A model generated the notes under the pieces. The model did not search any database and was not told where the DNA came from. It saw nothing but the letters and a program-made list of their open reading frames with translations. Below are positions 1 through 64,000 of a stretch of 64,000 bases of DNA, in pieces (within the stretch, counting starts at the first letter, position 1; every line of letters starts with the position of its first letter). Position numbers and translations under genes: made by a program. Source of the DNA: Arthrobacter alpinus (lineage in GTDB: Bacteria; Actinomycetota; Actinomycetes; Actinomycetales; Micrococcaceae); contig NZ_CP013200.1 of NCBI RefSeq assembly GCF_001445575.1, forward strand, positions 3,410,001 to 3,474,000, read 5' to 3'.

Positions 1-1772
1 TGCACGGCCTCGGCGACCGGCACGTTCTCGGCAACGCCGGTAGCGCGGTTCTTGATTTCCACGACGCCGTCCACCAGTCCGCGGCCCACGGCCAGGATGG
101 TGGGGACACCGATGAGCTCGGCATCGCCGAACTTCACACCGGGGGAAACCTTGGGGCGGTCATCGTAAATGACGTCCAATCCCTTGGCTTCAAGATCGGC
201 CGTGAGCTGGGCTGCTGCCTCAAAGATTTCCTCGCCGCGGCCAACAGCCACAACATGAACATCGGCCGGAGCAACCTGAGCGGGCCAGATCAGACCCTTG
301 TCGTCGTGGTTGGATTCGGCCAGAGCAGCAACGGCGCGGGTAACGCCAATGCCGTAGGAGCCCATGGTGACAACGGAGAGTTTGCCGTTTTTATCCAGAA
401 CCTTCAGTCCCAAGGACTCGGCATACTTGGTACCCAAGGCGAAGATGTGGCCCATTTCGATGCCGCGGGCAGCCTCAAGGGGGCCGGAGCCGTCGGGAGC
501 GGGATCGCCTTCGCGAACCTGTGCGGCTTCAACGGTGCCATCCCAGGTGAAGTCGCGCCCAGCCACGAGGCCAAACACGTGCTTGCCTTCTTCGTTGGCT
601 CCGGTGATCCACGTGGTGCCGGAGACCACGCGAGGATCAACCAGGTAAAGCAGCTTCGTGGAAGCTTCTGCACCGAGCACAGCAGCATCCAGGCTCAGAC
701 CCGGGCCGATGTATCCCTTAACCAGCAGCTCGTTCTTCTTCAGGTCTGCTTCACCAGCGGCTTCGACGCCCACTTCTCCACCGACGGGCAGGTGCACGCT
801 GATGTTGGCTTCGATGCGCTTGAGGTCAACGTCGCGGTCTCCGGGCAAGCCCACCACCACGATCTGGCGTTCGCCGGTAGGCAGGTCAACAGCCAGAACC
901 ACATTCTTCAATGTGTCAGCTGCCGTCCATTCACCCTCAGCGCGTGGAGCGTGCTGGTTGGCTGCAGCCACCAACGTGGCAATGGTTGCCGTGTCCGGGG
1001 TGTCCAGAACCTGAGCAGCCGGGGCGTTGCTGAAATCGATCTCGGCCGGGACCACGGTGGTTACAGCTTCAACGTTGGCTGCATAGCCTCCGGGTGAACG
1101 CACAAAGGTATCTTCACCAACGGCCATCGGGTGCAAAAACTCTTCGCTCTTGGAACCGCCCATGGCACCGGCAGTTGCGGTGACGGGGATGATTTCCAAT
1201 CCGAGGCGCTCAAAGATACGCACGTAGGCACCGCGGTGAGCCATGTAGCTGGCTTCCAGTCCGGCGTCGTCCATGTCAAAGGAGTAGGAATCCTTCATGA
1301 TGAACTCGCGGCCACGCAGGAGGCCCGCGCGCGGACGAGCCTCGTCCCGGTACTTGTTCTGAATTTGGTACAAGCTCAGCGGCAGGTCCTTGTAGGAGGA
1401 GTACAGGTCCTTGACCAGCAGCGTGAACATTTCCTCATGCGTGGGGGCCAACAAGTAGTCGGCACCCTTGCGGTCCTGCAGGCGGAACAAGTTATCGCCA
1501 TATTCCTGCCAGCGATTGGTGGTCTCGTACGGCTCGCGAGGCAGCAGTGCGGGGAAGTGCACTTCCTGGGCGCCGATCGCGTCCATTTCCTCACGCACAA
1601 TGGCCTCGACCTTGCGCAGCACGCGCAGGCCCAACGGGAGCCAGGTGTAGATGCCAGGTGCCGCGCGGCGGATGTAGCCGGCGCGCAGAAGCAGCCGGTG
1701 GCTGTCTACCTCGGCGTCTGCGGGATCTTCACGCAGGGTACGTAAAAAGAGGGTGGAAAGGCGAAGTGCCAC
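1..1772 (-). CDS. proS: Prolyl-tRNA synthetase (C-terminus off the window)
   Basis: This enzyme charges tRNA-Pro with proline in the cytosol. About 590 codons are visible and only a short C-terminal end is missing. It is the long bacterial type: class II motif PTHEE near residue 110, the arginine-rich motif 2 [10 protein letters not shown] near 142, an inserted editing domain around 225-400, and motif 3 GSYGIGVTR near 472. The start is a GTG followed by [15 protein letters not shown], the usual N-terminus of actinobacterial ProS; an ATG 14 bases upstream is out of frame. It ends the conserved dxr-rip1-ispG-acetyltransferase-proS block on the same strand. The identification is secure. Confidence 0.96.
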
Positions 1773-1944
1773 GCGAAATATTCCATTTCTTGAAGTGGGT
1801 GGGCGCCGTCCTCATTCAGGACGAACAGGTACTAATCTACCGGTTCGGGCGCACCCGTGGCACATGGGCGCCTCCCGAGCTGGGCAAATGGGGAGCCCAG
1901 ACACAAAGATCAACCAGACCCACCCAAAATTTACGCCCAAACAC

Positions 1945-2110
1945 CAGCGGCTGCCCTATCGCGATTCGGTGGGCCCACACGCCCGAGGGGCCCCAAGTGC
2001 AGACGCGCCAGCGACTGAACTATCGCGATTTGTTGGGCCCACGATCTCGAGGGCCCCCGTTGATGAGTCGCTCGCGACTCATCAACGGGGAGAGATCGGG
2101 GACTAACCGG
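1945..2110 (-). repeat. Family A 3'-UTR repeat, locus 1 (two partial units)
   Basis: This fills most of the gap between proS and the small gene at 2103-2327. Read on the minus strand it starts at the TAG stop of that gene (2103-2105) with TAGTCCCC, continues with a perfect 12-bp stem and 4-base loop at 2059-2086 (extended by CCCC/GGGG to 16 bp), then GGGGCCC, CTCGAG and TGGGCCCA. A second, partial unit at 1945-1994 repeats the block TATCGCGATT plus GGGCCCAC and CGAGGGG with a 64-base offset. Related loci are at 54894-55036 and 63489-63557. No T-tract follows, so it is not a standard terminator. Confidence 0.8.
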
Positions 2111-2327
2111 CTTTGTTCTCCAGTGCCACCAGGACTCCGGCTATGGCGAAGTATTTGTTGCTTCCGAGTTCGCGGATGGTCTTGACGCCCAAAAGTTCCT
2201 TCAGGGCAGCGGCCTTTGCGTCGGTGATTCCTGCCAGTGCTGCCGGTGATGCGTCGAGGATTTCCTTGAGGGACTTGTCCTCAAATTCTTTATCCAATGC
2301 CTTTGCCAAATTAACCGAAACTGCCAT
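2103..2327 (-). CDS. Small helical protein with a helix-hairpin-helix-like segment, function unknown
   Basis: A 74-residue protein starting MAVSVNLAKALDKEF with a good AAAGGA ribosome site 8 bases before the ATG; the longer upstream reading frame lacks such a site. Residues 28-55 (SPAALAGITDAKAAALKEL, then GVKTIRELG) look like a helix-hairpin-helix of the kind found at the end of DNA-binding or scaffold proteins (leucine, glycine turn, alanine-rich helix, then T-I-x-x-L). There is no signal peptide or membrane segment. Its stop codon TAG lies inside the family A repeat. I do not recognise a defined family, and a DNA-binding role is only an inference from the motif. Confidence 0.7.
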   Translation of the reverse strand: MAVSVNLAKALDKEFEDKSLKEILDASPAALAGITDAKAAALKELLGVKTIRELGSNKYFAIAGVLVALENKAG

Positions 2328-2580
2328 AACAGTGAGTCCTTTCAGTGTTCCTTTGTTCCACGCGAATGTGGAAGCTGCATCTAGGCCGTGCAACAGTGCC
2401 AAAGTACGTGTGCTCCCTGTATGTTCGCAAGGACTATCCGGTGAATCCTCATGGAACTTCTTGCGCCGCTTGGCCCTCTGGCGCAGCCCCGCGCTTGCGG
2501 AGCCGCGCATGCTGGACAGTGCACCAGTGCGGGTCTAGTTTGAAGTCAGACGCCCCTGACCCTGCAATCTAGGAGGATCG

Positions 2581-3390
2581 ATGTCCCACCGAGCCGTGAT
2601 GCCAGCCCCGGAGCCACCCTTTGCCCCCGTTCCTGCGGACCCTTCGGGCACCGCCGGCCCCGTTAGTGTCAGCGTTGAAGGCCTCCGTGTACACCGAGGA
2701 AAAGCCACCGTTCTGGCCAACATCACCTGCAACATTGCCGAGGGGCGAATCACCGGGCTGCTGGGCCCTTCCGGCAGCGGAAAAACCACGTTGATGCGCT
2801 CCCTCGTGGGAGTCCAGAAGATCGCCGCGGGTTCCGTCATGGTTCTTGGCCGCCCCGCCGGGGACCCTCGCAATAGGCACGACGTCGGCTACGTCACCCA
2901 GGGGGCCAGCGTCTACAAGGACCTAAGTGTGTTGGACAACGTCCGCTATTTTGGCTCTGTGCACGGTGGCAGCCGAGGGGAAGCGCATGCGGTGCTGGCC
3001 GCCGTCGGGCTTTCCGAGTTCGCTAAGCGAAAGGCTGGCAACTTATCTGGCGGACAGTTCAGCCGCGTGTCTTTGGCGTGCGCCCTGGTGGGTAAGCCGC
3101 GGCTGCTGGTGCTGGATGAACCCACGGTGGGCCTTGATCCGGTGTTGCGAGCTGATCTGTGGGAGCAGTTTTCGGCCATGGCTGCCGAGGGCACCACGTT
3201 GATCATTTCCAGCCACGTCATGGAGGAGGCCAGCCACTGTGATTCGCTCCTGCTGTTGCGCGAGGGAATGTTGTTGGCCCAGCTGACCCCGGAACAACTG
3301 CGTCAAAGTGGTGAAACCGACGATCTGGAGTTGGCTTTTCTGCGGCTGATTCAGGCGGCAGCGGATTCCGAGCGAAAGGTTGGCTCATGA
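2581..3390 (+). CDS. ABC transporter ATP-binding protein (ABC-2 exporter type)
   Basis: ATPase subunit of 269 residues that would power the permease encoded next to it. Walker A GPSGSGKTT is near residue 62-70, the Q-loop near VTQGASVY, the signature LSGGQ near 159, and Walker B LLVLDEPT near 175, followed by the switch histidine in SSHVMEE. The domain is of the DrrA/NodI/CcmA kind used by ABC-2 exporters. The start ATG at 2581 follows AGGAGG with good spacing. It overlaps the permease gene by four bases (ATGA), which indicates translational coupling. The substrate cannot be told from the sequence; drugs, lipids or polysaccharides are all known for this family. Confidence 0.93.
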   Translation: MSHRAVMPAPEPPFAPVPADPSGTAGPVSVSVEGLRVHRGKATVLANITCNIAEGRITGLLGPSGSGKTTLMRSLVGVQKIAAGSVMVLGRPAGDPRNRHDVGYVTQGASVYKDLSVLDNVRYFGSVHGGSRGEAHAVLAAVGLSEFAKRKAGNLSGGQFSRVSLACALVGKPRLLVLDEPTVGLDPVLRADLWEQFSAMAAEGTTLIISSHVMEEASHCDSLLLLREGMLLAQLTPEQLRQSGETDDLELAFLRLIQAAADSERKVGS

Positions 3391-4142
3391 ATCTTTCCAT
3401 GTTGTGGGCTACCTGCCGGCGCGTACTGCTTCAGCTGCGCGGTGACCCCCGCAGCATTGCCATGATCTTGGTGGTGCCTGCCGTACTGCTGGCGCTGGTC
3501 TACTGGCTCTACCAAAACGAGACGCTGGCACCAGGCATGCCCCGCACCTTTGACCGGGTGGGGCTCATGATGCTGGGTATTTTCCCTTTTGTGGTGATGT
3601 TCCTTGTCACCTCCATCACAATGCTGCGTGAGCGCACCTCTGGCACGCTTGAACGGTTGCTGACCACGCCCATTCACAAGGCGGATCTGCTCTTTGGCTA
3701 CGCACTAGCGTTTTCCATCATGGCCGCCGCCCAAGCTCTGGTAGCCACGGGAACCGCGTACTGGATCTTCGGGCTGAAGATAGCGGGCAACGCCGGCTGG
3801 GTGGTGTTGATTTCGGTACTGACGGCGGTTTTGGGTGTGGTGTTGGGGCTGTTGTGTTCGGCGTTTGCCACCACCGAATTCCAGGCCGTGCAATTCATGC
3901 CGGTGGTGGTCATCCCGCAGATTCTGCTTTGCGGGCTGTTCGTGGCCAGGGACCAGATGAACGGTGTCCTTGAGGCGATCTCTAACGTCCTGCCGCTGAG
4001 TTACGCGGTGGATGGGCTGCAACAGGTGGCTGCCCATAGCAGCCCCACCGGCCAGCTGGTTCGGGACTTGGTGGTCATTGCCGCGTTCGTGCTGGCTGGG
4101 GTGCTTCTGGCGTCCTTGACCTTGAGGCGTCGCACTGCCTGA
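3387..4142 (+). CDS. ABC-2 type permease
   Basis: Membrane subunit of 251 residues with about six hydrophobic segments: near 20-42, 52-75, 103-128, 137-160, 168-190 and 223-245. The short charged loop RERTSGTLERLLTTP after the second segment is the hallmark of ABC-2 permeases (coupling loop). Together with the preceding ATPase it forms a simple two-gene exporter, probably as a dimer of each. The start codon overlaps the ATPase stop. No regulator sits directly beside it, so the trigger and substrate are unknown. Confidence 0.92.
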   Translation: MNLSMLWATCRRVLLQLRGDPRSIAMILVVPAVLLALVYWLYQNETLAPGMPRTFDRVGLMMLGIFPFVVMFLVTSITMLRERTSGTLERLLTTPIHKADLLFGYALAFSIMAAAQALVATGTAYWIFGLKIAGNAGWVVLISVLTAVLGVVLGLLCSAFATTEFQAVQFMPVVVIPQILLCGLFVARDQMNGVLEAISNVLPLSYAVDGLQQVAAHSSPTGQLVRDLVVIAAFVLAGVLLASLTLRRRTA

Positions 4143-4318
4143 CCCACGACATGGGGACCTCTGCCCATCGCGTTAGGGCCGCCTGCGGACCTAGTGTTGT
4201 ACTGGCGCCAAGGTGAGAAACGATGGCTTGCCAGACGTGTCATTGCTCGCCTGTCCCACGGCTGTCAGTCTTTGAAAGACCGCCATACACTTCGAACACA
4301 GCAACTGCAGGAGAGTCA

Positions 4319-4591
4319 ATGAGCAGCAGGCTGCATGGCGCCGATCCGGATGAGCTGCGGGAATTTGCCCGGGCCCTCGACCACGCACACTCGGAGTTAA
4401 GACGCATCAACACCGAGCTGAGCCAACGCATCAGTGGTGACCTGCGCTGGGAAGGCCCCGACGCGTTTGTGTTCAAACACGCTTGGCGTTCCTCGTACTC
4501 ACCCGTCATCACACAGACGGCCGCCATGCTCGAAGAGACCGCTGTGCGCATCAAGGCACAGGCCGCCGAGCAGGAATCCGCCAGCGCGTAG
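4319..4591 (+). CDS. WXG100-like protein
   Basis: A 90-residue, mainly helical protein with a W-x-G turn (LRWEGPDAF, near residues 43-51) between two predicted amphipathic helices, the layout of ESAT-6/WXG100 proteins exported by type VII secretion. The start ATG at 4319 follows CAGGAGAG with ideal spacing; a longer frame from 4223 has no such site. No EccC ATPase, partner WXG gene or LXG toxin is in the window, so it is an orphan. It could be a secreted WXG100 partner or an internal helical protein with the same fold. Family call is fairly good, export is an inference. Confidence 0.72.
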   Translation: MSSRLHGADPDELREFARALDHAHSELRRINTELSQRISGDLRWEGPDAFVFKHAWRSSYSPVITQTAAMLEETAVRIKAQAAEQESASA

Positions 4592-4628
4592 TCCCCACCA
4601 GCGGCCCGTCACTGTGGCCCCTACTGAA

Positions 4629-5161
4629 CTAGGACTCGCCCAGCTCGGCCAACGCACCGCGGCACCACGTCAGCCACGACTTTTCATAAGCGATGCCAGC
4701 CCGCACCACAGCCAACTGCAACTCTTCCGCTGTGGACCGTGATTTCCCGGCTGGAAAATCCTGCGCCTCGATGGCCTCGTATCGTTCCAAAACGTGCCCA
4801 TGAAGCACCAGATGCCGCCGCATTTCATCCGTGACATCTACGCTGCCCAGCACCGCGGCGGCCCGCATCCGCACTAACAGTGAGTCTCTGATGGGGCGCA
4901 TCTCCCCCTCTTGCGCACACCAGCTGGCCAGTTCATCGCGTCCGCCAGCGAGCACCTCGAAGTGGCGTTGCTGTCCACGAGCGGTGGGCAAGCCGTGAGC
5001 CTTAATCAGGCCATCGCCCTCCATCTTTCCTAACTCCCGATAAATCTGTTGATGCGTGGCCTGCCAAAAGAAACCCAAGGACTTATCGAATCGCCGCGCC
5101 AATTCGGCCCCCGTGCACGGCTTCTCTAACAGCGACGTCAGGATTGCGTGAGTCAGCGACA

Positions 5162-5162
<1 letters not shown>
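4629..5162 (-). CDS. PadR family transcriptional regulator
   Basis: A 177-residue regulator. The N-terminal half is a winged helix typical of PadR (SLTHAILTSLLEKPCTGAELARRFD, then QIYRELGKMEGDGLI), the C-terminal half is the helical dimer domain of the PadR C-terminal type. The GTG start shares one base with the TAG stop of the upstream reductase gene (TAGTG), so the two are translationally coupled and the regulator probably controls its own operon in response to a fatty acid or phenolic compound. The ligand is unknown. A longer upstream frame is only a shadow of the reductase. Confidence 0.88.
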
Positions 5163-7255
<2,093 letters not shown>

Positions 7256-7272
7256 TCACATTCCGACCCCGC

Positions 7273-7339
7273 CGAGTGTCCACATAATGTACGTTTCCGG
7301 GCCGTTTCGGCGCCAAACCGTACCTTAAGTGGACACTCG
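7273..7339. repeat. 67-bp inverted repeat between two genes
   Basis: The arms at 7273-7293 and 7319-7339 begin CGAGTGTCCAC and pair at 19 of 21 positions. The centre (7294-7318) is GC-rich and contains GTTTCGGCGCCAAAC, itself partly self-pairing. There is no T-tract. It lies in the region between the reductase start and the acetyltransferase stop. Possible roles are a mobile-element remnant or an RNA structure. Confidence 0.7.
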
Positions 7340-7342
7340 ATG

Positions 7343-7440
7343 AGCCGGGCGGCTGAGAGGGGGGCCGAGAATAGCGACGGCGGCCAGGGATAAGCCGGGC
7401 GGCTGAGAGGGGGCCGAGAATAGCGACGGCGGCCAGGGAT
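7343..7440. repeat. Tandem duplication of a 50-bp unit after the acetyltransferase stop
   Basis: Two nearly identical copies (7343-7391 and 7393-7440) start AGCCGGGCGGCTGAGAGG and end GGCGGCCAGGGAT; they differ by one G in a G-run. The second copy ends 15 bases before the stop codon of the acetyltransferase gene at 7456, so the array lies in its 3' untranslated region. Confidence 0.85.
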
Positions 7441-7455
7441 GGGGAGGGCTGGGGC

Positions 7456-8355
7456 TTAGAACAGGACCGTGGCGAAGGTGCCGATTTGTTCAAAGCCCAC
7501 TCGTTCGTACAAGGCTCTGGCCACAGTGTTGTAGTCGTTAACGTAGAGGCTGGTCACCGGTGCGTGTTTTTGGGCCAAGGTGACCACGGCCGCCATGTAT
7601 CCCGCGCTCAGTCCCAGTCCTCGGTAGCGCGGATTCATCCAGACGCCCTGGACTTGGGTTGCATGCTCTGTCACGGCACCCAGATCGGCCTTGAAAATGA
7701 CTTCTCCGTCAGGTTCGACATCACTAAAAGAGAAACCACTGCTGATAAGCCAGGCCACGCGTCGGCGATAGTTGGCTTCGCCGCCCAGGAATGGTGAGTA
7801 TCCAACTTCTTCTTCAAACATGGCTGCGGCGGCCACCAGGACGTCGCTGAATTGTCTACTCTCACTGACAGCCAAGGCAAGATTCGGTTGTGCGAGGGGC
7901 GGCCCAGAAATGCTCAACAGAGGTTGATTGGCTCGGATCTCTTGCGCTGAGATGCTGGCTTCCTGAAGCACGTCCATGATGGCCAACGTGGCATCGGCCG
8001 GGCCAAAGATGGAGGCATGCGGCTGCCAATGATCCAGAATCCACCGCCCAAAGGCGCGGGCATGATCCACGGAAGCTTCTATGGGCACCACGTTGGAACC
8101 TACCCAACAAGCGGCAGCCAAGCTCACGCCGTCGTCCTCAAAAAAGCCCAACATGACGGCCCCAGGAAAAGCTGGAGCAGCACTGTTGTATTGCTTGACA
8201 AGCGAGTCCGCGAAGACATTGGCGACGCGGTCGCGCGCAATCAGACGCCGGAGCGCGTCCGTGTCCCGGTGACCAAGGACGCGCACCGGCTCGTGGCGAG
8301 GCCCCTTAGGAGACGCTAACCACGGGGCCACCTTGGAGAGTCGCGTCATCGGCAT
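7456..8355 (-). CDS. GNAT family N-acetyltransferase with N-terminal DUF4081-like domain
   Basis: A 299-residue protein. The C-terminal third (about 195-299) has GNAT features: [19 protein letters not shown] is the acetyl-CoA pyrophosphate loop (R-x-x-G-L-G variant) and [16 protein letters not shown] is the usual beta4-alpha4 end. The N-terminal part is the extra domain often found in the actinobacterial acetyltransferase encoded between ispG and proS. Its gene start overlaps the end of ispG by 50 bases, with GGAG five bases before the ATG inside ispG. The acceptor substrate is unknown. Confidence 0.88.
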
Positions 8356-9472
8356 CGGACTCCATCTGTTCGGCTAGTTTCATGGCTTCTTCAATGAGTG
8401 TCTCAACAATTTGATCTTCGGGAACAGTCTTGATGACTTCTCCCTTCACAAAAATCTGGCCCTTGCCATTTCCGGAGGCCACACCCAAGTCAGCCTCGCG
8501 GGCTTCGCCGGGACCGTTGACAACGCAGCCCATGACGGCAACGCGCAAGGGAACTTCCATTCCCTCTAGGCCAGCGGTGACTTCCTCAGCCAACTTGTAC
8601 ACGTCAACCTGGGCGCGGCCGCATGACGGGCAGGAGACAATTTCCAGCTTGCGCGGGCGCAGGTTCAGCGACTGCAGGATCTGGTTACCCACCTTGATCT
8701 CCTCAACCGGCGGTGCGGAGAGTGAGACGCGGATGGTGTCGCCAATGCCCTTGGCAAGCAGGGCGCCAAACGCTGTTGCGGACTTGATGGTGCCCTGGAA
8801 GGCCGGTCCTGCTTCCGTGACGCCGAGGTGCAAGGGCCAGTCGCCCTGTTCGGCGAGCAATTCGTAGGCGGCAACCATGATGACGGGGTCATTGTGCTTG
8901 ACCGAAATCTTGAAGTCATGGAAGCCATGTTCTTCAAAGAGTGAGGCTTCCCAGACGGCCGATTCAACGAGCGCCTCCGGGGTTGCCTTGCCGTACTTCT
9001 TCATAATGCCCGGCTCGAGCGAACCAGCATTGACGCCGATGCGGATGGACGTGCCGTGATCCTTGGCAGCCATGGCGATCTGCTTGATCTGGTCGTCGAA
9101 CTTGCGGATGTTACCCGGGTTCACACGGACCGCGGCACAGCCAGCTTCAATAGCCGCAAAGACGTACTTGGGCTGGAAGTGGATGTCTGCAATCACGGGG
9201 ATCTGCGACTTGCGGGCAATGATGGGCAACGCGTCTGCATCATCCTGCGACGGGCAGGCGACACGGACAATGTCACAGCCGGAAGCGGTGAGCTCCGCGA
9301 TCTGCTGCAGTGTCGCGTTGATGTCAGTGGTGGGGGTGGTTGTCATGGACTGGACGCTGATAGGCGAATCGGAGCCCACACCCACGGGGCCGACCTTGAT
9401 TTGCCGGGTTTTGCGACGGGGCGCAAGAACGGGCGGTGGCAACGGCGGCATGCCGAGACTGACGGAGGTCAA
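8306..9472 (-). CDS. ispG: 4-hydroxy-3-methylbut-2-enyl diphosphate synthase (IspG/GcpE)
   Basis: This iron-sulfur enzyme makes HMBPP from MEcPP in the methylerythritol phosphate isoprenoid pathway. The 388-residue protein shows the N-terminal TIM barrel ([15 protein letters not shown]) and the C-terminal cluster cysteines SCPSCGR near 275-280 and [10 protein letters not shown] near 312. The best start is TTG at 9472, since AGGAG lies seven bases upstream; a later ATG has no such site. It lies with rip1 and dxr on the same strand, the usual actinobacterial order. Confidence 0.96.
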
Positions 9473-9620
9473 AATATTCTCCTAAGAGTTCATCTATTCA
9501 AAGGGTGCGGCAGCAACGCCGTTTTGTGGCGCCGCAAAACGTTTCTCACAGCATCTACCTACGATTGTAGGCTCGATGTCTGCTTTTCACTGACTGGCAG
9601 GGATCGGTTGCCAGTGACCT

Positions 9621-9914
9621 TTATCCCAAGTAACCGCTGAGCTTGCCAATCACCGGGTTCCAGCCGGAAATCTTCAAACCGGTGACACCGCCACCAAGGG
9701 TCATGGGATCCTGTGCAACCAAGTCCTGAATCGCTTCCTGGCTCTCGGCACGGAAGATCAGCAGTGCTCCGGCACCATCGGCGTAGGGGCCCGATGCGAG
9801 CACAACGTCAGCGTCAGCCAGTGCGTTGAGCCAATCCCGGTGTGCGGGGCGGTGTTCCACGCGGGCTTCTTCAGCTTCTGGACCATAGACATATTCGACA
9901 GCAAAGATAGACAT
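9621..9914 (-). CDS. YciI family protein
   Basis: A 97-residue protein of the YciI/dimeric alpha-beta barrel family. The core is FAVEYVYGPEAE followed by HRPAHRDWLNALADADVVLASGP (in parts), where the His and Asp typical of the family are kept. Members are small cytosolic dimers, some with lyase or dehydrochlorinase-like activity, most without known function. It follows the membrane protein gene by nine bases and may be co-transcribed with it. Confidence 0.85.
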   Translation of the reverse strand: MSIFAVEYVYGPEAEEARVEHRPAHRDWLNALADADVVLASGPYADGAGALLIFRAESQEAIQDLVAQDPMTLGGGVTGLKISGWNPVIGKLSGYLG

Positions 9915-9923
9915 CTGTTCACC

Positions 9924-10427
9924 CTATAACAGGAGCGCTTTGGTCAGCACCGCAACACTGGCGGCCCACAGCATAGATGCCAGCGTGCCAATGATGAACC
10001 GCTCACTCGCAGCAGGCGTGTCTTTCAGCTCTGGATATCTGCCGAGGCCCTTGATGGCCACCACATAGGCGATAGCTACCGGCTGTCCAGAAAGAATGGC
10101 CACAGCTACGGCTGCACGTTCCAGGCAACCGATCAGCAGGCCGCCACGCAACACTTCAGTTTTGGGTGCTGACGGTGTGGCGGATTCCAGGGCGGCTTCG
10201 GAGGCGGTTTCGGGTGAGGCTTCCGTGTCGGGATCGCCAACCGGCAAGGTTTCGGCAGCCGATACCGGGTCCGTGCCGTCGAGATCAGCGGGCGCTTGAC
10301 CGTCAGCTTCAGCCGCGTCCGCAGCCCGCACCGTTTTGGACCTGGCGAGCTTGAGTATCCCGGCCGTCACCGGCCAACCACCCATGACGGCCACCACTAG
10401 TGCCGCAGCTATCCACAGCGCTTCCAT
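9924..10427 (-). CDS. Membrane protein of unknown function, partner of the SatD-like regulator
   Basis: A 167-residue protein with a hydrophobic segment at 3-22, a long acidic Ala/Glu/Pro-rich linker (about 35-95), and two more membrane segments near 103-125 and 143-165. The start ATG at 10427 follows GGGAG; a GTG two codons upstream is less likely. It lies 60 bases after the regulator gene, in the same direction. The pairing of a SatD-like protein with a membrane protein is known in streptococci (satD-satE), but no sequence family is recognised here. Confidence 0.75.
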   Translation of the reverse strand: MEALWIAAALVVAVMGGWPVTAGILKLARSKTVRAADAAEADGQAPADLDGTDPVSAAETLPVGDPDTEASPETASEAALESATPSAPKTEVLRGGLLIGCLERAAVAVAILSGQPVAIAYVVAIKGLGRYPELKDTPAASERFIIGTLASMLWAASVAVLTKALLL

Positions 10428-10487
10428 ACACACTCCCTTGCGTCAGCAACCGCCCGTTGGGTCCCTTGACATTTTCATAATTGAAAT

Positions 10488-11114
10488 CTATCCGGTACCA
10501 CCGACATTTATACCGCGCAGAGCTTCTTCTAGAAGAAGTGCCGCGGCACGCCGCCCTGCCAGTTCTTCTTGCCGGCCAGAGCGGAATATCGACTTACTGA
10601 CGGCCTGCGGACTGATCTCCAGCTGCTTGGCAATCTGTTTTTGGGCCACTCCAGGAGACGCGTCAAGTGCGTCAATGACCCGCCATTCAGCGTTGGAACG
10701 CTTCCGGACCACATCACCAAGGAGCACCAGAACACCTTCTGCGGCCGCAGCCCAATGCGCAGCTGCTGAAACGGGTGTCCGCACGCACAGCGGGACGCGG
10801 TCTCCGGTTTTCTTGGCGGATTCGACAGCCTCCCGTGCTGCAATAAAGGCATTGCCCGAGGCTTCTCTGGAGCTTTTCGGCAACGGCAGGTCAACTGCAC
10901 CTAGTCCAATGCCGATGTACCAGTCGCGTTCCCGAAGAACTCGGGTCACCGTCTCGACCACCGCCTCCGGATCCGCGAGGACGCCTTGAATTTCATCGCC
11001 CACGGACCGTTCGAACGCCAGAACTGCGTCCACATCAGAAAGGAGCGCCAAAAGTCCCGGCACTCTATCGCCGTGAGTGCGACTGCCTCGTTGGTCAATG
11101 GTCAAAACAAACAT
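10488..11114 (-). CDS. SatD-like/MarR-like helix-turn-helix protein
   Basis: A 208-residue protein. The N-terminal part (MFVLTIDQRGSRTHGDRVP and RERDWYIGIGLG) resembles the SatD family domain. The C-terminal part is a helix-turn-helix, QKQIAKQLEISPQAVSKSIF near 163-182, with the pattern of MarR-type recognition helices. It is probably a regulator of itself and of the membrane protein downstream. The AT-rich region just above its start (11115-11150) has an imperfect inverted repeat TAAAC/GTTTA at 11118-11138 that could be its operator. Confidence 0.75.
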   Translation of the reverse strand: MFVLTIDQRGSRTHGDRVPGLLALLSDVDAVLAFERSVGDEIQGVLADPEAVVETVTRVLRERDWYIGIGLGAVDLPLPKSSREASGNAFIAAREAVESAKKTGDRVPLCVRTPVSAAAHWAAAAEGVLVLLGDVVRKRSNAEWRVIDALDASPGVAQKQIAKQLEISPQAVSKSIFRSGRQEELAGRRAAALLLEEALRGINVGGTG

Positions 11115-11233
11115 AACTAAACCATAATCGATTGTTTAGCTGATATCAACCATTTTAAGGCGCTTCCTTGCGGTGACATCCGTACTCGCAAGCAACTCGT
11201 GGCCATGCGCCAGTGCCAGCGCCGCCGAACACA

Positions 11234-12562
11234 CTAACCAAAGATGTTAACCGGCTTGACGATGTCGGCGTAAATCAGCAGGGCACCCATGCCGATCAGC
11301 ACCACGGCCGCCACGTACGTCACGGGAAGCAACTTGGCGATGTCGAACGGGCCCGGATCCTTGCGCTTGAACACCTTGGCAACAAAACGCCGCACACCTT
11401 CGTAGAGCGCACCGAGGACGTGTCCGCCGTCGAGCGGTAGGAGCGGGATCAAGTTGAACACAAACAGCGCCAGGTTGACCCCTGCCAACAGGCTGATCAG
11501 TGTGGCAACGCGGGAGCTCACGGGAATCTGCTCCATGGCCGCAACCTCACCAGCTACGCGCCCAACACCAACCACCGAGATGGGGCCGTTGGGGTCACGC
11601 GGTTCTGCGCTGAAGGCCGCCTTGGCCACGCCCACCAGCTTCTGCGGCAGCTGGAAGACAACGCCACCAATCTGGACGATGTTCTCCCCCACCGTAGGAA
11701 GAACGCTCGACGCCGGTTGCCGCACCATAGCTGAGGTGGGCCCAACGCCAAGGAAGCCGGCCTGTACGGTGACGGCAGTTCCTGACGCGTCCACTTCAGC
11801 TTGGCCGTTGGAGCCAATGACGGGACGGGCGGTCAAGACCGGGGTGATAGTGGTACTGACGGACTCCCCAGCACGCTCGTAGACCAGCGGCACCGTCTTA
11901 CCCGCCGAAGCCCGCACTTGTTCTGTGAACGCGGCCCAGTCCGAAACATCCTTGCCGTCGAAGGAGATGATGACGTCTCCGGGCTTCAGGCCAGCGGCAG
12001 CGGCCGGAGTCTTGGTGCAGTTATTCAAGTCGGTGGGCACGGGTTCGCCATAGGCAACTTGGCAGGCGTTGACCTCTGAGACGGTCGTGGTGGCCTGAGC
12101 CATGCCAAAGCCCATCAGCAAGACACCCATGAGCACCACGCCAATGAGCAGGTTCATGAACGGTCCGCCGAGCATGATGATGATTTTTTTCCACACGGGA
12201 AGCTTGTAGAAGACGCGGTTGGCATCCTCCGGCCCCACTTCTTCATGGGCTGCGCTGCGGGCCTCGGTGGCCAAGGTTTGGAACATGCCTGTACTCGAGG
12301 GCCGAACACTGCCGTCCGTGGGATTCGGCGGGTACATGCCGACCATGGCTACGTAGCCGCCGGCCGGAATGGCTTTGATGCCGTACTCGGTTTCGCCCTT
12401 TTTCCGTGACCAGACGGTGGGGCCAAAACCGATCATGTACCGGGTGACCCGGACCTTGAACAGCTTGGCAGGCAACAAGTGCCCCACCTCGTGCAGCGCG
12501 ATGGAGAGGGCAATGCCGACGGCTACAAATAGCACTCCGCCAATGAAAAGCAATACAGTCAC
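11234..12562 (-). CDS. rip1: Site-2 intramembrane metalloprotease (Rip1/RseP family, M50)
   Basis: A membrane zinc protease of 442 residues that cuts anti-sigma factors or other single-pass proteins in the membrane. The zinc motif HEVGH is at residues 24-28 in the first membrane segment, a PDZ domain (about 180-270, TPAAAAGLKPGDVIISFDG) faces outward, and the C-terminal NLIPLLPLDGGH motif near 374-386 supplies the third zinc ligand. It sits between dxr and ispG as in other actinobacteria. The length fits the family. Confidence 0.94.
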   Translation of the reverse strand: MTVLLFIGGVLFVAVGIALSIALHEVGHLLPAKLFKVRVTRYMIGFGPTVWSRKKGETEYGIKAIPAGGYVAMVGMYPPNPTDGSVRPSSTGMFQTLATEARSAAHEEVGPEDANRVFYKLPVWKKIIIMLGGPFMNLLIGVVLMGVLLMGFGMAQATTTVSEVNACQVAYGEPVPTDLNNCTKTPAAAAGLKPGDVIISFDGKDVSDWAAFTEQVRASAGKTVPLVYERAGESVSTTITPVLTARPVIGSNGQAEVDASGTAVTVQAGFLGVGPTSAMVRQPASSVLPTVGENIVQIGGVVFQLPQKLVGVAKAAFSAEPRDPNGPISVVGVGRVAGEVAAMEQIPVSSRVATLISLLAGVNLALFVFNLIPLLPLDGGHVLGALYEGVRRFVAKVFKRKDPGPFDIAKLLPVTYVAAVVLIGMGALLIYADIVKPVNIFG

Positions 12563-12605
12563 AATTTACTTCCTGCGTTCAATATTTCTTGGCCAAATAC
12601 GTCTC

Positions 12606-13819
12606 TCAGCCCTTAGCGGCCAGCAGCTCGTTGGCGCGTGCGCGTGCCCACACTTCAGCTTCCAATACGGTGTGTAGCGTCAGCTGCGAACTGGGTGTGT
12701 GTTCACTGAGAACTTGAGCAATAGTGTCCACAATGTCCAAGAAGCCTATCCGGCCTGCATGGAAGGCATGGACGGCCTCCTCATTGGCGGCGTTGTAGAC
12801 AGCAGGGCACGTACTCCCCCGCCGGGCCGCATCCTTGGCAAGTTCGACGGCGGGAAACGCCACGTTATCGAGTGGTTCAAAAGTCCATGTGGCTGCCTTG
12901 CTCCAGTCACACGGTGCCGACGCGCCGGGAACCCGATCCGGCCACCCCATGCCCAAGCAATAGGAAGACGCATATCCGGCGGCGAGGCCTGAGCAATCGT
13001 TGAACCGTCGGTGAACTGCACCATGGAATGGACCACCGATTGGGGATGCACCACGGCCTCGATCCGATCCAACGGAACGTCAAAGAGGAGATGGGCCTCG
13101 ATAATTTCAAGCCCCTTATTCACCAGCGTTGCCGAGTTGGTGGTGACCATCATGCCCATGTCCCAGGTGGGGTGCTTGAGCGCCTGGGCCGGCGTCACGT
13201 CGGCGAGCTCTTCCCGGCTGCGGCCACGGAACGGTCCGCCAGACGCGGTCACAATGAGCCTGTCCACCTCCCCTGCAGTCCCTGAACGGAGCGCCTGAGC
13301 CAGGGCGGAGTGCTCGGAATCAACGGGCACCAGCTGCCCGGGTGATGCCGCGTCCTTGACCAACGCGCCACCGACAATGAGCGATTCTTTGTTGGCCAGC
13401 GCCAAAATGGCCGGCGTGCCCAGCGCTGCGAGAGTCGGCGCTAGGCCAATGGATCCGGTGATGCCGTTAAGGACCACATCGGCCGCGTCAGCTGAGCCCG
13501 CACCCCAGGCCGCGATAAGGGTTGAAGCGTCCGGGCCGGTGAAGATCTCAGGGCTGAAGTCAGCCAAGCCAGCGGCGGCGGCACGTGCCTCAATCAGCGA
13601 ACGCAAGGTCCCGGCGTCGTCCGCTGCAGTACCCACGGCCAAAACCCGCAGGTGCACGGCTTGGGTGGCCAAGAGCTGAAGGTTTCCGCCGCCAGCGCTG
13701 ATGGCCGTGACGCTGAAGCGTGGCGTGCCGTCGGGGAGCATGGAACGGTCGACGACGTCAATCGCCTGCGTGCCGATGGAACCTGTTGAGCCAAGGATGA
13801 TCACTTTACGATGCGTCAT
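12606..13819 (-). CDS. dxr: 1-deoxy-D-xylulose 5-phosphate reductoisomerase, one apparent frameshift
   Basis: This enzyme makes MEP from DXP with NADPH. The N-terminal part starts [16 protein letters not shown] (GSTGSIG at 10-16 binds NADPH) and contains [19 protein letters not shown] and SGGPFRG. After MRLPIA the frame breaks: the rest of the protein, from GMGWPDRV through the NAANEEAV motif to ELLAAKG, continues one frame over. Adding one base at about 12952-12958 (reading GCT-CTG-GGC) gives a normal 404-residue protein. MEP-pathway organisms need this gene, so a sequencing error is likelier than a real mutation. Confidence 0.88.
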
Positions 13820-13900
13820 GATTACCAGTATTCCGCACTTGCGCCGTGATGCGGGCCGCCGATCGCTTCGCGGGCCACCGGACTCCTCCATGGAGCGCAG

Positions 13901-14368
13901 CTACCAGAGGCCACATTCAATGGCGGCATCGCGGATCTTGCGGAGGGAATTGCGTAATTGCAACTGCTCGTCGGCCGTGAGGGGGTCAAAAACCGTCTCT
14001 CGCACCATGGTGACATGCCCCGGCGCCGCGGTTCTGACAACGTCCCAACCTTGGGGTGTCAACGTGATCTCCTGCCCGCGTCCGTCAGCGCTGACAGCAC
14101 ATCGCTCCAGGAAACCTTTGGACTCCATGCGCCGCAGCAAATGGGAAACACGGGATTTTTCCCACCCGAGGATCTTGGCCAGGTCACCCGAGCGGACGCC
14201 GTCGGCTGGCGCCTCGGAGACTGCGGCCAGCACGGCATACTCGCCGCCTGACATTCCGGCTTCTTGATGCAACTGCCTGTCGGTGGCACGGGGTAACCCG
14301 GAGGTGAATTCACGCAGCTCCAACCAGGTGGTCTGCTCCTCGGGGCTGAGCCAACGGGGCTCGGACAT
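13901..14368 (-). CDS. MarR family transcriptional regulator
   Basis: A 155-residue winged-helix repressor: GVRSGDLAKILGWEKSRVSH is the helix-turn-helix near 65-85, followed by the wing RRMESKGFLERCAVSADGRG. I prefer the start at 14368 (MSEPRWLSPEE); a longer frame to 14437 would run through the operator boxes and has no ribosome site. It is divergent from the FMN reductase gene, and three similar palindromes lie between them, so it probably represses both. The inducer is unknown; related MarR proteins respond to quinones, oxidants or aromatic acids. Confidence 0.88.
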   Translation of the reverse strand: MSEPRWLSPEEQTTWLELREFTSGLPRATDRQLHQEAGMSGGEYAVLAAVSEAPADGVRSGDLAKILGWEKSRVSHLLRRMESKGFLERCAVSADGRGQEITLTPQGWDVVRTAAPGHVTMVRETVFDPLTADEQLQLRNSLRKIRDAAIECGLW

Positions 14369-14397
14369 GATGTGTCTCACATTCATAGAAAAGTTAG

Positions 14398-14456
14398 TTG
14401 ACACATCAATCTTCTCGCGCAATGATTGAAACATCAAGTTCTAGTTGACACGTCAC
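14398..14456. promoter_or_regulatory. Three operator boxes TTGAnnnnTCAA for the MarR regulator
   Basis: The divergent region holds three copies of one palindrome: TTGACACATCAA (14398-14409), TTGAAACATCAA (14426-14437) and TTGACACGTCAC (14445-14456, last arm imperfect). Spacing is 28 and 19 bases. They lie between the MarR start and the FMN reductase start, as expected for shared repression. Confidence 0.65.
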
Positions 14457-14499
14457 CTACTCAAGGGTGCGGGTCTCCACCTCACAAGGAGCATCTCAC

Positions 14500-15075
14500 A
14501 TGACCAAGATCGCCATCGTCACAGGTTCAACCCGTCCCGGCCGTAACAACTCAGGAGTTGCTGAGTGGGTATTGGCTCAGGCCAAGCTCCGCGGAGACGC
14601 TGACTACGAACTCGTTGACATTGCCGACTTCAACCTGCCGCTCCTGGATGAGGCTTACCCCGCCGCGTACCAGAACTACCAGAACGAACACACCATGGTC
14701 TGGGCCGCAAAGATGAACGAGTTCGACGGCTACATCTTCATCACCGGCGAGTACAACCACTCCGTACAGCCCGCTCTGGCGAACGCCATCTCCTACCTGA
14801 ACGCTGAGTTCAACAACAAGGCTGCCGGCATGGTGGGTTACGGCTCCGCTTACGGTGCGCGTGCCATGGAGCACCTGCGCGGCATCCTCTCCGAACTGCA
14901 GGTTGCCCACGTACAGAAGACCGGAATGTTCTCCCTCTTCACCGACTTCGAGAACTTCTCCGTCTTCAAGCCCACCGAGCAGCAGGCCGCCTCGGTTGAG
15001 CCCATGTTCGATCAGCTGGTTTCCTGGACCCACGCCATGAAGACCGTGCGCGACGGCGCCATGGCTGCAGCCTAA
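14500..15075 (+). CDS. NADPH-dependent FMN reductase/quinone reductase family protein
   Basis: A 191-residue flavodoxin-fold protein. The FMN phosphate loop TGSTRPGRNNSGVAEW is at residues 8-23, and TGEYNHSVQPALANAISYL near 88-106 is the second conserved flavin-binding block; GYGSAYGARAMEHLR follows. Such enzymes reduce FMN, quinones, azo compounds or nitro compounds with NADPH. The ATG at 14500 follows AAGGAG with eight bases between; an upstream frame start is not needed. The divergent MarR regulator suggests induction by a quinone or similar electrophile. Confidence 0.9.
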   Translation: MTKIAIVTGSTRPGRNNSGVAEWVLAQAKLRGDADYELVDIADFNLPLLDEAYPAAYQNYQNEHTMVWAAKMNEFDGYIFITGEYNHSVQPALANAISYLNAEFNNKAAGMVGYGSAYGARAMEHLRGILSELQVAHVQKTGMFSLFTDFENFSVFKPTEQQAASVEPMFDQLVSWTHAMKTVRDGAMAAA

Positions 15076-15108
15076 GCAGCACCTCACGCTTGCGCCAGCG
15101 AGCAGTGA

Positions 15109-15165
15109 ACGACGCCGGGAGGTCACCTTTTTCATGAAGGTAACCTCCCGGCGTCGTACTTTTTT
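15109..15165 (+). terminator. Strong intrinsic terminator after the FMN reductase gene
   Basis: Arms 15109-15129 and 15137-15157 pair over 21 bases with one mismatch, with a seven-base loop, followed by ACTTTTTT. It ends transcription of the FMN reductase gene on the plus strand. Confidence 0.85.
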
Positions 15166-15169
15166 AAGA

Positions 15170-15257
15170 AACGCTCGCCCAGATATGGCACGTTAATCCC
15201 CAACGCTCGCCCAGTGAGCGAGCGTTGGGGAAAAGAGCACCTATGTGAGCAAGCGTT
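15170..15257. repeat. Family B nested inverted repeat, locus 1
   Basis: An 88-base imperfect hairpin. Each arm holds two copies of a unit like AACGCTCGCCCAG (15170-15182 and about 15201-15214 on the left; their complements at 15215-15230 and 15245-15257 on the right). The inner part CCCCAACGCTCGC pairs perfectly across a short loop. It lies between the convergent FMN reductase and CitE genes, ending five bases before the CitE stop codon. The same architecture recurs at 57122-57232. Confidence 0.8.
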
Positions 15258-15261
15258 AGTA

Positions 15262-16089
15262 CTAAGGGGTGGCGCGCCGCAGGGTTTGCCTGGCGTGGAG
15301 CAGGATGGGGCCGTCCACCATCTGGCCCTTGAACGCAAACACACCTGTGCCGGCGGCGTCCGCGGCCGCCAGCAACTCCTGCGCTGCGGCAACCGAGGCC
15401 TCCGAGGGCCGGTAGGCGTCCCTGACCACGGCGACCTGCGACGGGTGGATGCACGCCTTGGCGCCGAAGCCGCTCGCAACAGCGTCCTCGGATTCCTCGG
15501 CCAATCCATCTAGATCGGCAAAGTCTGCGTAGATGGAGTCGATGGCCACCTTGCCCGCCGCACCGGCCGCCAACAGTAGCTGCGAGCGCGCCTGCAGCGC
15601 CACCGCCCGATACTGACCAGCTCTAGCTCCGGTAGTGAAGCGGCTGGAAGTTCCGCCCAAGGACGCTACCAGGTCTTCGGCTCCCCACATGAGTCCCACG
15701 ACGTTGGGCAGTTTCGCCAATTCCTCTGCCGCTATGATCCCGGCCGCGGTTTCGCACAGCACCACCACGGCGTACTCGGACAAGCGGACGATGGCCCCCA
15801 GGTCAAAGGCCTTCGCCACCATGATGGTCCGGAACGGGCTGCGCGCCAACGCGGCGAGGTCCAAGGCGGCATCTGCCGTGTCCAGGGCGTTGATGCGCAC
15901 CATGGTGGTGGCCGGGTCCAGGGTGCAGGCGGCCATATTCGCGCGGGCCGCCGCCTTGGCCTCGGGCGCGACGGCGTCTTCGAGGTCGATGATCACGGCG
16001 TCTGAACGCTCGGCCGCCTTGGCAAAGCGTTCGGGCCGGTCCGCCGGAGCGAAGAGCAGGGCCGGGCCCATGGTGAATTCATGGCTCAC
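15262..16089 (-). CDS. CitE-like HpcH/HpaI aldolase/lyase family protein
   Basis: A 275-residue TIM-barrel protein of the citrate lyase beta-like family. Visible are LLFAPADRPERFAKAAERSDAV, the metal and substrate block VIIDLEDAVAP near 35-45, MVRINALDT, and ACIHPSQV near the C-terminus. In mycobacteria the matching gene (Rv2498c) belongs to the leucine catabolic cluster and acts on beta-hydroxyacyl-CoA thioesters. I chose GTG 16089 because AAGGAG lies upstream; ATG 16071 is an alternative. It ends the operon that starts with the carboxylase genes. The substrate is an inference from context. Confidence 0.85.
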   Translation of the reverse strand: MSHEFTMGPALLFAPADRPERFAKAAERSDAVIIDLEDAVAPEAKAAARANMAACTLDPATTMVRINALDTADAALDLAALARSPFRTIMVAKAFDLGAIVRLSEYAVVVLCETAAGIIAAEELAKLPNVVGLMWGAEDLVASLGGTSSRFTTGARAGQYRAVALQARSQLLLAAGAAGKVAIDSIYADFADLDGLAEESEDAVASGFGAKACIHPSQVAVVRDAYRPSEASVAAAQELLAAADAAGTGVFAFKGQMVDGPILLHARQTLRRATP

Positions 16090-16105
16090 AGAAATAGTGA
16101 ACTCC

Positions 16106-16666
16106 TTAGTGTTGTTCGCTTGGCTTGAGCCAAAAGAGTGCTGTGCGGCTGGCTTTTCCAACCACGACGCCGGACTGGTTCCGTCCGGTATGTTCCATCA
16201 CCACAATCCCCTGCCCAGGACGGGATGCCGATAGTCGCTTTTCCACCACCACGGTCTCGGTGTACAGGGTGTCGCCGTGAAACATCGGATGCGGGAATGA
16301 AATATCGCTCATACCCAACTGGGCCACGATGGTGCCCTGGGTCAGCTGGGCTACGGACTGTCCCACCATGGTAGAGAGCGTGAACATGGAGTTCATGAGC
16401 CGCTGACCAAAGGGCTGCTCGGCACTCCACGCCGCATCCAGGTGCAGGGCCTGAGTATTCATGGTCATGGTGGTGAACTGGACATTATCCGCCTCCGTCA
16501 GGGTGCGCCCGGGCCGGTGCTGATACACCGTGCCGATCTGCAACTCCTCGAAGTACAGTCCTCGCTGCAGCACCACCCGGGGTTCCTGGGACTCCTGATC
16601 CGGGGCTTGAGCCGGGGCAGTGTGAACCTTGTGGCCCTTCGGGTAGCCTGCTTGTCCCTCATTCAT
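16106..16666 (-). CDS. MaoC-like hot-dog dehydratase family protein
   Basis: A 186-residue hot-dog fold protein. GLYFEELQIGTVYQHRPGR and TLTEADNVQFTTMTMNTQ contain the MaoC entry motif, and PMFHGDTLYTE is the usual D-x-x-(Y/R) strand. MaoC proteins hydrate or dehydrate 3-hydroxyacyl-CoA. In mycobacteria the neighbour Rv2499c has the same place between CitE and the fadE19 group. The ATG overlaps the scoB stop by four bases (ATGA), so it is translated with it. Confidence 0.85.
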   Translation of the reverse strand: MNEGQAGYPKGHKVHTAPAQAPDQESQEPRVVLQRGLYFEELQIGTVYQHRPGRTLTEADNVQFTTMTMNTQALHLDAAWSAEQPFGQRLMNSMFTLSTMVGQSVAQLTQGTIVAQLGMSDISFPHPMFHGDTLYTETVVVEKRLSASRPGQGIVVMEHTGRNQSGVVVGKASRTALFWLKPSEQH

Positions 16667-17314
16667 ACGTTGTCCACATCATGCATCTCCACGTTCAGCG
16701 GCGCTCCCGTGGCAGCCACAATCTGCTCCACTGTGACACCCGGAGCCAGCTCCTTCAAACCAGCCCATCGGCTGTCACCTCAATGACGGCCAGGTCCGTG
16801 ACGATCAGGTCCACACACCCCTTACCTGTCAGCGGCAAGGTGCACTCGGACACGATCTTGGGAAAGCCGTCCCTATCGGTATGTTCCATCATGACGATCA
16901 GCTTCTTGGCGCCGAACACCAAATCCATGGCACCGCCCATGCCCTTGACCATCTTGCCCGGATCATCCAGTTGGCCAGGTCTCCATTAGCGGCGACCTGC
17001 ATGGCGCCCAACACAGCGACATCCACATGTCCCCCGCGCACCATGCCAAAAGAGAGCGCCGAGTCAAAGAATGCGGCCCCCTTTTTGACGGTGACGGTTT
17101 CCTTGCCGGCATTGATCAAATCAGGGTCGACGTCGGACTCGGCCGGGTAGGGCCCTGTCCCCAAAATCCCGTTCTCAGAGTGCAGCACCACCTCCACCCC
17201 GGCGGGGATGAAATTGGGGATGAGAGTGGGCATGCCAATCCCCAAGTTCACGTACTGCCCATTGTGGAGCTCCTGCGCCACCCGGGCTGCGAGCTCGTTG
17301 CGTGTCAGTGCCAT
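16663..17314 (-). CDS. scoB: 3-oxoacid CoA-transferase subunit B, two apparent frameshifts
   Basis: Beta subunit of succinyl-CoA:3-oxoacid CoA-transferase, which moves CoA from succinyl-CoA to acetoacetate. The first part [19 protein letters not shown] to LANWMI includes [11 protein letters not shown], with the catalytic Glu in SENG. The frame then breaks at about 16957-16962 (restored by one C, reading [18 protein letters not shown]) and again near 16757-16759 (restored by one T, reading [17 protein letters not shown]). With both bases added the protein has 217 residues, the normal length. Both breaks sit in C or T runs and look like sequencing errors. Confidence 0.82.
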
Positions 17315-17316
17315 GG

Positions 17317-18108
17317 TTACGCTCCCTGTCCATTGGTGCCAGCCGGAGCGGCAACAGCCACGGTCCGTTTTTCAATGCGCTTCTCACTGCCCGGCGTGCC
17401 GGCCGGACATGCACCACGCGTTGGACGAAGATGCCGGGAACGTGGATGTGTTCGGGATCCAACTCTCCAGGTTCCACTAGCTCCTCCACCTCTGCGATGG
17501 TGATCTTCCCGGCCATGGCGCACAGCGGGTTGAAGTTCATGGCCGTGGCGTGGAAGACCAGGTTGCCGTGGCGGTCGCCCTTCCAGGCGTGCACCAGCGC
17601 AAAGTCCGGGGTGAGCGATTCCTCCAGTACAAACTCAGCCGTCCCAAAAGTGCGCACCTCCTTGGGTGGCGAGGCAATCGTAACCCCGCCCGCGCCGTCG
17701 TACTTGCGCGGCAGGCCCCCCTCGGAGACCTGGGTTCCTACACCTGCCGCGGTGTAGAACGCGGGGATGCCGGCGCCACCGGCCCGCAACTTCTCCGCGA
17801 GTGTACCCTGCGGGTCAGCTCCACCTCGAGCTCACCAGCGAGGAACTGGCGGGCGAATTCCTTGTTCTCCCCCACATAGGAGGAGACGGTGCGGCGGATG
17901 CGGCCGTCGCTGAGCAGGATGCCAAGACCCCAATCGTCCACGCCGCAGTTATTGGAAATGGTCTCCAAACCGGAGGTGCCGGCGTCGTGCAAGGCGCCAA
18001 TGAGCGCCACGGGATGCCGCACAGGCCAAAACCTCCGACGGCAAGCGATGCGCCGTTGTGAATGTCGTGGATTGCGGCGGCCGGGGATGCAACTACTTTG
18101 TTGATCAT
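17317..18108 (-). CDS. scoA: 3-oxoacid CoA-transferase subunit A, three apparent frameshifts
   Basis: Alpha subunit of the CoA-transferase, starting [17 protein letters not shown] and containing the glycine-rich loop GGFGLCGIP. Three pieces in different frames make up the protein: breaks near 18011-18013, 17812-17814 and 17398-17406. One added base at each restores a chain reading [17 protein letters not shown], then [32 protein letters not shown] and finally [12 protein letters not shown]. The repaired length is 264 residues. It ends three bases before the scoB start. All three breaks lie next to C/G runs. Confidence 0.8.
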
Positions 18109-18129
18109 GGCGGGTGCCTTTCGGGTGGC

Positions 18130-19293
18130 TTAGAGGCCCAGTTCGCGGGCGATGAGCATCAGCTGGACTTCGGTGGTTCCTTCGCCGACCTCCAGGATCT
18201 TGGAATCGCGGTAGTGGCGGGCTACGGAGAACTCGTTGATGAAGCCGTAGCCCCCGAAGACTTGTGTGGCATCCCTAGCGTTGTCCATGGCTGCCTCACT
18301 TGCGACCATCTTAGCGATGGCAGCCTCGGTCTTGAAGGGCTTGCCGGCCAGCATGCGTGAGGCGGCGTCATAGTAGGCCAGCCGGGCCACATGCGCGCGG
18401 GACTGCATGCGGGCGATCTTGAAGGAAATGCCCTGATAGTGGCCAATGTTATGGCCAAAGGCGCTGCGTTCCTTGGCATACCGGACGGCCTCGTCCACGC
18501 AACCTTGGGCGGCGCCCGTGGCCAACGCCGCGATGGCGATGCGGCCCTCATCCAGGATGGACAGGAAGTTTGCGTAGCCGCGGCCGCGCTCACCCAGTAG
18601 GTTTTCCTCCGGCACACGGGCATCGGCGAACGTCAAAGGGTGGGTGTCCGAGGCGTTCCAACCCACCTTGTTGTACGCCTTTTCCACCGTGAAGCCGGGG
18701 GTGCCGTTGGGCACGATGATGGTGGAGATTTCCTTCTTCACGCTTCCATCTGCCCGTTCCGAGGTACCGGTGACGGCCGTGACGGTGACGAACTTGGTGA
18801 TGGACGTGCCGGAGTTGGTGATGAACTGTTTGGAACCGTCAATGACCCATTCTCCGTTCTCCAGCCGCGCTTTAGTGGCGGTTCCCCCTGCGTCTGATCC
18901 GGCGTCGGGCTCGGTCAGGCCGAAGCCTGCGAGCGCCGCGCCGCTAGTCAACGCTGGCAGCCACTGCTCCTTCTGCGCCTGCGTTCCGAAGCGGTGCACG
19001 GGCATGGCACCGAGGGATACTCCGGCCTCCAGCGTGATGGCGACGGATTGGTCTACCCGCCCCAACTGTTCCAACGCTAGAGAAAGGGCAAAGTAGTCAC
19101 CGCCCATGCCGCCGAACTCTTCGGGGAACGGCAGCCCGAACAGGCCCAGCTCCCCCATTTGCGCCGTGATTTCGTACGGGAAGCTGTGCTCCTCGTCGTG
19201 TTTTGCGGAGACAGGGGCCACCACGTTGTCGGCAAAGTCCCGGACCATATCGCTGAGGGCCTGGTACTCGTCATTGAGTTCAAAGTTTGGCAC
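18130..19293 (-). CDS. Acyl-CoA dehydrogenase, isovaleryl-CoA dehydrogenase-like
   Basis: A 387-residue FAD enzyme that would oxidise isovaleryl-CoA (or another short branched acyl-CoA) to the enoyl-CoA. Family blocks are [19 protein letters not shown] near 125-143, [29 protein letters not shown] and [20 protein letters not shown] near the end, which binds FAD. The GTG at 19291-19293 has GAAGGGA upstream and gives the normal length, although the frame is open upstream into the carboxylase gene. In mycobacteria the matching gene is fadE19. See the finding on the apparent fusion. Confidence 0.88.
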
Positions 19294-19327
19294 GTCATTC
19301 CCTTCAGGGCTTGTTGTTGAATTGTCT

Positions 19328-21506
19328 TTAGCCGGAGTCACGGTCGCCACGATCTGGTCCGCCTTGACCAGCCCGCCCACCGCGACAGCTACATGCACTA
19401 TCCCGGCCATGGGTGCTGTGATTTGGTGTTCCATCTTCATCGCTTCCACCGCGAGCAGCACGGCTCCAGCCTCCACCCGGTCCCCAGTTTTGGCGTTGAC
19501 CACGGTGACGGTGCCCGGCATGGGGCTGCGCAGTTGCGGGTCGGCCGCGGCGTCCTCGCGTTCCAGCCCCGCCAGCATGCGTGCCGTGGCAGCATCACGA
19601 TCCAACCGCTGAAGCGCAACACTCCAACCGCCGCTGCCCAGGAACACTGTCTCGCCGCGCATGCCCACGCTGTAGCCATCGAACGATCCGTGCACCTCCT
19701 GTGTCTCCCCGGCCAGCCCACTGACACGTACGACGCCGGACCCTTCCGCCCCGCTATTGTCCTCTGTGCCGCCGGGGGTCTGGGTGCCGCTGACCGTCAC
19801 CACGCCGGTGCGGCCCGGGGCCGCCCAGCTACTGCGCCACGGTGCGGGATCGCCAAGCCGCCAGTTGTCGGTGCGCTGCCACGGGCCAGTCCCACCAAAG
19901 GCGTCGGAGCCGGTGTTCCCGGAGGCCGCGTCAAGGAGACCGTAAGGCCGCCCGCGGCCGTCGGTCGGGAAACGGCCGAGGGAATGCCGGTCCGGCGCCG
20001 GGCGAGCTGCACTTGTCCGCGCCACGATTGCCGCCGCGGCGTAGTCGGCGGCGGCAACGTGGCGGAAGGTCATGTCCGGCAGCTTGCGCTCGATGAGGTT
20101 GGTGTCGAGTCGCCCGGCCCGGACGTCGGTATCGGCCAGCAGCAGGCGCAGGTATTCCACGTTCGTGGGCACGCCGAGGACCACGTAGTCGCGCAGGGCT
20201 GCATCGAGACGTTCAAGAGACTGGGCCCTGTCGGTACCCCAGGCGATGACTTTGGAGAGCATGGGGTCGTAGTGCGCAGAGATCTCCAAGCGCCGTGCCA
20301 GCGAACTGTCAACACGCACGCCTGGACGGGCTGCGACGGATTCATCCAGCGACACAATGGTTCCGGTGGCAGGGAGGAACCCCTCGGCGGGGCTTTCCGC
20401 ATACACGCGGGCTTCAATGGCGTGACCTTCAAGGCTCACATCGTCTTGGGAGAAGTCGAGCTTGTCCCCCGCGGCGATGCGCAGCTGCCACGCCACCAGG
20501 TCCAGAGCCTCGCCACGGACCCGGGCCACCATTTCGGTGACGGGGTGTTCCACCTGCAGGCGGGTGTTCATCTCCATGAAGAAGAATTCTTCGGGGTTGT
20601 CGTCCGAGACAAGGAATTCCACAGTTCCTGCACCCGTGTAGTTGACGCTCGCTGCCGCAGCACAGGCTGCGGCACCAAGTCGCGCACGGATAGCAGCACC
20701 GTCCGTCAAACCTGAGAGCAGGGCGAGGGCGCCTCCTCGATGACTTTTTGGTGGCGGCGTTGCAGCGAACATTCACGTTCACCCAGGTGGACCACATTGC
20801 CGAAGTTGTCGCCCAGGATCTGCACCTCGATGTGCCGGGGGTTGGCTACGAGGCGTTCCAGGAACAGTGTGTCGTCGCCAAAGGAGGCGGCGGCTACGCG
20901 CCGGGCGGTGGCCAGGGTGGCGGGCAGTTCCCCGGCGACGAACACGCTGTGCATGCCCTTGCCGCCACCACCTGCCGAGGGTTTGATGAGCAGCGGGTAG
21001 CCAATGTCCTCAGCAGCCGCGATCAAGTCGGCATCCGTGAGCCCGGGCTTGGAAATGCCGGGCACCACGGGGACGCCGGCGGCGGAAACATGGTTTTTGG
21101 AGCGGATCTTGTCGCCCATGACGTTCAGGGCCTCAATGTTGGGGCCGATGAACGTGATCCCTGCGGTTTCCAGCGCCTTGGCGAACTCGAGGTTCTCTGA
21201 CAGGAATCCATAGCCGGGGTGGACGGCTTGGGCGCCGGTGCCCCGGCAGGCAGCGAGGACGGCCTCAATACTCAAATAGCTCTCGGAGGCCGCGGCGGGT
21301 CCGATGCACACGGCTTCGTCGGCTTCACGCACGTGGCGCGCTCCGGCGTCGGCCTCGGAATAAATAGCCACGGAGCGGATGCCCTGGGCTCGCAGGGTGC
21401 GGATGACGCGGCAGGCAATCTCGCCGCGGTTGGCCACCAGGACGGTGTCGAAGAGGACGGTGTCAAAAAGTGGTTTTTCACTACGTTCGCTCATGGTGGC
21501 GCTCAC
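19328..21506 (-). CDS. accA1: Biotin carboxylase/biotin carrier subunit of methylcrotonyl-CoA carboxylase, apparent frameshifts
   Basis: Alpha subunit with biotin carboxylase and BCCP domains. It starts GTG ([13 protein letters not shown]), overlapping the upstream stop by four bases, then [36 protein letters not shown] (ATP loop) and [19 protein letters not shown]. The frame breaks at 20721-20723 and resumes as [23 protein letters not shown]; one added C repairs it. The biotin site is [11 protein letters not shown] near 19440. Another base added just before 19345 would give a TAA stop at 19328-19330 and a 726-residue protein; as printed, the frame runs on into the dehydrogenase. Confidence 0.82.
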
Positions 21507-23110
21507 ATCCTAAAGAGACCGAAGGAGGTCTCCGGCAGCGGGGTTCTGGCGCACACGTCCAGGGCTAGGCCCAAGATAGTACGGGTGTCGGCCGGGTCAA
21601 TGATGCCGTCGTCCCAGAGGCGGGCGGTGGAATAGTAGGGGCTGCCCTGGTGCTCATATTGGGCCAGGATGGGTGCCTTGAATTCGGTTTCCTCGGCGGC
21701 GGACCAGTCGTGGCCGCTGCGTTCGTGCGCATCTCGCTTGACGGTGGCCAGCACGGAGGAGGCCTGGTTGCCGCCCATAACGGAGATCCGCGCCGCCGGC
21801 CACATCCACAGGAACCGTGGTGAGTAGGCGCGCCCGCACATGGAGTAGTTGCCAGCGCCGAAGGATCCGCCCACGATGACGGTCAGTTTGGGCACGCGCG
21901 CTGTGGCGACGGCCGTGACCATTTTGGCGCCGTGTTTGGCGATGCCGCCGTGTTCGTAGTCCTTGCCCACCATGAAGCCGTTGAGGTTTTGCAGGAAAAT
22001 CAGCGGGATGCCGCGCTGGTCGCACAACTCGATGAAGTGGGCTCCCTTCAGGGCCGATTCGCTGAACAGCACGCCGTTGTTGGCCACGATGCCCACCGGA
22101 TGGCCATGAAGCGTGGCGAAGCCGGTGACCAGGGTGGTGCCGTAGTTCTTCTTGAATTCGTGGAACTTGCTGGCGTCCACGAGCCGGGCGATGATCTCGC
22201 GGATGTCATAAGGCGTGTTGAGGTCCGTGGGGACCGCACCGTACAGCTCGGCAGGATCGACGGCGGGTTCCTTACTGTCCGCTACGGCCCAGGCGGGTTC
22301 CGGATTGGGCGGCAGTGTGGTCACGATGTCGCGGATGATGGCGAGCGCATGCTCGTCATTCTCTGCAAGATGGTCGACGACGCCTGAGATGCCCGCGTGC
22401 ACCTCACCGCCGCCGAGCTCCTCTGCCGTGACGATCTCACCGATGGCCGCCTTCACCAGCGGCGGACCACCCAAGAAGATGGTGCCTTGGTTGCGCACAA
22501 TGACCGTCTCATCGCTCATGGCCGGCATATATGCACCGCCCGCGGTACAGGAGCCCATGACGGCCGCAATCTGCGGGATCTTCCGGGCCGACATTTGCGC
22601 CTGATTGAAGAAAATCCTCCCAAAATGCTCCTTGTCCGGGAACACCTCATCCTGCTTGGGCAGGAACGCTCCGCCGGAATCCACCAGATAGATGCATGGC
22701 AGCCGGTTCTCCAGCGCAATCTCCTGCGCCCGCAGGTGCTTCTTCACCGTCAGCGGATAGTAGGTGCCGCCCTTGACCGTAGCGTCATTACACACCACCA
22801 TGACGTGGCGGCCGGCAACCACGCCGATGCCGGCGATGACCCCGGCGCCGGGGGACGCGCCGTCGTACATCTCATGCGCGGCAAGGGGTGAAATCTCCAG
22901 GAACGGGCTGCCCTCATCGAGCAGGTGGTCCACCCTGTCCCGGGGCAAAAGCTTGCCACGGGAAACGTGGCGCTGGCGCGACTTTTCCGGCCCGCCCTGC
23001 GCCGTGGTGCGCATATGCCCGCGCAACTCCTCCACCAAGGCCCGCTGCGCAGCATCATTGCGCGCAAACGCCTCCCCGGCCGGCTCAATCTGGCTTTGCA
23101 AAGTCTCCAT
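21503..23110 (-). CDS. accD1: Methylcrotonyl-CoA carboxylase carboxyltransferase subunit
   Basis: Beta subunit of 535 residues that transfers CO2 from biotin to 3-methylcrotonyl-CoA (leucine degradation). Crotonase-like halves are both visible: [19 protein letters not shown] and [17 protein letters not shown] in the first, [25 protein letters not shown] and [16 protein letters not shown] in the second. The motif GFMVG with KHGAK is typical of MccB and not of propionyl-CoA carboxylase. It is the first gene of the operon. The frame is intact across 1.6 kb. A near-palindromic operator lies upstream. Confidence 0.92.
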
Positions 23111-23153
23111 CGACCCTCATCTGCTCCGTGACAGCTACACTAAGTTAATAACC

Positions 23154-23175
23154 ACTAACTGAGTTTCAGGTTAGT
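23154..23175. promoter_or_regulatory. Probable TetR operator between accD1 and the TetR gene
   Basis: ACTAACTGA and TCAGGTTAGT form an inverted repeat around GTT, with one extra G on the right arm. It lies in the divergent promoter region, 36 bases before the TetR start and 44 bases before the accD1 start. A second looser pair AGTTA/TAACT overlaps its left edge. Confidence 0.5.
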
Positions 23176-23210
23176 CTTTCTATTCTGTGATGTCCAGCAC
23201 AGGGGGAGTT

Positions 23211-23806
23211 ATGAGTTCACAACCAACCACAGCCCGCACGCAAGCCAAGGCCGAGCGTCGCACAGTGCTGCTGCGATCCGCCGCGGCCTTGTTCGCCCAG
23301 CGCGGCTTCAATGGCGTCTCCATCGAGGATCTGGGGGCCGCAGCCGGAGTCAGCGGGCCAGCCGTTTACCGGCACTTCGACGGCAAACAGGCACTGCTCG
23401 GGGCCCTGTTGGTGGAGGTCAGCCAGGACCTCTTATCCGGAGGCCGGGCCGTCCTCAACGCCACGCACGACGACGCCACCTCCCTGCGAGCGCTGGTGGC
23501 CTTCCATGTTGACTTCGCACTGAGCAAACCCGATGTGATCCGGGTTCAGGACAGAGACTTTGACAGCTTGGGCACCTCCGACAGGGCCGCCGTGAGGTCC
23601 TTACAGCGCGCCTATGTTGAGCTGTGGGTTGAGGTGTTGGGGAGGCTTTTTCCGGAGCGTGCCGTGACGGTGCGCCGCCTGCAAGCCCATGCGGTTTTCG
23701 GCCTCATCAACTCCACCCTTACAGTGTCCGCATCCACGGCGAGCAGGACGCCACGGCCCGGACCGTGCTTGAGGCCATGGCGTGGGCAGGGTTGACGGGC
23801 GCGTAG
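23211..23806 (+). CDS. TetR family regulator of the leucine island, one apparent frameshift
   Basis: A TetR repressor, divergent from the accD1 operon. The helix-turn-helix is SIEDLGAAAGVSGPAVYRHFDGKQAL near 40-65. ATG 23211 follows GGGGGAG. The frame breaks at 23716-23718 in a CCC run; one added C gives NSTPYSVRIHG and a C-terminus ending in GLTGA, total 198 residues. The same place is taken by Rv2506 in the mycobacterial cluster. The ligand is probably an acyl-CoA of leucine breakdown, by analogy. Confidence 0.85.
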
Positions 23807-24025
23807 CCAGTAGGAACCTGTGGAGGAACGGAATCTGGCCATTATGGACCGAAGATCACAATGGTTCGCCTCATTCCCTTGAAGATCAGGGTCTGCACCG
23901 ACGAAGATTAGCTCCGCATTTTCAACTTCTATCGAGTCACGTTCCATCGAGTCACGATGACGGACGGGCGAAGCTACACTTTCCCCGACAATCAGTCGCT
24001 CGAACATTGGTGGCCTGACCGAGAT

Positions 24026-24126
24026 TGCCGCCGCTAATGGTCTACGCCGCCACTATAGTGGCGGCGTAGACCATTAGCGGCGGCATCAGCCGGCAGGATC
24101 GGAGGCGTAGACCATTACCGGCGGCA
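24026..24126. repeat. Perfect 60-bp palindrome plus a third arm
   Basis: 24026-24085 is perfectly self-complementary around a central TATA, with 30-base arms that contain TAATGGTCTACGCCGCC. A third copy of one arm with one change (GTAGACCATTACCGGCGGC) follows at 24106-24124. The rest of the stretch from 23807 to 24025 shows no gene that I can support. Such a long perfect palindrome is unusual in a chromosome and suggests a recent insertion or duplication. Confidence 0.85.
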
Positions 24127-24128
24127 TA

Positions 24129-24160
24129 AATGCAGCGCCGGAAAAATCCGGCGCTGCATT
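24129..24160 (-). terminator. Hairpin downstream of the SPW protein gene, likely terminator
   Basis: AATGCAGCGCCGG pairs with CCGGCGCTGCATT around a six-base AAAAAT-type loop. It lies 36 bases after the stop of the membrane gene at 24197. On that strand only a short TTTA follows, so termination strength is uncertain. Confidence 0.55.
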
Positions 24161-24196
24161 GTTGCAGGTGATTTTCACGTGCGCTTTGAACAGCAA

Positions 24197-24565
24197 TCAG
24201 TGAGCTGCCGCCCCTCCGTGATGGGTCCCGGCACGCTCGTGCATGCTGGGCTGCAGTGCGAGCACACCAACAATCAGGGCCACGCCACCGGCGATCCAGG
24301 ACGTCCATGCCGCACCCATGTGAGTTGTGTAGCCAACCAGCCACGGGGAAACAAACAACAGGGCTCCGAGGACCATCTGCACCCATTCAGCCACCGGTTG
24401 CCCGGGGCTCATCAGGTTCCAGATTCCCGATGCCATCAGCAGTACGCCGCAACCAATCATCATGACCATGGATCCGGATTGCTGAGTTGTCCACAGTGTT
24501 GACAGTGCAGCAACCAAGCCCGCGACCACGGCAACATAATCTTGCCAGCGATTCCACCTCTTCAT
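24197..24565 (-). CDS. SPW repeat membrane protein
   Basis: A 122-residue membrane protein with about four hydrophobic segments and the family motif LFVSPWLVGY near 75-84, with an N-terminal RWQDYVAVVAGLVAALSTLW that matches the first half-repeat. The ATG at 24565 follows GGAGG with nine bases between. The end is His- and Ala-rich. Function is unknown for the family. Confidence 0.85.
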   Translation of the reverse strand: MKRWNRWQDYVAVVAGLVAALSTLWTTQQSGSMVMMIGCGVLLMASGIWNLMSPGQPVAEWVQMVLGALLFVSPWLVGYTTHMGAAWTSWIAGGVALIVGVLALQPSMHERAGTHHGGAAAH

Positions 24566-24709
24566 TGATACCAACCTCCTTATGAGTTGGCTCCCAAAGT
24601 GGGGGTCACTTAAAATATACTTCCGACGCCACCGTCTATCCAGAGCCGAAAGGTTGCAATGCATATGCCATTCCCCCGAGCGGCTTGAGGCACCACAACT
24701 CCTCCCGAC

Positions 24710-26110
24710 TTAGCCCAAAACCAGTGCCATGGCCGGGTCAGCCATCATGGCGCCAACATCCGCCAGGAAGCGCGATCCCTGCTCCCCGTCCACCAGCCTG
24801 TGGTCAAAGGAAAGGCTCAGGGTCATGACCTGCCGCAGGGCAATCCCACCCTCGTGCTCCCACGGCACACGGCGCACCGCACCAAGGGCCAAAATGCCAG
24901 CCTCACCCGGGTTCAAAATGGGCGTTCCGGCGTCAATCCCAAACACGCCAATGTTGGTAATGGAGAAGGTGCCACCGGCCAAATCCGTAGGCGGGGTCTT
25001 TCCATCTCGAGCCGTCTTCGCCAAGTCCCCCAATGCCACGGCGAGCGCGCGCAGTCCCAGATCCTGAACATCCTTGATGTTGGGCACCAGCAATCCGCGT
25101 GGTGTCGCCGCAGCAATACCCAGGTTGAGGTAGTTGTACGTGACAACTTCCGCCCGCTCTTGATCCCACCGCGAGTTAAGCGCCGGCTGACGTACGAGCG
25201 CCAGCGTCACCGCTTTGGCAGCCAGCGTCAGAGGGGTGACCTTCACGCCGTCGAACTCCTTGTGAGTGCGCAACTTGGCGAGGAAATCCATGCCAGCGGT
25301 GACGTCAACGGTCAGGAATTCGGTGACGTGCGGGGCCGTGAAGGCGCTTTCCACCATGGCCTGGGCCATGAATTTGCGGACTCCCTTGATGGGTGTGCGC
25401 ACCTCTCGCTGGCTTTGCGCGGACGACGCCGCACCCTCCACCGGGCTCCCGGCACCTTGCGCGTGGTCCCCGGCAAAGGTGACCACATCCTCGCGGGTGA
25501 TCAGCCCCCGCTCCCCCGTGCCCGTCAGTGACTCCAGCTCAATTCCCAGATCCCGGGCCAGCTTGCGCACCGGCGGCGTAGACCTGGGCCGGTCCGCCTG
25601 CATCCGGACATCAGGGACGTCTCGTGGCCGCACGGGCTGCACTTGAAGAACGGGTTGCACTGGAAGAGCGCGCCGGGCGACAGCATCCGACTGAGCGACC
25701 GGGGCGCTGCTGCTGGCGGGCCCGCCGGCAGCAGCAGTTGCTCGCGCCCGCCGCGCGGGACGTGCAGAGGTTTCCGGATCAGCGCCGTAACCTACCAGCG
25801 TAGGCACCCGCTTCGGAGCCTGCTCTTCGGGCCCGGTTCCCTTTGTAGGCGAAGTTGGCGCGCCTGTTGGAGCCGAGACCTCGAAGGCGATGATGACTTC
25901 GCCAACTTCCACCATGGTGCCGGGCTCATGCGTGATGGCCGTGACCACACCAGCGTAAGGAGAGGGCAGCTCCACCACGGCCTTGGCTGTTTCCACTTCG
26001 CCCAGAACTTGGTTCAGTGTCACGGTGTCACCCACACCCACTTGCCAGCTGACAATCTCGGATTCTGTCAGGCCCTCACCCAGGTCGGGGAGTTTGAATT
26101 CAGCGATCAT
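24710..26110 (-). CDS. bkdC: Branched-chain 2-oxo acid dehydrogenase E2 (lipoyl acyltransferase)
   Basis: E2 core of 466 residues. The lipoyl domain covers 1-80 with the lipoyl lysine K43 in VETAKAVVELPS. A linker rich in Ala/Pro/Arg leads to the E1/E3-binding domain near 185-215 (PPVRKLARDLGIELESLTG), and the acyltransferase domain ends with SFDHRLVDGEQGSRFL, carrying the catalytic His and Asp. The ATG lies inside the end of bkdB (11-base overlap) with GGAGG six bases upstream. The E3 subunit is not in this window. Confidence 0.9.
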   Translation of the reverse strand: MIAEFKLPDLGEGLTESEIVSWQVGVGDTVTLNQVLGEVETAKAVVELPSPYAGVVTAITHEPGTMVEVGEVIIAFEVSAPTGAPTSPTKGTGPEEQAPKRVPTLVGYGADPETSARPARRARATAAAGGPASSSAPVAQSDAVARRALPVQPVLQVQPVRPRDVPDVRMQADRPRSTPPVRKLARDLGIELESLTGTGERGLITREDVVTFAGDHAQGAGSPVEGAASSAQSQREVRTPIKGVRKFMAQAMVESAFTAPHVTEFLTVDVTAGMDFLAKLRTHKEFDGVKVTPLTLAAKAVTLALVRQPALNSRWDQERAEVVTYNYLNLGIAAATPRGLLVPNIKDVQDLGLRALAVALGDLAKTARDGKTPPTDLAGGTFSITNIGVFGIDAGTPILNPGEAGILALGAVRRVPWEHEGGIALRQVMTLSLSFDHRLVDGEQGSRFLADVGAMMADPAMALVLG

Positions 26111-27122
26111 CGTAGTCCTCCATGCCAGTCTGTGAGTTGGTGCGTCCCAAGGCGCGGTCAACGCCGTCGAGTATCCGGTCAAGGTCCGGGAGATGGTGCT
26201 TTTCCAGCTTGGACGGCGGGTATGGGATATCGAATCCGGTGACACGCACCGGTGCGCTTTCCAGGTAGTTGAAGCACCGCTCCGTGACGGTCGCGGTGAT
26301 TTCAGCACCGAGTCCCATGGTCTTGCCGGCCTCATGAGCAATGACCAACCGTCCGGTACGCCGCACGGATTCAATCAGCGTCGGATAGTCAAGGGGTGAG
26401 AGCGAACGCAGATCGATGACTTCGATCGAGATTCCTTCATCGGCAGCGGCGCTGGCAGCGTCCATGGCGGTCTTCACCAAGGGTCCGTAGGCAACCAGGG
26501 TGACATCGGTACCGGCGCAGACCACACGCGCGGAACCCATCTCCGGAGCGGCCGACAACGGCGCAGCCAGATCCACCTCACCCTTGGTGTGGTAACGGCG
26601 CTTGGGCTCAAAGTAGAGAACCGGATCATCGCTGGCGATGGCCTGGCGCAGCATGGTGTAGGCGTCCTGGGGGCTGGAGGGGCTGATGACGCGCAGCCCC
26701 GACGTGTGCACAAAATAGGCCTCTGGTGATTCCGAGTGGTGCTCCGGGGAGCCAATACCGCCGCCAAAAGGTACGCGGATGGTCAGTGGCATCCGCACCT
26801 GACCATGGGTGCGCATGTGCAGCTTGGCCACTTGGGAGACGATCTGATCGAATCCCGGGTAAATAAAACCGTCAAACTGAATCTCGCACACGGGCCTAAA
26901 GCCTCGGTAGGCCAGGCCCACGGCGGTCCCGATGATGGCCGATTCTGCCAGCGGCGTATCGATGACGCGGTGGGAGCCAAAGTCCTTCATCAATCCGTCA
27001 GTGACACGGAAGACTCCGCCCAAGGTGCCAATGTCTTCCCCTAAAAGAACCACCTTGGGATCGTCTTCCATAGCCTTGCGAAGTCCGGCATTGATGGCCT
27101 GTGTCAGGCTCAGCTTGCTCAT
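26100..27122 (-). CDS. bkdB: Branched-chain 2-oxo acid dehydrogenase E1 beta
   Basis: E1 beta chain of 340 residues: MSKLSLTQAINAGLRKAMEDD, then LLGEDIGTLGGVFRVTDGL, which contacts thiamine diphosphate, and RVPFGGGIGSPEHHSES, PSSPQDAYTMLRQAI and EVIDLRSLSPLD further on. It pairs with the alpha chain to decarboxylate the 2-oxo acids of Leu, Ile and Val. The start overlaps the alpha stop by four bases (ATGA). Confidence 0.92.
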   Translation of the reverse strand: MSKLSLTQAINAGLRKAMEDDPKVVLLGEDIGTLGGVFRVTDGLMKDFGSHRVIDTPLAESAIIGTAVGLAYRGFRPVCEIQFDGFIYPGFDQIVSQVAKLHMRTHGQVRMPLTIRVPFGGGIGSPEHHSESPEAYFVHTSGLRVISPSSPQDAYTMLRQAIASDDPVLYFEPKRRYHTKGEVDLAAPLSAAPEMGSARVVCAGTDVTLVAYGPLVKTAMDAASAAADEGISIEVIDLRSLSPLDYPTLIESVRRTGRLVIAHEAGKTMGLGAEITATVTERCFNYLESAPVRVTGFDIPYPPSKLEKHHLPDLDRILDGVDRALGRTNSQTGMEDYDDR

Positions 27123-28231
27123 GATGCGCTCCCAACAAAAGAGCTCAGGTACCGCCGGTACTCCTCGCGTTGGCGATCAAGCACGGGATGGGGGTCAACA
27201 TAAACGTTTTCAAAGGCGCTCAGGGGTTCCGGGTCAGGAAGGTTGATGCATCCATCCCGGAGCTCGGCGGCCACAGCGTCAGCTTCCGCTGCGATCGCAG
27301 CCTCAGCTCCGGCGTCGAGCATTCCAGCGTTAATTAGGTAGCTTCGCAAGCGCATGAGCGGGTCCTTGGCGGCCCATTCCTCCAGTTCGGTGACGCCGCG
27401 GTATCGGGTGGGGTCATCGGCGGTGGTGTGCGGGCCCATCCGGTAGGTGACAGCCTCGATAAAACTGGGGCCGCCGCCGGTGCGGGCGCGGCGGGCGGCC
27501 CAACGTGTGGCCGCCAAAACGGCTAGGACATCGTTGCCGTCCACTTGCAGGCTGGGAATGCCGTAGCCGGAGGCACGGCCGGCCAGTGGGAGGTGCGATT
27601 GCAGGCCCACAGGCTCGGAGATGGCCCAGTGGTTGTTTTGGCAGAAGAAAATCACGGGCGCCTGGAAGCTGGCAGCGAAAACCATGGATTCATGAACGTC
27701 ACCCTGGCTCGTGGCGCCATCTCCCAAGTAGGCAATGGACAGGGATTCTTTGCCTTCCATAGCAATTCCCATGGCATACCCCGTAGCGTGCAGTGTCTGG
27801 GCTCCGATGATGATTTGCGGGGTGGCCATGTTGAATTCGTGCGGGTCCCAGCCGGTATTGGCGCTGCCACGCCAGGTGCTCATGATGCCGGCAAGGTTGG
27901 CGCCGCGGATATAGGCGACTCCGTTTTCCCGGTAGGTGGGGAAGATGAAATCTTCAGGATCGAGTGCTCTGACGGAGCCAATCTGGGCTGCCTCCTGCCC
28001 TAACAGCGGCGGCCACAGGGCTAGCTGACCTTGGCGTTGGAGAGCTGTGGCTTCAAAGTCGATGCGACGAATGACCAGCATGTCCCGGTACAACCCACGC
28101 AGAGTTTCATGGTCAACATCGCTGACAAAATCATCCAACAGCTCGTCGCTGTTGCGCTCCCCCGTAGCCGTAATGAGTTGGTGCATTTGCATGCCTGCAG
28201 GGACCGTGGTCCCCTGGCGCGAATCATTCAT
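27119..28231 (-). CDS. bkdA: Branched-chain 2-oxo acid dehydrogenase E1 alpha
   Basis: E1 alpha chain of 370 residues. The thiamine diphosphate motif runs from YLGDGATSQGDVHES (near 167) to NNHWAIS (near 196), and the usual TYRMGPHTTADDPTRYR loop is near 275. It differs from pyruvate E1 in these blocks and fits the branched-chain group. ATG 28231 follows AAGGAGG. It is the first gene of bkdABC and divergent from an Lrp-type regulator. Confidence 0.92.
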   Translation of the reverse strand: MNDSRQGTTVPAGMQMHQLITATGERNSDELLDDFVSDVDHETLRGLYRDMLVIRRIDFEATALQRQGQLALWPPLLGQEAAQIGSVRALDPEDFIFPTYRENGVAYIRGANLAGIMSTWRGSANTGWDPHEFNMATPQIIIGAQTLHATGYAMGIAMEGKESLSIAYLGDGATSQGDVHESMVFAASFQAPVIFFCQNNHWAISEPVGLQSHLPLAGRASGYGIPSLQVDGNDVLAVLAATRWAARRARTGGGPSFIEAVTYRMGPHTTADDPTRYRGVTELEEWAAKDPLMRLRSYLINAGMLDAGAEAAIAAEADAVAAELRDGCINLPDPEPLSAFENVYVDPHPVLDRQREEYRRYLSSFVGSAS

Positions 28232-28373
28232 GGCGCTCGCCTCCTTGCGTGCTGACCGGACACATCCCTATGAGTGTGACCCTACTCACGTGCTACATGT
28301 GGTGCAATAACCAATAAAATAATTGAGCAAAGTGCGCAGGACACACTCACTCGACCGTGCTAATCTGCGCACT

Positions 28374-28853
28374 ATGCCTCATATAAATGAACTTGACGGA
28401 ACAGACGCCCGGATCTTGTTGGCGCTGATCGAGGATCCCCGGCAGACGGTGGTTGCCATGGCCGCGCAATTGGGACTCTCACGCAACACGGTCCAAGCCC
28501 GCATGGCGTCGCTGGAGAAGCGCCACGCCTTCTTGCCGTTTGACCACCGCATCAATGCCAGCACCCTGGGCTATCCGCTGTCGGCGTTCATTTCGGTCCA
28601 TGTCCAACAGCAAAAACTGAGCGCTCTGGCGACGTCACTGGCAGCGATTCCTGAGGTTGTGGAAGCCCATGGCCTCAGCGGCCGCGCAGATCTCCTGGTG
28701 CGGGTGGTGTCCACGGGAGCGGAGGATCTCTTCCGCATCAACGGCAAGATTTTGGCCTGTGACGGGGTTGAACGGACCGAGACCTCGCTGGCCATGCAAG
28801 AACTAGTCCCTTTCCGCATGACCCCACTGTTGGAGCGGGATCTGAAAAAATAG
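28374..28853 (+). CDS. Lrp/AsnC family regulator, likely BkdR
   Basis: A 159-residue Lrp-type protein: the helix-turn-helix TVVAMAAQLGLSRNTVQARM is near 21-41 and the RAM ligand domain follows (AFISVHVQQQKL, then VVEAHGLSGRADLLVRVV). ATG 28374 gives MPHINELDGTDARIL, the standard N-terminus; an upstream frame is not needed. Divergent from bkdA, it probably senses branched-chain amino acids and controls the bkd operon, as BkdR does in other bacteria. No clear box was found in the 142-base gap. Confidence 0.88.
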   Translation: MPHINELDGTDARILLALIEDPRQTVVAMAAQLGLSRNTVQARMASLEKRHAFLPFDHRINASTLGYPLSAFISVHVQQQKLSALATSLAAIPEVVEAHGLSGRADLLVRVVSTGAEDLFRINGKILACDGVERTETSLAMQELVPFRMTPLLERDLKK

Positions 28854-28975
28854 TCCACACCCTCCCAATCCAGGCCGGCGTCTGCTCCGAACTACTGGCA
28901 CGGGTTCATCATGAGCCTGTATCAGGACCGGACGAATCGTCATCACGATTTGTCCACGAAAAAGGAGTAATCATC

Positions 28976-29383
28976 ATGCGCACTTCACCGAACAGGCTGC
29001 TGGCCACCGTCTTTGGCGCCGTCTATCTTTTGGTTGGAATCCTTGGGTTCTTCGTCACCAGCGGCATCGGATTCTTTGCCACCGAAGGCCGGAATTTGAT
29101 CTTCTTTGAGGTCAATCCGCTGCACAACGTGATTCACTTGGCCATTGGCGCCGCCCTTCTTTTCGCCGGACTGGCCTCGACCACGGCTGCCAAGACCATG
29201 AACTCCACTGTAGGTTCCGTGTACCTGCTGGTAGGAATCGCCGGACTGTTCCTGCCCGGCACGGCCTTGAACATCATCGCCCTCAACGGCGCCGACAACG
29301 TGCTGCACCTGGGAAGCGCCATCGTACTGCTAGCGGTAGGCCTCTCACAGGATCGCGTCACCTCCTCCGCCGCGACTGCCTAA
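28976..29383 (+). CDS. DUF4383 membrane protein
   Basis: A 135-residue protein with four membrane segments, matching the actinobacterial DUF4383 family in its blocks AVYLLVGILGFF, NPLHNVIHLAIGAALL and DNVLHLGSAIVLLAVGL. The repeat of an N-x-x-H-L motif suggests two similar halves. AAAAGGAGT lies before the ATG. Function is unknown. It is followed by two bases and the next membrane gene, so both are probably co-transcribed. Confidence 0.85.
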   Translation: MRTSPNRLLATVFGAVYLLVGILGFFVTSGIGFFATEGRNLIFFEVNPLHNVIHLAIGAALLFAGLASTTAAKTMNSTVGSVYLLVGIAGLFLPGTALNIIALNGADNVLHLGSAIVLLAVGLSQDRVTSSAATA

Positions 29384-29385
29384 CC

Positions 29386-30204
29386 GTGAAAACCGCCGAG
29401 AACACTGCTGGCAACACCGCCGGGCATGTGCGAGGACCATCAGCAACGGTTCAGCAACGGAGCCCCGAGGCTTCCGCCAATGAACCGGCGTGGCTGTTCA
29501 CGTGCGTAGCTCTGCTGGGAATCGCCGCCTTATCGAGTGCGGCGGCGTCAAGTTTGCTGCCCGGACTCAGCGGAATCTCCGACGGCGTATCTTCCCCAAG
29601 CGGTAGCGGCACCCTCATGCTGGGGGTACTCGGCGTTTTCTCGGCCATCTACGGTCTGGTGGCCCTTGCCTACGGCCTCTGGGCATTGCGACATGGAAAG
29701 CTCCTCCGGGCTGACATTGTGCTTCTTGTCCTGTCACTCGCCGCGGGCGTCCACCTCATCGGTTTGCTGATGGAGCTGTGGCGGATGCCCGCTGCGGAGC
29801 GGACCTTCGACGCAACGCTTGCTGCGATGCTGGTTCTGGAACTCTCGGCAACGGCAGTCTTGGGCTGGCAACGCAATGCGCCACTGCGCAGGAGCGGCCT
29901 CGGAGCGAGCTCTCCGGCCTCTGCGGTTTCCGCTCCTGCCTCCACTACGGGTGCGGCAGGAGCGCCAGCGGCGGCGGCACCGACGGCGGTTACCAAGCCC
30001 CGATCAGCGGCTGCAGTGGTGGCGACACTCTTTGCCACCTCACTGTTCGTTGCCGCGTTGACCACTGTTGGCATGGCCGCATCAACGGCAGGTGAGCTTG
30101 CCGTCCCCCACTCGGGCCACAGCGATTCCATCCACAACAACCATGACAGCAACGTGGTACCCGCGAACATCCAACGACTGAAGGACCAAGAGCACCACCA
30201 CTAA
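29386..30204 (+). CDS. Membrane protein of unknown function with histidine-rich end
   Basis: A 272-residue protein starting at GTG two bases after the DUF4383 stop. Hydrophobic segments are near 38-62, 74-100, 106-130, 142-162 and 205-230. Between the last two lies a Ser/Ala/Pro-rich stretch. The C-terminus is polar and His-rich (SGHSDSIHNNHDSN, ending EHHH), which could bind a metal. I do not recognise a family. Confidence 0.65.
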   Translation: MKTAENTAGNTAGHVRGPSATVQQRSPEASANEPAWLFTCVALLGIAALSSAAASSLLPGLSGISDGVSSPSGSGTLMLGVLGVFSAIYGLVALAYGLWALRHGKLLRADIVLLVLSLAAGVHLIGLLMELWRMPAAERTFDATLAAMLVLELSATAVLGWQRNAPLRRSGLGASSPASAVSAPASTTGAAGAPAAAAPTAVTKPRSAAAVVATLFATSLFVAALTTVGMAASTAGELAVPHSGHSDSIHNNHDSNVVPANIQRLKDQEHHH

Positions 30205-30245
30205 TACGGTCATCCAAAACACCGTACATGCCGCACCAGAGCGCA

Positions 30246-30291
30246 AAAGGCCCCGTCCGCCGTCGTAATTATGACGGTGAACGGGGCCTTT
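30246..30291. terminator. Bidirectional intrinsic terminator
   Basis: AAAGGCCCCGT and ACGGGGCCTTT pair around a stem containing CCGTC/GACGG. It lies between the convergent membrane gene at 30204 and the symporter stop at 30310, and A/T flanks let it work in both directions. Confidence 0.8.
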
Positions 30292-30309
30292 GCTGCGACA
30301 AGCTGCAAA

Positions 30310-31962
30310 CTAGTGGTCGGAGGCCTTCTCGGCTCCAACGCCGGTGAGTGAACGGACGTCCATCTCAGCCTGGATGCGCGGATCCTCGGTGTTCTTATCC
30401 AGCACCGTGCCCAACCAGCCCAGGAAGAAGGCGAGCGGGATGGAGATGATGCCAGGGTTCGCCAGCGGGAACCAGGAGAAGTCGGCGCCGGGGATCATGG
30501 CCTTCTCGTTGCCGGAAACCACCGGGGAGAACGCGATCAGCAGGATGGCCGAGGCCAGACCGCCGTACATGCTCCACAGGGCGCCCTGCGTGGTGAACTT
30601 CTTCCAGAACAGCGAGTAGATGATGGTGGGCAGGTTGGCGGAGGCAGCAATGGCGAAGGCCAGCGCAACCAGGAAAGCGATGTTCTGACCGTTGGCCAAG
30701 ATGCCGCCGCCAATGGCGACCAGGCCGATCACAATAACGGTGCGCCGGGCAACCTTGACTTCCATTTCCGGCTTCGGATCGCCCTTGACGATCACGTTGG
30801 AGTAGATGTCGTGAGCGAAGGATGCGGCTGCGGTGATGGTCAACCCGGCCACCACTGCCAGGATCGTGGCGAAGGCAACGGCAGAGATGAAGCCAAGCAG
30901 GATCGGGCCACCAATAACGAATGCAAGCAGCGGAGCCGCAGCATTCACGCCGCCGGGAGCGGACAGGATTGCATCCTTACCGATGAGTGCACCGGCGCCG
31001 TAACCCAGCACCAAGGTGAAGATGTAGAAGCCACCGATGAGCCAGATGGCCCAGACCACGGACTTGCGAGCTTCCTTGGCGGTGGGGACCGTGTAGAAGC
31101 GCATCAGTACGTGCGGCAGAGCCGCGGTACCGAGTACCAGAGCCAGGGCCAGCGAGATGAAGTCAAGCGGGGCCTTGCCGTAGGCGGCGCCCGGGTTCAG
31201 TAGCGCCTCACCAACGCCACCTTCATTGATGGAGGTCTGAACTGCGGCATCCATGAGCGTGGAGAGGTTGAAGCCGTGCATGGCCAGCACAATGATGGTC
31301 ATGATGGCAGCGCCAATGATCAACAGGAATGCCTTGATGATCTGGACCCAGGTGGTGCCCTTCATGCCGCCAATCAGTACGTACACGATCATCAGCACGC
31401 CAACTACGGCAATGACCACGTTCTGGCCTGCCTTGTTGGAGTTGTCCAAGCCGAGCAACAGTGAAACCAGACCACCGGCGCCGGCCATCTGCGCCAGTAG
31501 GTAGAAGAAGCAAACCACCAGCGTGGTGGTCGCTGCCGCAATGCGCACGGGGCGCTGCTTCAGGCGGAAGGAGAGGACATCGGCCATGGTGAACTTGCCC
31601 GTGTTGCGCAGCAGTTCAGCAACCAGCAGCAGCGCCACCAGCCAAGCGACCAGGAAGCCAATGGAGTACAAGAAGCCGTCGTAACCGTTGACGGCGATGG
31701 CTCCGGTAATACCCAGAAAGGAAGCAGCCGAGAGGTAGTCGCCGGCGATGGCGGTACCGTTCTGACCGCCGGAGAAGGACCGGCCTGCCGCGTAATAGTC
31801 TGCCGCCGTCTTGTTGTTGCGGCTGGCCCGGAACACCACAATCATGGTGATGGCAACGAACCCAACGAAGATCAGAATGTTGATCCAGGAGTTCTCTTTT
31901 GTTTGCTCACTGAGCGTCTTTGCCAGTGGTGCTGCGGTGGTAAGTGCTGAAGACAGGCTCAT
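30310..31962 (-). CDS. actP: Cation:acetate symporter (sodium:solute symporter family)
   Basis: A 550-residue transporter of the SSS family with about 13 membrane segments. It carries the ActP-like blocks DYYAAGRSFSGGQNGTAIAGD, YLSAASFLGITGAIAVNGYDG, LGTAALPHVLMRFYTVP and AGLTITAAASFAHDIY. It would bring in acetate, pyruvate or a similar short acid with a cation. It lies three bases after the DUF485 gene, as in the yjcH-actP pair of E. coli. GAGG lies eight bases before the ATG. A divergent histidine kinase gene is 429 bases upstream. Confidence 0.92.
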   Translation of the reverse strand: MSLSSALTTAAPLAKTLSEQTKENSWINILIFVGFVAITMIVVFRASRNNKTAADYYAAGRSFSGGQNGTAIAGDYLSAASFLGITGAIAVNGYDGFLYSIGFLVAWLVALLLVAELLRNTGKFTMADVLSFRLKQRPVRIAAATTTLVVCFFYLLAQMAGAGGLVSLLLGLDNSNKAGQNVVIAVVGVLMIVYVLIGGMKGTTWVQIIKAFLLIIGAAIMTIIVLAMHGFNLSTLMDAAVQTSINEGGVGEALLNPGAAYGKAPLDFISLALALVLGTAALPHVLMRFYTVPTAKEARKSVVWAIWLIGGFYIFTLVLGYGAGALIGKDAILSAPGGVNAAAPLLAFVIGGPILLGFISAVAFATILAVVAGLTITAAASFAHDIYSNVIVKGDPKPEMEVKVARRTVIVIGLVAIGGGILANGQNIAFLVALAFAIAASANLPTIIYSLFWKKFTTQGALWSMYGGLASAILLIAFSPVVSGNEKAMIPGADFSWFPLANPGIISIPLAFFLGWLGTVLDKNTEDPRIQAEMDVRSLTGVGAEKASDH

Positions 31963-31965
31963 GAA

Positions 31966-32334
31966 CTAAACCTCTTCCGTGGTCATGCCGGCTGCTTCGA
32001 TCTGGCTCTCGAGCCGGGTACGAATGACTGCAGCTTGCGGATCGAGCTTGCGGTTGGCGTACGTGACATACCAGGTGGTGATGCCGAAGGTGGTGACGAA
32101 CTGCAACAGGCCTAGGATCAAGCCAATATTGAAGTTGCCCCAAACCTTGATGGACATGAAGTCATGGGCGTAGGCGGCCAGTAGAACGTAGGCGAAGTAC
32201 CAAACTAGAAAGCCAATGGCTACGGGGAAGACAAAATTCCTATGGGACTTCTTGAGCTGCTTGAACTCTTCTGAATTCTGTTCAGCTATAAAGTCCACCG
32301 GACTCTGATTACTTGCGTGGGCTGAATTACCCAT
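31966..32334 (-). CDS. DUF485 membrane protein, symporter partner
   Basis: A 122-residue protein with two membrane segments near 37-58 and 70-92 (LVWYFAYVLLAAYAHDFM and GLILGLLQFVTTFGITTWYV). The YjcH/DUF485 family is encoded beside ActP-type symporters and is thought to be an accessory subunit. Of two adjacent ATG codons the second (32334) has the better distance to GGAGG. Confidence 0.9.
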   Translation of the reverse strand: MGNSAHASNQSPVDFIAEQNSEEFKQLKKSHRNFVFPVAIGFLVWYFAYVLLAAYAHDFMSIKVWGNFNIGLILGLLQFVTTFGITTWYVTYANRKLDPQAAVIRTRLESQIEAAGMTTEEV

Positions 32335-32390
32335 CATTCCTCCTTGAGTGATGCGATCCCCTTTACTATGGAGTGCTCCAGGTCACATTA

Positions 32391-33701
32391 ATGAGCGCTT
32401 TGCACCTTGCCGCGGTGAATGGCATTGTCGGTGCGCCGAACGGTGACTTGGCAGCTATTCTTTACAGCATGCCCACTCCCCTGCTGAGCGAATCCACCCT
32501 CTTACTCATTACCGCCATCGCCGTGGTCGTGGCTGCTGCGGCCGTGGTGGCAGCAGTGGGCTTCCGGCTCTCAAGTTCGCACCGGGAACTTGGCACCGAG
32601 GCTGAGCACGCCACCTTCGCGGCGCTCCATTCAGCTGCCGCAGCCGGCGAACAGCTAAGAAACGGACTTGAGCCAGCGGGCGCTCTGAAGGCGAGCAAGC
32701 AGCTACGAACGCTGCTCAATTGTGCAGCCTTCGCGATGACCGACGACGCCCGTCTCTTGGCCTGGGATGGCACCGGCGCCGCGGCCAGGCAACCCGAGTC
32801 CGACGTCGTCATGGGCATTGTGGCGAAAGCGCTCAGCAATGGCAGGACTCAGGTAGCCAACCTGGACCAGCCCCTACGCGTTGCCCTTGGCCTGGCACCG
32901 GACAGTGATCTGAAGGCTGCCGTCATTTGCCCGCTCAAGGTTGATTCCCGGGCCGTCGGGTGCGTCATGATCCTGTCAAAGTCACCCACAGCCGGTCTGG
33001 TGCGCGCAACGAATGAAGTGGCGGCCTGGGTCTCAGCTCAGCTGGAATTGGTTGAGCTGAGCGCCTCGCGGACGTTGCTTGCCGAAGCGGAAGTACGCGC
33101 CCTCCGCGCCCAAATCAGCCCGCATTTCATCTACAACTCGCTCAACGCCATCGCCTCTTTCATCAACACCGATCCGCAGCGAGCCAGGGACCTGGTGGTG
33201 GAGTTCGCCGACTTTACCCGTTACTCGTTCCGCCGCCACGGGGACTTCACCACCCTGGCCGAAGAACTCCGCTGCATTGACAGGTACCTGCTGCTGGAAA
33301 ATGCCCGGTTCGGTGACCGGCTCCAGGTCAGCTTGCAAATTGCCCCCGAGGTCCTGAGCACAGTCATCCCGTTCCTGAGCCTGCAGCCCCTCGTGGAGAA
33401 CGCGGTCCGGCACGGGCTCGAGGCCAAGGTGGGCAAGGGCTTGGTGCAGATCAGTGCCAGGGATCTGGGCGCCTACACCGAGGTTACTATCGAGGACGAC
33501 GGCGTGGGGATGGACCCCGAACAACTGCGGCTCGTTTTGGCGGGGCGCCACGATGGGACGCACGTGGGACTGCGCAATGTGGACTCGCGCTTGCGCCAGG
33601 TCTACGGAGATGACCATGGGCTCACCATCGACACCGGCGTGGGGCACGGCATGCTCATCACCATGACCGTCCCGAAGAACCAGCCAGGCAATGACGCCTA
33701 G
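32391..33701 (+). CDS. LytS-type sensor histidine kinase with GAF-like domain
   Basis: A 436-residue kinase. One membrane segment lies near 37-60, then a GAF-like sensor domain (about 100-220, LLNCAAFAMTDDARLLAWDG), then the His_kinase dimer domain with the phosphorylated His245 in ISPHFIYNSLNAIASF and the HATPase block VENAVRHGLEAK and IEDDGVGMDP. Start ATG 32391 has AGG eight bases upstream; a GTG at 32373 is possible. It is divergent from the acetate symporter and followed by its response regulator. The sensor signal may be acetate or pyruvate by analogy with BtsSR and LytST. Confidence 0.88.
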   Translation: MSALHLAAVNGIVGAPNGDLAAILYSMPTPLLSESTLLLITAIAVVVAAAAVVAAVGFRLSSSHRELGTEAEHATFAALHSAAAAGEQLRNGLEPAGALKASKQLRTLLNCAAFAMTDDARLLAWDGTGAAARQPESDVVMGIVAKALSNGRTQVANLDQPLRVALGLAPDSDLKAAVICPLKVDSRAVGCVMILSKSPTAGLVRATNEVAAWVSAQLELVELSASRTLLAEAEVRALRAQISPHFIYNSLNAIASFINTDPQRARDLVVEFADFTRYSFRRHGDFTTLAEELRCIDRYLLLENARFGDRLQVSLQIAPEVLSTVIPFLSLQPLVENAVRHGLEAKVGKGLVQISARDLGAYTEVTIEDDGVGMDPEQLRLVLAGRHDGTHVGLRNVDSRLRQVYGDDHGLTIDTGVGHGMLITMTVPKNQPGNDA

Positions 33702-33710
33702 GGCTTGACA

Positions 33711-33856
33711 GCTCGCAAGCTCGCGCTGGGGCCCTCCTCCGTTAGCGCCTAACCTCCTCCCACCGCTCGCAAGCTCGCGCTGGGGCCCTCCTCCGTTAGC
33801 GCCTAACCTCCTCCCACCGCTCGCAAGCTCGCGTTGCGGCCCTCGGAGGTTAGGCT
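33711..33856. repeat. 54-bp tandem repeat, 2.7 copies, between kinase and regulator genes
   Basis: Copies 33711-33764 and 33765-33818 are identical, and a third partial copy runs from 33819 to about 33856. Each unit starts GCTCGCAAGCTCGCG, contains GGGGCCCTCCTCCG and ends GCGCCTAACCTCCTCCCACC. The last copy ends in GGAGGTTAGGC, the complement of the unit's own AACCTCC, so a hairpin can form there and may cover the ribosome site of the next gene. GGGGCCC and GCTCGC are also parts of family A repeats. Confidence 0.85.
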
Positions 33857-33863
33857 TAGCCCC

Positions 33864-34592
33864 ATGATTAATGTCCTGGTCGCCGATGACGAGTTGCCCG
33901 CGGTGGAAGAGTTGGCGTTTCTTTTGGGTCGCGACCCACGGATAGGCACCATTCACCGGGCCATGAGCGGTGCCGCAGCGTTGGCGCTGCTGGCCGTACA
34001 TACTGTCGACGCGGTGTTCCTGGACATTCACATGCCAGGGCTCTCTGGGCTGGAGTTGGCAGAGGTGATTGGCCGGGGAAGCAACCCACCCGTCGTCGTG
34101 TTTGTGACCGCCGACGACGACCGGGCTCTGGAAGCCTTCGAACTGGCCGCCGTAGATTACCTCCTCAAACCACTGCGGACCGAACGGTTGACCCGCACCG
34201 TGGACCGGGTGGTGGAGCTGGTTGCCCACCCCGCAGTGGCTGCCGAAGACGTGGAGATGATCACCGTGGATCAAGGTGGCATCAGCCGGATCATCAGGCT
34301 CGACGAGGTCAAGTTTGTTCAGGCTCAGGGCGACTACGCCCGGTTGCACACGGCCGAAGCCAGCTACCTCATCCGTGTCCCGTTGACAGATTTGGAATTA
34401 CGCTGGGCCGACTCTGGATTTGTCCGCATCCACCGCTCCTATCTGGTGTGCATGGCGTTTGTCACTGCGTTGAAGCTCAGCGCTGCCAAACCAACAGTGT
34501 CGGTGGGCAACGCGGTTCTGCCCGTCAGCCGCAGGCATGTGCCAGTATTGCGCGAACATTTACAGGCCACCCGCGTGCGGCCGGCACCGTGA
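33864..34592 (+). CDS. LytTR-type response regulator
   Basis: A 242-residue regulator: receiver domain with DDE at 8-10 and the phosphorylated Asp54 in FLDIHMPGLSG, the switch Lys in DYLLKPLR, and a C-terminal LytTR DNA-binding domain (FVQAQGDYARLHT, RIHRSYLV). ATG 33864 (MINVLVADDEL) is preferred over a TTG in the repeat. It follows the kinase gene across the tandem repeat and overlaps the next gene. It probably activates one or both symporters. Confidence 0.9.
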   Translation: MINVLVADDELPAVEELAFLLGRDPRIGTIHRAMSGAAALALLAVHTVDAVFLDIHMPGLSGLELAEVIGRGSNPPVVVFVTADDDRALEAFELAAVDYLLKPLRTERLTRTVDRVVELVAHPAVAAEDVEMITVDQGGISRIIRLDEVKFVQAQGDYARLHTAEASYLIRVPLTDLELRWADSGFVRIHRSYLVCMAFVTALKLSAAKPTVSVGNAVLPVSRRHVPVLREHLQATRVRPAP

Positions 34593-34981
34593 ATATCGGC
34601 CCCAGCCGCCCCCCGGCACGGGGCCGCGTCAGAGTGGCAGCGCCGCGAACTCAGGCCCGGCACGTCTTCGCCGAAACCAGCGTTTCACAAGAAGTTGCTG
34701 AACAAACGGCCGTGGGAGAGGTCATGGTGCAGTCCCTGATCCGCTCCCAATTGCGGCTGGGATTGGTGGTCACCGCCGGTTTCATGGCCTCGCTCCTAGT
34801 CTGCTGGGCCTTGGTGCGCTGGGTACCACTTTTCGCAGATTGGCGAATTCTGGGCGTCCCCGCGCCGTGGCTATTGCTCGGGGTAGGTGCATATCCCATC
34901 ATCGGCATCTGTGCTTGGCTTTATGTCAGGGCTGCAACGAAGAATGAAGATCAGTACCGGGATTTGGTGGAGGAAAAATGA
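34589..34981 (+). CDS. Small membrane protein, DUF485-like symporter partner
   Basis: A 130-residue protein starting at a GTG that overlaps the regulator stop (GTGA). A basic, Pro/Arg-rich head of 50 residues precedes two membrane segments near 58-78 and 88-110 (LRLGLVVTAGFMASLLVCWALV and PWLLLGVGAYPIIGICAWLYV). The end overlaps the next symporter by four bases (ATGA). Its size, two segments and place repeat the pattern of the DUF485-ActP pair on the other side, though the sequence is diverged. Confidence 0.72.
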   Translation: MNIGPSRPPARGRVRVAAPRTQARHVFAETSVSQEVAEQTAVGEVMVQSLIRSQLRLGLVVTAGFMASLLVCWALVRWVPLFADWRILGVPAPWLLLGVGAYPIIGICAWLYVRAATKNEDQYRDLVEEK

Positions 34982-36468
34982 ACCCGGCCATTGGATATGC
35001 GGCACTAATCGTGGTCTCTGTGGTCACAGCCGCCATTGGCTTTTACGGTCTGCGAGTCTCCCGCACCACCAGCGACTTCTACGTGGCCTCACGCACCGTC
35101 AAACCCTGGTGGAACGCATCAGCCATTGGCGGGGAGTACCTTTCAGCCGCAAGCTTCCTGGGCATCGCCGGCCTGATCGTCATCTCTGGAATCGATGCCC
35201 TGTGGTTTCCTATCGGCTACACCGCTGGCTACCTGATGCTGCTGTTCTTCGTGGCAGCACCTCTGCGCCGCTCCGGGGCCTACACCATCCCCGATTTCGC
35301 CAAGGCAAGACTCGAATCCAGCACCGCCCGGTATGTCACCAGCATTCTGGTCGTCATAGTGGGCTGGTTTTACATTGTGCCGCAATTACACGGGGCCGCT
35401 CTCACCATACGGACCACCACCGGCCTGCCATCGTGGGTGGGCGCCGGGGCTGTGGTGATGGTGGTGGTTCTGACGGTAGTCACGGGCGGTATGCGGTCCA
35501 TCACGTTTGTGCAGGCCTTCCAATACTGGCTCAAGCTCACTGCCTTGGCCGTCCCCATCATCTTCATCCTGCTGACGCTTAGTAGCGGTGGCAGTGGGGT
35601 CACTATCCCGGCCGGTACGGAGTTGTTCCCGCCGCCTGAAGCCATCGACGGCGGCTCAACGTACCGAACGCTTTCCTTGCTTATTGCGCTGCTCTTTGGC
35701 ACGCTCGGTCTGCCTCACGTCCTAGTGCGGTTCTACACCAACCCCGACGGCGCAGCAGCCCGCCGCACCACCTTGATAGTTCTGGGCTTGCTCTCCATTT
35801 TCTACCTATTCCCCACCATCTACGGGGTGCTGGGAAGAGTGTTCCTGCCCTCGCTTGCAGAGGGTGGCTCACCAGATGCCACAGTGCTTTTACTGCCGGG
35901 TGCGCTAATTGGTGGTCTGGCCGGAGACTTACTTTCGGCCCTTGTGGTGGCTGGTGCCTTTGCGGCGTTCCTGTCCACGACATCCGGCTTGGTGGTCTCG
36001 CTGGCAGGTGTCATCAGTCAGGACCTACTGGGCGGAAGCGTGAAGGGTTTCAGGCTCGCAGCCGTCCTTGCCGCCATGGTGCCTTTCGGCTTTGCCATGA
36101 TGACCGATTCGCTGGCCTTGGCAGGCAGTGTGGGCCTCGTCTTTGCATTCACGGCTTCCACCATCTGCCCCTTACTGTTGCTGGGGATCTGGTGGCGCGG
36201 ACTTACAGATGCGGGTGCGGTTGCCGGGATGCTCACAGGGGCGGTGCTGTGCGGCGCCGCCATCCTGGCAGGCTCACGAATGGGCATGGACTCACCGTGG
36301 CGCGATGTCCTGACGCAGCCCGCGGCGTGGACCGTGCCGGCCGCCTTTATAGTCACCATTGTGGTATCAAAGGCGACAAAGCACCGTCAAAGCGCATCGC
36401 TCTCACGGTTCATGACGAAACTGCATGTGCCAGAGCGGCCTCTGGCCCATGAGAAACCCAAGTCATAG
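34978..36468 (+). CDS. Sodium:solute symporter (acetate/monocarboxylate type)
   Basis: A 496-residue SSS transporter with about 13 membrane segments: SDFYVASRTVKPWWNASAIGG (in part), YLSAASFLGIAGLIVISGIDA, GTLGLPHVLVRFYTNPDG and ISQDLLGGSVKGF are the same blocks as in the other symporter, at low overall identity. The most likely cargo is a monocarboxylate. The gene is last in the kinase-regulator-partner-symporter operon, so its control by this two-component system is likely. Confidence 0.9.
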   Translation: MNPAIGYAALIVVSVVTAAIGFYGLRVSRTTSDFYVASRTVKPWWNASAIGGEYLSAASFLGIAGLIVISGIDALWFPIGYTAGYLMLLFFVAAPLRRSGAYTIPDFAKARLESSTARYVTSILVVIVGWFYIVPQLHGAALTIRTTTGLPSWVGAGAVVMVVVLTVVTGGMRSITFVQAFQYWLKLTALAVPIIFILLTLSSGGSGVTIPAGTELFPPPEAIDGGSTYRTLSLLIALLFGTLGLPHVLVRFYTNPDGAAARRTTLIVLGLLSIFYLFPTIYGVLGRVFLPSLAEGGSPDATVLLLPGALIGGLAGDLLSALVVAGAFAAFLSTTSGLVVSLAGVISQDLLGGSVKGFRLAAVLAAMVPFGFAMMTDSLALAGSVGLVFAFTASTICPLLLLGIWWRGLTDAGAVAGMLTGAVLCGAAILAGSRMGMDSPWRDVLTQPAAWTVPAAFIVTIVVSKATKHRQSASLSRFMTKLHVPERPLAHEKPKS

Positions 36469-36489
36469 GCCAGCTGAGCTTAGATGTTG

Positions 36490-37095
36490 CTACTTTCCAG
36501 GTACCGGGTCAATCGAAGCCATAAGCTCCACTACACGGTCAAGGAATGCGTCGACTTGGCTCTCTTCATAGCCGTCGCCGCCTCGTGCGGGGGCAAACAC
36601 GGCACGGCGCACAACATCAACGCTGAGCTCGCCGTTGTCTTCAATGTAGACAAGAAGTTCGCGGCACAGCAAGTCCACGTCCTCAATGCTGTAGCTTTGT
36701 GCGTTGCGCTTGGATGGGCGCCGGAAGCGCTCCCCGTCGGGACGGTGCAGGCGGGCGCGCAGCACTGACGCTGTCTTGCCAATCTTCATCATCCAGGCCT
36801 TTTCGCCTTGGTCTGCGATCAGCAGTTCCTTTTCACGCAGGACAAACTCATCTTCGATCCGGTCCATGGCGGCGTCCACGGCCTGAGCATTGTAGCCGCC
36901 TCGGGCGGGATCAAAGGAGGCCGTACGCACGTCGCGGCTGGTGATGGCCTTGCCGTGAGTATCTGTGTTCAGGAAGTAGGCGCGGGCGCGCTCCAAGAAC
37001 ACGTCCACTTGCTTGACGTTGTACCCAACGTCCTTTGGACCCACCAGTTTGAACTTGGAGTTGGTCCGGGTTGTTTCTTCCACAGTCACAGTCAT
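36490..37095 (-). CDS. DivIVA-domain protein with two DivIVA-like modules
   Basis: A 201-residue cytosolic protein. Two similar modules are seen: FKLVGPKDVGYNVKQVDVFLERAR (about 16-39) with DVRTASFDPARGGYNAQAVDAAMDRIE (about 55-81), and RRAVFAPARGGDGYEESQVDAFLDRVVE near the end. This G-Y-x-x-x-x-V-D pattern is that of DivIVA and its relatives, which recruit cell-wall machinery to curved membrane. It lies 58 bases after cdsA. No long coiled coil follows, so it is a short adaptor and not a classical DivIVA/Wag31. Confidence 0.85.
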   Translation of the reverse strand: MTVTVEETTRTNSKFKLVGPKDVGYNVKQVDVFLERARAYFLNTDTHGKAITSRDVRTASFDPARGGYNAQAVDAAMDRIEDEFVLREKELLIADQGEKAWMMKIGKTASVLRARLHRPDGERFRRPSKRNAQSYSIEDVDLLCRELLVYIEDNGELSVDVVRRAVFAPARGGDGYEESQVDAFLDRVVELMASIDPVPGK

Positions 37096-37153
37096 TCCTT
37101 GAATTTTTCTCGTCAGAGGTGCAACTCACGCTGCATGGCACGGAGTTCTTCTC

Positions 37154-38935
37154 TTAGAACCGGCCTAAAACAGTAAAAATGGCGTAGGCCACTGGAGCAG
37201 CGAACAAGATGGAGTCCAGCCGGTCCATGACTCCCCCATGGCCAGGCAGGAGGTTGCTCATGTCCTTGACACCGAGTTCGCGCTTCACCATGGATTCGGC
37301 GAAGTCTCCTCCAGTTCCGGCAAAGACCATGCCGATGGCCAGAGCTAAGCCCACCCACCAGTGCTGGTCAAGGAGGAATACTGTGGCGGGAATGGCTACT
37401 AAGGTAGCCCCACCCAAGGACCCGGCAAATCCTTCCCAGGATTTTTTCGGACTAATTTTTGGTGCCATGGGGTGTTTACCAAACAAAACACCCACCAAGT
37501 AACCAAAGGTATCGTTGGCCACCACCAGCAGGAGCATGATGATCACCTGAACCACTCCTGGGTTCACATGGGCCAGATCGAGCGTCAATCCGGTCGTTGG
37601 TCCGTCTTCACCGCGCAGCATCAAGAAAACAAAGCTCAGCAGGAAGGGTATCCACATCAGGGTGAAAACACCGGACAGGATGCTCTTAACGGCACCCGGC
37701 TCCGGATCCAAAGAACGCCACAAGACAGTGGCACCCGCGCTGGCCACGAGAGCGAACAGCAGGCCTTCAGAACCCGCAAAGTACGCTGCTGCCGGCATAG
37801 CCAAAGCGCCTGCCATGACAGGAGTCAAGGGAGCCTTGATCCCCCGTCCGGCAATGGCGCGTGTAACTTCCCAAACACCAACACACGCAAACACCGTGGC
37901 TACCACGACAAAAGCAACGGGGAAGAAGAGCATGGGACCAAGCACTAGCACCAGCAAGATGACGCCAACGGTGATGGCCGCGGGAAGGTCGCGTCCAGCC
38001 TTAGGGGTCCGCGGCACCTTCAGTGCTATGGCACCAGCAGGCATTCCCGCAATGGGACCCCCGGGAACCGGGATGACTGGGATGCCCGTAACCTGCAAAG
38101 CAGAGACCGGACCCGGTGCGGCACCTGCCATAACGGGCACAACCTCTTCCGGGGCCGCTGCCTCGGCGAGGCCTGCAGCGGTGTCATCGTCAAGAACTAC
38201 ATCGACGACCGCGATCTTAGCCACAACAACCGACTCAACCGTGTCGGTGGCAGTTGCTGTGCCGCCATGAGCGGCACTAGACGCGGCGTCATCCGTGCCG
38301 TTCTCAGGGGCAGTATCCGTGCCGCTATCCTGGCTGGCCTGGGAATCTTCGGCTGCTGCCGCTTTTTCCTGCTCTTGCACTGTGGATGGCGTGGCGGGTT
38401 CTGCCTGCTCGATCTTCTCAGACGAGCTAACGGTGGATTGCTCAGTAACGGAAACATCGGTGCCGTCACTATCAGTGATGGAAGCGCCCGCAGCCGAAGT
38501 TTGCCCCGCTGCTTTCTTGCCGTCTACTGCCACGTCTGCTGTCACGTCAGAAGAGTCGGCACCGTTGGTCTCGGCCACTGAAGCCTCGGAGCCGGAGGCC
38601 TCGACGCTGGCGGTGCCAGAGGCACCTGGGCGCGTGCCGCCGTCGTCCTTCTTAGAGCCGTCGTCCTTCTTAGGAAGCTGAACAGCGTCCTCGGAAACGG
38701 AAGCCTTCGAATCAGTTGATTCCTGCTCCGCTACCGCGGTGTCCACGGGCGCAGAAGTCTCAGGCACGCTCTTTTTGGGCACGATGATGGGAATCATGCC
38801 AGTCAGTTCAGCCTGACGGCGGGCTTTCCGAGAAGGAAATTGATAGTTGGCTGGCGACGGGACCAGCTCGACGTCCGGATTTGACGCGGCCGGCTCCTTG
38901 TCGGAACCGGCCGGCGTGCGCTTTGGGTCCTTCAT
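37154..38935 (-). CDS. cdsA: Phosphatidate cytidylyltransferase with long acidic N-terminal extension
   Basis: This membrane enzyme makes CDP-diacylglycerol for phospholipid synthesis. Of 593 residues, about the last 285 form the CdsA domain with around eight membrane segments and the family signature SMVKRELGVKDMSNLLPG followed by HGGVMDRLDS. The first about 300 residues are of low complexity (Ser, Asp, Glu, Ala, Thr; for instance KKDDGSKKDDGG) with no membrane segment. The extension is in one frame and starts with the ATG that shares bases with the frr stop (TAATG), so it is a real part of the protein. Confidence 0.93.
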   Translation of the reverse strand: MKDPKRTPAGSDKEPAASNPDVELVPSPANYQFPSRKARRQAELTGMIPIIVPKKSVPETSAPVDTAVAEQESTDSKASVSEDAVQLPKKDDGSKKDDGGTRPGASGTASVEASGSEASVAETNGADSSDVTADVAVDGKKAAGQTSAAGASITDSDGTDVSVTEQSTVSSSEKIEQAEPATPSTVQEQEKAAAAEDSQASQDSGTDTAPENGTDDAASSAAHGGTATATDTVESVVVAKIAVVDVVLDDDTAAGLAEAAAPEEVVPVMAGAAPGPVSALQVTGIPVIPVPGGPIAGMPAGAIALKVPRTPKAGRDLPAAITVGVILLVLVLGPMLFFPVAFVVVATVFACVGVWEVTRAIAGRGIKAPLTPVMAGALAMPAAAYFAGSEGLLFALVASAGATVLWRSLDPEPGAVKSILSGVFTLMWIPFLLSFVFLMLRGEDGPTTGLTLDLAHVNPGVVQVIIMLLLVVANDTFGYLVGVLFGKHPMAPKISPKKSWEGFAGSLGGATLVAIPATVFLLDQHWWVGLALAIGMVFAGTGGDFAESMVKRELGVKDMSNLLPGHGGVMDRLDSILFAAPVAYAIFTVLGRF

Positions 38936-39492
38936 TAGACCTCGAGAAGCTCGACTTCCTTGCGCTTGAGCAACTCATCGATGTTCTCCGTGTGAGCCTT
39001 GGTCAGCGCGTCCAATTCCTTCTCGGCGCGGTTGCCCTCATCTTCGCCAGCGTCGCCATCCTTGACCAGCTTATCCAGCTGCTCCTTGGCCTTGCGACGT
39101 ATGTTGCGGACGGAAATCTTGGCGTCTTCACCCTTGGTGCGGACAACCCTGACGTATTCCTTGCGACGTTCGGAGGTCAGTTCCGGCATCATGATGCGGA
39201 TGACGTTGCCGTCGTTGGACGGGTTGGCCCCAACTTCGGAGGAGCTCAGAGCGCGCTCGATGTCGTGCAGGGCCGTCTTGTCGAACGGGGTGATGAGCAA
39301 GGTGCGGGCTTCCGGGACGGCGAACGATGCAAGCTGCTGCAACGGCGTCGGCGAACCGTAGTACTCCACCATGACCTTGTGGAACATGGCTGGGTTGGCA
39401 CGGCCCGTACGAATGGCGGAGAAGTCCTCTTTGGCGACCTCAATGGCCTTATCCATCTTCTCTTCGGCCTCGAGCAAAGTATCTTCGATCAC
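38935..39492 (-). CDS. frr: Ribosome recycling factor
   Basis: A 185-residue factor that splits post-termination ribosomes with EF-G. Blocks are SAIRTGRANPAMFHKVMVEYYG (in two parts), PLQQLASFAVPEARTL, and VRNIRRKAKEQL near 125-136. GTG 39492 (VIEDTLLEAEEK) has GGGAGAG upstream and gives the standard length; an upstream frame adds five residues without a site. It shares the TAATG junction with cdsA. Confidence 0.95.
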   Translation of the reverse strand: MIEDTLLEAEEKMDKAIEVAKEDFSAIRTGRANPAMFHKVMVEYYGSPTPLQQLASFAVPEARTLLITPFDKTALHDIERALSSSEVGANPSNDGNVIRIMMPELTSERRKEYVRVVRTKGEDAKISVRNIRRKAKEQLDKLVKDGDAGEDEGNRAEKELDALTKAHTENIDELLKRKEVELLEV

Positions 39493-39615
39493 GCGTCTCT
39501 CCCTCAATAAGTGTCTCTACTACTTTCCGCGGCACATGCCCACGGCAATTCTGAAACCATCCTACCGTGACGGGCGCGCCGCAGCGCCCCGCCCACCGGT
39601 AGGTCTCAAGGATAT

Positions 39616-40377
39616 TTACGGGGTGACCCGGGTACCCAGTTCTTCGCCGAGGATGGCGCGGGCAACATTGCCTTCACCTTCCATGCCGAAGACCAACATG
39701 TTCACGTTGTTGTCCTTGCACAAGCTGAAGGCCGTCTGGTCCATGACGCGGATGTCACGGGCCATGGCTTCGTCGTAGCTGAGGCTGTCCAGCTTGACGG
39801 CGGTGGGGTCCTTTTTGGGGTCTGCGGTGTAGACGCCGTCAACACCGTTCTTGGCCATGAGGACCACGTCAGCGTGGACTTCCAGCGCACGCTGGGCAGC
39901 CACGGTGTCGGTGGAGAAGTACGGCAAACCGGCCCCGGCGCCGAAAATGACCACGCGGCCCTTTTCCATGTGACGGATGGCACGCCGCGGGATGTAGGCT
40001 TCGGCAACCTGACCCATGGTGATGGCACTCTGGACACGGGTGTCCACGCCTGCCTGCTCGAGGAAGTCCTGCAGCGCCAGGCAGTTCATGACGGTGCCAA
40101 GCATGCCCATGTAGTCCGCGCGGGAGCGGTCCATACCGGAAGCCGAGAGTTCGGCGCCGCGGAAGAAGTTGCCGCCACCTACAACAATGGCCACCTCCAC
40201 CTGGCCGACGGTGCTGGCGATCTGCTTGGCAATGCCGCGGATGGTATCGGGATCAACACCGAGCTTGCCTGCGCCAAAGACCTCGCCGGAGAGCTTCAGC
40301 AACACACGACGGCGTTTGGTGGCCCCCGCTGTAGGTGCTGCGCTGCTCTGCTCTGTCTGCGAAATATTCGTGGTCAT
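39616..40377 (-). CDS. pyrH: UMP kinase
   Basis: A 253-residue hexameric kinase that makes UDP. N-terminal [15 protein letters not shown], then [14 protein letters not shown] near 75-88, [15 protein letters not shown] near 150-164 and [16 protein letters not shown] near 176-191 are the amino acid kinase family blocks specific for bacterial PyrH. The first 20 residues are a polar extension. It lies in the rpsB-tsf-pyrH-frr order. Confidence 0.95.
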
Positions 40378-40543
40378 AGTGCCTTCCGTGGGTACAGATA
40401 TTTGGCTGCTGGTGTTGGGGTGTTCTTGATACCAACTGCTACGTGCCGTTGTGCTTGATGCCTGATACAGGCTACATTCGCGCTACGCCGGGCGGTACCG
40501 GCGCAAGGGGTGCGTCTAAGATCATATCCGATGCTTGGGCGCA

Positions 40544-40580
40544 AAGAAGGGGCAACCGCAGTTTGCGGCCACCCCTTCTT
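40544..40580 (-). terminator. Intrinsic terminator after tsf
   Basis: AAGAAGGGG pairs with CCCCTTCTT, and ACCGCA with TGCGG, around a short loop. It lies 50 bases after the tsf stop. On the minus strand the stem is followed by CTTTG. It may separate rpsB-tsf from pyrH-frr-cdsA. Confidence 0.65.
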
Positions 40581-40629
40581 CGTCACATCCTTGTTAGCGC
40601 ACTCAAGGGTGCGGTTCACAATTGTGTAA

Positions 40630-41457
40630 TTATGCTCCGACGCGGAAGCGTGCGAAGGCAACAGGCTTGACGCCAGCTTCGGACAGAACAGCGGCAACGC
40701 TCTTCTTGGAATCCTTAGCGAAGGGCTGGTCAACCAGAACGATTTCCTTGAAGAAGCCGGTCAAGCGGCCTTCAACGATCTTCGTCATGGCAGCTTCAGG
40801 CTTGCCTTCTGCCTGTGCGGTTTCTGCAGCGATGCGGCGTTCGCTTTCGACGACGTCAGCAGCAACTTCGTCGCGGGTCAGGAACGTCGGGGACATTGCA
40901 GCAATGTGCACGGCTACGTCGTGAGCGACTTCCTGGTTGTCACCGTCAATAGCGAACAGCACGCCAACCTGGGCCGGGAGGTCCTTGGAAGTCTTGTGCA
41001 GGTAAGCGTCAACAGTTGCACCCTCAATGCGGGCCAGGCGGCGGATGGCAACCTTTTCGCCCAGCAGTGCGCCGGCTGCAATGACAGCCTCAGACATGGG
41101 CTTGCCGTCAACGTCAACAGCCAGCAGGGTCTCAACATCGGCCGCACCGGAGGAGACCGCCGTGGCCAGAACCGTGTTGGCGAATTCGATGAAGGGAGCA
41201 GCCTTGGCAACGAAGTCAGTTTCGCAGGCGACCTCAACCATGACGCCAACGCCGTTTTCAACAGCTGCGGCAACGAGGCCTTCAGCAGTTGAGCGGCCTT
41301 CGCGCTTGGTTGCACCCTTGAGGCCCTTGATGCGGATGAGCTCCATGGCCTTGTCGGCGTCGCCGTTGGCCTCGTCGAGAGCCTTCTTGACGTCCATCAT
41401 GCCTGCGCCCGTGCGCTCGCGCAGAGCCTTAATATCAGCGGCGGTGTAGTTCGCCAT
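40630..41457 (-). CDS. tsf: Elongation factor Ts
   Basis: A 275-residue nucleotide exchange factor for EF-Tu. The N-terminal UBA-like domain ANYTAADIKALRERTGAG and DVKKALDEANGD, and the conserved CETDFVAKAAPF near 80-91, identify it. AGGAG lies seven bases before the ATG. It follows rpsB. Confidence 0.96.
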   Translation of the reverse strand: MANYTAADIKALRERTGAGMMDVKKALDEANGDADKAMELIRIKGLKGATKREGRSTAEGLVAAAVENGVGVMVEVACETDFVAKAAPFIEFANTVLATAVSSGAADVETLLAVDVDGKPMSEAVIAAGALLGEKVAIRRLARIEGATVDAYLHKTSKDLPAQVGVLFAIDGDNQEVAHDVAVHIAAMSPTFLTRDEVAADVVESERRIAAETAQAEGKPEAAMTKIVEGRLTGFFKEIVLVDQPFAKDSKKSVAAVLSEAGVKPVAFARFRVGA

Positions 41458-41509
41458 ATGAACTCCTCAGAATAAATGTTTGAGTATGTAAATCAGTTTT
41501 AGGCCAGTT

Positions 41510-41552
41510 CTGGCAGGACCGCTGTGCCTTGTAAGCGGCGCGATCCTGCCAG
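41510..41552 (-). promoter_or_regulatory. Hairpin between rpsB and tsf
   Basis: CTGGCAGGA and TCCTGCCAG pair around a GC-rich loop of 25 bases that itself contains GCCGC/GCGG. It lies in the rpsB-tsf gap. No T-tract follows, so it could be an attenuator or a processing site that sets the ratio of S2 to EF-Ts. Confidence 0.45.
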
Positions 41553-41615
41553 TACCTGATTCCTTGGGTGGCAACTCAGACGGATGAATCCATCAGGGTT
41601 ACCGGGAAAAGATTC

Positions 41616-42512
41616 TTACTTCTCGGTTGCAGCTTCGGCGGGAGCCTCAACAGCAGCCTCAGCGGCCGGTGCTTCAACAACGGCTTCAGCGGCCGGTGCT
41701 TCAACAACGGCTTCAGCGGCCGGTGCTTCAACAGCAGCTTCAGCGGCGGGTGCCTCGAGGAGTTCGCGCTCCCACTCAGCCAAAGGCTCAGCCGGTGCTT
41801 CGGTGTTGCCGGTTGCCTTGTTGTTGCGGGCGATCAGGCCTTCTGCAACAGCATCGGCGATAACGCGGGTCAACAGTGCAACGGAGCGGATGGCGTCGTC
41901 GTTACCCGGGATCGGGAAATCAACTTCGTCAGGGTTGCAGTTGGTGTCCAAGATGGCAACAACGGGGATCTTCAGCTTGTGTGCCTCGTCGATGGCGAGG
42001 TGTTCCTTCGGGGTGTCAACAACCCAGAGCACGGACGGTGCCTTGGTCAGGTTGCGGATACCACCGAGGTTGGTCTGCAGCTTGGTGAGTTCACGCTTGA
42101 GGAGCAAGAGCTCCTTCTTGGTGTGACCCGAGGAAGCAACATCTTCGAAGTTGATCTCTTCGAGTTCCTTCATGCGAGCAATACGCTTGGAAACCGTCTG
42201 GAAGTTGGTGAGCATACCGCCCAACCAGCGCTGGTTTACGTAAGGCATGCCAACACGAGTGGCCTGCTCTGCGATGGCTTCCTGAGCCTGCTTCTTGGTA
42301 CCGACGAAGAGTACGGTTCCGCCGTGTGCAACGGTGGACTTCGTGAACTCGTATGCGCGGTCAATGAAGGACAGTGACTGCTGCAGGTCGATGATGTAGA
42401 TGCCGTTGCGCTCCGTCAGGATGAATCGCTTCATCTTCGGGTTCCAACGACGGGTCTGGTGTCCAAAGTGGACGCCGCTGTCAAGCAGCTGGCGCATTGT
42501 TACGACGGGCAT
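41616..42512 (-). CDS. rpsB: 30S ribosomal protein S2, with repetitive C-terminal tail
   Basis: A 298-residue protein: [20 protein letters not shown] is the standard N-terminus and [19 protein letters not shown] and [17 protein letters not shown] the later blocks. The last about 45 residues form an acidic, Ala/Glu/Pro/Val-rich tail with four repeats of EAPAAEAVV or variants. ATG 42512 has AAAGGAG upstream. A longer frame to 42665 runs into the leader. Confidence 0.96.
41641..41748 (-). repeat. 27-bp tandem repeat in the rpsB tail, four copies
   Basis: Units at 41641, 41668, 41695 and 41722 each encode nine residues like EAPAAEAVV. The two middle units are identical and the outer ones differ at a few bases, mostly third positions. 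The copy number may vary between strains. Confidence 0.85.
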
Positions 42513-42856
42513 GCCGACGCTCCTTTTTGATAATTTACGGTTATTTAGCCTTGGTTCCAGCGGTTTCCCGAACTGGTTCCTTGCTCCTGGCACCCATTGT
42601 GCATTCCATGAACCACCGTGAGGCAGACCGTATGGGCACAATCCATCAGTAGGATCCAAGATCACTCTCGGATGCTCATCAGGGTGGGGTGCGCGTAGTC
42701 AGTGCACAAATAGCACACTGCTCTGTCAATGTTACTACAGTGCTGCTGCGCTAACGTACCAAGTTCACTCCCCCACAGCCTGTACTTTGCGGCCCACTGC
42801 CCACATTTGGCAGCTGTCCTCTCGCGATTACCCCACTGTGGGATCAGGCTGAATGG
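42513..42856. other. rpsB leader and promoter region
   Basis: 344 bases between rpsB and the M23 peptidase gene. On the minus strand a TTGACA lies at about 42726-42731, so the rpsB transcript would carry a leader of roughly 180 bases. Within it CCAG..CTGG (around 42558-42577, CCAGCGGTTTCCCGAACTGG) can form a small hairpin. S2 autoregulates through its leader in other bacteria; I do not recognise a known motif here. Confidence 0.4.
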
Positions 42857-43423
42857 ATGAACATCACTTTCTGCCGGCTTTCACTATTTCTCACAGCAAT
42901 GCTGGGCCTGGTCTTTTCACCTGCATCCGCACTGGTCTCCCCCGCGGTTTCTGCCGCAACCATTTCGCGTACTGCGACGGCTGCTCCACTCCCAGCTTCC
43001 CTCGCCTGGGGCTGGCCCCTGGCGGGTAAGCCCGTGGTGACGCGTGCTTTTGACCCTCCGGCGCAGCCTTGGCTCAGTGGCCACCGAGGTGTGGATTTGG
43101 CCGCCCCACAAGGCGCCGCCGTGCTGGCGCCAACATCCGGTGTGGTGAGCTTCTCCGGCGTCGTTGTTAACAGATCAGTACTGACCATCACTGTGGACAA
43201 TGGTTTGCGGCTGAGTTTTGAGCCAGTATTTTCACCGCTCAGGGCGGGCGACACCGTGGTTCGAGGGCAGCAGATTGGCGCAGTGAAGGGGCCTACGCAT
43301 TGCGACGGGTCCGTGACGCCCTCGTGTCTGCACTGGGGTGTGCGGGATGGGAATGACTACCTCAATCCCCTGCAGTTCATTCTCGACCTGCGCCCATCAG
43401 TGCTGTTGTCGCTGATGGACTGA
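42857..43423 (+). CDS. Secreted M23 family peptidase
   Basis: A 188-residue protein with a signal peptide (about 1-34: a polar start, hydrophobic FLTAMLGLVFSPASALVSPA, then AVSA). The M23 LytM domain covers 60-170 with the zinc-binding motif GHRGVDLAAPQG (H-x-x-x-D) near 75 and CLHWGVR near 157 (H-x-H is replaced by L-H-W-G). It would cut peptide cross-links in the cell wall or act as an activator. The ribosome site is weak. Confidence 0.88.
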   Translation: MNITFCRLSLFLTAMLGLVFSPASALVSPAVSAATISRTATAAPLPASLAWGWPLAGKPVVTRAFDPPAQPWLSGHRGVDLAAPQGAAVLAPTSGVVSFSGVVVNRSVLTITVDNGLRLSFEPVFSPLRAGDTVVRGQQIGAVKGPTHCDGSVTPSCLHWGVRDGNDYLNPLQFILDLRPSVLLSLMD

Positions 43424-43470
43424 ATGTCACCCCGCGACTCGTGGCGAAGGATTCTTATGCGCTGGATTGC

Positions 43471-43513
43471 AGACGAGTATGGCGCCAGTTGAGCACTGGC
43501 GCCATACTCGTCT
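43471..43513. terminator. Bidirectional hairpin between convergent genes
   Basis: A perfect 19-bp stem (arms 43471-43489 and 43495-43513, starting AGACGAGTATGGCGCC) with a five-base loop, lying between the M23 gene and the acyl-CoA dehydrogenase stop. Short T-rich bases follow on the plus strand (TTGAGTTATT). Confidence 0.75.
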
Positions 43514-43543
43514 TGAGTTATTCGCATATGTGTTGCTGCGGGG

Positions 43544-44734
43544 CTAGACGATGGCGGAGATTCCCGTGATGGCGCGTCCTGCAACGAGGGTGTTGATCTC
43601 GTAGGTGCCTTCGTAGGAGTAGATGGCCTCGGAGTCTGCGAAAATCTTGGCAATTTCGTAGTCCGTGACTATGCCGTTGCCACCGAAGAGGCTGCGTCCC
43701 ATGGCTACCGTCTCGCGCATTCGGGCCGTGGTGAACGCCTTGGCCAGTGCAGACTGTTCGTCCTTTGCCAGACCAAGATCTTCCAGCTGTGACAGCCGGA
43801 CCATCATGCTGGTGCACGCAACCGTGTTGCCCAGCATTTTGACCAGCTGATCCTGCACCATCTGGAAGGAAGCGATGGGTCGGCCAAACTGTTCGCGTTC
43901 GACGGCGTAGCGGCGGGTTACATCAAAGGCTGCCATCTGCTGGCCCACAGCCTGCCACGCAACGGCGAGTCGCGTGACCTTCAGAACCTTGTTGGTGTCA
44001 CGGAAGCTATTGCCGCCGGCCAGCTTGTGATCGTGCGGAACCACTACGTTCTCCAGCACAATGTCGGCGTTCTGGACGGTGCGCAGTGCAGTCTTGTTTT
44101 CAATCTTTGTGGCGCTGTAGCCCTTGAGCGTGGTGTCCACCATGAAGGCCTTGACCTGATTGTCGGCGACGTCGCGAGCGTAAATGACTACCCAGTCGGA
44201 GAACGTGGCATTGCCGATCCAGCGCTTGGCGCCGTTGAGGATCCAGTTATCGCCGTCACGCACAGCGGTGGTGCGGGTTCCGCCAGCTACATCGGAGCCG
44301 CCCAGGGGTTCAGTCAGTCCGAACGCACCAATCTTTTTCAGCGAGTAGATGTCCGGCAGCCACGCGGCCTTCTGTTCCTCAGAAGCCAGCGCCTCAATGG
44401 AGCCGGTGAATAGGCCGTCGTGGACACCCATGAACGTGGCAATGGAGGCGTCGGCGCGCGTGAATTCCGCGTGGGCCAGTCCAGCAAAGAGGTTGGAATA
44501 TCCCTGTCGATGGACCGGGCTCATGATATCCAGCTCGGCCAGCTTGGGGATGATCTCCATGGGGAATTCAGCGCGGTTCCAGCAATCCGTGGCAATCGGC
44601 TTGACTTCCTTGGCTAGGAACTCGCGGATTTCCTGCAAACGTCCACGCTCCTTCTCGGAGAGCATCTGCTCAAATCCATAGAAGTCACCATCGGCGTAGG
44701 GGAGGTTGTTGATATCTACTTCAGCCTTGGGCAC
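43544..44734 (-). CDS. Acyl-CoA dehydrogenase, glutaryl-CoA dehydrogenase-like
   Basis: A 396-residue FAD enzyme. GAFGLTEPLGGSDVAGGTRT near 133-152, NGAKRWIGNATFSDWVVIYAR and the C-terminal YSYEGTYEINTLVAGRAITG, with the catalytic Glu in YEGT, match the subgroup of glutaryl-CoA dehydrogenase and plant ACX4-like enzymes. I chose GTG 44734 because AAAGGA lies seven bases upstream; ATG 44758 is eight codons earlier without a site. A palindromic operator lies 60 bases upstream. The substrate is not proven. Confidence 0.88.
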   Translation of the reverse strand: MPKAEVDINNLPYADGDFYGFEQMLSEKERGRLQEIREFLAKEVKPIATDCWNRAEFPMEIIPKLAELDIMSPVHRQGYSNLFAGLAHAEFTRADASIATFMGVHDGLFTGSIEALASEEQKAAWLPDIYSLKKIGAFGLTEPLGGSDVAGGTRTTAVRDGDNWILNGAKRWIGNATFSDWVVIYARDVADNQVKAFMVDTTLKGYSATKIENKTALRTVQNADIVLENVVVPHDHKLAGGNSFRDTNKVLKVTRLAVAWQAVGQQMAAFDVTRRYAVEREQFGRPIASFQMVQDQLVKMLGNTVACTSMMVRLSQLEDLGLAKDEQSALAKAFTTARMRETVAMGRSLFGGNGIVTDYEIAKIFADSEAIYSYEGTYEINTLVAGRAITGISAIV

Positions 44735-44793
44735 GGAAATTCCTTTGCTTGTACTCATCGTTGAACCATCAGCTGTTCGGCCGAAAGCCAAAC

Positions 44794-44813
44794 ATGTTAC
44801 TGATGAGTAACAT
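44794..44813. promoter_or_regulatory. Palindromic operator upstream of the acyl-CoA dehydrogenase
   Basis: ATGTTACT and AGTAACAT form perfect 8-base arms around GATG. The place, 60-80 bases before the start codon, fits a TetR-type repressor site of a fatty acid or amino acid breakdown regulator. No regulator gene is beside it. Confidence 0.55.
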
Positions 44814-44896
44814 ACAGCAAGGGGTGTGGCGCAGGCAACACGAGGGTTAAGTAGATATGGGGGCATCCCACCGAAATGATCACCAGAAATACGAAA

Positions 44897-44938
44897 GCCG
44901 CAGGCCTGGACTCCCCCAAGGGCATCTTGACCTGCGGC
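44897..44938 (-). terminator. Terminator-like hairpin after the tRNA remnant
   Basis: GCCGCAGG and CCTGCGGC pair across a long loop; on the minus strand TTTCGTATTT follows. It has the same place relative to the tRNA remnant as the hairpin at 45134 has relative to the intact tRNA. Confidence 0.5.
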
Positions 44939-44946
44939 GATGCATA

Positions 44947-44990
44947 GAGGGCCACTCGGACTTGAACTGAGGACCTGAGGACTAGTAGTT
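44947..44990 (-). pseudogene. 3' half of a tRNA with anticodon CAT, decayed copy
   Basis: About 33 bases match the 3' half of the tRNA at 45181-45254 (acceptor 3' strand, T-arm GTTCAAGTCCGAG and variable loop), with few changes. The 5' half is absent. The intact gene lies 230 bases away in the same direction. This looks like a broken tandem duplicate; a tRNA-derived attachment site is an alternative. Confidence 0.65.
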
Positions 44991-45133
44991 TCCGTGCCTC
45001 GGAAGTGACAATCCAGCTACTGCTTGCCAATGAGGGCCTCCGATACGCGCTTCAGGTAGCCGCTGATGGGGCGAACAAAATTGCCGGAAGCCAGGCCGTC
45101 AGTCGTGAATCACCCACTGAACATCCAAAACAA

Positions 45134-45173
45134 AAGTGCCCCTGATCCGCGTTTCCGCAGGTCAGGGGCACTT
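45134..45173 (-). terminator. Intrinsic terminator after the tRNA
   Basis: AAGTGCCCCTGA pairs with TCAGGGGCACTT, and CCGC with GCGG, around a short loop. On the minus strand TTTTGTTTTG follows, eight bases after the tRNA end. Confidence 0.85.
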
Positions 45174-45180
45174 CTACATG

Positions 45181-45254
45181 TAGGGCCACTCGGACTTGAA
45201 CCGAGGACCTTAGGATTATGAGTCCCGCGCTCTAACCAGCTGAGCTATGGCCCC
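45181..45254 (-). tRNA. tRNA with anticodon CAT (elongator Met or lysidine-type Ile)
   Basis: A 74-base cloverleaf: acceptor GGGGCCA pairing with TGGCCCT, D-arm AGCTCAGCTGGTTAGAGC, anticodon loop ACTCATAAT (anticodon CAT), T-arm GTTCAAGTCCGAG, discriminator A. The 3' CCA is not encoded. The sequence alone does not tell elongator Met from Ile2; both have CTCATAA loops. It is not initiator tRNA, since the GGG/CCC anticodon stem pairs are missing. Confidence 0.93.
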
Positions 45255-45327
45255 ATGCAGGGCGCCTTATCCTTTCGACTTTGCAGTACAAGGAAAAAGC
45301 ACTCCTACGATCTTAGGGGATCACAGG

Positions 45328-46533
45328 CTAAACCGCATGATCCTCGTAGCTTCCGCCACGATAAATGTCCTCGAAGGTGTCCAGAGTCTTGGTCAGCCCA
45401 TGGCGGGCCACCATCGAGTGACTCGCCGCACCCATCGCAGCACGGTCCTCGGGAGACAGACGCATGATGGTGGTGATCTTTTCCTTAAGGTCATCGCTAT
45501 CGTTCGGCTTGAACAAGTAGCCGTTGACACCGTCTTCAACCAAGTGCGGCAGGGCCATGGCGTTGGCCAGGACCACAGGAGTTGAAGCACTCATGGCTTC
45601 CAACGTGACCAGTGACTGCAGTTCTGCGGTGCCCGGCATGACGAACAGATCTGCCTTGAGGTAAACCTCGCGCAATTCTTCATCGCTGATCAGACCCGTG
45701 AAGCTCACCCGCGAGGATAGCCCCAACTTCTCGGCCTGGGCCTTGAGCGCGTTCTTGACCTCGCCTCCACCGACAACCACTAGGTGCAGGTTCAGGTCAG
45801 CCGGCGTCTTGGCCAACGCGTCAATCAGCACATCGATGTGCTTTTCTTCAGCAAGGCGGCCAACGAAGGCAAGCGTCGGGTATGGGTTGCGGGGAACGGT
45901 TTCGCCCTCAGCCAGCTCGTAGTTTCCCGATTCAATGCCGTTGGATAGCGGCAGCACCTTACGCAAGAAGGCGTGCTCATGCATCGCCTTGGCAGCCAGC
46001 GGTGTTGGCGTGGTGACAACATCGGCCTTGCTCATGACCTTGCCCATGTCCCGCCAGGAAACCCGGCCAACAATGTTCTTGAACCACTGCGGGAACGGCA
46101 GGAACGGGTTGAGGTTTTCCGGCATGAAGTGATTCGTGGCAACGATGCGGATGCCGCGGCGTGCGGCCTCATACACAACGTGCTCACCAATCATGTAGTG
46201 ACTCTGCACGTGCACCACGTCCGGCTGCAGTACATCAAAGAGCGCCTTGATATCCCTCTTGATCTCCCACGGCAAGCTAATGCGGAAGTATTCATGCGTT
46301 GGGACGGACCGCGAGCGGAGCCTATGGACGGTCGCCTCGGAACGCTCTTCCGTAAACATGGGGCCGCTGTCGGCACGGCATGCCATCACGTGCACCTTGT
46401 GCCCACGGGCCGTCATCCCTGTCGCCAAGCGGAAGCAGAATTGTGCTGCCCCGTTGATGTGGGGCGGATAAGTATCTGCCGCAATCAAAATGGTTAGCGG
46501 CTTTTGGGCGCTATCACTCGTGGTTGATGACAC
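45328..46533 (-). CDS. Glycosyltransferase family 4 (group 1)
   Basis: A 401-residue GT-B enzyme. N-terminal TILIAADTYPPHINGAAQF is the acceptor-side start, HVQSHYMIGEHVVYEAARRG and TNHFMPENL follow; the donor side has FVGRLAEEKHIDVLIDAL near 232, and PGTAELQSLVTLEAMSAS near 318-335, where the E-x7-E motif lies. GTG 46533 has AGGAG eight bases before it; an ATG eight codons upstream has none. It clusters with a phosphatidyltransferase, which suggests glycolipid or lipomannan synthesis; the sugar and acceptor are unknown. Confidence 0.9.
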   Translation of the reverse strand: MSSTTSDSAQKPLTILIAADTYPPHINGAAQFCFRLATGMTARGHKVHVMACRADSGPMFTEERSEATVHRLRSRSVPTHEYFRISLPWEIKRDIKALFDVLQPDVVHVQSHYMIGEHVVYEAARRGIRIVATNHFMPENLNPFLPFPQWFKNIVGRVSWRDMGKVMSKADVVTTPTPLAAKAMHEHAFLRKVLPLSNGIESGNYELAEGETVPRNPYPTLAFVGRLAEEKHIDVLIDALAKTPADLNLHLVVVGGGEVKNALKAQAEKLGLSSRVSFTGLISDEELREVYLKADLFVMPGTAELQSLVTLEAMSASTPVVLANAMALPHLVEDGVNGYLFKPNDSDDLKEKITTIMRLSPEDRAAMGAASHSMVARHGLTKTLDTFEDIYRGGSYEDHAV

Positions 46534-46590
46534 GGATAAAACTCCTGGTGGATTCATAACTGGCCCACGGGCTGGACCTTGTTTACGTTG

Positions 46591-47478
46591 CTATTTCTTT
46601 GCAGCTCGACGCCGCTTCACCACATCCGGGTGGTGTCTTGACAACGCTATGACCCCAACGATAGCAAGGATAGCGGACCCAGCCATGGCAATCGCCAGCA
46701 CGGCGGGCACATCGTCGCGAAGCTCACCCAAAATGGCAATACCGATGGCAATACCCACAATCGGGTCAATGACCGTCAGCCCGGCGATCACTAAATCTGG
46801 TGGGCCGTTGGAGTAGGCGCTCTGCACGAACCAGCTGCCTAGTCCCCCAGCCGCCGCAATGGCAATGACCGAGTACCACTGCACATTAAGCAGGAACAGT
46901 CCGTTCGGATCAAAGATCTGCTTGGAGATGATACGCGTCAAAACGGCGACAAATCCAAAGAGCATGCCGGAGCCAACGATGTAGAAAAATGATTTCAGCC
47001 GGCGCTTGAACATAATGAAGGTGCCACCAAAAATGGTGACAACTACCGCCAGCAGCATCACTACCGTTAGTTCTTCAGAGGGCGTCACATGGGTATTTTC
47101 CCGGACCGCGTTGACTGCCAGGAGGACGAACAGCGCACTGCCGGCAACACAGGCAGTGATGGAAACCACCGTGGCGCGGTTGAGTCTGATCCCCTCATCG
47201 CGTGAATTTACAATCGTAGTGATGACCAGAGCGATCGCCCCGATAGGCTGCACTACTGTCAAGGTCCCGAGCGTCAAGGCCACCACGTTCAAAGCCATGC
47301 CGACACCCAGCAGGACAAGTCCCAACACCCATCGTGGGTTGGTCAGTAGGCGCAAGAAGCCGGAGCCACCAAGCGCCAGCCCGCCAGTGTTGTTTTTCAC
47401 AGCACTGCCTTGACGCTGTGCACCAAAGGCAAGGAAGAAGGCCCCCGCCACGGCGCACAAAACGGCCACCCACATCAT
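46591..47478 (-). CDS. DMT superfamily (EamA/NIPA-like) transporter
   Basis: A 295-residue protein with about nine or ten membrane segments, starting MMWVAVLCAVAGAFFLAFGAQRQG and carrying LGTLTVVQPIGAIALVITT and GLTVIDPIVGIAIGIAILGE, the two copies of the DMT motif. The end is Arg/Lys-rich. The start overlaps the phosphatidyltransferase stop by four bases (ATGA). Cargo is unknown; lipid-linked sugars, metabolites or magnesium are known for relatives. Confidence 0.85.
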   Translation of the reverse strand: MMWVAVLCAVAGAFFLAFGAQRQGSAVKNNTGGLALGGSGFLRLLTNPRWVLGLVLLGVGMALNVVALTLGTLTVVQPIGAIALVITTIVNSRDEGIRLNRATVVSITACVAGSALFVLLAVNAVRENTHVTPSEELTVVMLLAVVVTIFGGTFIMFKRRLKSFFYIVGSGMLFGFVAVLTRIISKQIFDPNGLFLLNVQWYSVIAIAAAGGLGSWFVQSAYSNGPPDLVIAGLTVIDPIVGIAIGIAILGELRDDVPAVLAIAMAGSAILAIVGVIALSRHHPDVVKRRRAAKK

Positions 47479-48125
47479 GGCTTGCCCCGCTCTGGAGAAT
47501 CACGGCCAGATTCAGCAGACCCAGCTTGATCAGACCCAGCAGGCATGTGCAGTGCTCGGTGCTTGGCCAGAACTACCACCATGTACTGACTGAACGCAAT
47601 CACATGCATGACCATGCCTGCGACAAGGATCACCCAGGCCGTCACGAACGTGAAATCAGAATCCAGCGCCTTGGCCAGCAGTAGCATGGGCGTGCCCACC
47701 ATCAGCGCGGCGGTCCGGGTCTTGCCCAACATGGTGACCTTGAGATCAGCGTCTCCGCGGAAGAAGTACAGCGTCACCGCCAGAAGCACGACGTCGGGAA
47801 TCACCAAGAGCAGCAGCAGCCACAGGGGCAGGATGCCGGCAAGCACCAAGGTGATCGTGACCGCCACGAGGGCAACACGATCCGCCAGCGGATCCATAAT
47901 TCTGCCCAGCTGCGACGTTTGATTGAGCTTGCGGGCAACGTAACCGTCAATCCAGTCGGTGCAGCCCATCATGGCCAAGACAAAGACGCCCCAGCCGTAC
48001 TCCTGCTTAGAGAGCACCAACCACACAAACAAGGGCGTGCCCAGAAACCGGATCACCGTGATGATGTTGGGAATCGTGACAATGGCGTTGGACTTGTCAA
48101 TGTTCGTGGCAGAACGCTCAGCCAT
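47475..48125 (-). CDS. CDP-alcohol phosphatidyltransferase (PgsA-like)
   Basis: A 216-residue membrane enzyme with the family motif D-G-x2-A-R-x8-G-x3-D-x3-D (IDGYVARKLNQTSQLG and RIMDPLADRV). It would join CDP-diacylglycerol to glycerol phosphate, inositol phosphate or similar. ATG 48125 (MAERSATNIDK) follows GGAGG with eight bases; a start nine codons earlier has none. The end is polar. Of the actinobacterial paralogues I cannot tell which one this is (PgsA or cardiolipin synthase type). Confidence 0.88.
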   Translation of the reverse strand: MAERSATNIDKSNAIVTIPNIITVIRFLGTPLFVWLVLSKQEYGWGVFVLAMMGCTDWIDGYVARKLNQTSQLGRIMDPLADRVALVAVTITLVLAGILPLWLLLLLVIPDVVLLAVTLYFFRGDADLKVTMLGKTRTAALMVGTPMLLLAKALDSDFTFVTAWVILVAGMVMHVIAFSQYMVVVLAKHRALHMPAGSDQAGSAESGRDSPERGKP

Positions 48126-48215
48126 TTCGGTCGCCTCCCCCGGAGCCGTCACAGCGGGCTGCCTGCGCAGCTCTGGAAGTGCCGGTCCCCTGAATCGCCA
48201 TATTTTGGGTGCGGA

Positions 48216-49055
48216 TTATTTCTTCAACAACTTTCGCAGCAAGAGCCCACATACCGTGGCCGACACGGCCAGAACCGCCAAAGGCTTCCAACGTTCTTTA
48301 GCCGTTTCCACTGCTTGACCTACCGCTCCGGACGCGGCCAGATTGATGGTTTCCCGTGCACGCGTCTTGGCGGTGTCCACCAAGTACGTGGCCTGCTTCT
48401 TCACATCAGCCTCGGACACCAGGTCTTCACGCAATCCCAATAAGTGTTCGCGACGCGCGGCAGTGCGTGCCAAGAGTTCGTTCTCGTTGGCCTTGGGGCC
48501 ATGCTCGGCTTCCTTGGCAGCCCGTTCAGCCTTGGCCTTGGCCGCGGCAGCATCGGCTTCTGCGGCGGCCGCCTTCTTCTGTTCCTTGGTCAGTTCAACC
48601 CGGTCCAGGCTGCTCGGGTCAAAGTCCCGGCCTTCCTTAATGATGCCGATGTCATGGCGAATCCCGCGCAAGGCCTGCTGGGGCAGCAGCGGCAGCAAGG
48701 ACTTGAATTTCTTGTAACCAATGAGGCCACTGATCCCAACAACCACCAGCAGGGCTGCACAAATAATCAGCGCCGATAGCCACAGCGGCACCACTGTAGC
48801 CAGGCCAGCGATGGCGGCGACCACTAGGGCAATGACCAGTAACACTGTAAATACCAGGGCAAGGGCGGCAAAGATTGCCACGCCGCTTACCTTGGATTTT
48901 TTGTGTTCCAGCTCCAGCTTGGCTAATGCAATTTCATCGTTGATTTGCCGTGGCAGCAACCGGGTCGCTGTCTTGGCTGCATCCAGCAGCACAGAACCGT
49001 TGTCCTTACGGTTTTCGCCCGCCCCGATATGCAGTTCCTTGTGAGCATCCGTCAC
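48216..49055 (-). CDS. Holin-X-like membrane protein with DUF3618-like C-terminus
   Basis: A 279-residue protein. Residues 20-130 match the actinobacterial holin-X pattern (LLPRQINDEIALAKLELEHKK, then two membrane segments near 63-90 and 93-116). A charged, Ala/Lys/Glu-rich region (150-200) and a DUF3618-like part (REHLLGLREDLVSEADVKKQA) follow, with a last membrane segment before the KKLLKK end. GTG 49055 has GGAGG eight bases before it. Despite the name, such genes are chromosomal and their role in envelope biology is unknown. Confidence 0.78.
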   Translation of the reverse strand: MTDAHKELHIGAGENRKDNGSVLLDAAKTATRLLPRQINDEIALAKLELEHKKSKVSGVAIFAALALVFTVLLVIALVVAAIAGLATVVPLWLSALIICAALLVVVGISGLIGYKKFKSLLPLLPQQALRGIRHDIGIIKEGRDFDPSSLDRVELTKEQKKAAAAEADAAAAKAKAERAAKEAEHGPKANENELLARTAARREHLLGLREDLVSEADVKKQATYLVDTAKTRARETINLAASGAVGQAVETAKERWKPLAVLAVSATVCGLLLRKLLKK

Positions 49056-49376
49056 TGAGACCGCCTCCGTAGTGAGGGTCCGTGTTGACGGTGCAGGCAC
49101 CGGCACGAACCCGAATTCTTTGTAGCACCTCCACCGCGGTGGCACTACCTTAATGTCAAAATTACCATCCATCGCCCCTGGAGCGGGCGCCCACCTGCCG
49201 TGGCACCGATGCGGAATAGGAAAGCGTCCTGTTTAGTTGCCCAGATGAGAGTGGCCCTTATGCGAGTTGGACCCTAGTTGCACCGTTTAACAGGCGCATT
49301 ACATAATTCAGGAAGTGGCACTCTCTCACCACAAGACCTAAGCAACGCGAACACCCCATTTTTGAGGATTCTTTAC
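49056..49376. other. Gene-free divergent region
   Basis: 321 bases between the holin-X-like gene and the MFS gene. It holds a perfect 12-base palindrome CCACCGCGGTGG near 49130-49141 and otherwise nothing that I can support. Confidence 0.4.
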
Positions 49377-50597
49377 TTGACCACCACCGTTCACCCCGGC
49401 GATTCCTTATCCCGCCGCCAAAAGCTGATCTATATTCTCGTATTGGGACTGCTCACCGCTCTTGGCCCGTTCACGATTGACCTTTATCTCCCCGCATTTC
49501 CCATCATCGGCGAGGAATTCGCCGTCAGTGCCACCGCCGTTCAGCTGACCCTGACAGCAACCACCATCGGCTTCGCAGCTGGCCAGTTGGTCGTGGGCCC
49601 CTTCAGCGACAAGTTCGGTCGCCGGATGCCACTGATTCTGGCCACAGCGTTGCATGTGCTGGCCTCCATCGGTGCCGCCATGTCCACTGACATCACCATG
49701 TTGGGTGTCTTCCGTGTCCTGCAGGGCGTGGGCGCCGCCGGTGGCGGTGTTGTGGCAATGGCCATGGTCCGCGACCTCTTCGGCGGCTACCAGCTAGTGC
49801 GTATGCTCTCCCGCATGGCCTTGGTCAACGGCATGGCCCCCATCCTGGCCCCCGTGGTTGGCTCCCAATTATTGGGCATCATGGACTGGCCAGGCATCTT
49901 CTGGTTCTTGGCGGCCTATGGCGCCCTGGTGGTAGTGGCAGCATCCGTGTTCATCGTTGAGACCCTGCCTCCTGAAAAGCGGAAGTCCGACGGCGTGAGC
50001 GTCACCGACCGCTATAAGGCCGTGTTCAGCGACAGAATCTTTGTCGGCACGCTCTTTGTGGGCGGACTGAACTTCGCTGCCCTCTTTACGTACCTCTCTG
50101 CGTCGACGTTCCTTTTCCAAGACACCTTCGGTTTCACCCCGCAGCAATACGGATACCTTTTTGCCGTGAACTCCATTGGAGTGGTGATTGGCGTCCAAGC
50201 CGCTTCAAGGATCATGCGCCACACTGGCCCGCAGTGGGTCATCGCGTGGGCCACGGTGGCGCAGGTAGCCGCCGCTGCGGCCATGATTATTTGCGACCAA
50301 CTGGGCCTTGGCCTGTGGGGAGTTATTGTGCCTTTGTGGTTCTTCATCTGCGCCACCGGGTTCATGTTCCCCTCTGTCCAGGTCTTGGGCTTGGCACGCA
50401 ATGGCAAGCAGGCCGGAACTGCAGCCTCACTGCTAGGGGCCGCAACCTTTGGTTTCGCCGGGCTCATCACCCCAGTGGTTGGTTTCATTGGCGTCACCAC
50501 GGCCACACCCATGGCGATTGTCATGGGTGGAAGCATTCTGCTGGCCATGGCCGCACTTTGGTTCATTGTGCGCCCGCGCATGGTCCCCTCGATCTGA
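49377..50597 (+). CDS. MFS exporter, Bcr/CflA drug resistance type
   Basis: A 406-residue transporter with 12 membrane segments. GPFTIDLYLPAFPIIGEEF at the first segment (with the D of motif D1), GPFSDKFGRRMPL (motif A) near 70 and RVLQGVGAAGGGVVAMAMV (motif C) near 105 are those of the DHA1 Bcr/CflA group. TTG 49377 with GAGG nine bases before it is the best start. Its cargo may be a drug, bicyclomycin-like compound or a metabolite. Confidence 0.9.
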   Translation: MTTTVHPGDSLSRRQKLIYILVLGLLTALGPFTIDLYLPAFPIIGEEFAVSATAVQLTLTATTIGFAAGQLVVGPFSDKFGRRMPLILATALHVLASIGAAMSTDITMLGVFRVLQGVGAAGGGVVAMAMVRDLFGGYQLVRMLSRMALVNGMAPILAPVVGSQLLGIMDWPGIFWFLAAYGALVVVAASVFIVETLPPEKRKSDGVSVTDRYKAVFSDRIFVGTLFVGGLNFAALFTYLSASTFLFQDTFGFTPQQYGYLFAVNSIGVVIGVQAASRIMRHTGPQWVIAWATVAQVAAAAAMIICDQLGLGLWGVIVPLWFFICATGFMFPSVQVLGLARNGKQAGTAASLLGAATFGFAGLITPVVGFIGVTTATPMAIVMGGSILLAMAALWFIVRPRMVPSI

Positions 50598-50633
50598 CCC
50601 CTCGAAAAGACTCGATCTGACCCCTCGAAAAGA
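50588..50633 (+). repeat. 23-bp direct repeat across the MFS stop codon
   Basis: CTCGATCTGACCCCTCGAAA plus AGA occurs twice in tandem (50588-50610 and 50611-50633). The first copy contains the stop codon TGA at 50595-50597, and the second repeats it. Confidence 0.9.
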
Positions 50634-50680
50634 AAAGAACCGCAGTCCCCACCTGGGTGGGGACTGCGGTTCTTTTCTTT
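50628..50680. terminator. Strong bidirectional terminator after the MFS gene
   Basis: AAAGAAAAGAACCGCAGTCC and its complement form a stem of about 23 bp with a short loop at 50652-50656. Flanking A- and T-runs let it work in both directions. Confidence 0.85.
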
Positions 50681-50748
50681 GGGTGTGCGGGCAGTGAGTG
50701 GTGAACACCACCTTTGTCCTATTAGCTTGACCCCGGAGTGTTAAACAA

Positions 50749-50791
50749 AAAAAGAATCCCCGCACTCGCTTGGAGTACGGGGATTCTTTTT
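50749..50791 (-). terminator. Terminator after the first tRNA-Asn
   Basis: AAAAAGAATCCCCG pairs with CGGGGATTCTTTTT across a 14-base loop. On the minus strand a T-tract is part of the stem. It lies six bases after the tRNA 3' end. Confidence 0.8.
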
Positions 50792-50797
50792 GAATGG

Positions 50798-50870
50798 CTC
50801 CCCCACCTGGACTTGAACCAGGAACCTTTCGATTAACAGTCGAACGCTCTGCCAATTGAGCTATAGGGGA
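50798..50870 (-). tRNA. tRNA-Asn (GTT)
   Basis: A 73-base cloverleaf: acceptor TCCCCTA pairing with TGGGGGA, D-arm AGCTCAATTGGCAGAGC, anticodon loop CTGTTAA (GTT), T-arm GGTTCAAGTCC, discriminator G. CCA is not encoded. It is identical to the copy at 51001-51073. Confidence 0.96.
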
Positions 50871-50953
50871 ATGCGGCAAGTAAATCTTAGCAGTAACAAT
50901 CAGTTCAAATCAAATTAGATCAAAACCGATCATTTCCACACACTCAACACAAT

Positions 50954-50989
50954 AATTGTCTCCGGCCCACATCGGGGCCGGAGACAATT
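50954..50989 (-). terminator. Terminator between the two tRNA-Asn genes
   Basis: AATTGTCTCCGGCC pairs with GGCCGGAGACAATT around an eight-base loop; ATTATTG follows on the minus strand. It lies 12 bases after the upstream tRNA-Asn. Confidence 0.8.
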
Positions 50990-51000
50990 TATTGCCTTGG

Positions 51001-51073
51001 CTCCCCCACCTGGACTTGAACCAGGAACCTTTCGATTAACAGTCGAACGCTCTGCCAATTGAGCTATAGGGGA
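51001..51073 (-). tRNA. tRNA-Asn (GTT), second copy
   Basis: Identical over 73 bases to the gene at 50798-50870. Both lie in the same direction with their own terminators, so this is a recent or concerted tandem duplication. Confidence 0.96.
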
Positions 51074-51135
51074 TCGTGCAGGAACAACAATAACAAAGGG
51101 TTGCCCAGTTGTGAAATCGGGTGGTTCCCGACTCC

Positions 51136-53055
51136 CTAACCGTCCCCGCGCAGCTGCCTGCGAGCCGTTTCCAGCTCCATCAATTCACGCTGCAATAGGT
51201 TGTAACTCTCTGGATCTACGGCCGGATCCATCCGTTGCAAGGCTCCCAAACGCTCTTCCTTCAGCCGAGTGATTTGCAACTCAAAAAGTCGGCGCAGAAT
51301 ATCGCGACAGTACCGCGTCAACGTTTCCTCACGCGTGGCCGGCAGCGGGCTCAACGCCAGCTCAGCCACCAGCGACCCCAATTCGCGAGGAACATGCTCC
51401 CGGACCGCCTCCAGCCACTGCGAAGATGCCACCTGCGACTCCCCTGCAAGGTAGATTCCCTGCTGGACGGCCTTGTAAGCGGGCACAACAAACTCTGTGG
51501 CGGCAAAGTGCTGCCAATTCCCCGCCGACAAGAACCCCGGATGCTGCAAAACAACTTCCAGCGCCTCCCGCTCCATGCGGCCCTGCGGATCACGCGGGTC
51601 CGGACGGGACATGGTGGGTGGTGCCTGCTCCATCTCGGCTGCGGCTGCCGGCACCTGCTGATGACGAGCGACGTCGTTCCTCATGTTTCCCTGCCCCGTG
51701 CCCTGGGTGCCGGGCTGGCTGTGAGCGCGACGCTCAGCGCCCTTGACCGCGCGCAGCACCTCATTGGGGTCTGCCATGCCCAGCCAGCCGGCCAACTCCT
51801 GGCTGTAGCCCATCCGGGTGGAGCCGTCACGGATAGCGGCCACCACGGGGGCTGAGGCGCGCAGACCGCTGACCCTGCCCTCCACGGTGCTCAGATCGAA
51901 CTTGGCCAAGGTGGTGCGGATGGCGAATTCAAAAAGGGGGCGCCGTGAACGGATCAAGGCATGGACAGCCTCATCGCCCTTGCGCTGCCGCAACTCACAC
52001 GGGTCGGCTCCTGTCGGTTCAACGGCCACGAACGTCTGGGCTGTGAAGCGCTGGTCCTCGTCGAACGCCTTGAGCGCAGCCTTCTGTCCGGCCGCATCGC
52101 CGTCGAAGGTGAAGACTACTTCTCCGCCAGTTCCGTCGTCCGAGAGCAGGCGCCTGGCGACCTTGATGTGGTCAGCACCAAAGGCGGTGCCGCAGGTGGC
52201 CACGGCCGTGTCCACGCCGGCCAGGTGGCAGGCCATAACGTCCGTGTAGCCTTCCACCACCACGAGCTGGCGCTTGGAGGCAATGCTCTTCTTCGCCAAA
52301 TCAATCCCGTAAAGCACCTGCGACTTCTTGTAGAGGCTGGTCTCAGGAGTGTTCAGGTACTTCGGGCCCTGGTCGTCCTCGAAGAGCTTGCGGGCACCGA
52401 AGCCCACGGTGTCCCCGGCAATATCGCGGATGGGCCAGATGAGGCGGCCGCGGAACCGATCGTAAATGCCACGCTGCCCTTCGGAGAACATGCCTGTCAG
52501 CTTTAATTCGTCCTGCGTGAAACCCTTGCCCGTCAGGTGCTTAAGGAGAGCATCCCAGCCCTGAGGGGCAAAGCCCACGCCGAAGCGTTCAGCGGCTTCA
52601 CGGTCAAAGCCGCGCTCGTCCAGAAACTGCCGTCCTGCGGCTGCGCCGGGAGTCAGAAGTTGGGCGCGGAAGAATTCACCGGCAATCTTGTGGGCGTCCA
52701 GAAGGCGTTGCCGCTTGCCTACATCCTCACGGCGCGGACCTGTTCCGCCGTCCTCGTAGCGCAGCTCGTAACTGATCCGCCCGGCCAACTTTTCCACGGC
52801 CTCGGAGAAGGAAATGTGATCCATTTTCTGGATGAAAGAGATGACATCGCCACTCTCCTGACAGCCAAAGCAATGGAAGTAACCCATTTGTGGGCGCACA
52901 TGGAACGAGGGGCTCCGCTCGTCATGAAAGGGGCACAGGCCCTTAAAGGAACCAATCCCGGCTGACTTCAAGGTGACGTAGGCGTCAACAATCTCCTTGA
53001 GGTCGGTGCGCGTGCGCACCTCATCAATATCTTCTCGTTTAATCAGGCCAGCCAC
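51136..53055 (-). CDS. dnaG: DNA primase
   Basis: A 639-residue primase that makes RNA primers at the replication fork. The zinc finger is C41, H44, C62, C65 (CPFHDERSPSF to FHCFGCQESGD). The catalytic core has the TOPRIM block VVVEGYTDVMACHLAG near 260-275 and FTFDGDAAGQKA near 313, which bind metal. The C-terminal helical part would contact the helicase. It follows the order dgt-dnaG on the minus strand, common in actinobacteria. Confidence 0.96.
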   Translation of the reverse strand: MAGLIKREDIDEVRTRTDLKEIVDAYVTLKSAGIGSFKGLCPFHDERSPSFHVRPQMGYFHCFGCQESGDVISFIQKMDHISFSEAVEKLAGRISYELRYEDGGTGPRREDVGKRQRLLDAHKIAGEFFRAQLLTPGAAAGRQFLDERGFDREAAERFGVGFAPQGWDALLKHLTGKGFTQDELKLTGMFSEGQRGIYDRFRGRLIWPIRDIAGDTVGFGARKLFEDDQGPKYLNTPETSLYKKSQVLYGIDLAKKSIASKRQLVVVEGYTDVMACHLAGVDTAVATCGTAFGADHIKVARRLLSDDGTGGEVVFTFDGDAAGQKAALKAFDEDQRFTAQTFVAVEPTGADPCELRQRKGDEAVHALIRSRRPLFEFAIRTTLAKFDLSTVEGRVSGLRASAPVVAAIRDGSTRMGYSQELAGWLGMADPNEVLRAVKGAERRAHSQPGTQGTGQGNMRNDVARHQQVPAAAAEMEQAPPTMSRPDPRDPQGRMEREALEVVLQHPGFLSAGNWQHFAATEFVVPAYKAVQQGIYLAGESQVASSQWLEAVREHVPRELGSLVAELALSPLPATREETLTRYCRDILRRLFELQITRLKEERLGALQRMDPAVDPESYNLLQRELMELETARRQLRGDG

Positions 53056-53265
53056 CCGGTCAGTTTACGTGAGATTCCTGCGCCCAGACGCCGAACGGGA
53101 CCACCGGCAAAAATCCTGTGGATAACGGCCAAGGTGGCTAGAATCACCCGCGTTCTCGCCCTACTCACAGCCTGGCCACCCTTAGAATGGAAGTGCCCCA
53201 ATGGCGTGGAAACGTGTTCGAAACCGAACCATAACCATCTCACTGAGCTAGCCAAAGGGAACCCC

Positions 53266-53499
53266 ATGACTACCGCAATTCACCAGACCACCGCCACTGA
53301 CCCGAACAGGGACACGAACGTTGTCACTGCCCCGCGCATGAACGAGGACACCAAAGCCATCCTGATCACGGTGCTTGCTGGAGTGCTCCTGTCACTGCTG
53401 CTGACCGCCGTGATGGCGCTGGTCATCTCCTCGGCGACCCCGGAACAACTGGACCGGATCACCACCTTGATGCAGGGCTACGCCACAATAGCTCCGTAA
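53266..53499 (+). CDS. Small single-pass membrane protein, unknown
   Basis: A 77-residue protein: polar Thr/Asn-rich head (1-36), one hydrophobic helix near 37-58 (AILITVLAGVLLSLLLTAVM), and a short end with TPEQLDRITTLMQG. AAAGGGA lies seven bases before ATG 53266. It lies between dnaG and dgt on the opposite strand. No family recognised. Confidence 0.65.
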   Translation: MTTAIHQTTATDPNRDTNVVTAPRMNEDTKAILITVLAGVLLSLLLTAVMALVISSATPEQLDRITTLMQGYATIAP

Positions 53500-53526
53500 C
53501 AGCCCTACGCCAAGCACTGGATGCGC

Positions 53527-54801
53527 CTACAACAGCGTGCGTTCGGTGCCCACGAGCCTCTCGTGCAGCGCAAGTGCCGATACATCCGTCAGTGAAGCAA
53601 TCTGGTCGATGACCACTCGAAGCCGGGACGCGTCGTCGTGCGCGTCTCGCCAATCGGCGGCAAACATGGTCTCCAGATGTGCATCTCCGGTGACACTGAG
53701 CACGGCCACCAGCTCACTGAGGATGTCCTGCTGGCGCTGATAAATGGGCTGGCGGTGATCAGTGGTCATGACGAACGTGGTGGCCAGACCCTTCATGACG
53801 GCGATCTCCAACAGCGTCTCGTGAGGCACCACCACCTCGCCTGCGTAGCGTGCCAACGGCCCGGTGCCATGCACGGCGCGGGTGGCGGCGACGGCACTCT
53901 GGCAGAAGCGGCCAATCAGCTGGCTGGTCATATCTTTTAGGGCTGCCATGGAACGGCGGCTGCCGTCGGCGTGGCGCACCCACACGTCCCCGGCCTCGAG
54001 GCGCTTGAGTGCGGCGTCAATTTCGGCCACATCCACGTTGGGCAGGTACCACTGCTGCGTGTAGCCAAGAACACGGTTGCGCTGGTCTTGGTTGGCCAGC
54101 CATTTGAGCTGGACATGCCCGGCAACAATGGCATCTTCAACGTCATGGACCGAGTAGGAAATGTCATCTGCGAGGTCCATGACCTGGGCTTCGATGCAGC
54201 TCTTGCCCTCCGGGGCGCCTTGGCGCAGCCAGTTAAAGACTGGAAGATCGTCGGCATAGGCGCCGAATTTACCCGTCCGCGAGCCATCAATGATGGGTGC
54301 GTCCACGGCAAACCATGGGTATTTCGCGGAGGCGTCGAGTGAGGCGCGGGTGAGGTTCAGGCCTGCCGATCCGCCGTCGGCCGTGAAGACCTTGGACTCG
54401 AGCCGGGTCAACAACCGCAGTGTTTGGGCGTTGCCTTCGAAGCCGCCAATAGCGTGGGACAGTGAATTGAGGACTGATTCGCCGTTGTGCCCAAAGGGCG
54501 GGTGGCCGAGGTCATGGGCTAGGCACGCGGTGTCCACCACATCGCGATCGCAGCCCAGCGTGCCGGCCAGCTCACGGCCAATCTGGGCCACTTCCAGGCT
54601 GTGAGTCAGGCGGGTGCGGACAAAGTCATCGGTGTCCGGGGCCACCACTTGCGTTTTTGCGCCCAGCCGGCGTAGCGCCGAAGAATGCAGCACTCGTGCC
54701 CTGTCTCGTTCAAAGACCGTGCGGAAACTGGTTTTTGGCGCCTCCTGTACCCAGCGTTGCTGGTCGTGGGGCAGATAGACAGACTGTGATTCGTTGGCCA
54801 T
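53527..54801 (-). CDS. dgt: dGTP triphosphohydrolase-like HD protein
   Basis: A 424-residue HD-domain enzyme that would cut dNTPs to nucleoside and triphosphate. Metal ligands are H67 in RTRLTHSLEV and H96-D97 in LAHDLGHPPFGHNGES; the matching later Asp is in ADDISYSVHDVEDA. ATG 54801 (MANESQSVYLP) gives the standard start. It lies between dus and dnaG as in many actinobacteria. Confidence 0.92.
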   Translation of the reverse strand: MANESQSVYLPHDQQRWVQEAPKTSFRTVFERDRARVLHSSALRRLGAKTQVVAPDTDDFVRTRLTHSLEVAQIGRELAGTLGCDRDVVDTACLAHDLGHPPFGHNGESVLNSLSHAIGGFEGNAQTLRLLTRLESKVFTADGGSAGLNLTRASLDASAKYPWFAVDAPIIDGSRTGKFGAYADDLPVFNWLRQGAPEGKSCIEAQVMDLADDISYSVHDVEDAIVAGHVQLKWLANQDQRNRVLGYTQQWYLPNVDVAEIDAALKRLEAGDVWVRHADGSRRSMAALKDMTSQLIGRFCQSAVAATRAVHGTGPLARYAGEVVVPHETLLEIAVMKGLATTFVMTTDHRQPIYQRQQDILSELVAVLSVTGDAHLETMFAADWRDAHDDASRLRVVIDQIASLTDVSALALHERLVGTERTLL

Positions 54802-54893
54802 AAATCCCAGTTTAGGGCCAACACAACACCATGCGGGGACGTTCCCCACAGGCAGGCCGTAGCATCAGCACCCCCGCGGGACTGCTGCGGGAC

Positions 54894-55036
54894 TGGGCCC
54901 ACGGGATCGAGGGCCCACGGCCTGCTCGCTCAGCGAGCCGGGCATGGGGAGAGCCTGGGTGGGCCCACAGGCTCGAGGGGCCCCACGGCCTGCTCGCTCA
55001 GCGAGCCGGGCATGGGGAGAGCCTGGGGACTATCCG
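54894..55036 (-). repeat. Family A 3'-UTR repeat, locus 2 (two tandem units)
   Basis: Two copies with a 66-base period: 54960-55036 is complete, 54894-54959 lacks the stop box. On the minus strand the complete copy begins at the dus stop (TAG 55030-55032) as TAGTCCCC, then CTCCCC, a stem with GCTCGC/GCGAGC and GCC/GGC and CCCCA/TGGGG, then GGGGCCCCTCGAG and TGGGCCCA. Same order as at 1945-2110 and 63489-63557, with other stem bases. Confidence 0.85.
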
Positions 55037-56211
55037 CCGGAGACGTCCAGTTCAGCTCCGACGAGTTCCACCTTTTGTGATCCGCTCAGGGTACGTGCAT
55101 CCAGCCAACCGGCAGGAAGTGCGGTGCGCTTGGGAGTGCCTGCACGGCCGCGAGGCCCCTCAGCGTCAACGCCGGGGTACTCCCCTGACATATCAAGCTG
55201 ATCCAGCAGTTCGCGGAGCACCTCAAGAGTGGGCACGCAGGACAGCTTGGCGCGCAGATCTCCGCCCACCACGTAGCCCTTGAAGTACCAGGCCATGTGC
55301 TTGCGGATGTCACGCAAGGCCTTGTTTTCGTCGTCGAACGTGTCAACCAACAGCTCGGCGTGACGGTACACGGCGGCGGAAACTTCAGCCATTCCGGGCT
55401 TGTGGCGGGCATCACTGCCCTCGAAAGCGTTCATCAGGTCCCCGAACAACCACGGGCGGCCCTGGCAACCGCGGCCTATCACTACGCCGTCGACGCCTGT
55501 CTGACGCACCATGGCGATGGCGTCTTCGGCACTCCAGATATCGCCGTTACCCAGGACCGGAACATCGGGGAGAGCTTCACGCAAGCGTGCAATGGCGTCC
55601 CAGTCGGCCTGGCCCGAGTAGAACTGGTTGGCGGTGCGGCCGTGCAATGCTACAGCTGCAACACCGGCGTCGCGGGCGATGCGGCCAGCTTCCAGATACG
55701 TGAGATGGTCCTCGTCGATACCCTTGCGCATCTTGATGGTCAGCGGCAGCCCACCTTTGGAGGCTTCGCGCACAGCGGTCTGAACAATGGAGGTGAACAG
55801 GTCCAACTTCCAAGGCAGCGCGGCGCCGCCTCCGCGGCGGGTCACCTTGGCGACGGGGCACCCAAAGTTCAGGTCAATATGGTCAGCGTGATCTTCCTCG
55901 ACCAGCATGCGCACGGCCTTGCCGACAGTTTCAGGGTCCACGCCGTACAGCTGGACGGAGCGGATCTGCTCATCGTCGTCGTGGCTGATGAGACGCATGG
56001 ATTCCGGGGTACGCTCCACGAGTGCGCGGGAGGTCACCATCTCGGACACGAAAACGCCGCCACCGTGCTCGCGGCACAGCCGGCGGAACGCGGTGTTGGT
56101 AATCCCGGCCATGGGGGCAAGAATCACGGGGGTGTCCACCGTAATGTTGCCGAGTTTCAGGGGCGGGAGGTCCAGTTTGGTATCGCTGGTGGGGATGTCT
56201 GTAACAGTCAC
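55030..56211 (-). CDS. dusB: tRNA-dihydrouridine synthase
   Basis: A 393-residue FMN TIM-barrel enzyme that reduces uridine in the D-loop of tRNA. LAPMAGITNTAFRRLCREHGG (in part) binds FMN, DLNFGCPVAKVTRRGGGAAL near 118-137 carries the catalytic Cys, TIKMRKGID and ALHGRTANQFYSG follow, and GRGCQGRPWLFGDL near 250 binds phosphate. The stop lies in the family A repeat. The family call is secure, the B-type is likely by neighbourhood. Confidence 0.92.
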   Translation of the reverse strand: MTVTDIPTSDTKLDLPPLKLGNITVDTPVILAPMAGITNTAFRRLCREHGGGVFVSEMVTSRALVERTPESMRLISHDDDEQIRSVQLYGVDPETVGKAVRMLVEEDHADHIDLNFGCPVAKVTRRGGGAALPWKLDLFTSIVQTAVREASKGGLPLTIKMRKGIDEDHLTYLEAGRIARDAGVAAVALHGRTANQFYSGQADWDAIARLREALPDVPVLGNGDIWSAEDAIAMVRQTGVDGVVIGRGCQGRPWLFGDLMNAFEGSDARHKPGMAEVSAAVYRHAELLVDTFDDENKALRDIRKHMAWYFKGYVVGGDLRAKLSCVPTLEVLRELLDQLDMSGEYPGVDAEGPRGRAGTPKRTALPAGWLDARTLSGSQKVELVGAELDVSGG

Positions 56212-56539
56212 AAATCAATTCTCTCAAATCTTGCCAAATTCTGCGCGGTGTCCCCGGCCTGAGATGTGGTGAATCCCCCGCCTCCACCGGATTCACGGAC
56301 CGGATGTAGCTGCCTTCGTGAACAAGATCACGCAAAAGCCCGGGCGCCGTTCCGTTCTCAAGGGCACTCCCCCGCAGGATCCCTGGCAGGGGCGTAGGTT
56401 GTGGCTGGACTTCGGGAGTTGTTCACTGGTGGAATAGACTCCCGTCTGTGGGTCTCGGTGATATTGCTTGCCACACGTGCTGTGGGCTCTGCCCAGTAAC
56501 CATCGATCTAGAACCCATCGATCCAAACCAAGGAATCCC
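56212..56539. other. Gene-free divergent region with small inverted and direct repeats
   Basis: Holds GTGAATCC/GGATTCAC as an inverted repeat near 56270-56296, and CCATCGATC twice (about 56501 and 56516) just before the TetR start. These could be operator half-sites; nothing else seen. Confidence 0.35.
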
Positions 56540-57112
56540 GTGCCACGCATCTCCCCCACTAAGAAGGCCATTCTCACTGCCGCGCTGGAGCTCGGTGCAG
56601 TCCACGGTATTTCCGGGACCACCATGGATGAGGTAGCCGAGCGTGCTGGCGTGGCTAAGGGCAGTGTCTATTACAACTTTGCCTCCAAGGACAAGCTGTT
56701 CGAGGAACTGCTGACCACGGGAGTCTGTTCACTGGCCGAAACGCTAGCGGCTGCACGTGTGAGGAGTGCGGGTTTTGCCGCGATCGAGTCCATGGTTTCT
56801 GACATGCTGACCCTGATCGCCAGCAACCAGGCCCTGGCCAAACTCATGGCAGCTGAGATTTTCCGCACCGACAGGGCCTGGCAGACAACTGTGACGGGGC
56901 TGCGTCGGGAGGCCGTGACGGAGATTGGTGCAGCCCTATTGCCATTGGTCCCTGCTGGCACATCCGAGAGTAGCCGCCTCTTGATGGCCGGCGGCATCTT
57001 CGGAGCCACGCTCATGGGCGGGCTGGAATGGCTGCTGTTCAGCCCGGCAACACCCGTGGAAGAAGTCTCCGCCGCCATCCTTTTCACGTTCTCAGGGAAG
57101 CTCGCTTCTTAG
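56540..57112 (+). CDS. TetR family transcriptional regulator
   Basis: A 190-residue repressor. The helix-turn-helix is TTMDEVAERAGVAKGSVYYN (about 33-52) followed by FASKDKLFEELL; the remainder is the ligand domain. GTG 56540 has AAGGA seven bases upstream and gives PRISPTKKAILTAA, the usual start. Its target is unknown; nearest genes are dus (divergent) and mgtE (convergent). Confidence 0.9.
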   Translation: MPRISPTKKAILTAALELGAVHGISGTTMDEVAERAGVAKGSVYYNFASKDKLFEELLTTGVCSLAETLAAARVRSAGFAAIESMVSDMLTLIASNQALAKLMAAEIFRTDRAWQTTVTGLRREAVTEIGAALLPLVPAGTSESSRLLMAGGIFGATLMGGLEWLLFSPATPVEEVSAAILFTFSGKLAS

Positions 57113-57121
57113 CCCCCACAG

Positions 57122-57232
57122 ACGCTCCCTCACCTTTCGGGGTGTTTTGGGCAACGCTCCCTCACCCGAGGCTGGCACGAAGAGCCAGGTGAGGGAGCGT
57201 TGCCCAAAACACCCCATTTGGTGAGGGAGCGT
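57122..57232. repeat. Family B nested inverted repeat, locus 2
   Basis: A 111-base hairpin: left arm 57122-57166 with ACGCTCCCTCACC at both ends of a GGGGTGTTTTGGGC spacer; right arm 57188-57232 is its complement apart from a few spacer bases; a 21-base loop lies between. It sits in the convergent gap between the TetR gene and mgtE, ending ten bases before the mgtE stop. Same build as 15170-15257. Confidence 0.88.
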
Positions 57233-57241
57233 TTTCGGGGG

Positions 57242-58600
57242 TTAGAGACCCAAGATGGTGGTGGCGATCAGGAAGTAAATGATCAGCCCGGCCGCATCGA
57301 CGAACGTGGAGATGAACGGGTTGGAGAACACTGCCGGATCCGCCCGCACGGCCTTGCCCAGGAGCGGCATGAGCCCGCCAATGCTGGCTGCCATGGTGCA
57401 CACGCCCAGCAGTGTCAGGCCAATGACCCAGCCCAGTGGCGCGGAGAAGGCGAGCGTAGCGATCACGAAGCCCAGAGTTCCCAGCAGCAAACCCAGGAAT
57501 GCGCCGACGCGCACCTCGCGGGCGAAGACCTTGAGGAAATCGCGCGGACGAACATCGCCCAGTGCCAGGGCGCGGGTGATGGTGGTTGCGGCCTGGTTCC
57601 CGGTGTTGCCGCCGGTGCCGATCAGCAGCGGGATGAACAGCGAGAGCACCACCTGCTCCTCCAAGGTGGCCTGGAACGCGCCGATGACTTGGACCGTGAG
57701 TGTGGCACCCACGGCGAGCACCAGTAACCACACCACCCGGGCGCGGACAATGGAGCCCACAGGAGTGGCCAGATACGGCCGGCGTAACGGTTCGGTCCCG
57801 CCCGAGCGGGCTGCATCCTCGGTTTCGGCATCCTCGAGAATCGCCAGGGCGTCGTCCACTGTCAGGACGCCCACCAGCCGGTCTTCGGCGTCGACAATGG
57901 GCAACACCAGAATCTTGGCGTTGGCACAGTACCGCGCAGCTTCCTCCACATCTTCGCTGGCAGGAAAGCTCAGCGGTTCCTTCATGATGCTGGCAACCAA
58001 GGCCGAATCATCGGCTCGCAACACATCACGCAGAGACACCACACCCACCAGATGCCGGCCGGTGTCAGTCACCGGAATGGTGTAAACACTCTCCGCGTCA
58101 TCGAGCTGAGAACGCACGCGGGCAAACGTCTGCGCCACGGTCAGGTGCGGATGAGTGGTGACAAACTCCGGGCTCATGTACCGGCCAACGGCACCTTGGG
58201 CGTAGCCCAACACGGTGCTGGTCAGCGCCCGCTCCTTCTCGTCGAGCCCGGAAATGAGTCGGTGCGCTACGGTAGCGGGAAGCTCATCGAGCAGCGCCAC
58301 CCGATCATCAGGGCTCAACTGCGCAAAAACTTCGGCAACTTCAGCTTCCTTCAGACCTGTCACAAGGTCTGCCTGCAAGGCGGCACCGAGGCGCTCAAAC
58401 ACCTCAACGGCACGGCCCTTGGGCAGCGTGCGGTAGGCCAGCGCCCGCTCAATGGTGGTGAGCCTTTCCAGCTGTTCCAAGGTCTCGGCCGTATTCAAGG
58501 GCAAGAGCGCCTTGGAAATGGCAGCCAGATCCTGCTGGCTCAATGCGCGGCTCAGCAGCTCTGCGCTGTCCTCAAAAGTCTGAACTGGGTACTTGATCAT
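57242..58600 (-). CDS. mgtE: Magnesium transporter MgtE
   Basis: A 452-residue Mg2+ channel. The N domain covers about 10-130 (SAELLSRALSQQDLAAISKALL, in parts), two CBS domains follow (130-260, VYTIPVTDTGRHLVGVVSL and VLPIVDAEDRLVGVLTVDDA, in parts), then five membrane segments with the pore motif GTGGNTGNQA near 337-346. ATG 58600 with GGAGGG nine bases before it is chosen over an earlier start. The leader upstream may regulate it. Confidence 0.93.
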   Translation of the reverse strand: MIKYPVQTFEDSAELLSRALSQQDLAAISKALLPLNTAETLEQLERLTTIERALAYRTLPKGRAVEVFERLGAALQADLVTGLKEAEVAEVFAQLSPDDRVALLDELPATVAHRLISGLDEKERALTSTVLGYAQGAVGRYMSPEFVTTHPHLTVAQTFARVRSQLDDAESVYTIPVTDTGRHLVGVVSLRDVLRADDSALVASIMKEPLSFPASEDVEEAARYCANAKILVLPIVDAEDRLVGVLTVDDALAILEDAETEDAARSGGTEPLRRPYLATPVGSIVRARVVWLLVLAVGATLTVQVIGAFQATLEEQVVLSLFIPLLIGTGGNTGNQAATTITRALALGDVRPRDFLKVFAREVRVGAFLGLLLGTLGFVIATLAFSAPLGWVIGLTLLGVCTMAASIGGLMPLLGKAVRADPAVFSNPFISTFVDAAGLIIYFLIATTILGL

Positions 58601-59085
58601 GATCCGAATCCCTCCGGTAAAACCACACGCGGGCATAACGCGGCGCTTGCCGCGGGCGTGTGCAGAAAATGGGTGTGTGGCGTGCTGCTACGAGGCGCTA
58701 CCGCACGAACCGATGCCGGTGGGAATGCTCTTCTCAAAGCCTGAACGCAGCCAGAGAAATCATCCAAGAAGTGGCTACGAAGGTCACACGAAGCTAAACA
58801 TCCGCGTGGTGCCACGAGTGAGGAGAAATTAGAAAGAGCGGGAATTCCGTTGGAGCCGGCGAGGCTCGCGCGGTGACGTAGATCGACTATGTCCGTCGTC
58901 CATATGCGGCTCACCTCCAACATTCCAAGGCCCATCCCGGGCGTATGTACTGCCCTCAAAGCGGATTCACGCAGAATCCGGGCGTCGTTGTAATCCTAGG
59001 CCACCGGCGCAGTGTTCCACGAATCAAGGGTTCACGTGATTGCCGACCCATTGTGTTCTTGGCCCGGAGCCCCTAAGAATGGACT
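58601..59085 (-). promoter_or_regulatory. Long mgtE leader with a hairpin near the ribosome site
   Basis: 485 bases between mgtE and the polyketide synthase gene without a supported gene. On the minus strand CACACGC and GCGTGTG (58624-58662) close a GC-rich hairpin with an inner CGCGG/CCGCG stem, followed by GTTTTA and then the GGAGGG site. This looks like a terminator or anti-terminator of a Mg2+-responsive leader. It does not match the M-box motif. A frame running from about 58959 has no coding signs. Confidence 0.5.
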
Positions 59086-60279
59086 ATGACGGTCACCCTG
59101 AGGTCTCTCGAAACAGCTGTTCCACCCACCATCCTTATCCAAGAACAGGCACGCGATGTCTTTGCCGCCCAACCAGGCCTCACCCGGCTGGGGCAGCGGC
59201 TGGTGCGTACCTGCTTCGATTCGGCCGCGATCGACACCCGCCACACGGCCGTCGAGGAGATGAGCTTAGACTTCCGCGGACCCGACCCCCTGTTTTATGA
59301 CGGCGCATCCGGACTGTTGCTGAACCCCACCACAAAAGTCCGCAACGATCTCTTTGCCACGGCTGCAACTGCCCTGTTCATCGAGTCCGCAAGCAAGGCT
59401 GTTGCTGCCTGTCCCGGAGTGGCTGCAGCAGATATCACGCACGTCATCACCGTCTCCTGCACCGGCTTTTTCAACCCGGGCCCCGACTACAAGATTGTCC
59501 GAGCCCTAGGGCTGAACCCGTCTGTGCAGCGCTATCATCTGGGTTTTATGGGCTGCTATGCCGCTTTTCCGGCGCTGCGGGCCGCCAAATCATTCTGCGA
59601 AGCTGATCCCAACGCTGTGGTGTTGGTGGTGAGCGTGGAACTGTGTTCGCTGCATGTGCGCACCTCCAATAATCCCGACACCATCATGGGATCGTCCCTC
59701 TTTGCCGACGGCGCAGCGGCTGCAGTGATTACGGGGCGGGAATTGCCCGCTGGCGGGATGGCCCTTGAATTGGACCACTTTGAAACAGTCCTGACGCCCG
59801 TGGGCGAGGACTCGATGGCCTGGAACATTGGCGATCACGGCTTTGAAATGGTGCTGGACAGCTACGTCCCCAAGATCATCGACGAACACATTGTGGGCGC
59901 TTTGGAACCACTGCTGGCCTCGGCTCCAGAACTTCAGGGCCTGCCCTACTCCGACATCCGCCACTGGGCCATTCATCCTGGAGGGCGCAGCATTCTGGAC
60001 AAGGTCCAGAGCAAATTGCAGCTCAGCGACGAACAGCTCATTCCAGCCCGGGAAACGCTACGTAACTTTGGCAACATGAGCAGCGCCACCGTAATGTTTG
60101 TGCTCAAACACATACTGGAACAGCCGGCAGAATCCGAGCGTGAGAGCATCTGCTCCATGGCTTTTGGCCCCGGCCTCACCGTGGAAACCGGGCTATTCAC
60201 CAAGGTGTCCGCTGCAGTGGCCCCCGTGCATGCTGCACCTACCGCGGATCGCGTGCACGCAGTGGAAGTCCATGCCTGA
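59086..60279 (+). CDS. Type III polyketide synthase
   Basis: A 397-residue chalcone-synthase-like enzyme that extends an acyl-CoA starter with malonyl-CoA. The catalytic triad is visible: Cys157 in LGFMGCYAAF, His297 in WAIHPGGRS and Asn330 in FGNMSSAT. SCTGFFNPGPDYKIVRALG near 126-144 and the Gly-rich end MAFGPGLTVETG complete it. Its closest match in build is the alkylresorcinol/alkylpyrone group (SrsA, Rpp, PKS18-like). It is the first of three overlapping genes. The ribosome site is weak. Starter and product are inferred, not seen. Confidence 0.9.
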   Translation: MTVTLRSLETAVPPTILIQEQARDVFAAQPGLTRLGQRLVRTCFDSAAIDTRHTAVEEMSLDFRGPDPLFYDGASGLLLNPTTKVRNDLFATAATALFIESASKAVAACPGVAAADITHVITVSCTGFFNPGPDYKIVRALGLNPSVQRYHLGFMGCYAAFPALRAAKSFCEADPNAVVLVVSVELCSLHVRTSNNPDTIMGSSLFADGAAAAVITGRELPAGGMALELDHFETVLTPVGEDSMAWNIGDHGFEMVLDSYVPKIIDEHIVGALEPLLASAPELQGLPYSDIRHWAIHPGGRSILDKVQSKLQLSDEQLIPARETLRNFGNMSSATVMFVLKHILEQPAESERESICSMAFGPGLTVETGLFTKVSAAVAPVHAAPTADRVHAVEVHA

Positions 60280-61042
60280 ACACCCGCTCCCACCCCGCAC
60301 CGAGCGGTTCCTGAATGGCCAGATTCACCTGAATGGCCAGGGATTCCTGGCTGTTCGTGATGAGCACGCCATTGAGGAAATGGACAAGGCCGATTGTGAT
60401 CCAGCAACATTGGACCGCACCTACGCCCAATTTCCGGTGATCAATAGCGTGGTCTCGCGGTGGCACAGCGTGTACAAACAACGTATCCGCCCGCTGCTCT
60501 CGTCAACACGCAGCAGCACCCTTTTAGACATTGGCTGCGGCGGAGGCGATATCCCCGCAGCCCTGGCCCGGTGGGCGGCACGCGACCGGCTGCATCTGAC
60601 GATCACAGCTATCGATCCCGATCCCCGGGCCATCGCCTATGCCCGGACTCACTTCGCAGGGGCTGGAGTGGAGTTTCGACAAACGCACAGCAGCGAGCTG
60701 GTCTCGGAGGGCGCTACGTTCGACGTGGTGATTTCCAACCACATGCTGCACCACCTGGCTCCGACGGAATTGAGAGTCCTGCTCACGGATTCGGCGGCTC
60801 TGGCTGAGGATTTAGTGGTTCACAGCGACATTGCCCGCAGCCGCCTGGGTTACGCGCTGTTCTCTGTGGCGACGCTTCCGTTGGCCGTGGGATCGTTCAT
60901 CCGGCGCGACGGGCTGACCTCGATTCGCCGCAGCTATACGCCCACAGAGCTGCGCGCCATTCTGCCCGAGGGGTGGCGCGTTGAGTCCGCACGTCCTTAC
61001 CGGAATCTGTTGCTCTATACGCCGGGACAGCAGCATGTTTGA
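60272..61042 (+). CDS. Class I SAM-dependent methyltransferase
   Basis: A 256-residue enzyme. SAM motif I LLDIGCGGGDIPAALA is near 83-98, motif II ITAIDPDPRAIAYAR near 113, and ISNHMLHHLAPTEL (post II) near 152. ATG 60272 overlaps the synthase stop by eight bases; the frame is open further up but only as a shadow. It probably methylates the polyketide or a quinone made from it. It is not the membrane ICMT-type enzyme found in srsB or bpsB. Confidence 0.9.
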   Translation: MPEHPLPPRTERFLNGQIHLNGQGFLAVRDEHAIEEMDKADCDPATLDRTYAQFPVINSVVSRWHSVYKQRIRPLLSSTRSSTLLDIGCGGGDIPAALARWAARDRLHLTITAIDPDPRAIAYARTHFAGAGVEFRQTHSSELVSEGATFDVVISNHMLHHLAPTELRVLLTDSAALAEDLVVHSDIARSRLGYALFSVATLPLAVGSFIRRDGLTSIRRSYTPTELRAILPEGWRVESARPYRNLLLYTPGQQHV

Positions 61043-62183
61043 CGTCATCGTAGTCGGCGCCGGGCCCGTGGGATTGTTCCTCGGCGCGCTCCTGCTCCAA
61101 GAGGGTCTCACCGTGCGGATTCTGGAACAGCGCACCGGCCCAAGCACTCATTCACGCGCCATTGGCATCCATCCGCCGGCACTGGCGGCGTTGGATGCGG
61201 CGGGCGTAGCGGAGGCCATGATGACCGAGGGCGTGCAGATTGGCCTCGGCATCGCCCGCAGCACCGGGGCCGAAGTGGCCAGACTGTCTTTCGCGAACCT
61301 TTCCTCCCGGTATCCCTTCGTGCTGGCGCTCCCCCAAGCCCGCACGGAAGCGCTGCTGGAGGCGCGGGTCCGTGCGCTCGATCCCTCAGCTCTCGTCCGT
61401 AGTTTCTGCGTAACAGACATGCACGACGGCGGCACTTTCGTCACGCTCTCCGGCTCGCTTTCCGAGGCGTCAGCTGCCACGCATTTTCAAGCCCGTCTGG
61501 TGGTGGGTGCCGACGGTGCACGCTCGGTGGTTCGCAGATTGTTGGGCATCCCTACGAGCGGTCGTGACTATCCAGACACGTATCTGATGGGCGATTTTCC
61601 GGACACAGGAACAGACGGTTCGGCCGCCATTCTCTATCTGGAGCCGGCCGGGATCCTCGAGTCATTTCCACTACCCGGCGGGCTGCGCCGGTGGGTGGCA
61701 CACACTGATTCGCTGCAAGAAGACGCCACCGCAGCTGAGCTAGCCACTATGATCAGCGAACGCAGTGGAGCACGTGTGGATGCTGGCGCTAACAGCATGC
61801 TCAGCGCCTTTGGTGTCCGGACCCGGCTGGCCCGGCACATGGTTGCAGGCAGAGTGGCGTTGGTGGGCGATGCCGCGCATGAAATCAGCCCCATTGGCGG
61901 GCAAGGCATGAATCTGGGATGGCTCGATGCGCTCGATCTGGCACCCATTGTGGTGGCAGCCCTCCAAGGCAAGCGAACCGGGACACGGCTGGCAGCGTTT
62001 GAGCGGAAACGGATGCGCGCCGCCCACACGGCGGCACGCCAAGCGCACCTGAACATGGCGCTGGGACGCAAGGCCCCGGCGTCGTACCTTCAAAAGCGCA
62101 ACGCAGTGCTGCGCCGAGTAATGGGGCTAGACGCCGTCCAAAACCTTGTGGCCCGCCGCTTCACCATGCACAGCATCCGGTGA
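61035..62183 (+). CDS. FAD-dependent monooxygenase (UbiH/PHBH family)
   Basis: A 382-residue flavoprotein. GAGPVG at 8-13 binds FAD, VVGADGARSVVRRL near 155 is the DG motif, and ALVGDAAHEISPIGGQGMNLG near 277-297 is the GD motif. It would hydroxylate an aromatic ring with NAD(P)H and O2. ATG 61035 overlaps the methyltransferase stop by eight bases. It fills the role of SrsC in phenolic lipid operons. The 3' end overlaps the convergent YibE/F gene by 57 bases. Confidence 0.92.
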   Translation: MFDVIVVGAGPVGLFLGALLLQEGLTVRILEQRTGPSTHSRAIGIHPPALAALDAAGVAEAMMTEGVQIGLGIARSTGAEVARLSFANLSSRYPFVLALPQARTEALLEARVRALDPSALVRSFCVTDMHDGGTFVTLSGSLSEASAATHFQARLVVGADGARSVVRRLLGIPTSGRDYPDTYLMGDFPDTGTDGSAAILYLEPAGILESFPLPGGLRRWVAHTDSLQEDATAAELATMISERSGARVDAGANSMLSAFGVRTRLARHMVAGRVALVGDAAHEISPIGGQGMNLGWLDALDLAPIVVAALQGKRTGTRLAAFERKRMRAAHTAARQAHLNMALGRKAPASYLQKRNAVLRRVMGLDAVQNLVARRFTMHSIR

Positions 62184-63434
62184 ATCCTGAACCGATCGAG
62201 CCTGAGGCCGGCCGGTGGCCTTGACCACGGCAACCGCCACCGCCGTGGTGACCGGGATGGCCAGGACCAACCCGATGGAGCCGACCAGGATGCGCACAAT
62301 CTCCTCGGCGAGCTCGGATCCGGTGAGGGCCAGGAGGAGTTGCTGGTCGAAGAGGGACACCATGAGCAGCACCGGGATGGCGCTGCCTGCGTAGGCAAAG
62401 GCGATGGTGTAAACCGTGGAGGCGATGTGGTCGCGGCCAATGCGCATGGCCGAGGTGAACAGTTCCCGGGTGCTGGTGTTGGGCGCAAGTTCGTAGAGTT
62501 CCCACACTGCTGAGGATTGGGTGATGGTGACGTCGTTGAGCACGCCCAGGCCCGAGATCACCAGGCCGCACAGGATCATGCCGGACAGTGACATCCCCTG
62601 GGTCATATTCAAGAGCTGGTAGCCGTACTCGCCCGAGTGGCCCGCCAAGGCTGCGGCATCCACCGCCCACCAGGCGAGTCCTGCCGTGACGCCGAGCCCG
62701 AACAAGGTGCCTAGCAGTGCGGTGGAGGTTCGGGCTGAGAAGCCGTGGGCAAAGTACAGCACCCCAAACATGATGGCCGATGAGCCCACTAGCGCCACCA
62801 GCATGGGTGGCTGGCCCTGCGCCAACGCCGGCAGAATGAACCAGCCCAGCACTCCGAACGCCCCGGCCAGGCCCACAATGGCCCGGAAACCACGCCAGCG
62901 TGCCACGGCCACCACCACGACGGCGTACAGCACGGCTAGCAACCCCATGGGGAAGGTCCGGACAAAGTCCATGAACACATACTGGGGGCCGTTGGCTTCC
63001 ACGCCAGTGACGGCGGACAGCCCGGAGAGGTTCAAATATCTAATGGTGTCGCCGGTGTGGACGCCACGGGTTTGCACGATGTCAGGGCTGATCAGCACCG
63101 GAATTTCTGTTTGCCCCTCCCCCTCAATGAAGGCGACAAAGCAGCTGGTCCCCGGGCTGCCGCCGGTATTGAGGGAGCAGTCTTCCGTGGCCGTGCGCAG
63201 CACCTTTCCGGAATCGATGCTTGCCCCAGGCGCGGCGGCATAGGGGTTGCCGCTCTGCGCTGGGGCAGTGCTCGCGCTGGGCCACATGAGCGCCATGGCC
63301 ACAATGGTCAGCACGGCCAGGGGCACCAGAATCCAGCTCAACAGCACCACCGCCCGGCGCCGCATCGCCTTCCGACGGCGCAACTCCGGCCGGCTCAAAG
63401 TCGATTCATCAACGTGCGAATGTGAATGGCCCAT
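62127..63434 (-). CDS. YibE/F family membrane protein
   Basis: A 435-residue protein with an N-terminal His-rich head (MGHSHSHVDES), one membrane segment near 30-50, an outside domain (60-145) and about seven membrane segments (150-410). The blocks MDFVRTFPMGLLAVLYAVVVVA and GVLNDVTITQSSAVWELYELAP (in parts) are those of the YibE/F family, of unknown function. The 3' end overlaps the monooxygenase gene. Confidence 0.9.
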   Translation of the reverse strand: MGHSHSHVDESTLSRPELRRRKAMRRRAVVLLSWILVPLAVLTIVAMALMWPSASTAPAQSGNPYAAAPGASIDSGKVLRTATEDCSLNTGGSPGTSCFVAFIEGEGQTEIPVLISPDIVQTRGVHTGDTIRYLNLSGLSAVTGVEANGPQYVFMDFVRTFPMGLLAVLYAVVVVAVARWRGFRAIVGLAGAFGVLGWFILPALAQGQPPMLVALVGSSAIMFGVLYFAHGFSARTSTALLGTLFGLGVTAGLAWWAVDAAALAGHSGEYGYQLLNMTQGMSLSGMILCGLVISGLGVLNDVTITQSSAVWELYELAPNTSTRELFTSAMRIGRDHIASTVYTIAFAYAGSAIPVLLMVSLFDQQLLLALTGSELAEEIVRILVGSIGLVLAIPVTTAVAVAVVKATGRPQARSVQDSPDAVHGEAAGHKVLDGV

Positions 63435-63488
63435 GGGCTGCGATCAGTCCTTGTGGTTGTGTTCAGTTGCGGCTCGCCATTTTCCGGC

Positions 63489-63557
63489 TGGGCCCACAAG
63501 CGCGAGGGCCCCGCTGCGAGCTTGCGAGTAGCGGGAGTGCTTGGGGACTATCCGACG
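63489..63557 (-). repeat. Family A 3'-UTR repeat, locus 3
   Basis: On the minus strand TAGTCCCC (from 63550), then CTCCC, a stem CCCGCT/AGCGGG around CTCGCAAGCTCGC, then GGGGCCCTCG and TGGGCCCA. The order and spacing match the loci at 1945-2110 and 54894-55036. A short open frame ends at its TAG. Confidence 0.8.
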
Positions 63558-63652
63558 CGTCGGCCGCGGGCGGCCTTGGGCGTCTCCTTTACGTCGCCTA
63601 CAAAAAATGACGGATCCGCCGCCGACCCAGCGGACTCAGCGTTGGTGCGCAC
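63548..63652 (-). CDS. Possible short protein or gene remnant ending in the family A box
   Basis: 34 codons from GTG, ending FVGDVKETPKAARGRRVG and then TAG at 63548-63550. At the two other loci that TAG is the stop of a real gene, which lends this frame some weight. There is no ribosome site and an in-frame stop lies just upstream. It may be the remains of a C-terminus. Confidence 0.25.
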   Translation of the reverse strand: MRTNAESAGSAADPSFFVGDVKETPKAARGRRVG

Positions 63653-63703
63653 CAGCGGTCAGAAAGCGGGACGGGTCGCAAACAGCCAAGGCATCCGGGC
63701 CGG

Positions 63704-63820
63704 CCCCTCGGTAGGAGGGAAGGCTGGGCTCTCGGAGCGGGGATGGATTTTCAAGGTCGCCCAGCGACCGAGGAAATCTTACTGCCCGCGAGAGAGCCCA
63801 GCCTTCCCGCTCGCGAGGGG
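63704..63820. repeat. 117-bp imperfect palindrome (cruciform or structured RNA)
   Basis: Paired blocks, from outside in: CCCCTCG with CGAGGGG, GGGAAGGCTGGGCTCTC with its exact complement (63717-63733 and 63792-63808), GATTTTC with GAAATC, and GGTCGC with GCGACC around a three-base tip. There is no T-tract. It fills the gap before the partial gene at the window end. Confidence 0.75.
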
Positions 63821-63844
63821 TCCGACCCCGCCGCCGACCAACTG

Positions 63845-64000
63845 TTACTCCCCGAGGACCAGGGTTTCGGTGCCGCGGACCTTGGCTGCTCCGACGGCGA
63901 TCATGGGGTTAACCACGGCGCAGAGCGCTTCCATGGAGTCGTCCAGTTCCAGGAGTACCGGGTACTGGTGGGTGATGAGGGCGAGCAGGTCATAGACGGC
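63845..64000 (-). CDS. C-terminal 51 residues of an unknown protein (partial)
   Basis: The frame is open to the window edge and stops with TAA at 63845-63847. Visible are AVYDLLALITHQYPVLLELDD and SMEALCAVVNPMIAVGAAKVRG (each in part), then GTETLVLGE. It looks like a normal soluble alpha/beta end with actinobacterial codon use. I do not recognise it. Confidence 0.6.
   Translation of the reverse strand, partial: AVYDLLALITHQYPVLLELDDSMEALCAVVNPMIAVGAAKVRGTETLVLGE

Follow-up and report, generated by a model that had tools for sequence, protein, structure and literature searches.

Three loci in a 64,000-nucleotide stretch of the Arthrobacter alpinus genome (hereafter, the window) were originally predicted to carry a structured repeat of which a TAG stop codon forms the first triplet, raising the question of what kind of element starts exactly where a reading frame ends. 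Read on the minus strand of the window, the element has the order stop-TCCCC-n5-CTCCC-hairpin-GGGnCCCTCG-n5′-GTGGGCCCA and is mostly 58–70 bp long. It comprises two stacked helices, with n5 and n5′ as the arms of the outer one and CCCTC as a fixed one-sided bulge between the two. At all three loci, TAGTCCCC (2105–2098, 55032–55025 and 63550–63543, minus strand) is followed by n5, CTCCC, the hairpin, GGGGCCC(C), TCG plus n5′, and GTGGGCCCA. The predicted order of parts was thereby confirmed, except that the stretch described as "TCGAG or a variant" really is the outer-helix arm pairing with n5, which had been missed. The outer arms (the five bases after TCCCC and the five before GTGGG) read GATCT/AGATC at 2103, AGGCT/AGCCT at 55030 and AAGCA/CGCTT at 63548.

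The copy at 54960–55029 (minus; 57.0 bits, E 5.1e-10 with a covariance model) lies at distance 0 behind the TAG stop (55030–55032) of a dihydrouridine synthase (dus) gene on the same strand (55030–56211; 394-codon frame; Pfam PF01207, E 1.1e-86). Its 5′ side consists of TCCCC (55029–55025), n5 AGGCT (55024–55020) and CTCCC (55019–55015), then the hairpin, and its 3′ side of CCTCG (54978–54974), n5′ AGCCT (54973–54969) and GTGGGCCCA (54968–54960). A decayed tandem copy of the same element occupies 54894–54950 (minus; covariance model E 0.0037; 98% in a repeat search of the window). The second full copy, of the long-hairpin class (2034–2102, minus; 60.6 bits), likewise directly abuts a TAG (2103–2105, minus), which closes a 143-codon open frame and ends a small ORF (2103–2510, minus; 135 aa, no Pfam family); an additional 3′ arm, CCTCG-GGCGT-GTGGGCCCA, lies downstream of it (1970–1988, minus; host genome 3411970–3411988). 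The third, of the short-hairpin class (63489–63547, minus; 72.8 bits), is located 54 bases upstream of a YibE/F gene (62127–63434, minus). The TAG before it (63548–63550, minus) closes a 36-codon frame only and doubles as the final triplet of a second dispersed repeat; it is not a demonstrated gene stop, and the claim of a stop codon as first triplet holds for two of the three window loci.

This other repeat (TTTTTGTAGGCGACGTAAAGGAGACGCCnAAGGCCGCCCGCGGCCGACG...GGATAG; 63551–63605, minus) also occurs in L216, L246, L193, L169 and L151, and in both the window and L216 the hairpin element begins right after its final GGATAG. Further repeats in the window are a large inverted repeat at 57110–57244, with 57-nt arms containing GCTCCCTCACC motifs (similar GCTCCCTCA motifs are present in L056), and, at 50795–51073, a pair of 76-bp stretches bearing tRNA genes, identical in sequence and 203 bp apart.

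RNA folding gave –47.6 kcal/mol for 2033–2106 (z –7.4 vs. shuffles) and –43.4 kcal/mol for 54958–55033 (z –3.3). The tandem copy (54888–54960; –33.2 kcal/mol, z –1.6) and the third locus (63487–63551; –23.5 kcal/mol, z –0.8) were no stabler than shuffles, as would be the case if the copies resembled each other merely as GC-rich hairpins do by chance. As two of the four folds are ordinary for their composition, stability alone would not carry the structure claim. The strong evidence for the fold is covariation over 94 copies, which remained after removing three of odd length from 97 picked by their flanks, not by pairing, with at most five per n5. Standard pairs filled 90.1% of 1592 cells in this alignment vs. 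67.1% in shuffles, double-sided changes 371 vs. 133 cells, and the covariation score was 0.508 vs. 0.111 (slid controls, 0.042–0.090). None of 500 shuffles was as high on any of these three measures, a rank that is not a probability, the shuffle preserving column make-up and not relatedness. Counts of doubly changed pairs (487/500 shuffles as high) and of pair types (130/500) showed no excess over shuffles. Kept flanks around covarying stems, as originally predicted, are thus borne out, and the alignment displays the covariation of a structured RNA element. At gathering score, an Rfam search of the window returned three tRNA matches only; in E-value mode, none of the nine matches within 54850–55060 reached its gathering score (best E 0.043).

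Genome-wide, the family is far larger than the three loci first noticed, and two of the refuting conditions set out at the start, a lack of further copies and a lack of covariation, did not hold. The covariance model found at least 104 matches in the host at E ≤ 0.001, arranged in 78 clusters; this is a lower bound, with 150 of 4190 candidates scored. It recovered the three full window copies at E 2.4e-13 to 5.1e-10, values that are not independent, these copies being among the 94 that built the model. Pattern counts with reversed-pattern controls are independent of the model. The core CTCCC-N12..40-GGGnCCCTCG matched 106 times in the host (some matches overlapping) vs. once for the reversed pattern, and CCTCG-n5-GTGGGCCCA, with up to two mismatches, 237 vs. 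69 times. TAGTCCCC-n5-CTCCC occurred exactly 23 times; the 127 vs. 86 matches with up to two mismatches, TAATCCCC and TGATCCCC among the mismatched forms, are weak evidence, and a pattern whose variable stretch is cut from five bases to four misses the family. Tandem arrays with a period of 54–56 were found, for instance, at 3820576, 3992515 and 3998390, the first (3820576–3820818) holding five units of period 56. The element thus is a short palindrome in many copies and mostly intergenic (as assessed from mechanical ORFs), as REPs in general are, and the mobile palindromic unit listed among the original options was a sound one.

A sister family is represented in the window by a three-unit array on the plus strand (33708–33869), which shares the core CTCCC-hairpin-GG.CCCTC and has different outer arms. 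The covariance model matched it at 33802–33858 (E 4.5e-05) and 33758–33790 (E 0.0008), both on the plus strand. Its 54-bp tandem units, with outer arms GCCTAACCTC/GAGGTTAGGC, lie shortly behind a TAG at 33699–33701.

Beyond the host, the exact pattern was present in 83 of 395 Micrococcaceae genomes, spanning 6 of 32 genera, with zero matches for the reversed pattern throughout. All 23 same-genus genomes, host included, carry 1–49 copies each. At least 114 stretches of a named sequence collection contain the element, and the titles among those listed refer to Arthrobacter, Specibacter, Pseudarthrobacter, one Paenarthrobacter and one Psychromicrobium. Three scaffolds of one assembly named Sporosarcina beigongshangi (L091, L123, L174) also carry it, probably owing to Arthrobacter contamination of that assembly. 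A model search at the level of the order, run with stricter filters that lose weak matches, found the element in 3 of 79 genomes, all from the host's family, and in none of 73 genomes outside it; three further family genomes had no match either. A phage-borne origin was rejected, a viral contig collection yielding 0 exact matches. In the open-access literature, as judged by titles and abstract beginnings, we did not recognize the family, which may be in print elsewhere. The available part of PMC12306157 gives REP-like counts by RepRanger for Arthrobacter livingstonensis, a member of the same broad bacterial group; these are counts of generic palindromes, for which that part names no family, architecture or stop contact.

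Taken with the covariation, the core-pattern count and the family-wide exact-pattern count with its empty control refute chance similarity; neither the two ordinary folds nor the poorly discriminating loose pattern leaves it more than a negligible probability.

How tight, then, is the contact with stop codons? In 33 of the 78 host clusters, the element starts at the base immediately following an in-frame stop whose open frame spans at least 60 codons, compared to an expectation at distance 0 of 0.0041 per position, or 0.32 in total (determined mechanically on the same sequences). Summed over every other distance between –20 and 100, such stops numbered 58, with a maximum of three at any single distance, and the remaining 45 clusters have no stop of this kind immediately before them. 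Among the first 80 of at least 114 named loci, the exact copy followed a stop triplet in 45, of which 37 had ≥60 open codons. Stop types at the 32 host loci of the orthologue comparison (see below) were TAG (20), TAA (6) and TGA (6). TAG is enriched, both at gene ends with the element compared to those without (35/59 vs. 14/45, p 0.006) and at host anchored ends compared to background (20/32 vs. 257/685, p 0.008). A pure TAG target as sole cause was nevertheless rejected, since TAA- and TGA-anchored host copies are equally intact (mean bits 62.4 and 67.2, six copies each, vs. 63.0 for 21 TAG-anchored copies).

A 5′-terminal TAG on a high-copy intergenic palindrome brings to mind classical GTAG-type REPs moved by a REP-associated tyrosine transposase (RAYT). 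In the available text of PMC3733652, GTAG families are palindromes with many intergenic copies, which mostly lie 3′ of coding regions and are plausibly transcribed; their terminal TAG can act as a stop codon. The Arthrobacter element resembles the families described there in being high-copy, intergenic, palindromic and TAG-associated. Unlike them, it is longer, has two stacked helices and the fixed one-sided CCCTC bulge, and lacks the GTAG tag: the base before TAG in the 21 TAG-anchored host clusters was C in 12, A in five, T in two and G in just two. TAA and TGA are also occupied, with equally intact copies. Moreover, a search for the Y1 transposase (PF01797) gave no match in the host and matches in 1 of 18 same-genus genomes, the same search being positive in 5 of 14 control genomes; a RAYT or Y1 link was hence rejected for the host. 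We regard a GTAG-type REP as very improbable. The CGTC-tagged palindromes and RPE of PMC3733652 are dispersed palindromes likewise without a dedicated transposase, yet these differ in termini and hosts, and the available text does not name stop contact as their trait. The words Actinobacteria and Micrococc are absent from that paper.

The position of strong hairpins at gene ends, with a C-rich 5′ arm, could also suggest a transcription terminator or a Rho-linked terminator, the latter having been among the original options, and a loose scan detected no separate terminator-like hairpin within 350 bases in 25 of the 33 anchored clusters. However, a GC-rich hairpin followed by a T-run, as in intrinsic terminators, is not what we observed: only 1 of 33 anchored host clusters had TTTT no more than 15 bases from its last unit, and the predicted lack of a T-tract behind the three window copies held. 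The same loose scan, run without control, placed a terminator-like hairpin ≤350 bases downstream in the other eight clusters (most clearly at 1975299, 3133857 and 1679777), and the element therefore need not be the terminator there. With copies also found at sites other than gene ends, the element is probably not a terminator, a role we consider quite improbable.

Orthologous gene ends revealed the element as present, absent or replaced. We compared 29 anchored host genes (3 of 32 had no row) across three relatives. Of 82 matches found, 73 were fetched, leaving out the three for dus and six others that were weaker or secondary, and one row (L345) was without a readable stop, hence 72 ends. The element was carried by 27 of them (12/26 in G291, 11/27 in G202 and 4/19 in G113), after hand-correction of an automatic call of 28 with and 44 without to 27 and 45; inspection by eye identified L332, L343 and L344 as false positives and L292 and L315 as false negatives, and rows L279, L288 and L325 are doubtful. 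For dus, among 23 same-genus genomes, the element was directly behind the stop in G000, G113 and G076, in decayed form in G231 and as a possible remnant in G277; 15 genomes have other sequence there, and in three (L182, L187, L199) the stop was not located. Remnants at several sites make some absences look like losses. Where a site is shared, both helices often differ wholesale, e.g. at 1282016, with AACTG and a long hairpin in the host vs. ACGCC and a short hairpin in G291. At site 236204, G000 and G202 differ by a pair-keeping double change, the hairpin otherwise matching.

Two genomes that are 97.5–99.9% identical at shared loci, G128 and G170, differ in unit numbers as listed for these loci. 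At the loci of their 30 best matches, all copies were shared except two of G128, and no clean pair of empty and filled sites was found. At one unmatched G128 site, G170 has a remnant and then other sequence; the gene before it has what we take to be a GroEL-like end.

At one site away from stops, copies keep their pairing, too. This site is occupied by twelve copies from different assemblies; in L065, the genes on its two sides, which are divergent, encode ClpS (PF02617) and nicotinate phosphoribosyltransferase (NAPRTase; PF17767). Their arms (ACCGG/CCGG(C or A), ACTGG/CCAGT, ACCCG/CGGGC and GGCGG/CCGCC) retain the inner four pairs in 12 of 12 copies with three double changes; at the outermost position, nine copies have A.C, one has A.A and two are paired.

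By eye, elements seem nested inside hairpins of related elements in L085, L102 and L077—in L102, the hairpin enclosing the copy belongs to a related element whose outer arms differ—which suggests a preference for hairpin tips. Several non-stop copies (G000:C1 1277311, 51998, 488285 and 3644184, and L365) directly follow sequence resembling GCCGTCGT, possibly the 3′ arm of a conventional terminator hairpin.

The type of mismatch bears on the strand at which pairing is maintained. Over 127 non-redundant copies, counting positions that the search pattern leaves free and excluding two columns in which A.C was the commonest mismatch (57 and 33 of 127), A.C outnumbered G.U 54 to 23 (p 0.0005); for the outer helix alone, the difference was not significant (22 vs. 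12, p 0.12). The reverse was seen for 52 intrinsic terminators from the fetched sequences (A.C 12 vs. G.U 21), and the element thus lacks a preference for G.U over A.C on the transcribed strand. An A.C on the sense strand is a G.T on the opposite one, and the bias moderately favors either maintenance at the DNA level or pairing that counts on the gene's antisense strand. Replication-strand mutation was rejected as the source of A.C, the excess being seen in both host orientations (22 vs. 8 and 10 vs. 2; replichore borders guessed from a weak GC skew). So was an antisense transcript from a convergent neighbor, as 23 of 33 anchored clusters are followed by an ORF running in the same direction (mechanical ORF choice).

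Anchored copies are better paired than others (682/744 vs. 666/780 cells, p 0.00015), favoring either a function at the stop or a younger age. This speaks for the originally proposed 3′-UTR RNA function, which as a purely RNA-level role is otherwise less well supported. As an RNA element selected for its fold, the repeat would present a stop-abutting helix that is masked by the ribosome and otherwise closed, and would stabilize the mRNA 3′ end or tune termination and ribosome release. Zero spacing after all three stop types, the sense orientation and the pair-keeping double change at 236204 are consistent with this. Where E. coli REPs lie no more than 15 nt from a stop, a possible effect on the ribosome, namely stalling, is reported in the available part of PMC12306157 (citing Liang, Rudd and Deutscher 2015). 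The Arthrobacter element shares with these a strong hairpin just behind the stop, but differs in sequence and host, and in 33 of 78 host clusters leaves no gap at all instead of covering a range of distances. On the other hand, more than half of the clusters (45/78) lack a stop with at least 60 open codons immediately before them, pairing is maintained between the divergent ClpS and NAPRTase genes, the A.C bias is the reverse of that in terminators, and just 27 of the 72 ends compared carry the element. A switch to the alternative hairpin GGnCCC/GGGCCC was rejected: that hairpin shows no covariation, and one particular pair of its six is broken in 66 of 94 copies. An RNA element is thus conceivable, if doubtful, and as sole function of the repeat it conflicts with the off-stop copies, the ClpS site and the mismatch bias.

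We consider it likely that the element is a REP/MITE-like repeat of Micrococcaceae: palindromic, non-coding, built of two helices, present in many copies and preferentially kept at the base after a stop codon. Its outer arms form an inverted repeat, and the sites compared included no clean empty one from which a target-site duplication could be read. Such a repeat would spread and turn over as a small mobile DNA unit whose copies presumably move and may expand into tandem arrays, with the hairpin probably needed at the DNA level for spread. Contact with stops might then reflect in part a TAG-like site preference and in part selection, the latter because a stop-adjacent hairpin would do no harm or be of use. 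On the transcript, a terminating ribosome would be expected to cover the 11 nt of TCCCC-n5-C, which form the outer helix's 5′ arm, and the element could therefore modulate termination or decay, by analogy with what is reported for E. coli REPs close to stops. Counting against the mobile-repeat reading are the missing Y1 transposase (17 of 18 same-genus genomes, host included), the lack of a fresh empty/filled pair, remnants that point to loss at some sites, the better pairing of anchored copies, and the intact TAA- and TGA-anchored copies, which targeting of a DNA motif would leave unexplained. A bolder and unlikely reading is that the stop is recognized as a stop and not as a DNA word, be it through translation-coupled gain, acting at the mRNA level and specific to stops, or through the element serving as a built-in partner of termination whose masked 11-nt arm shuts on release. 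If true, this would link a repeat found throughout the genome to the terminating ribosome, something without precedent to our knowledge.

The safest statement is that of a REP-like palindromic repeat of Micrococcaceae, with turnover, arrays and preferential retention right after stop codons. At dozens of genes in several species, it adjoins the stop codon with single-base precision, be this TAG, TAA or TGA. This makes it testable how small palindromes choose or keep their sites, and whether hairpins touching a stop act on terminating ribosomes in high-GC Gram-positives. The pattern of the element and its covariance model, in turn, provide a well-defined marker for Micrococcaceae genomes.
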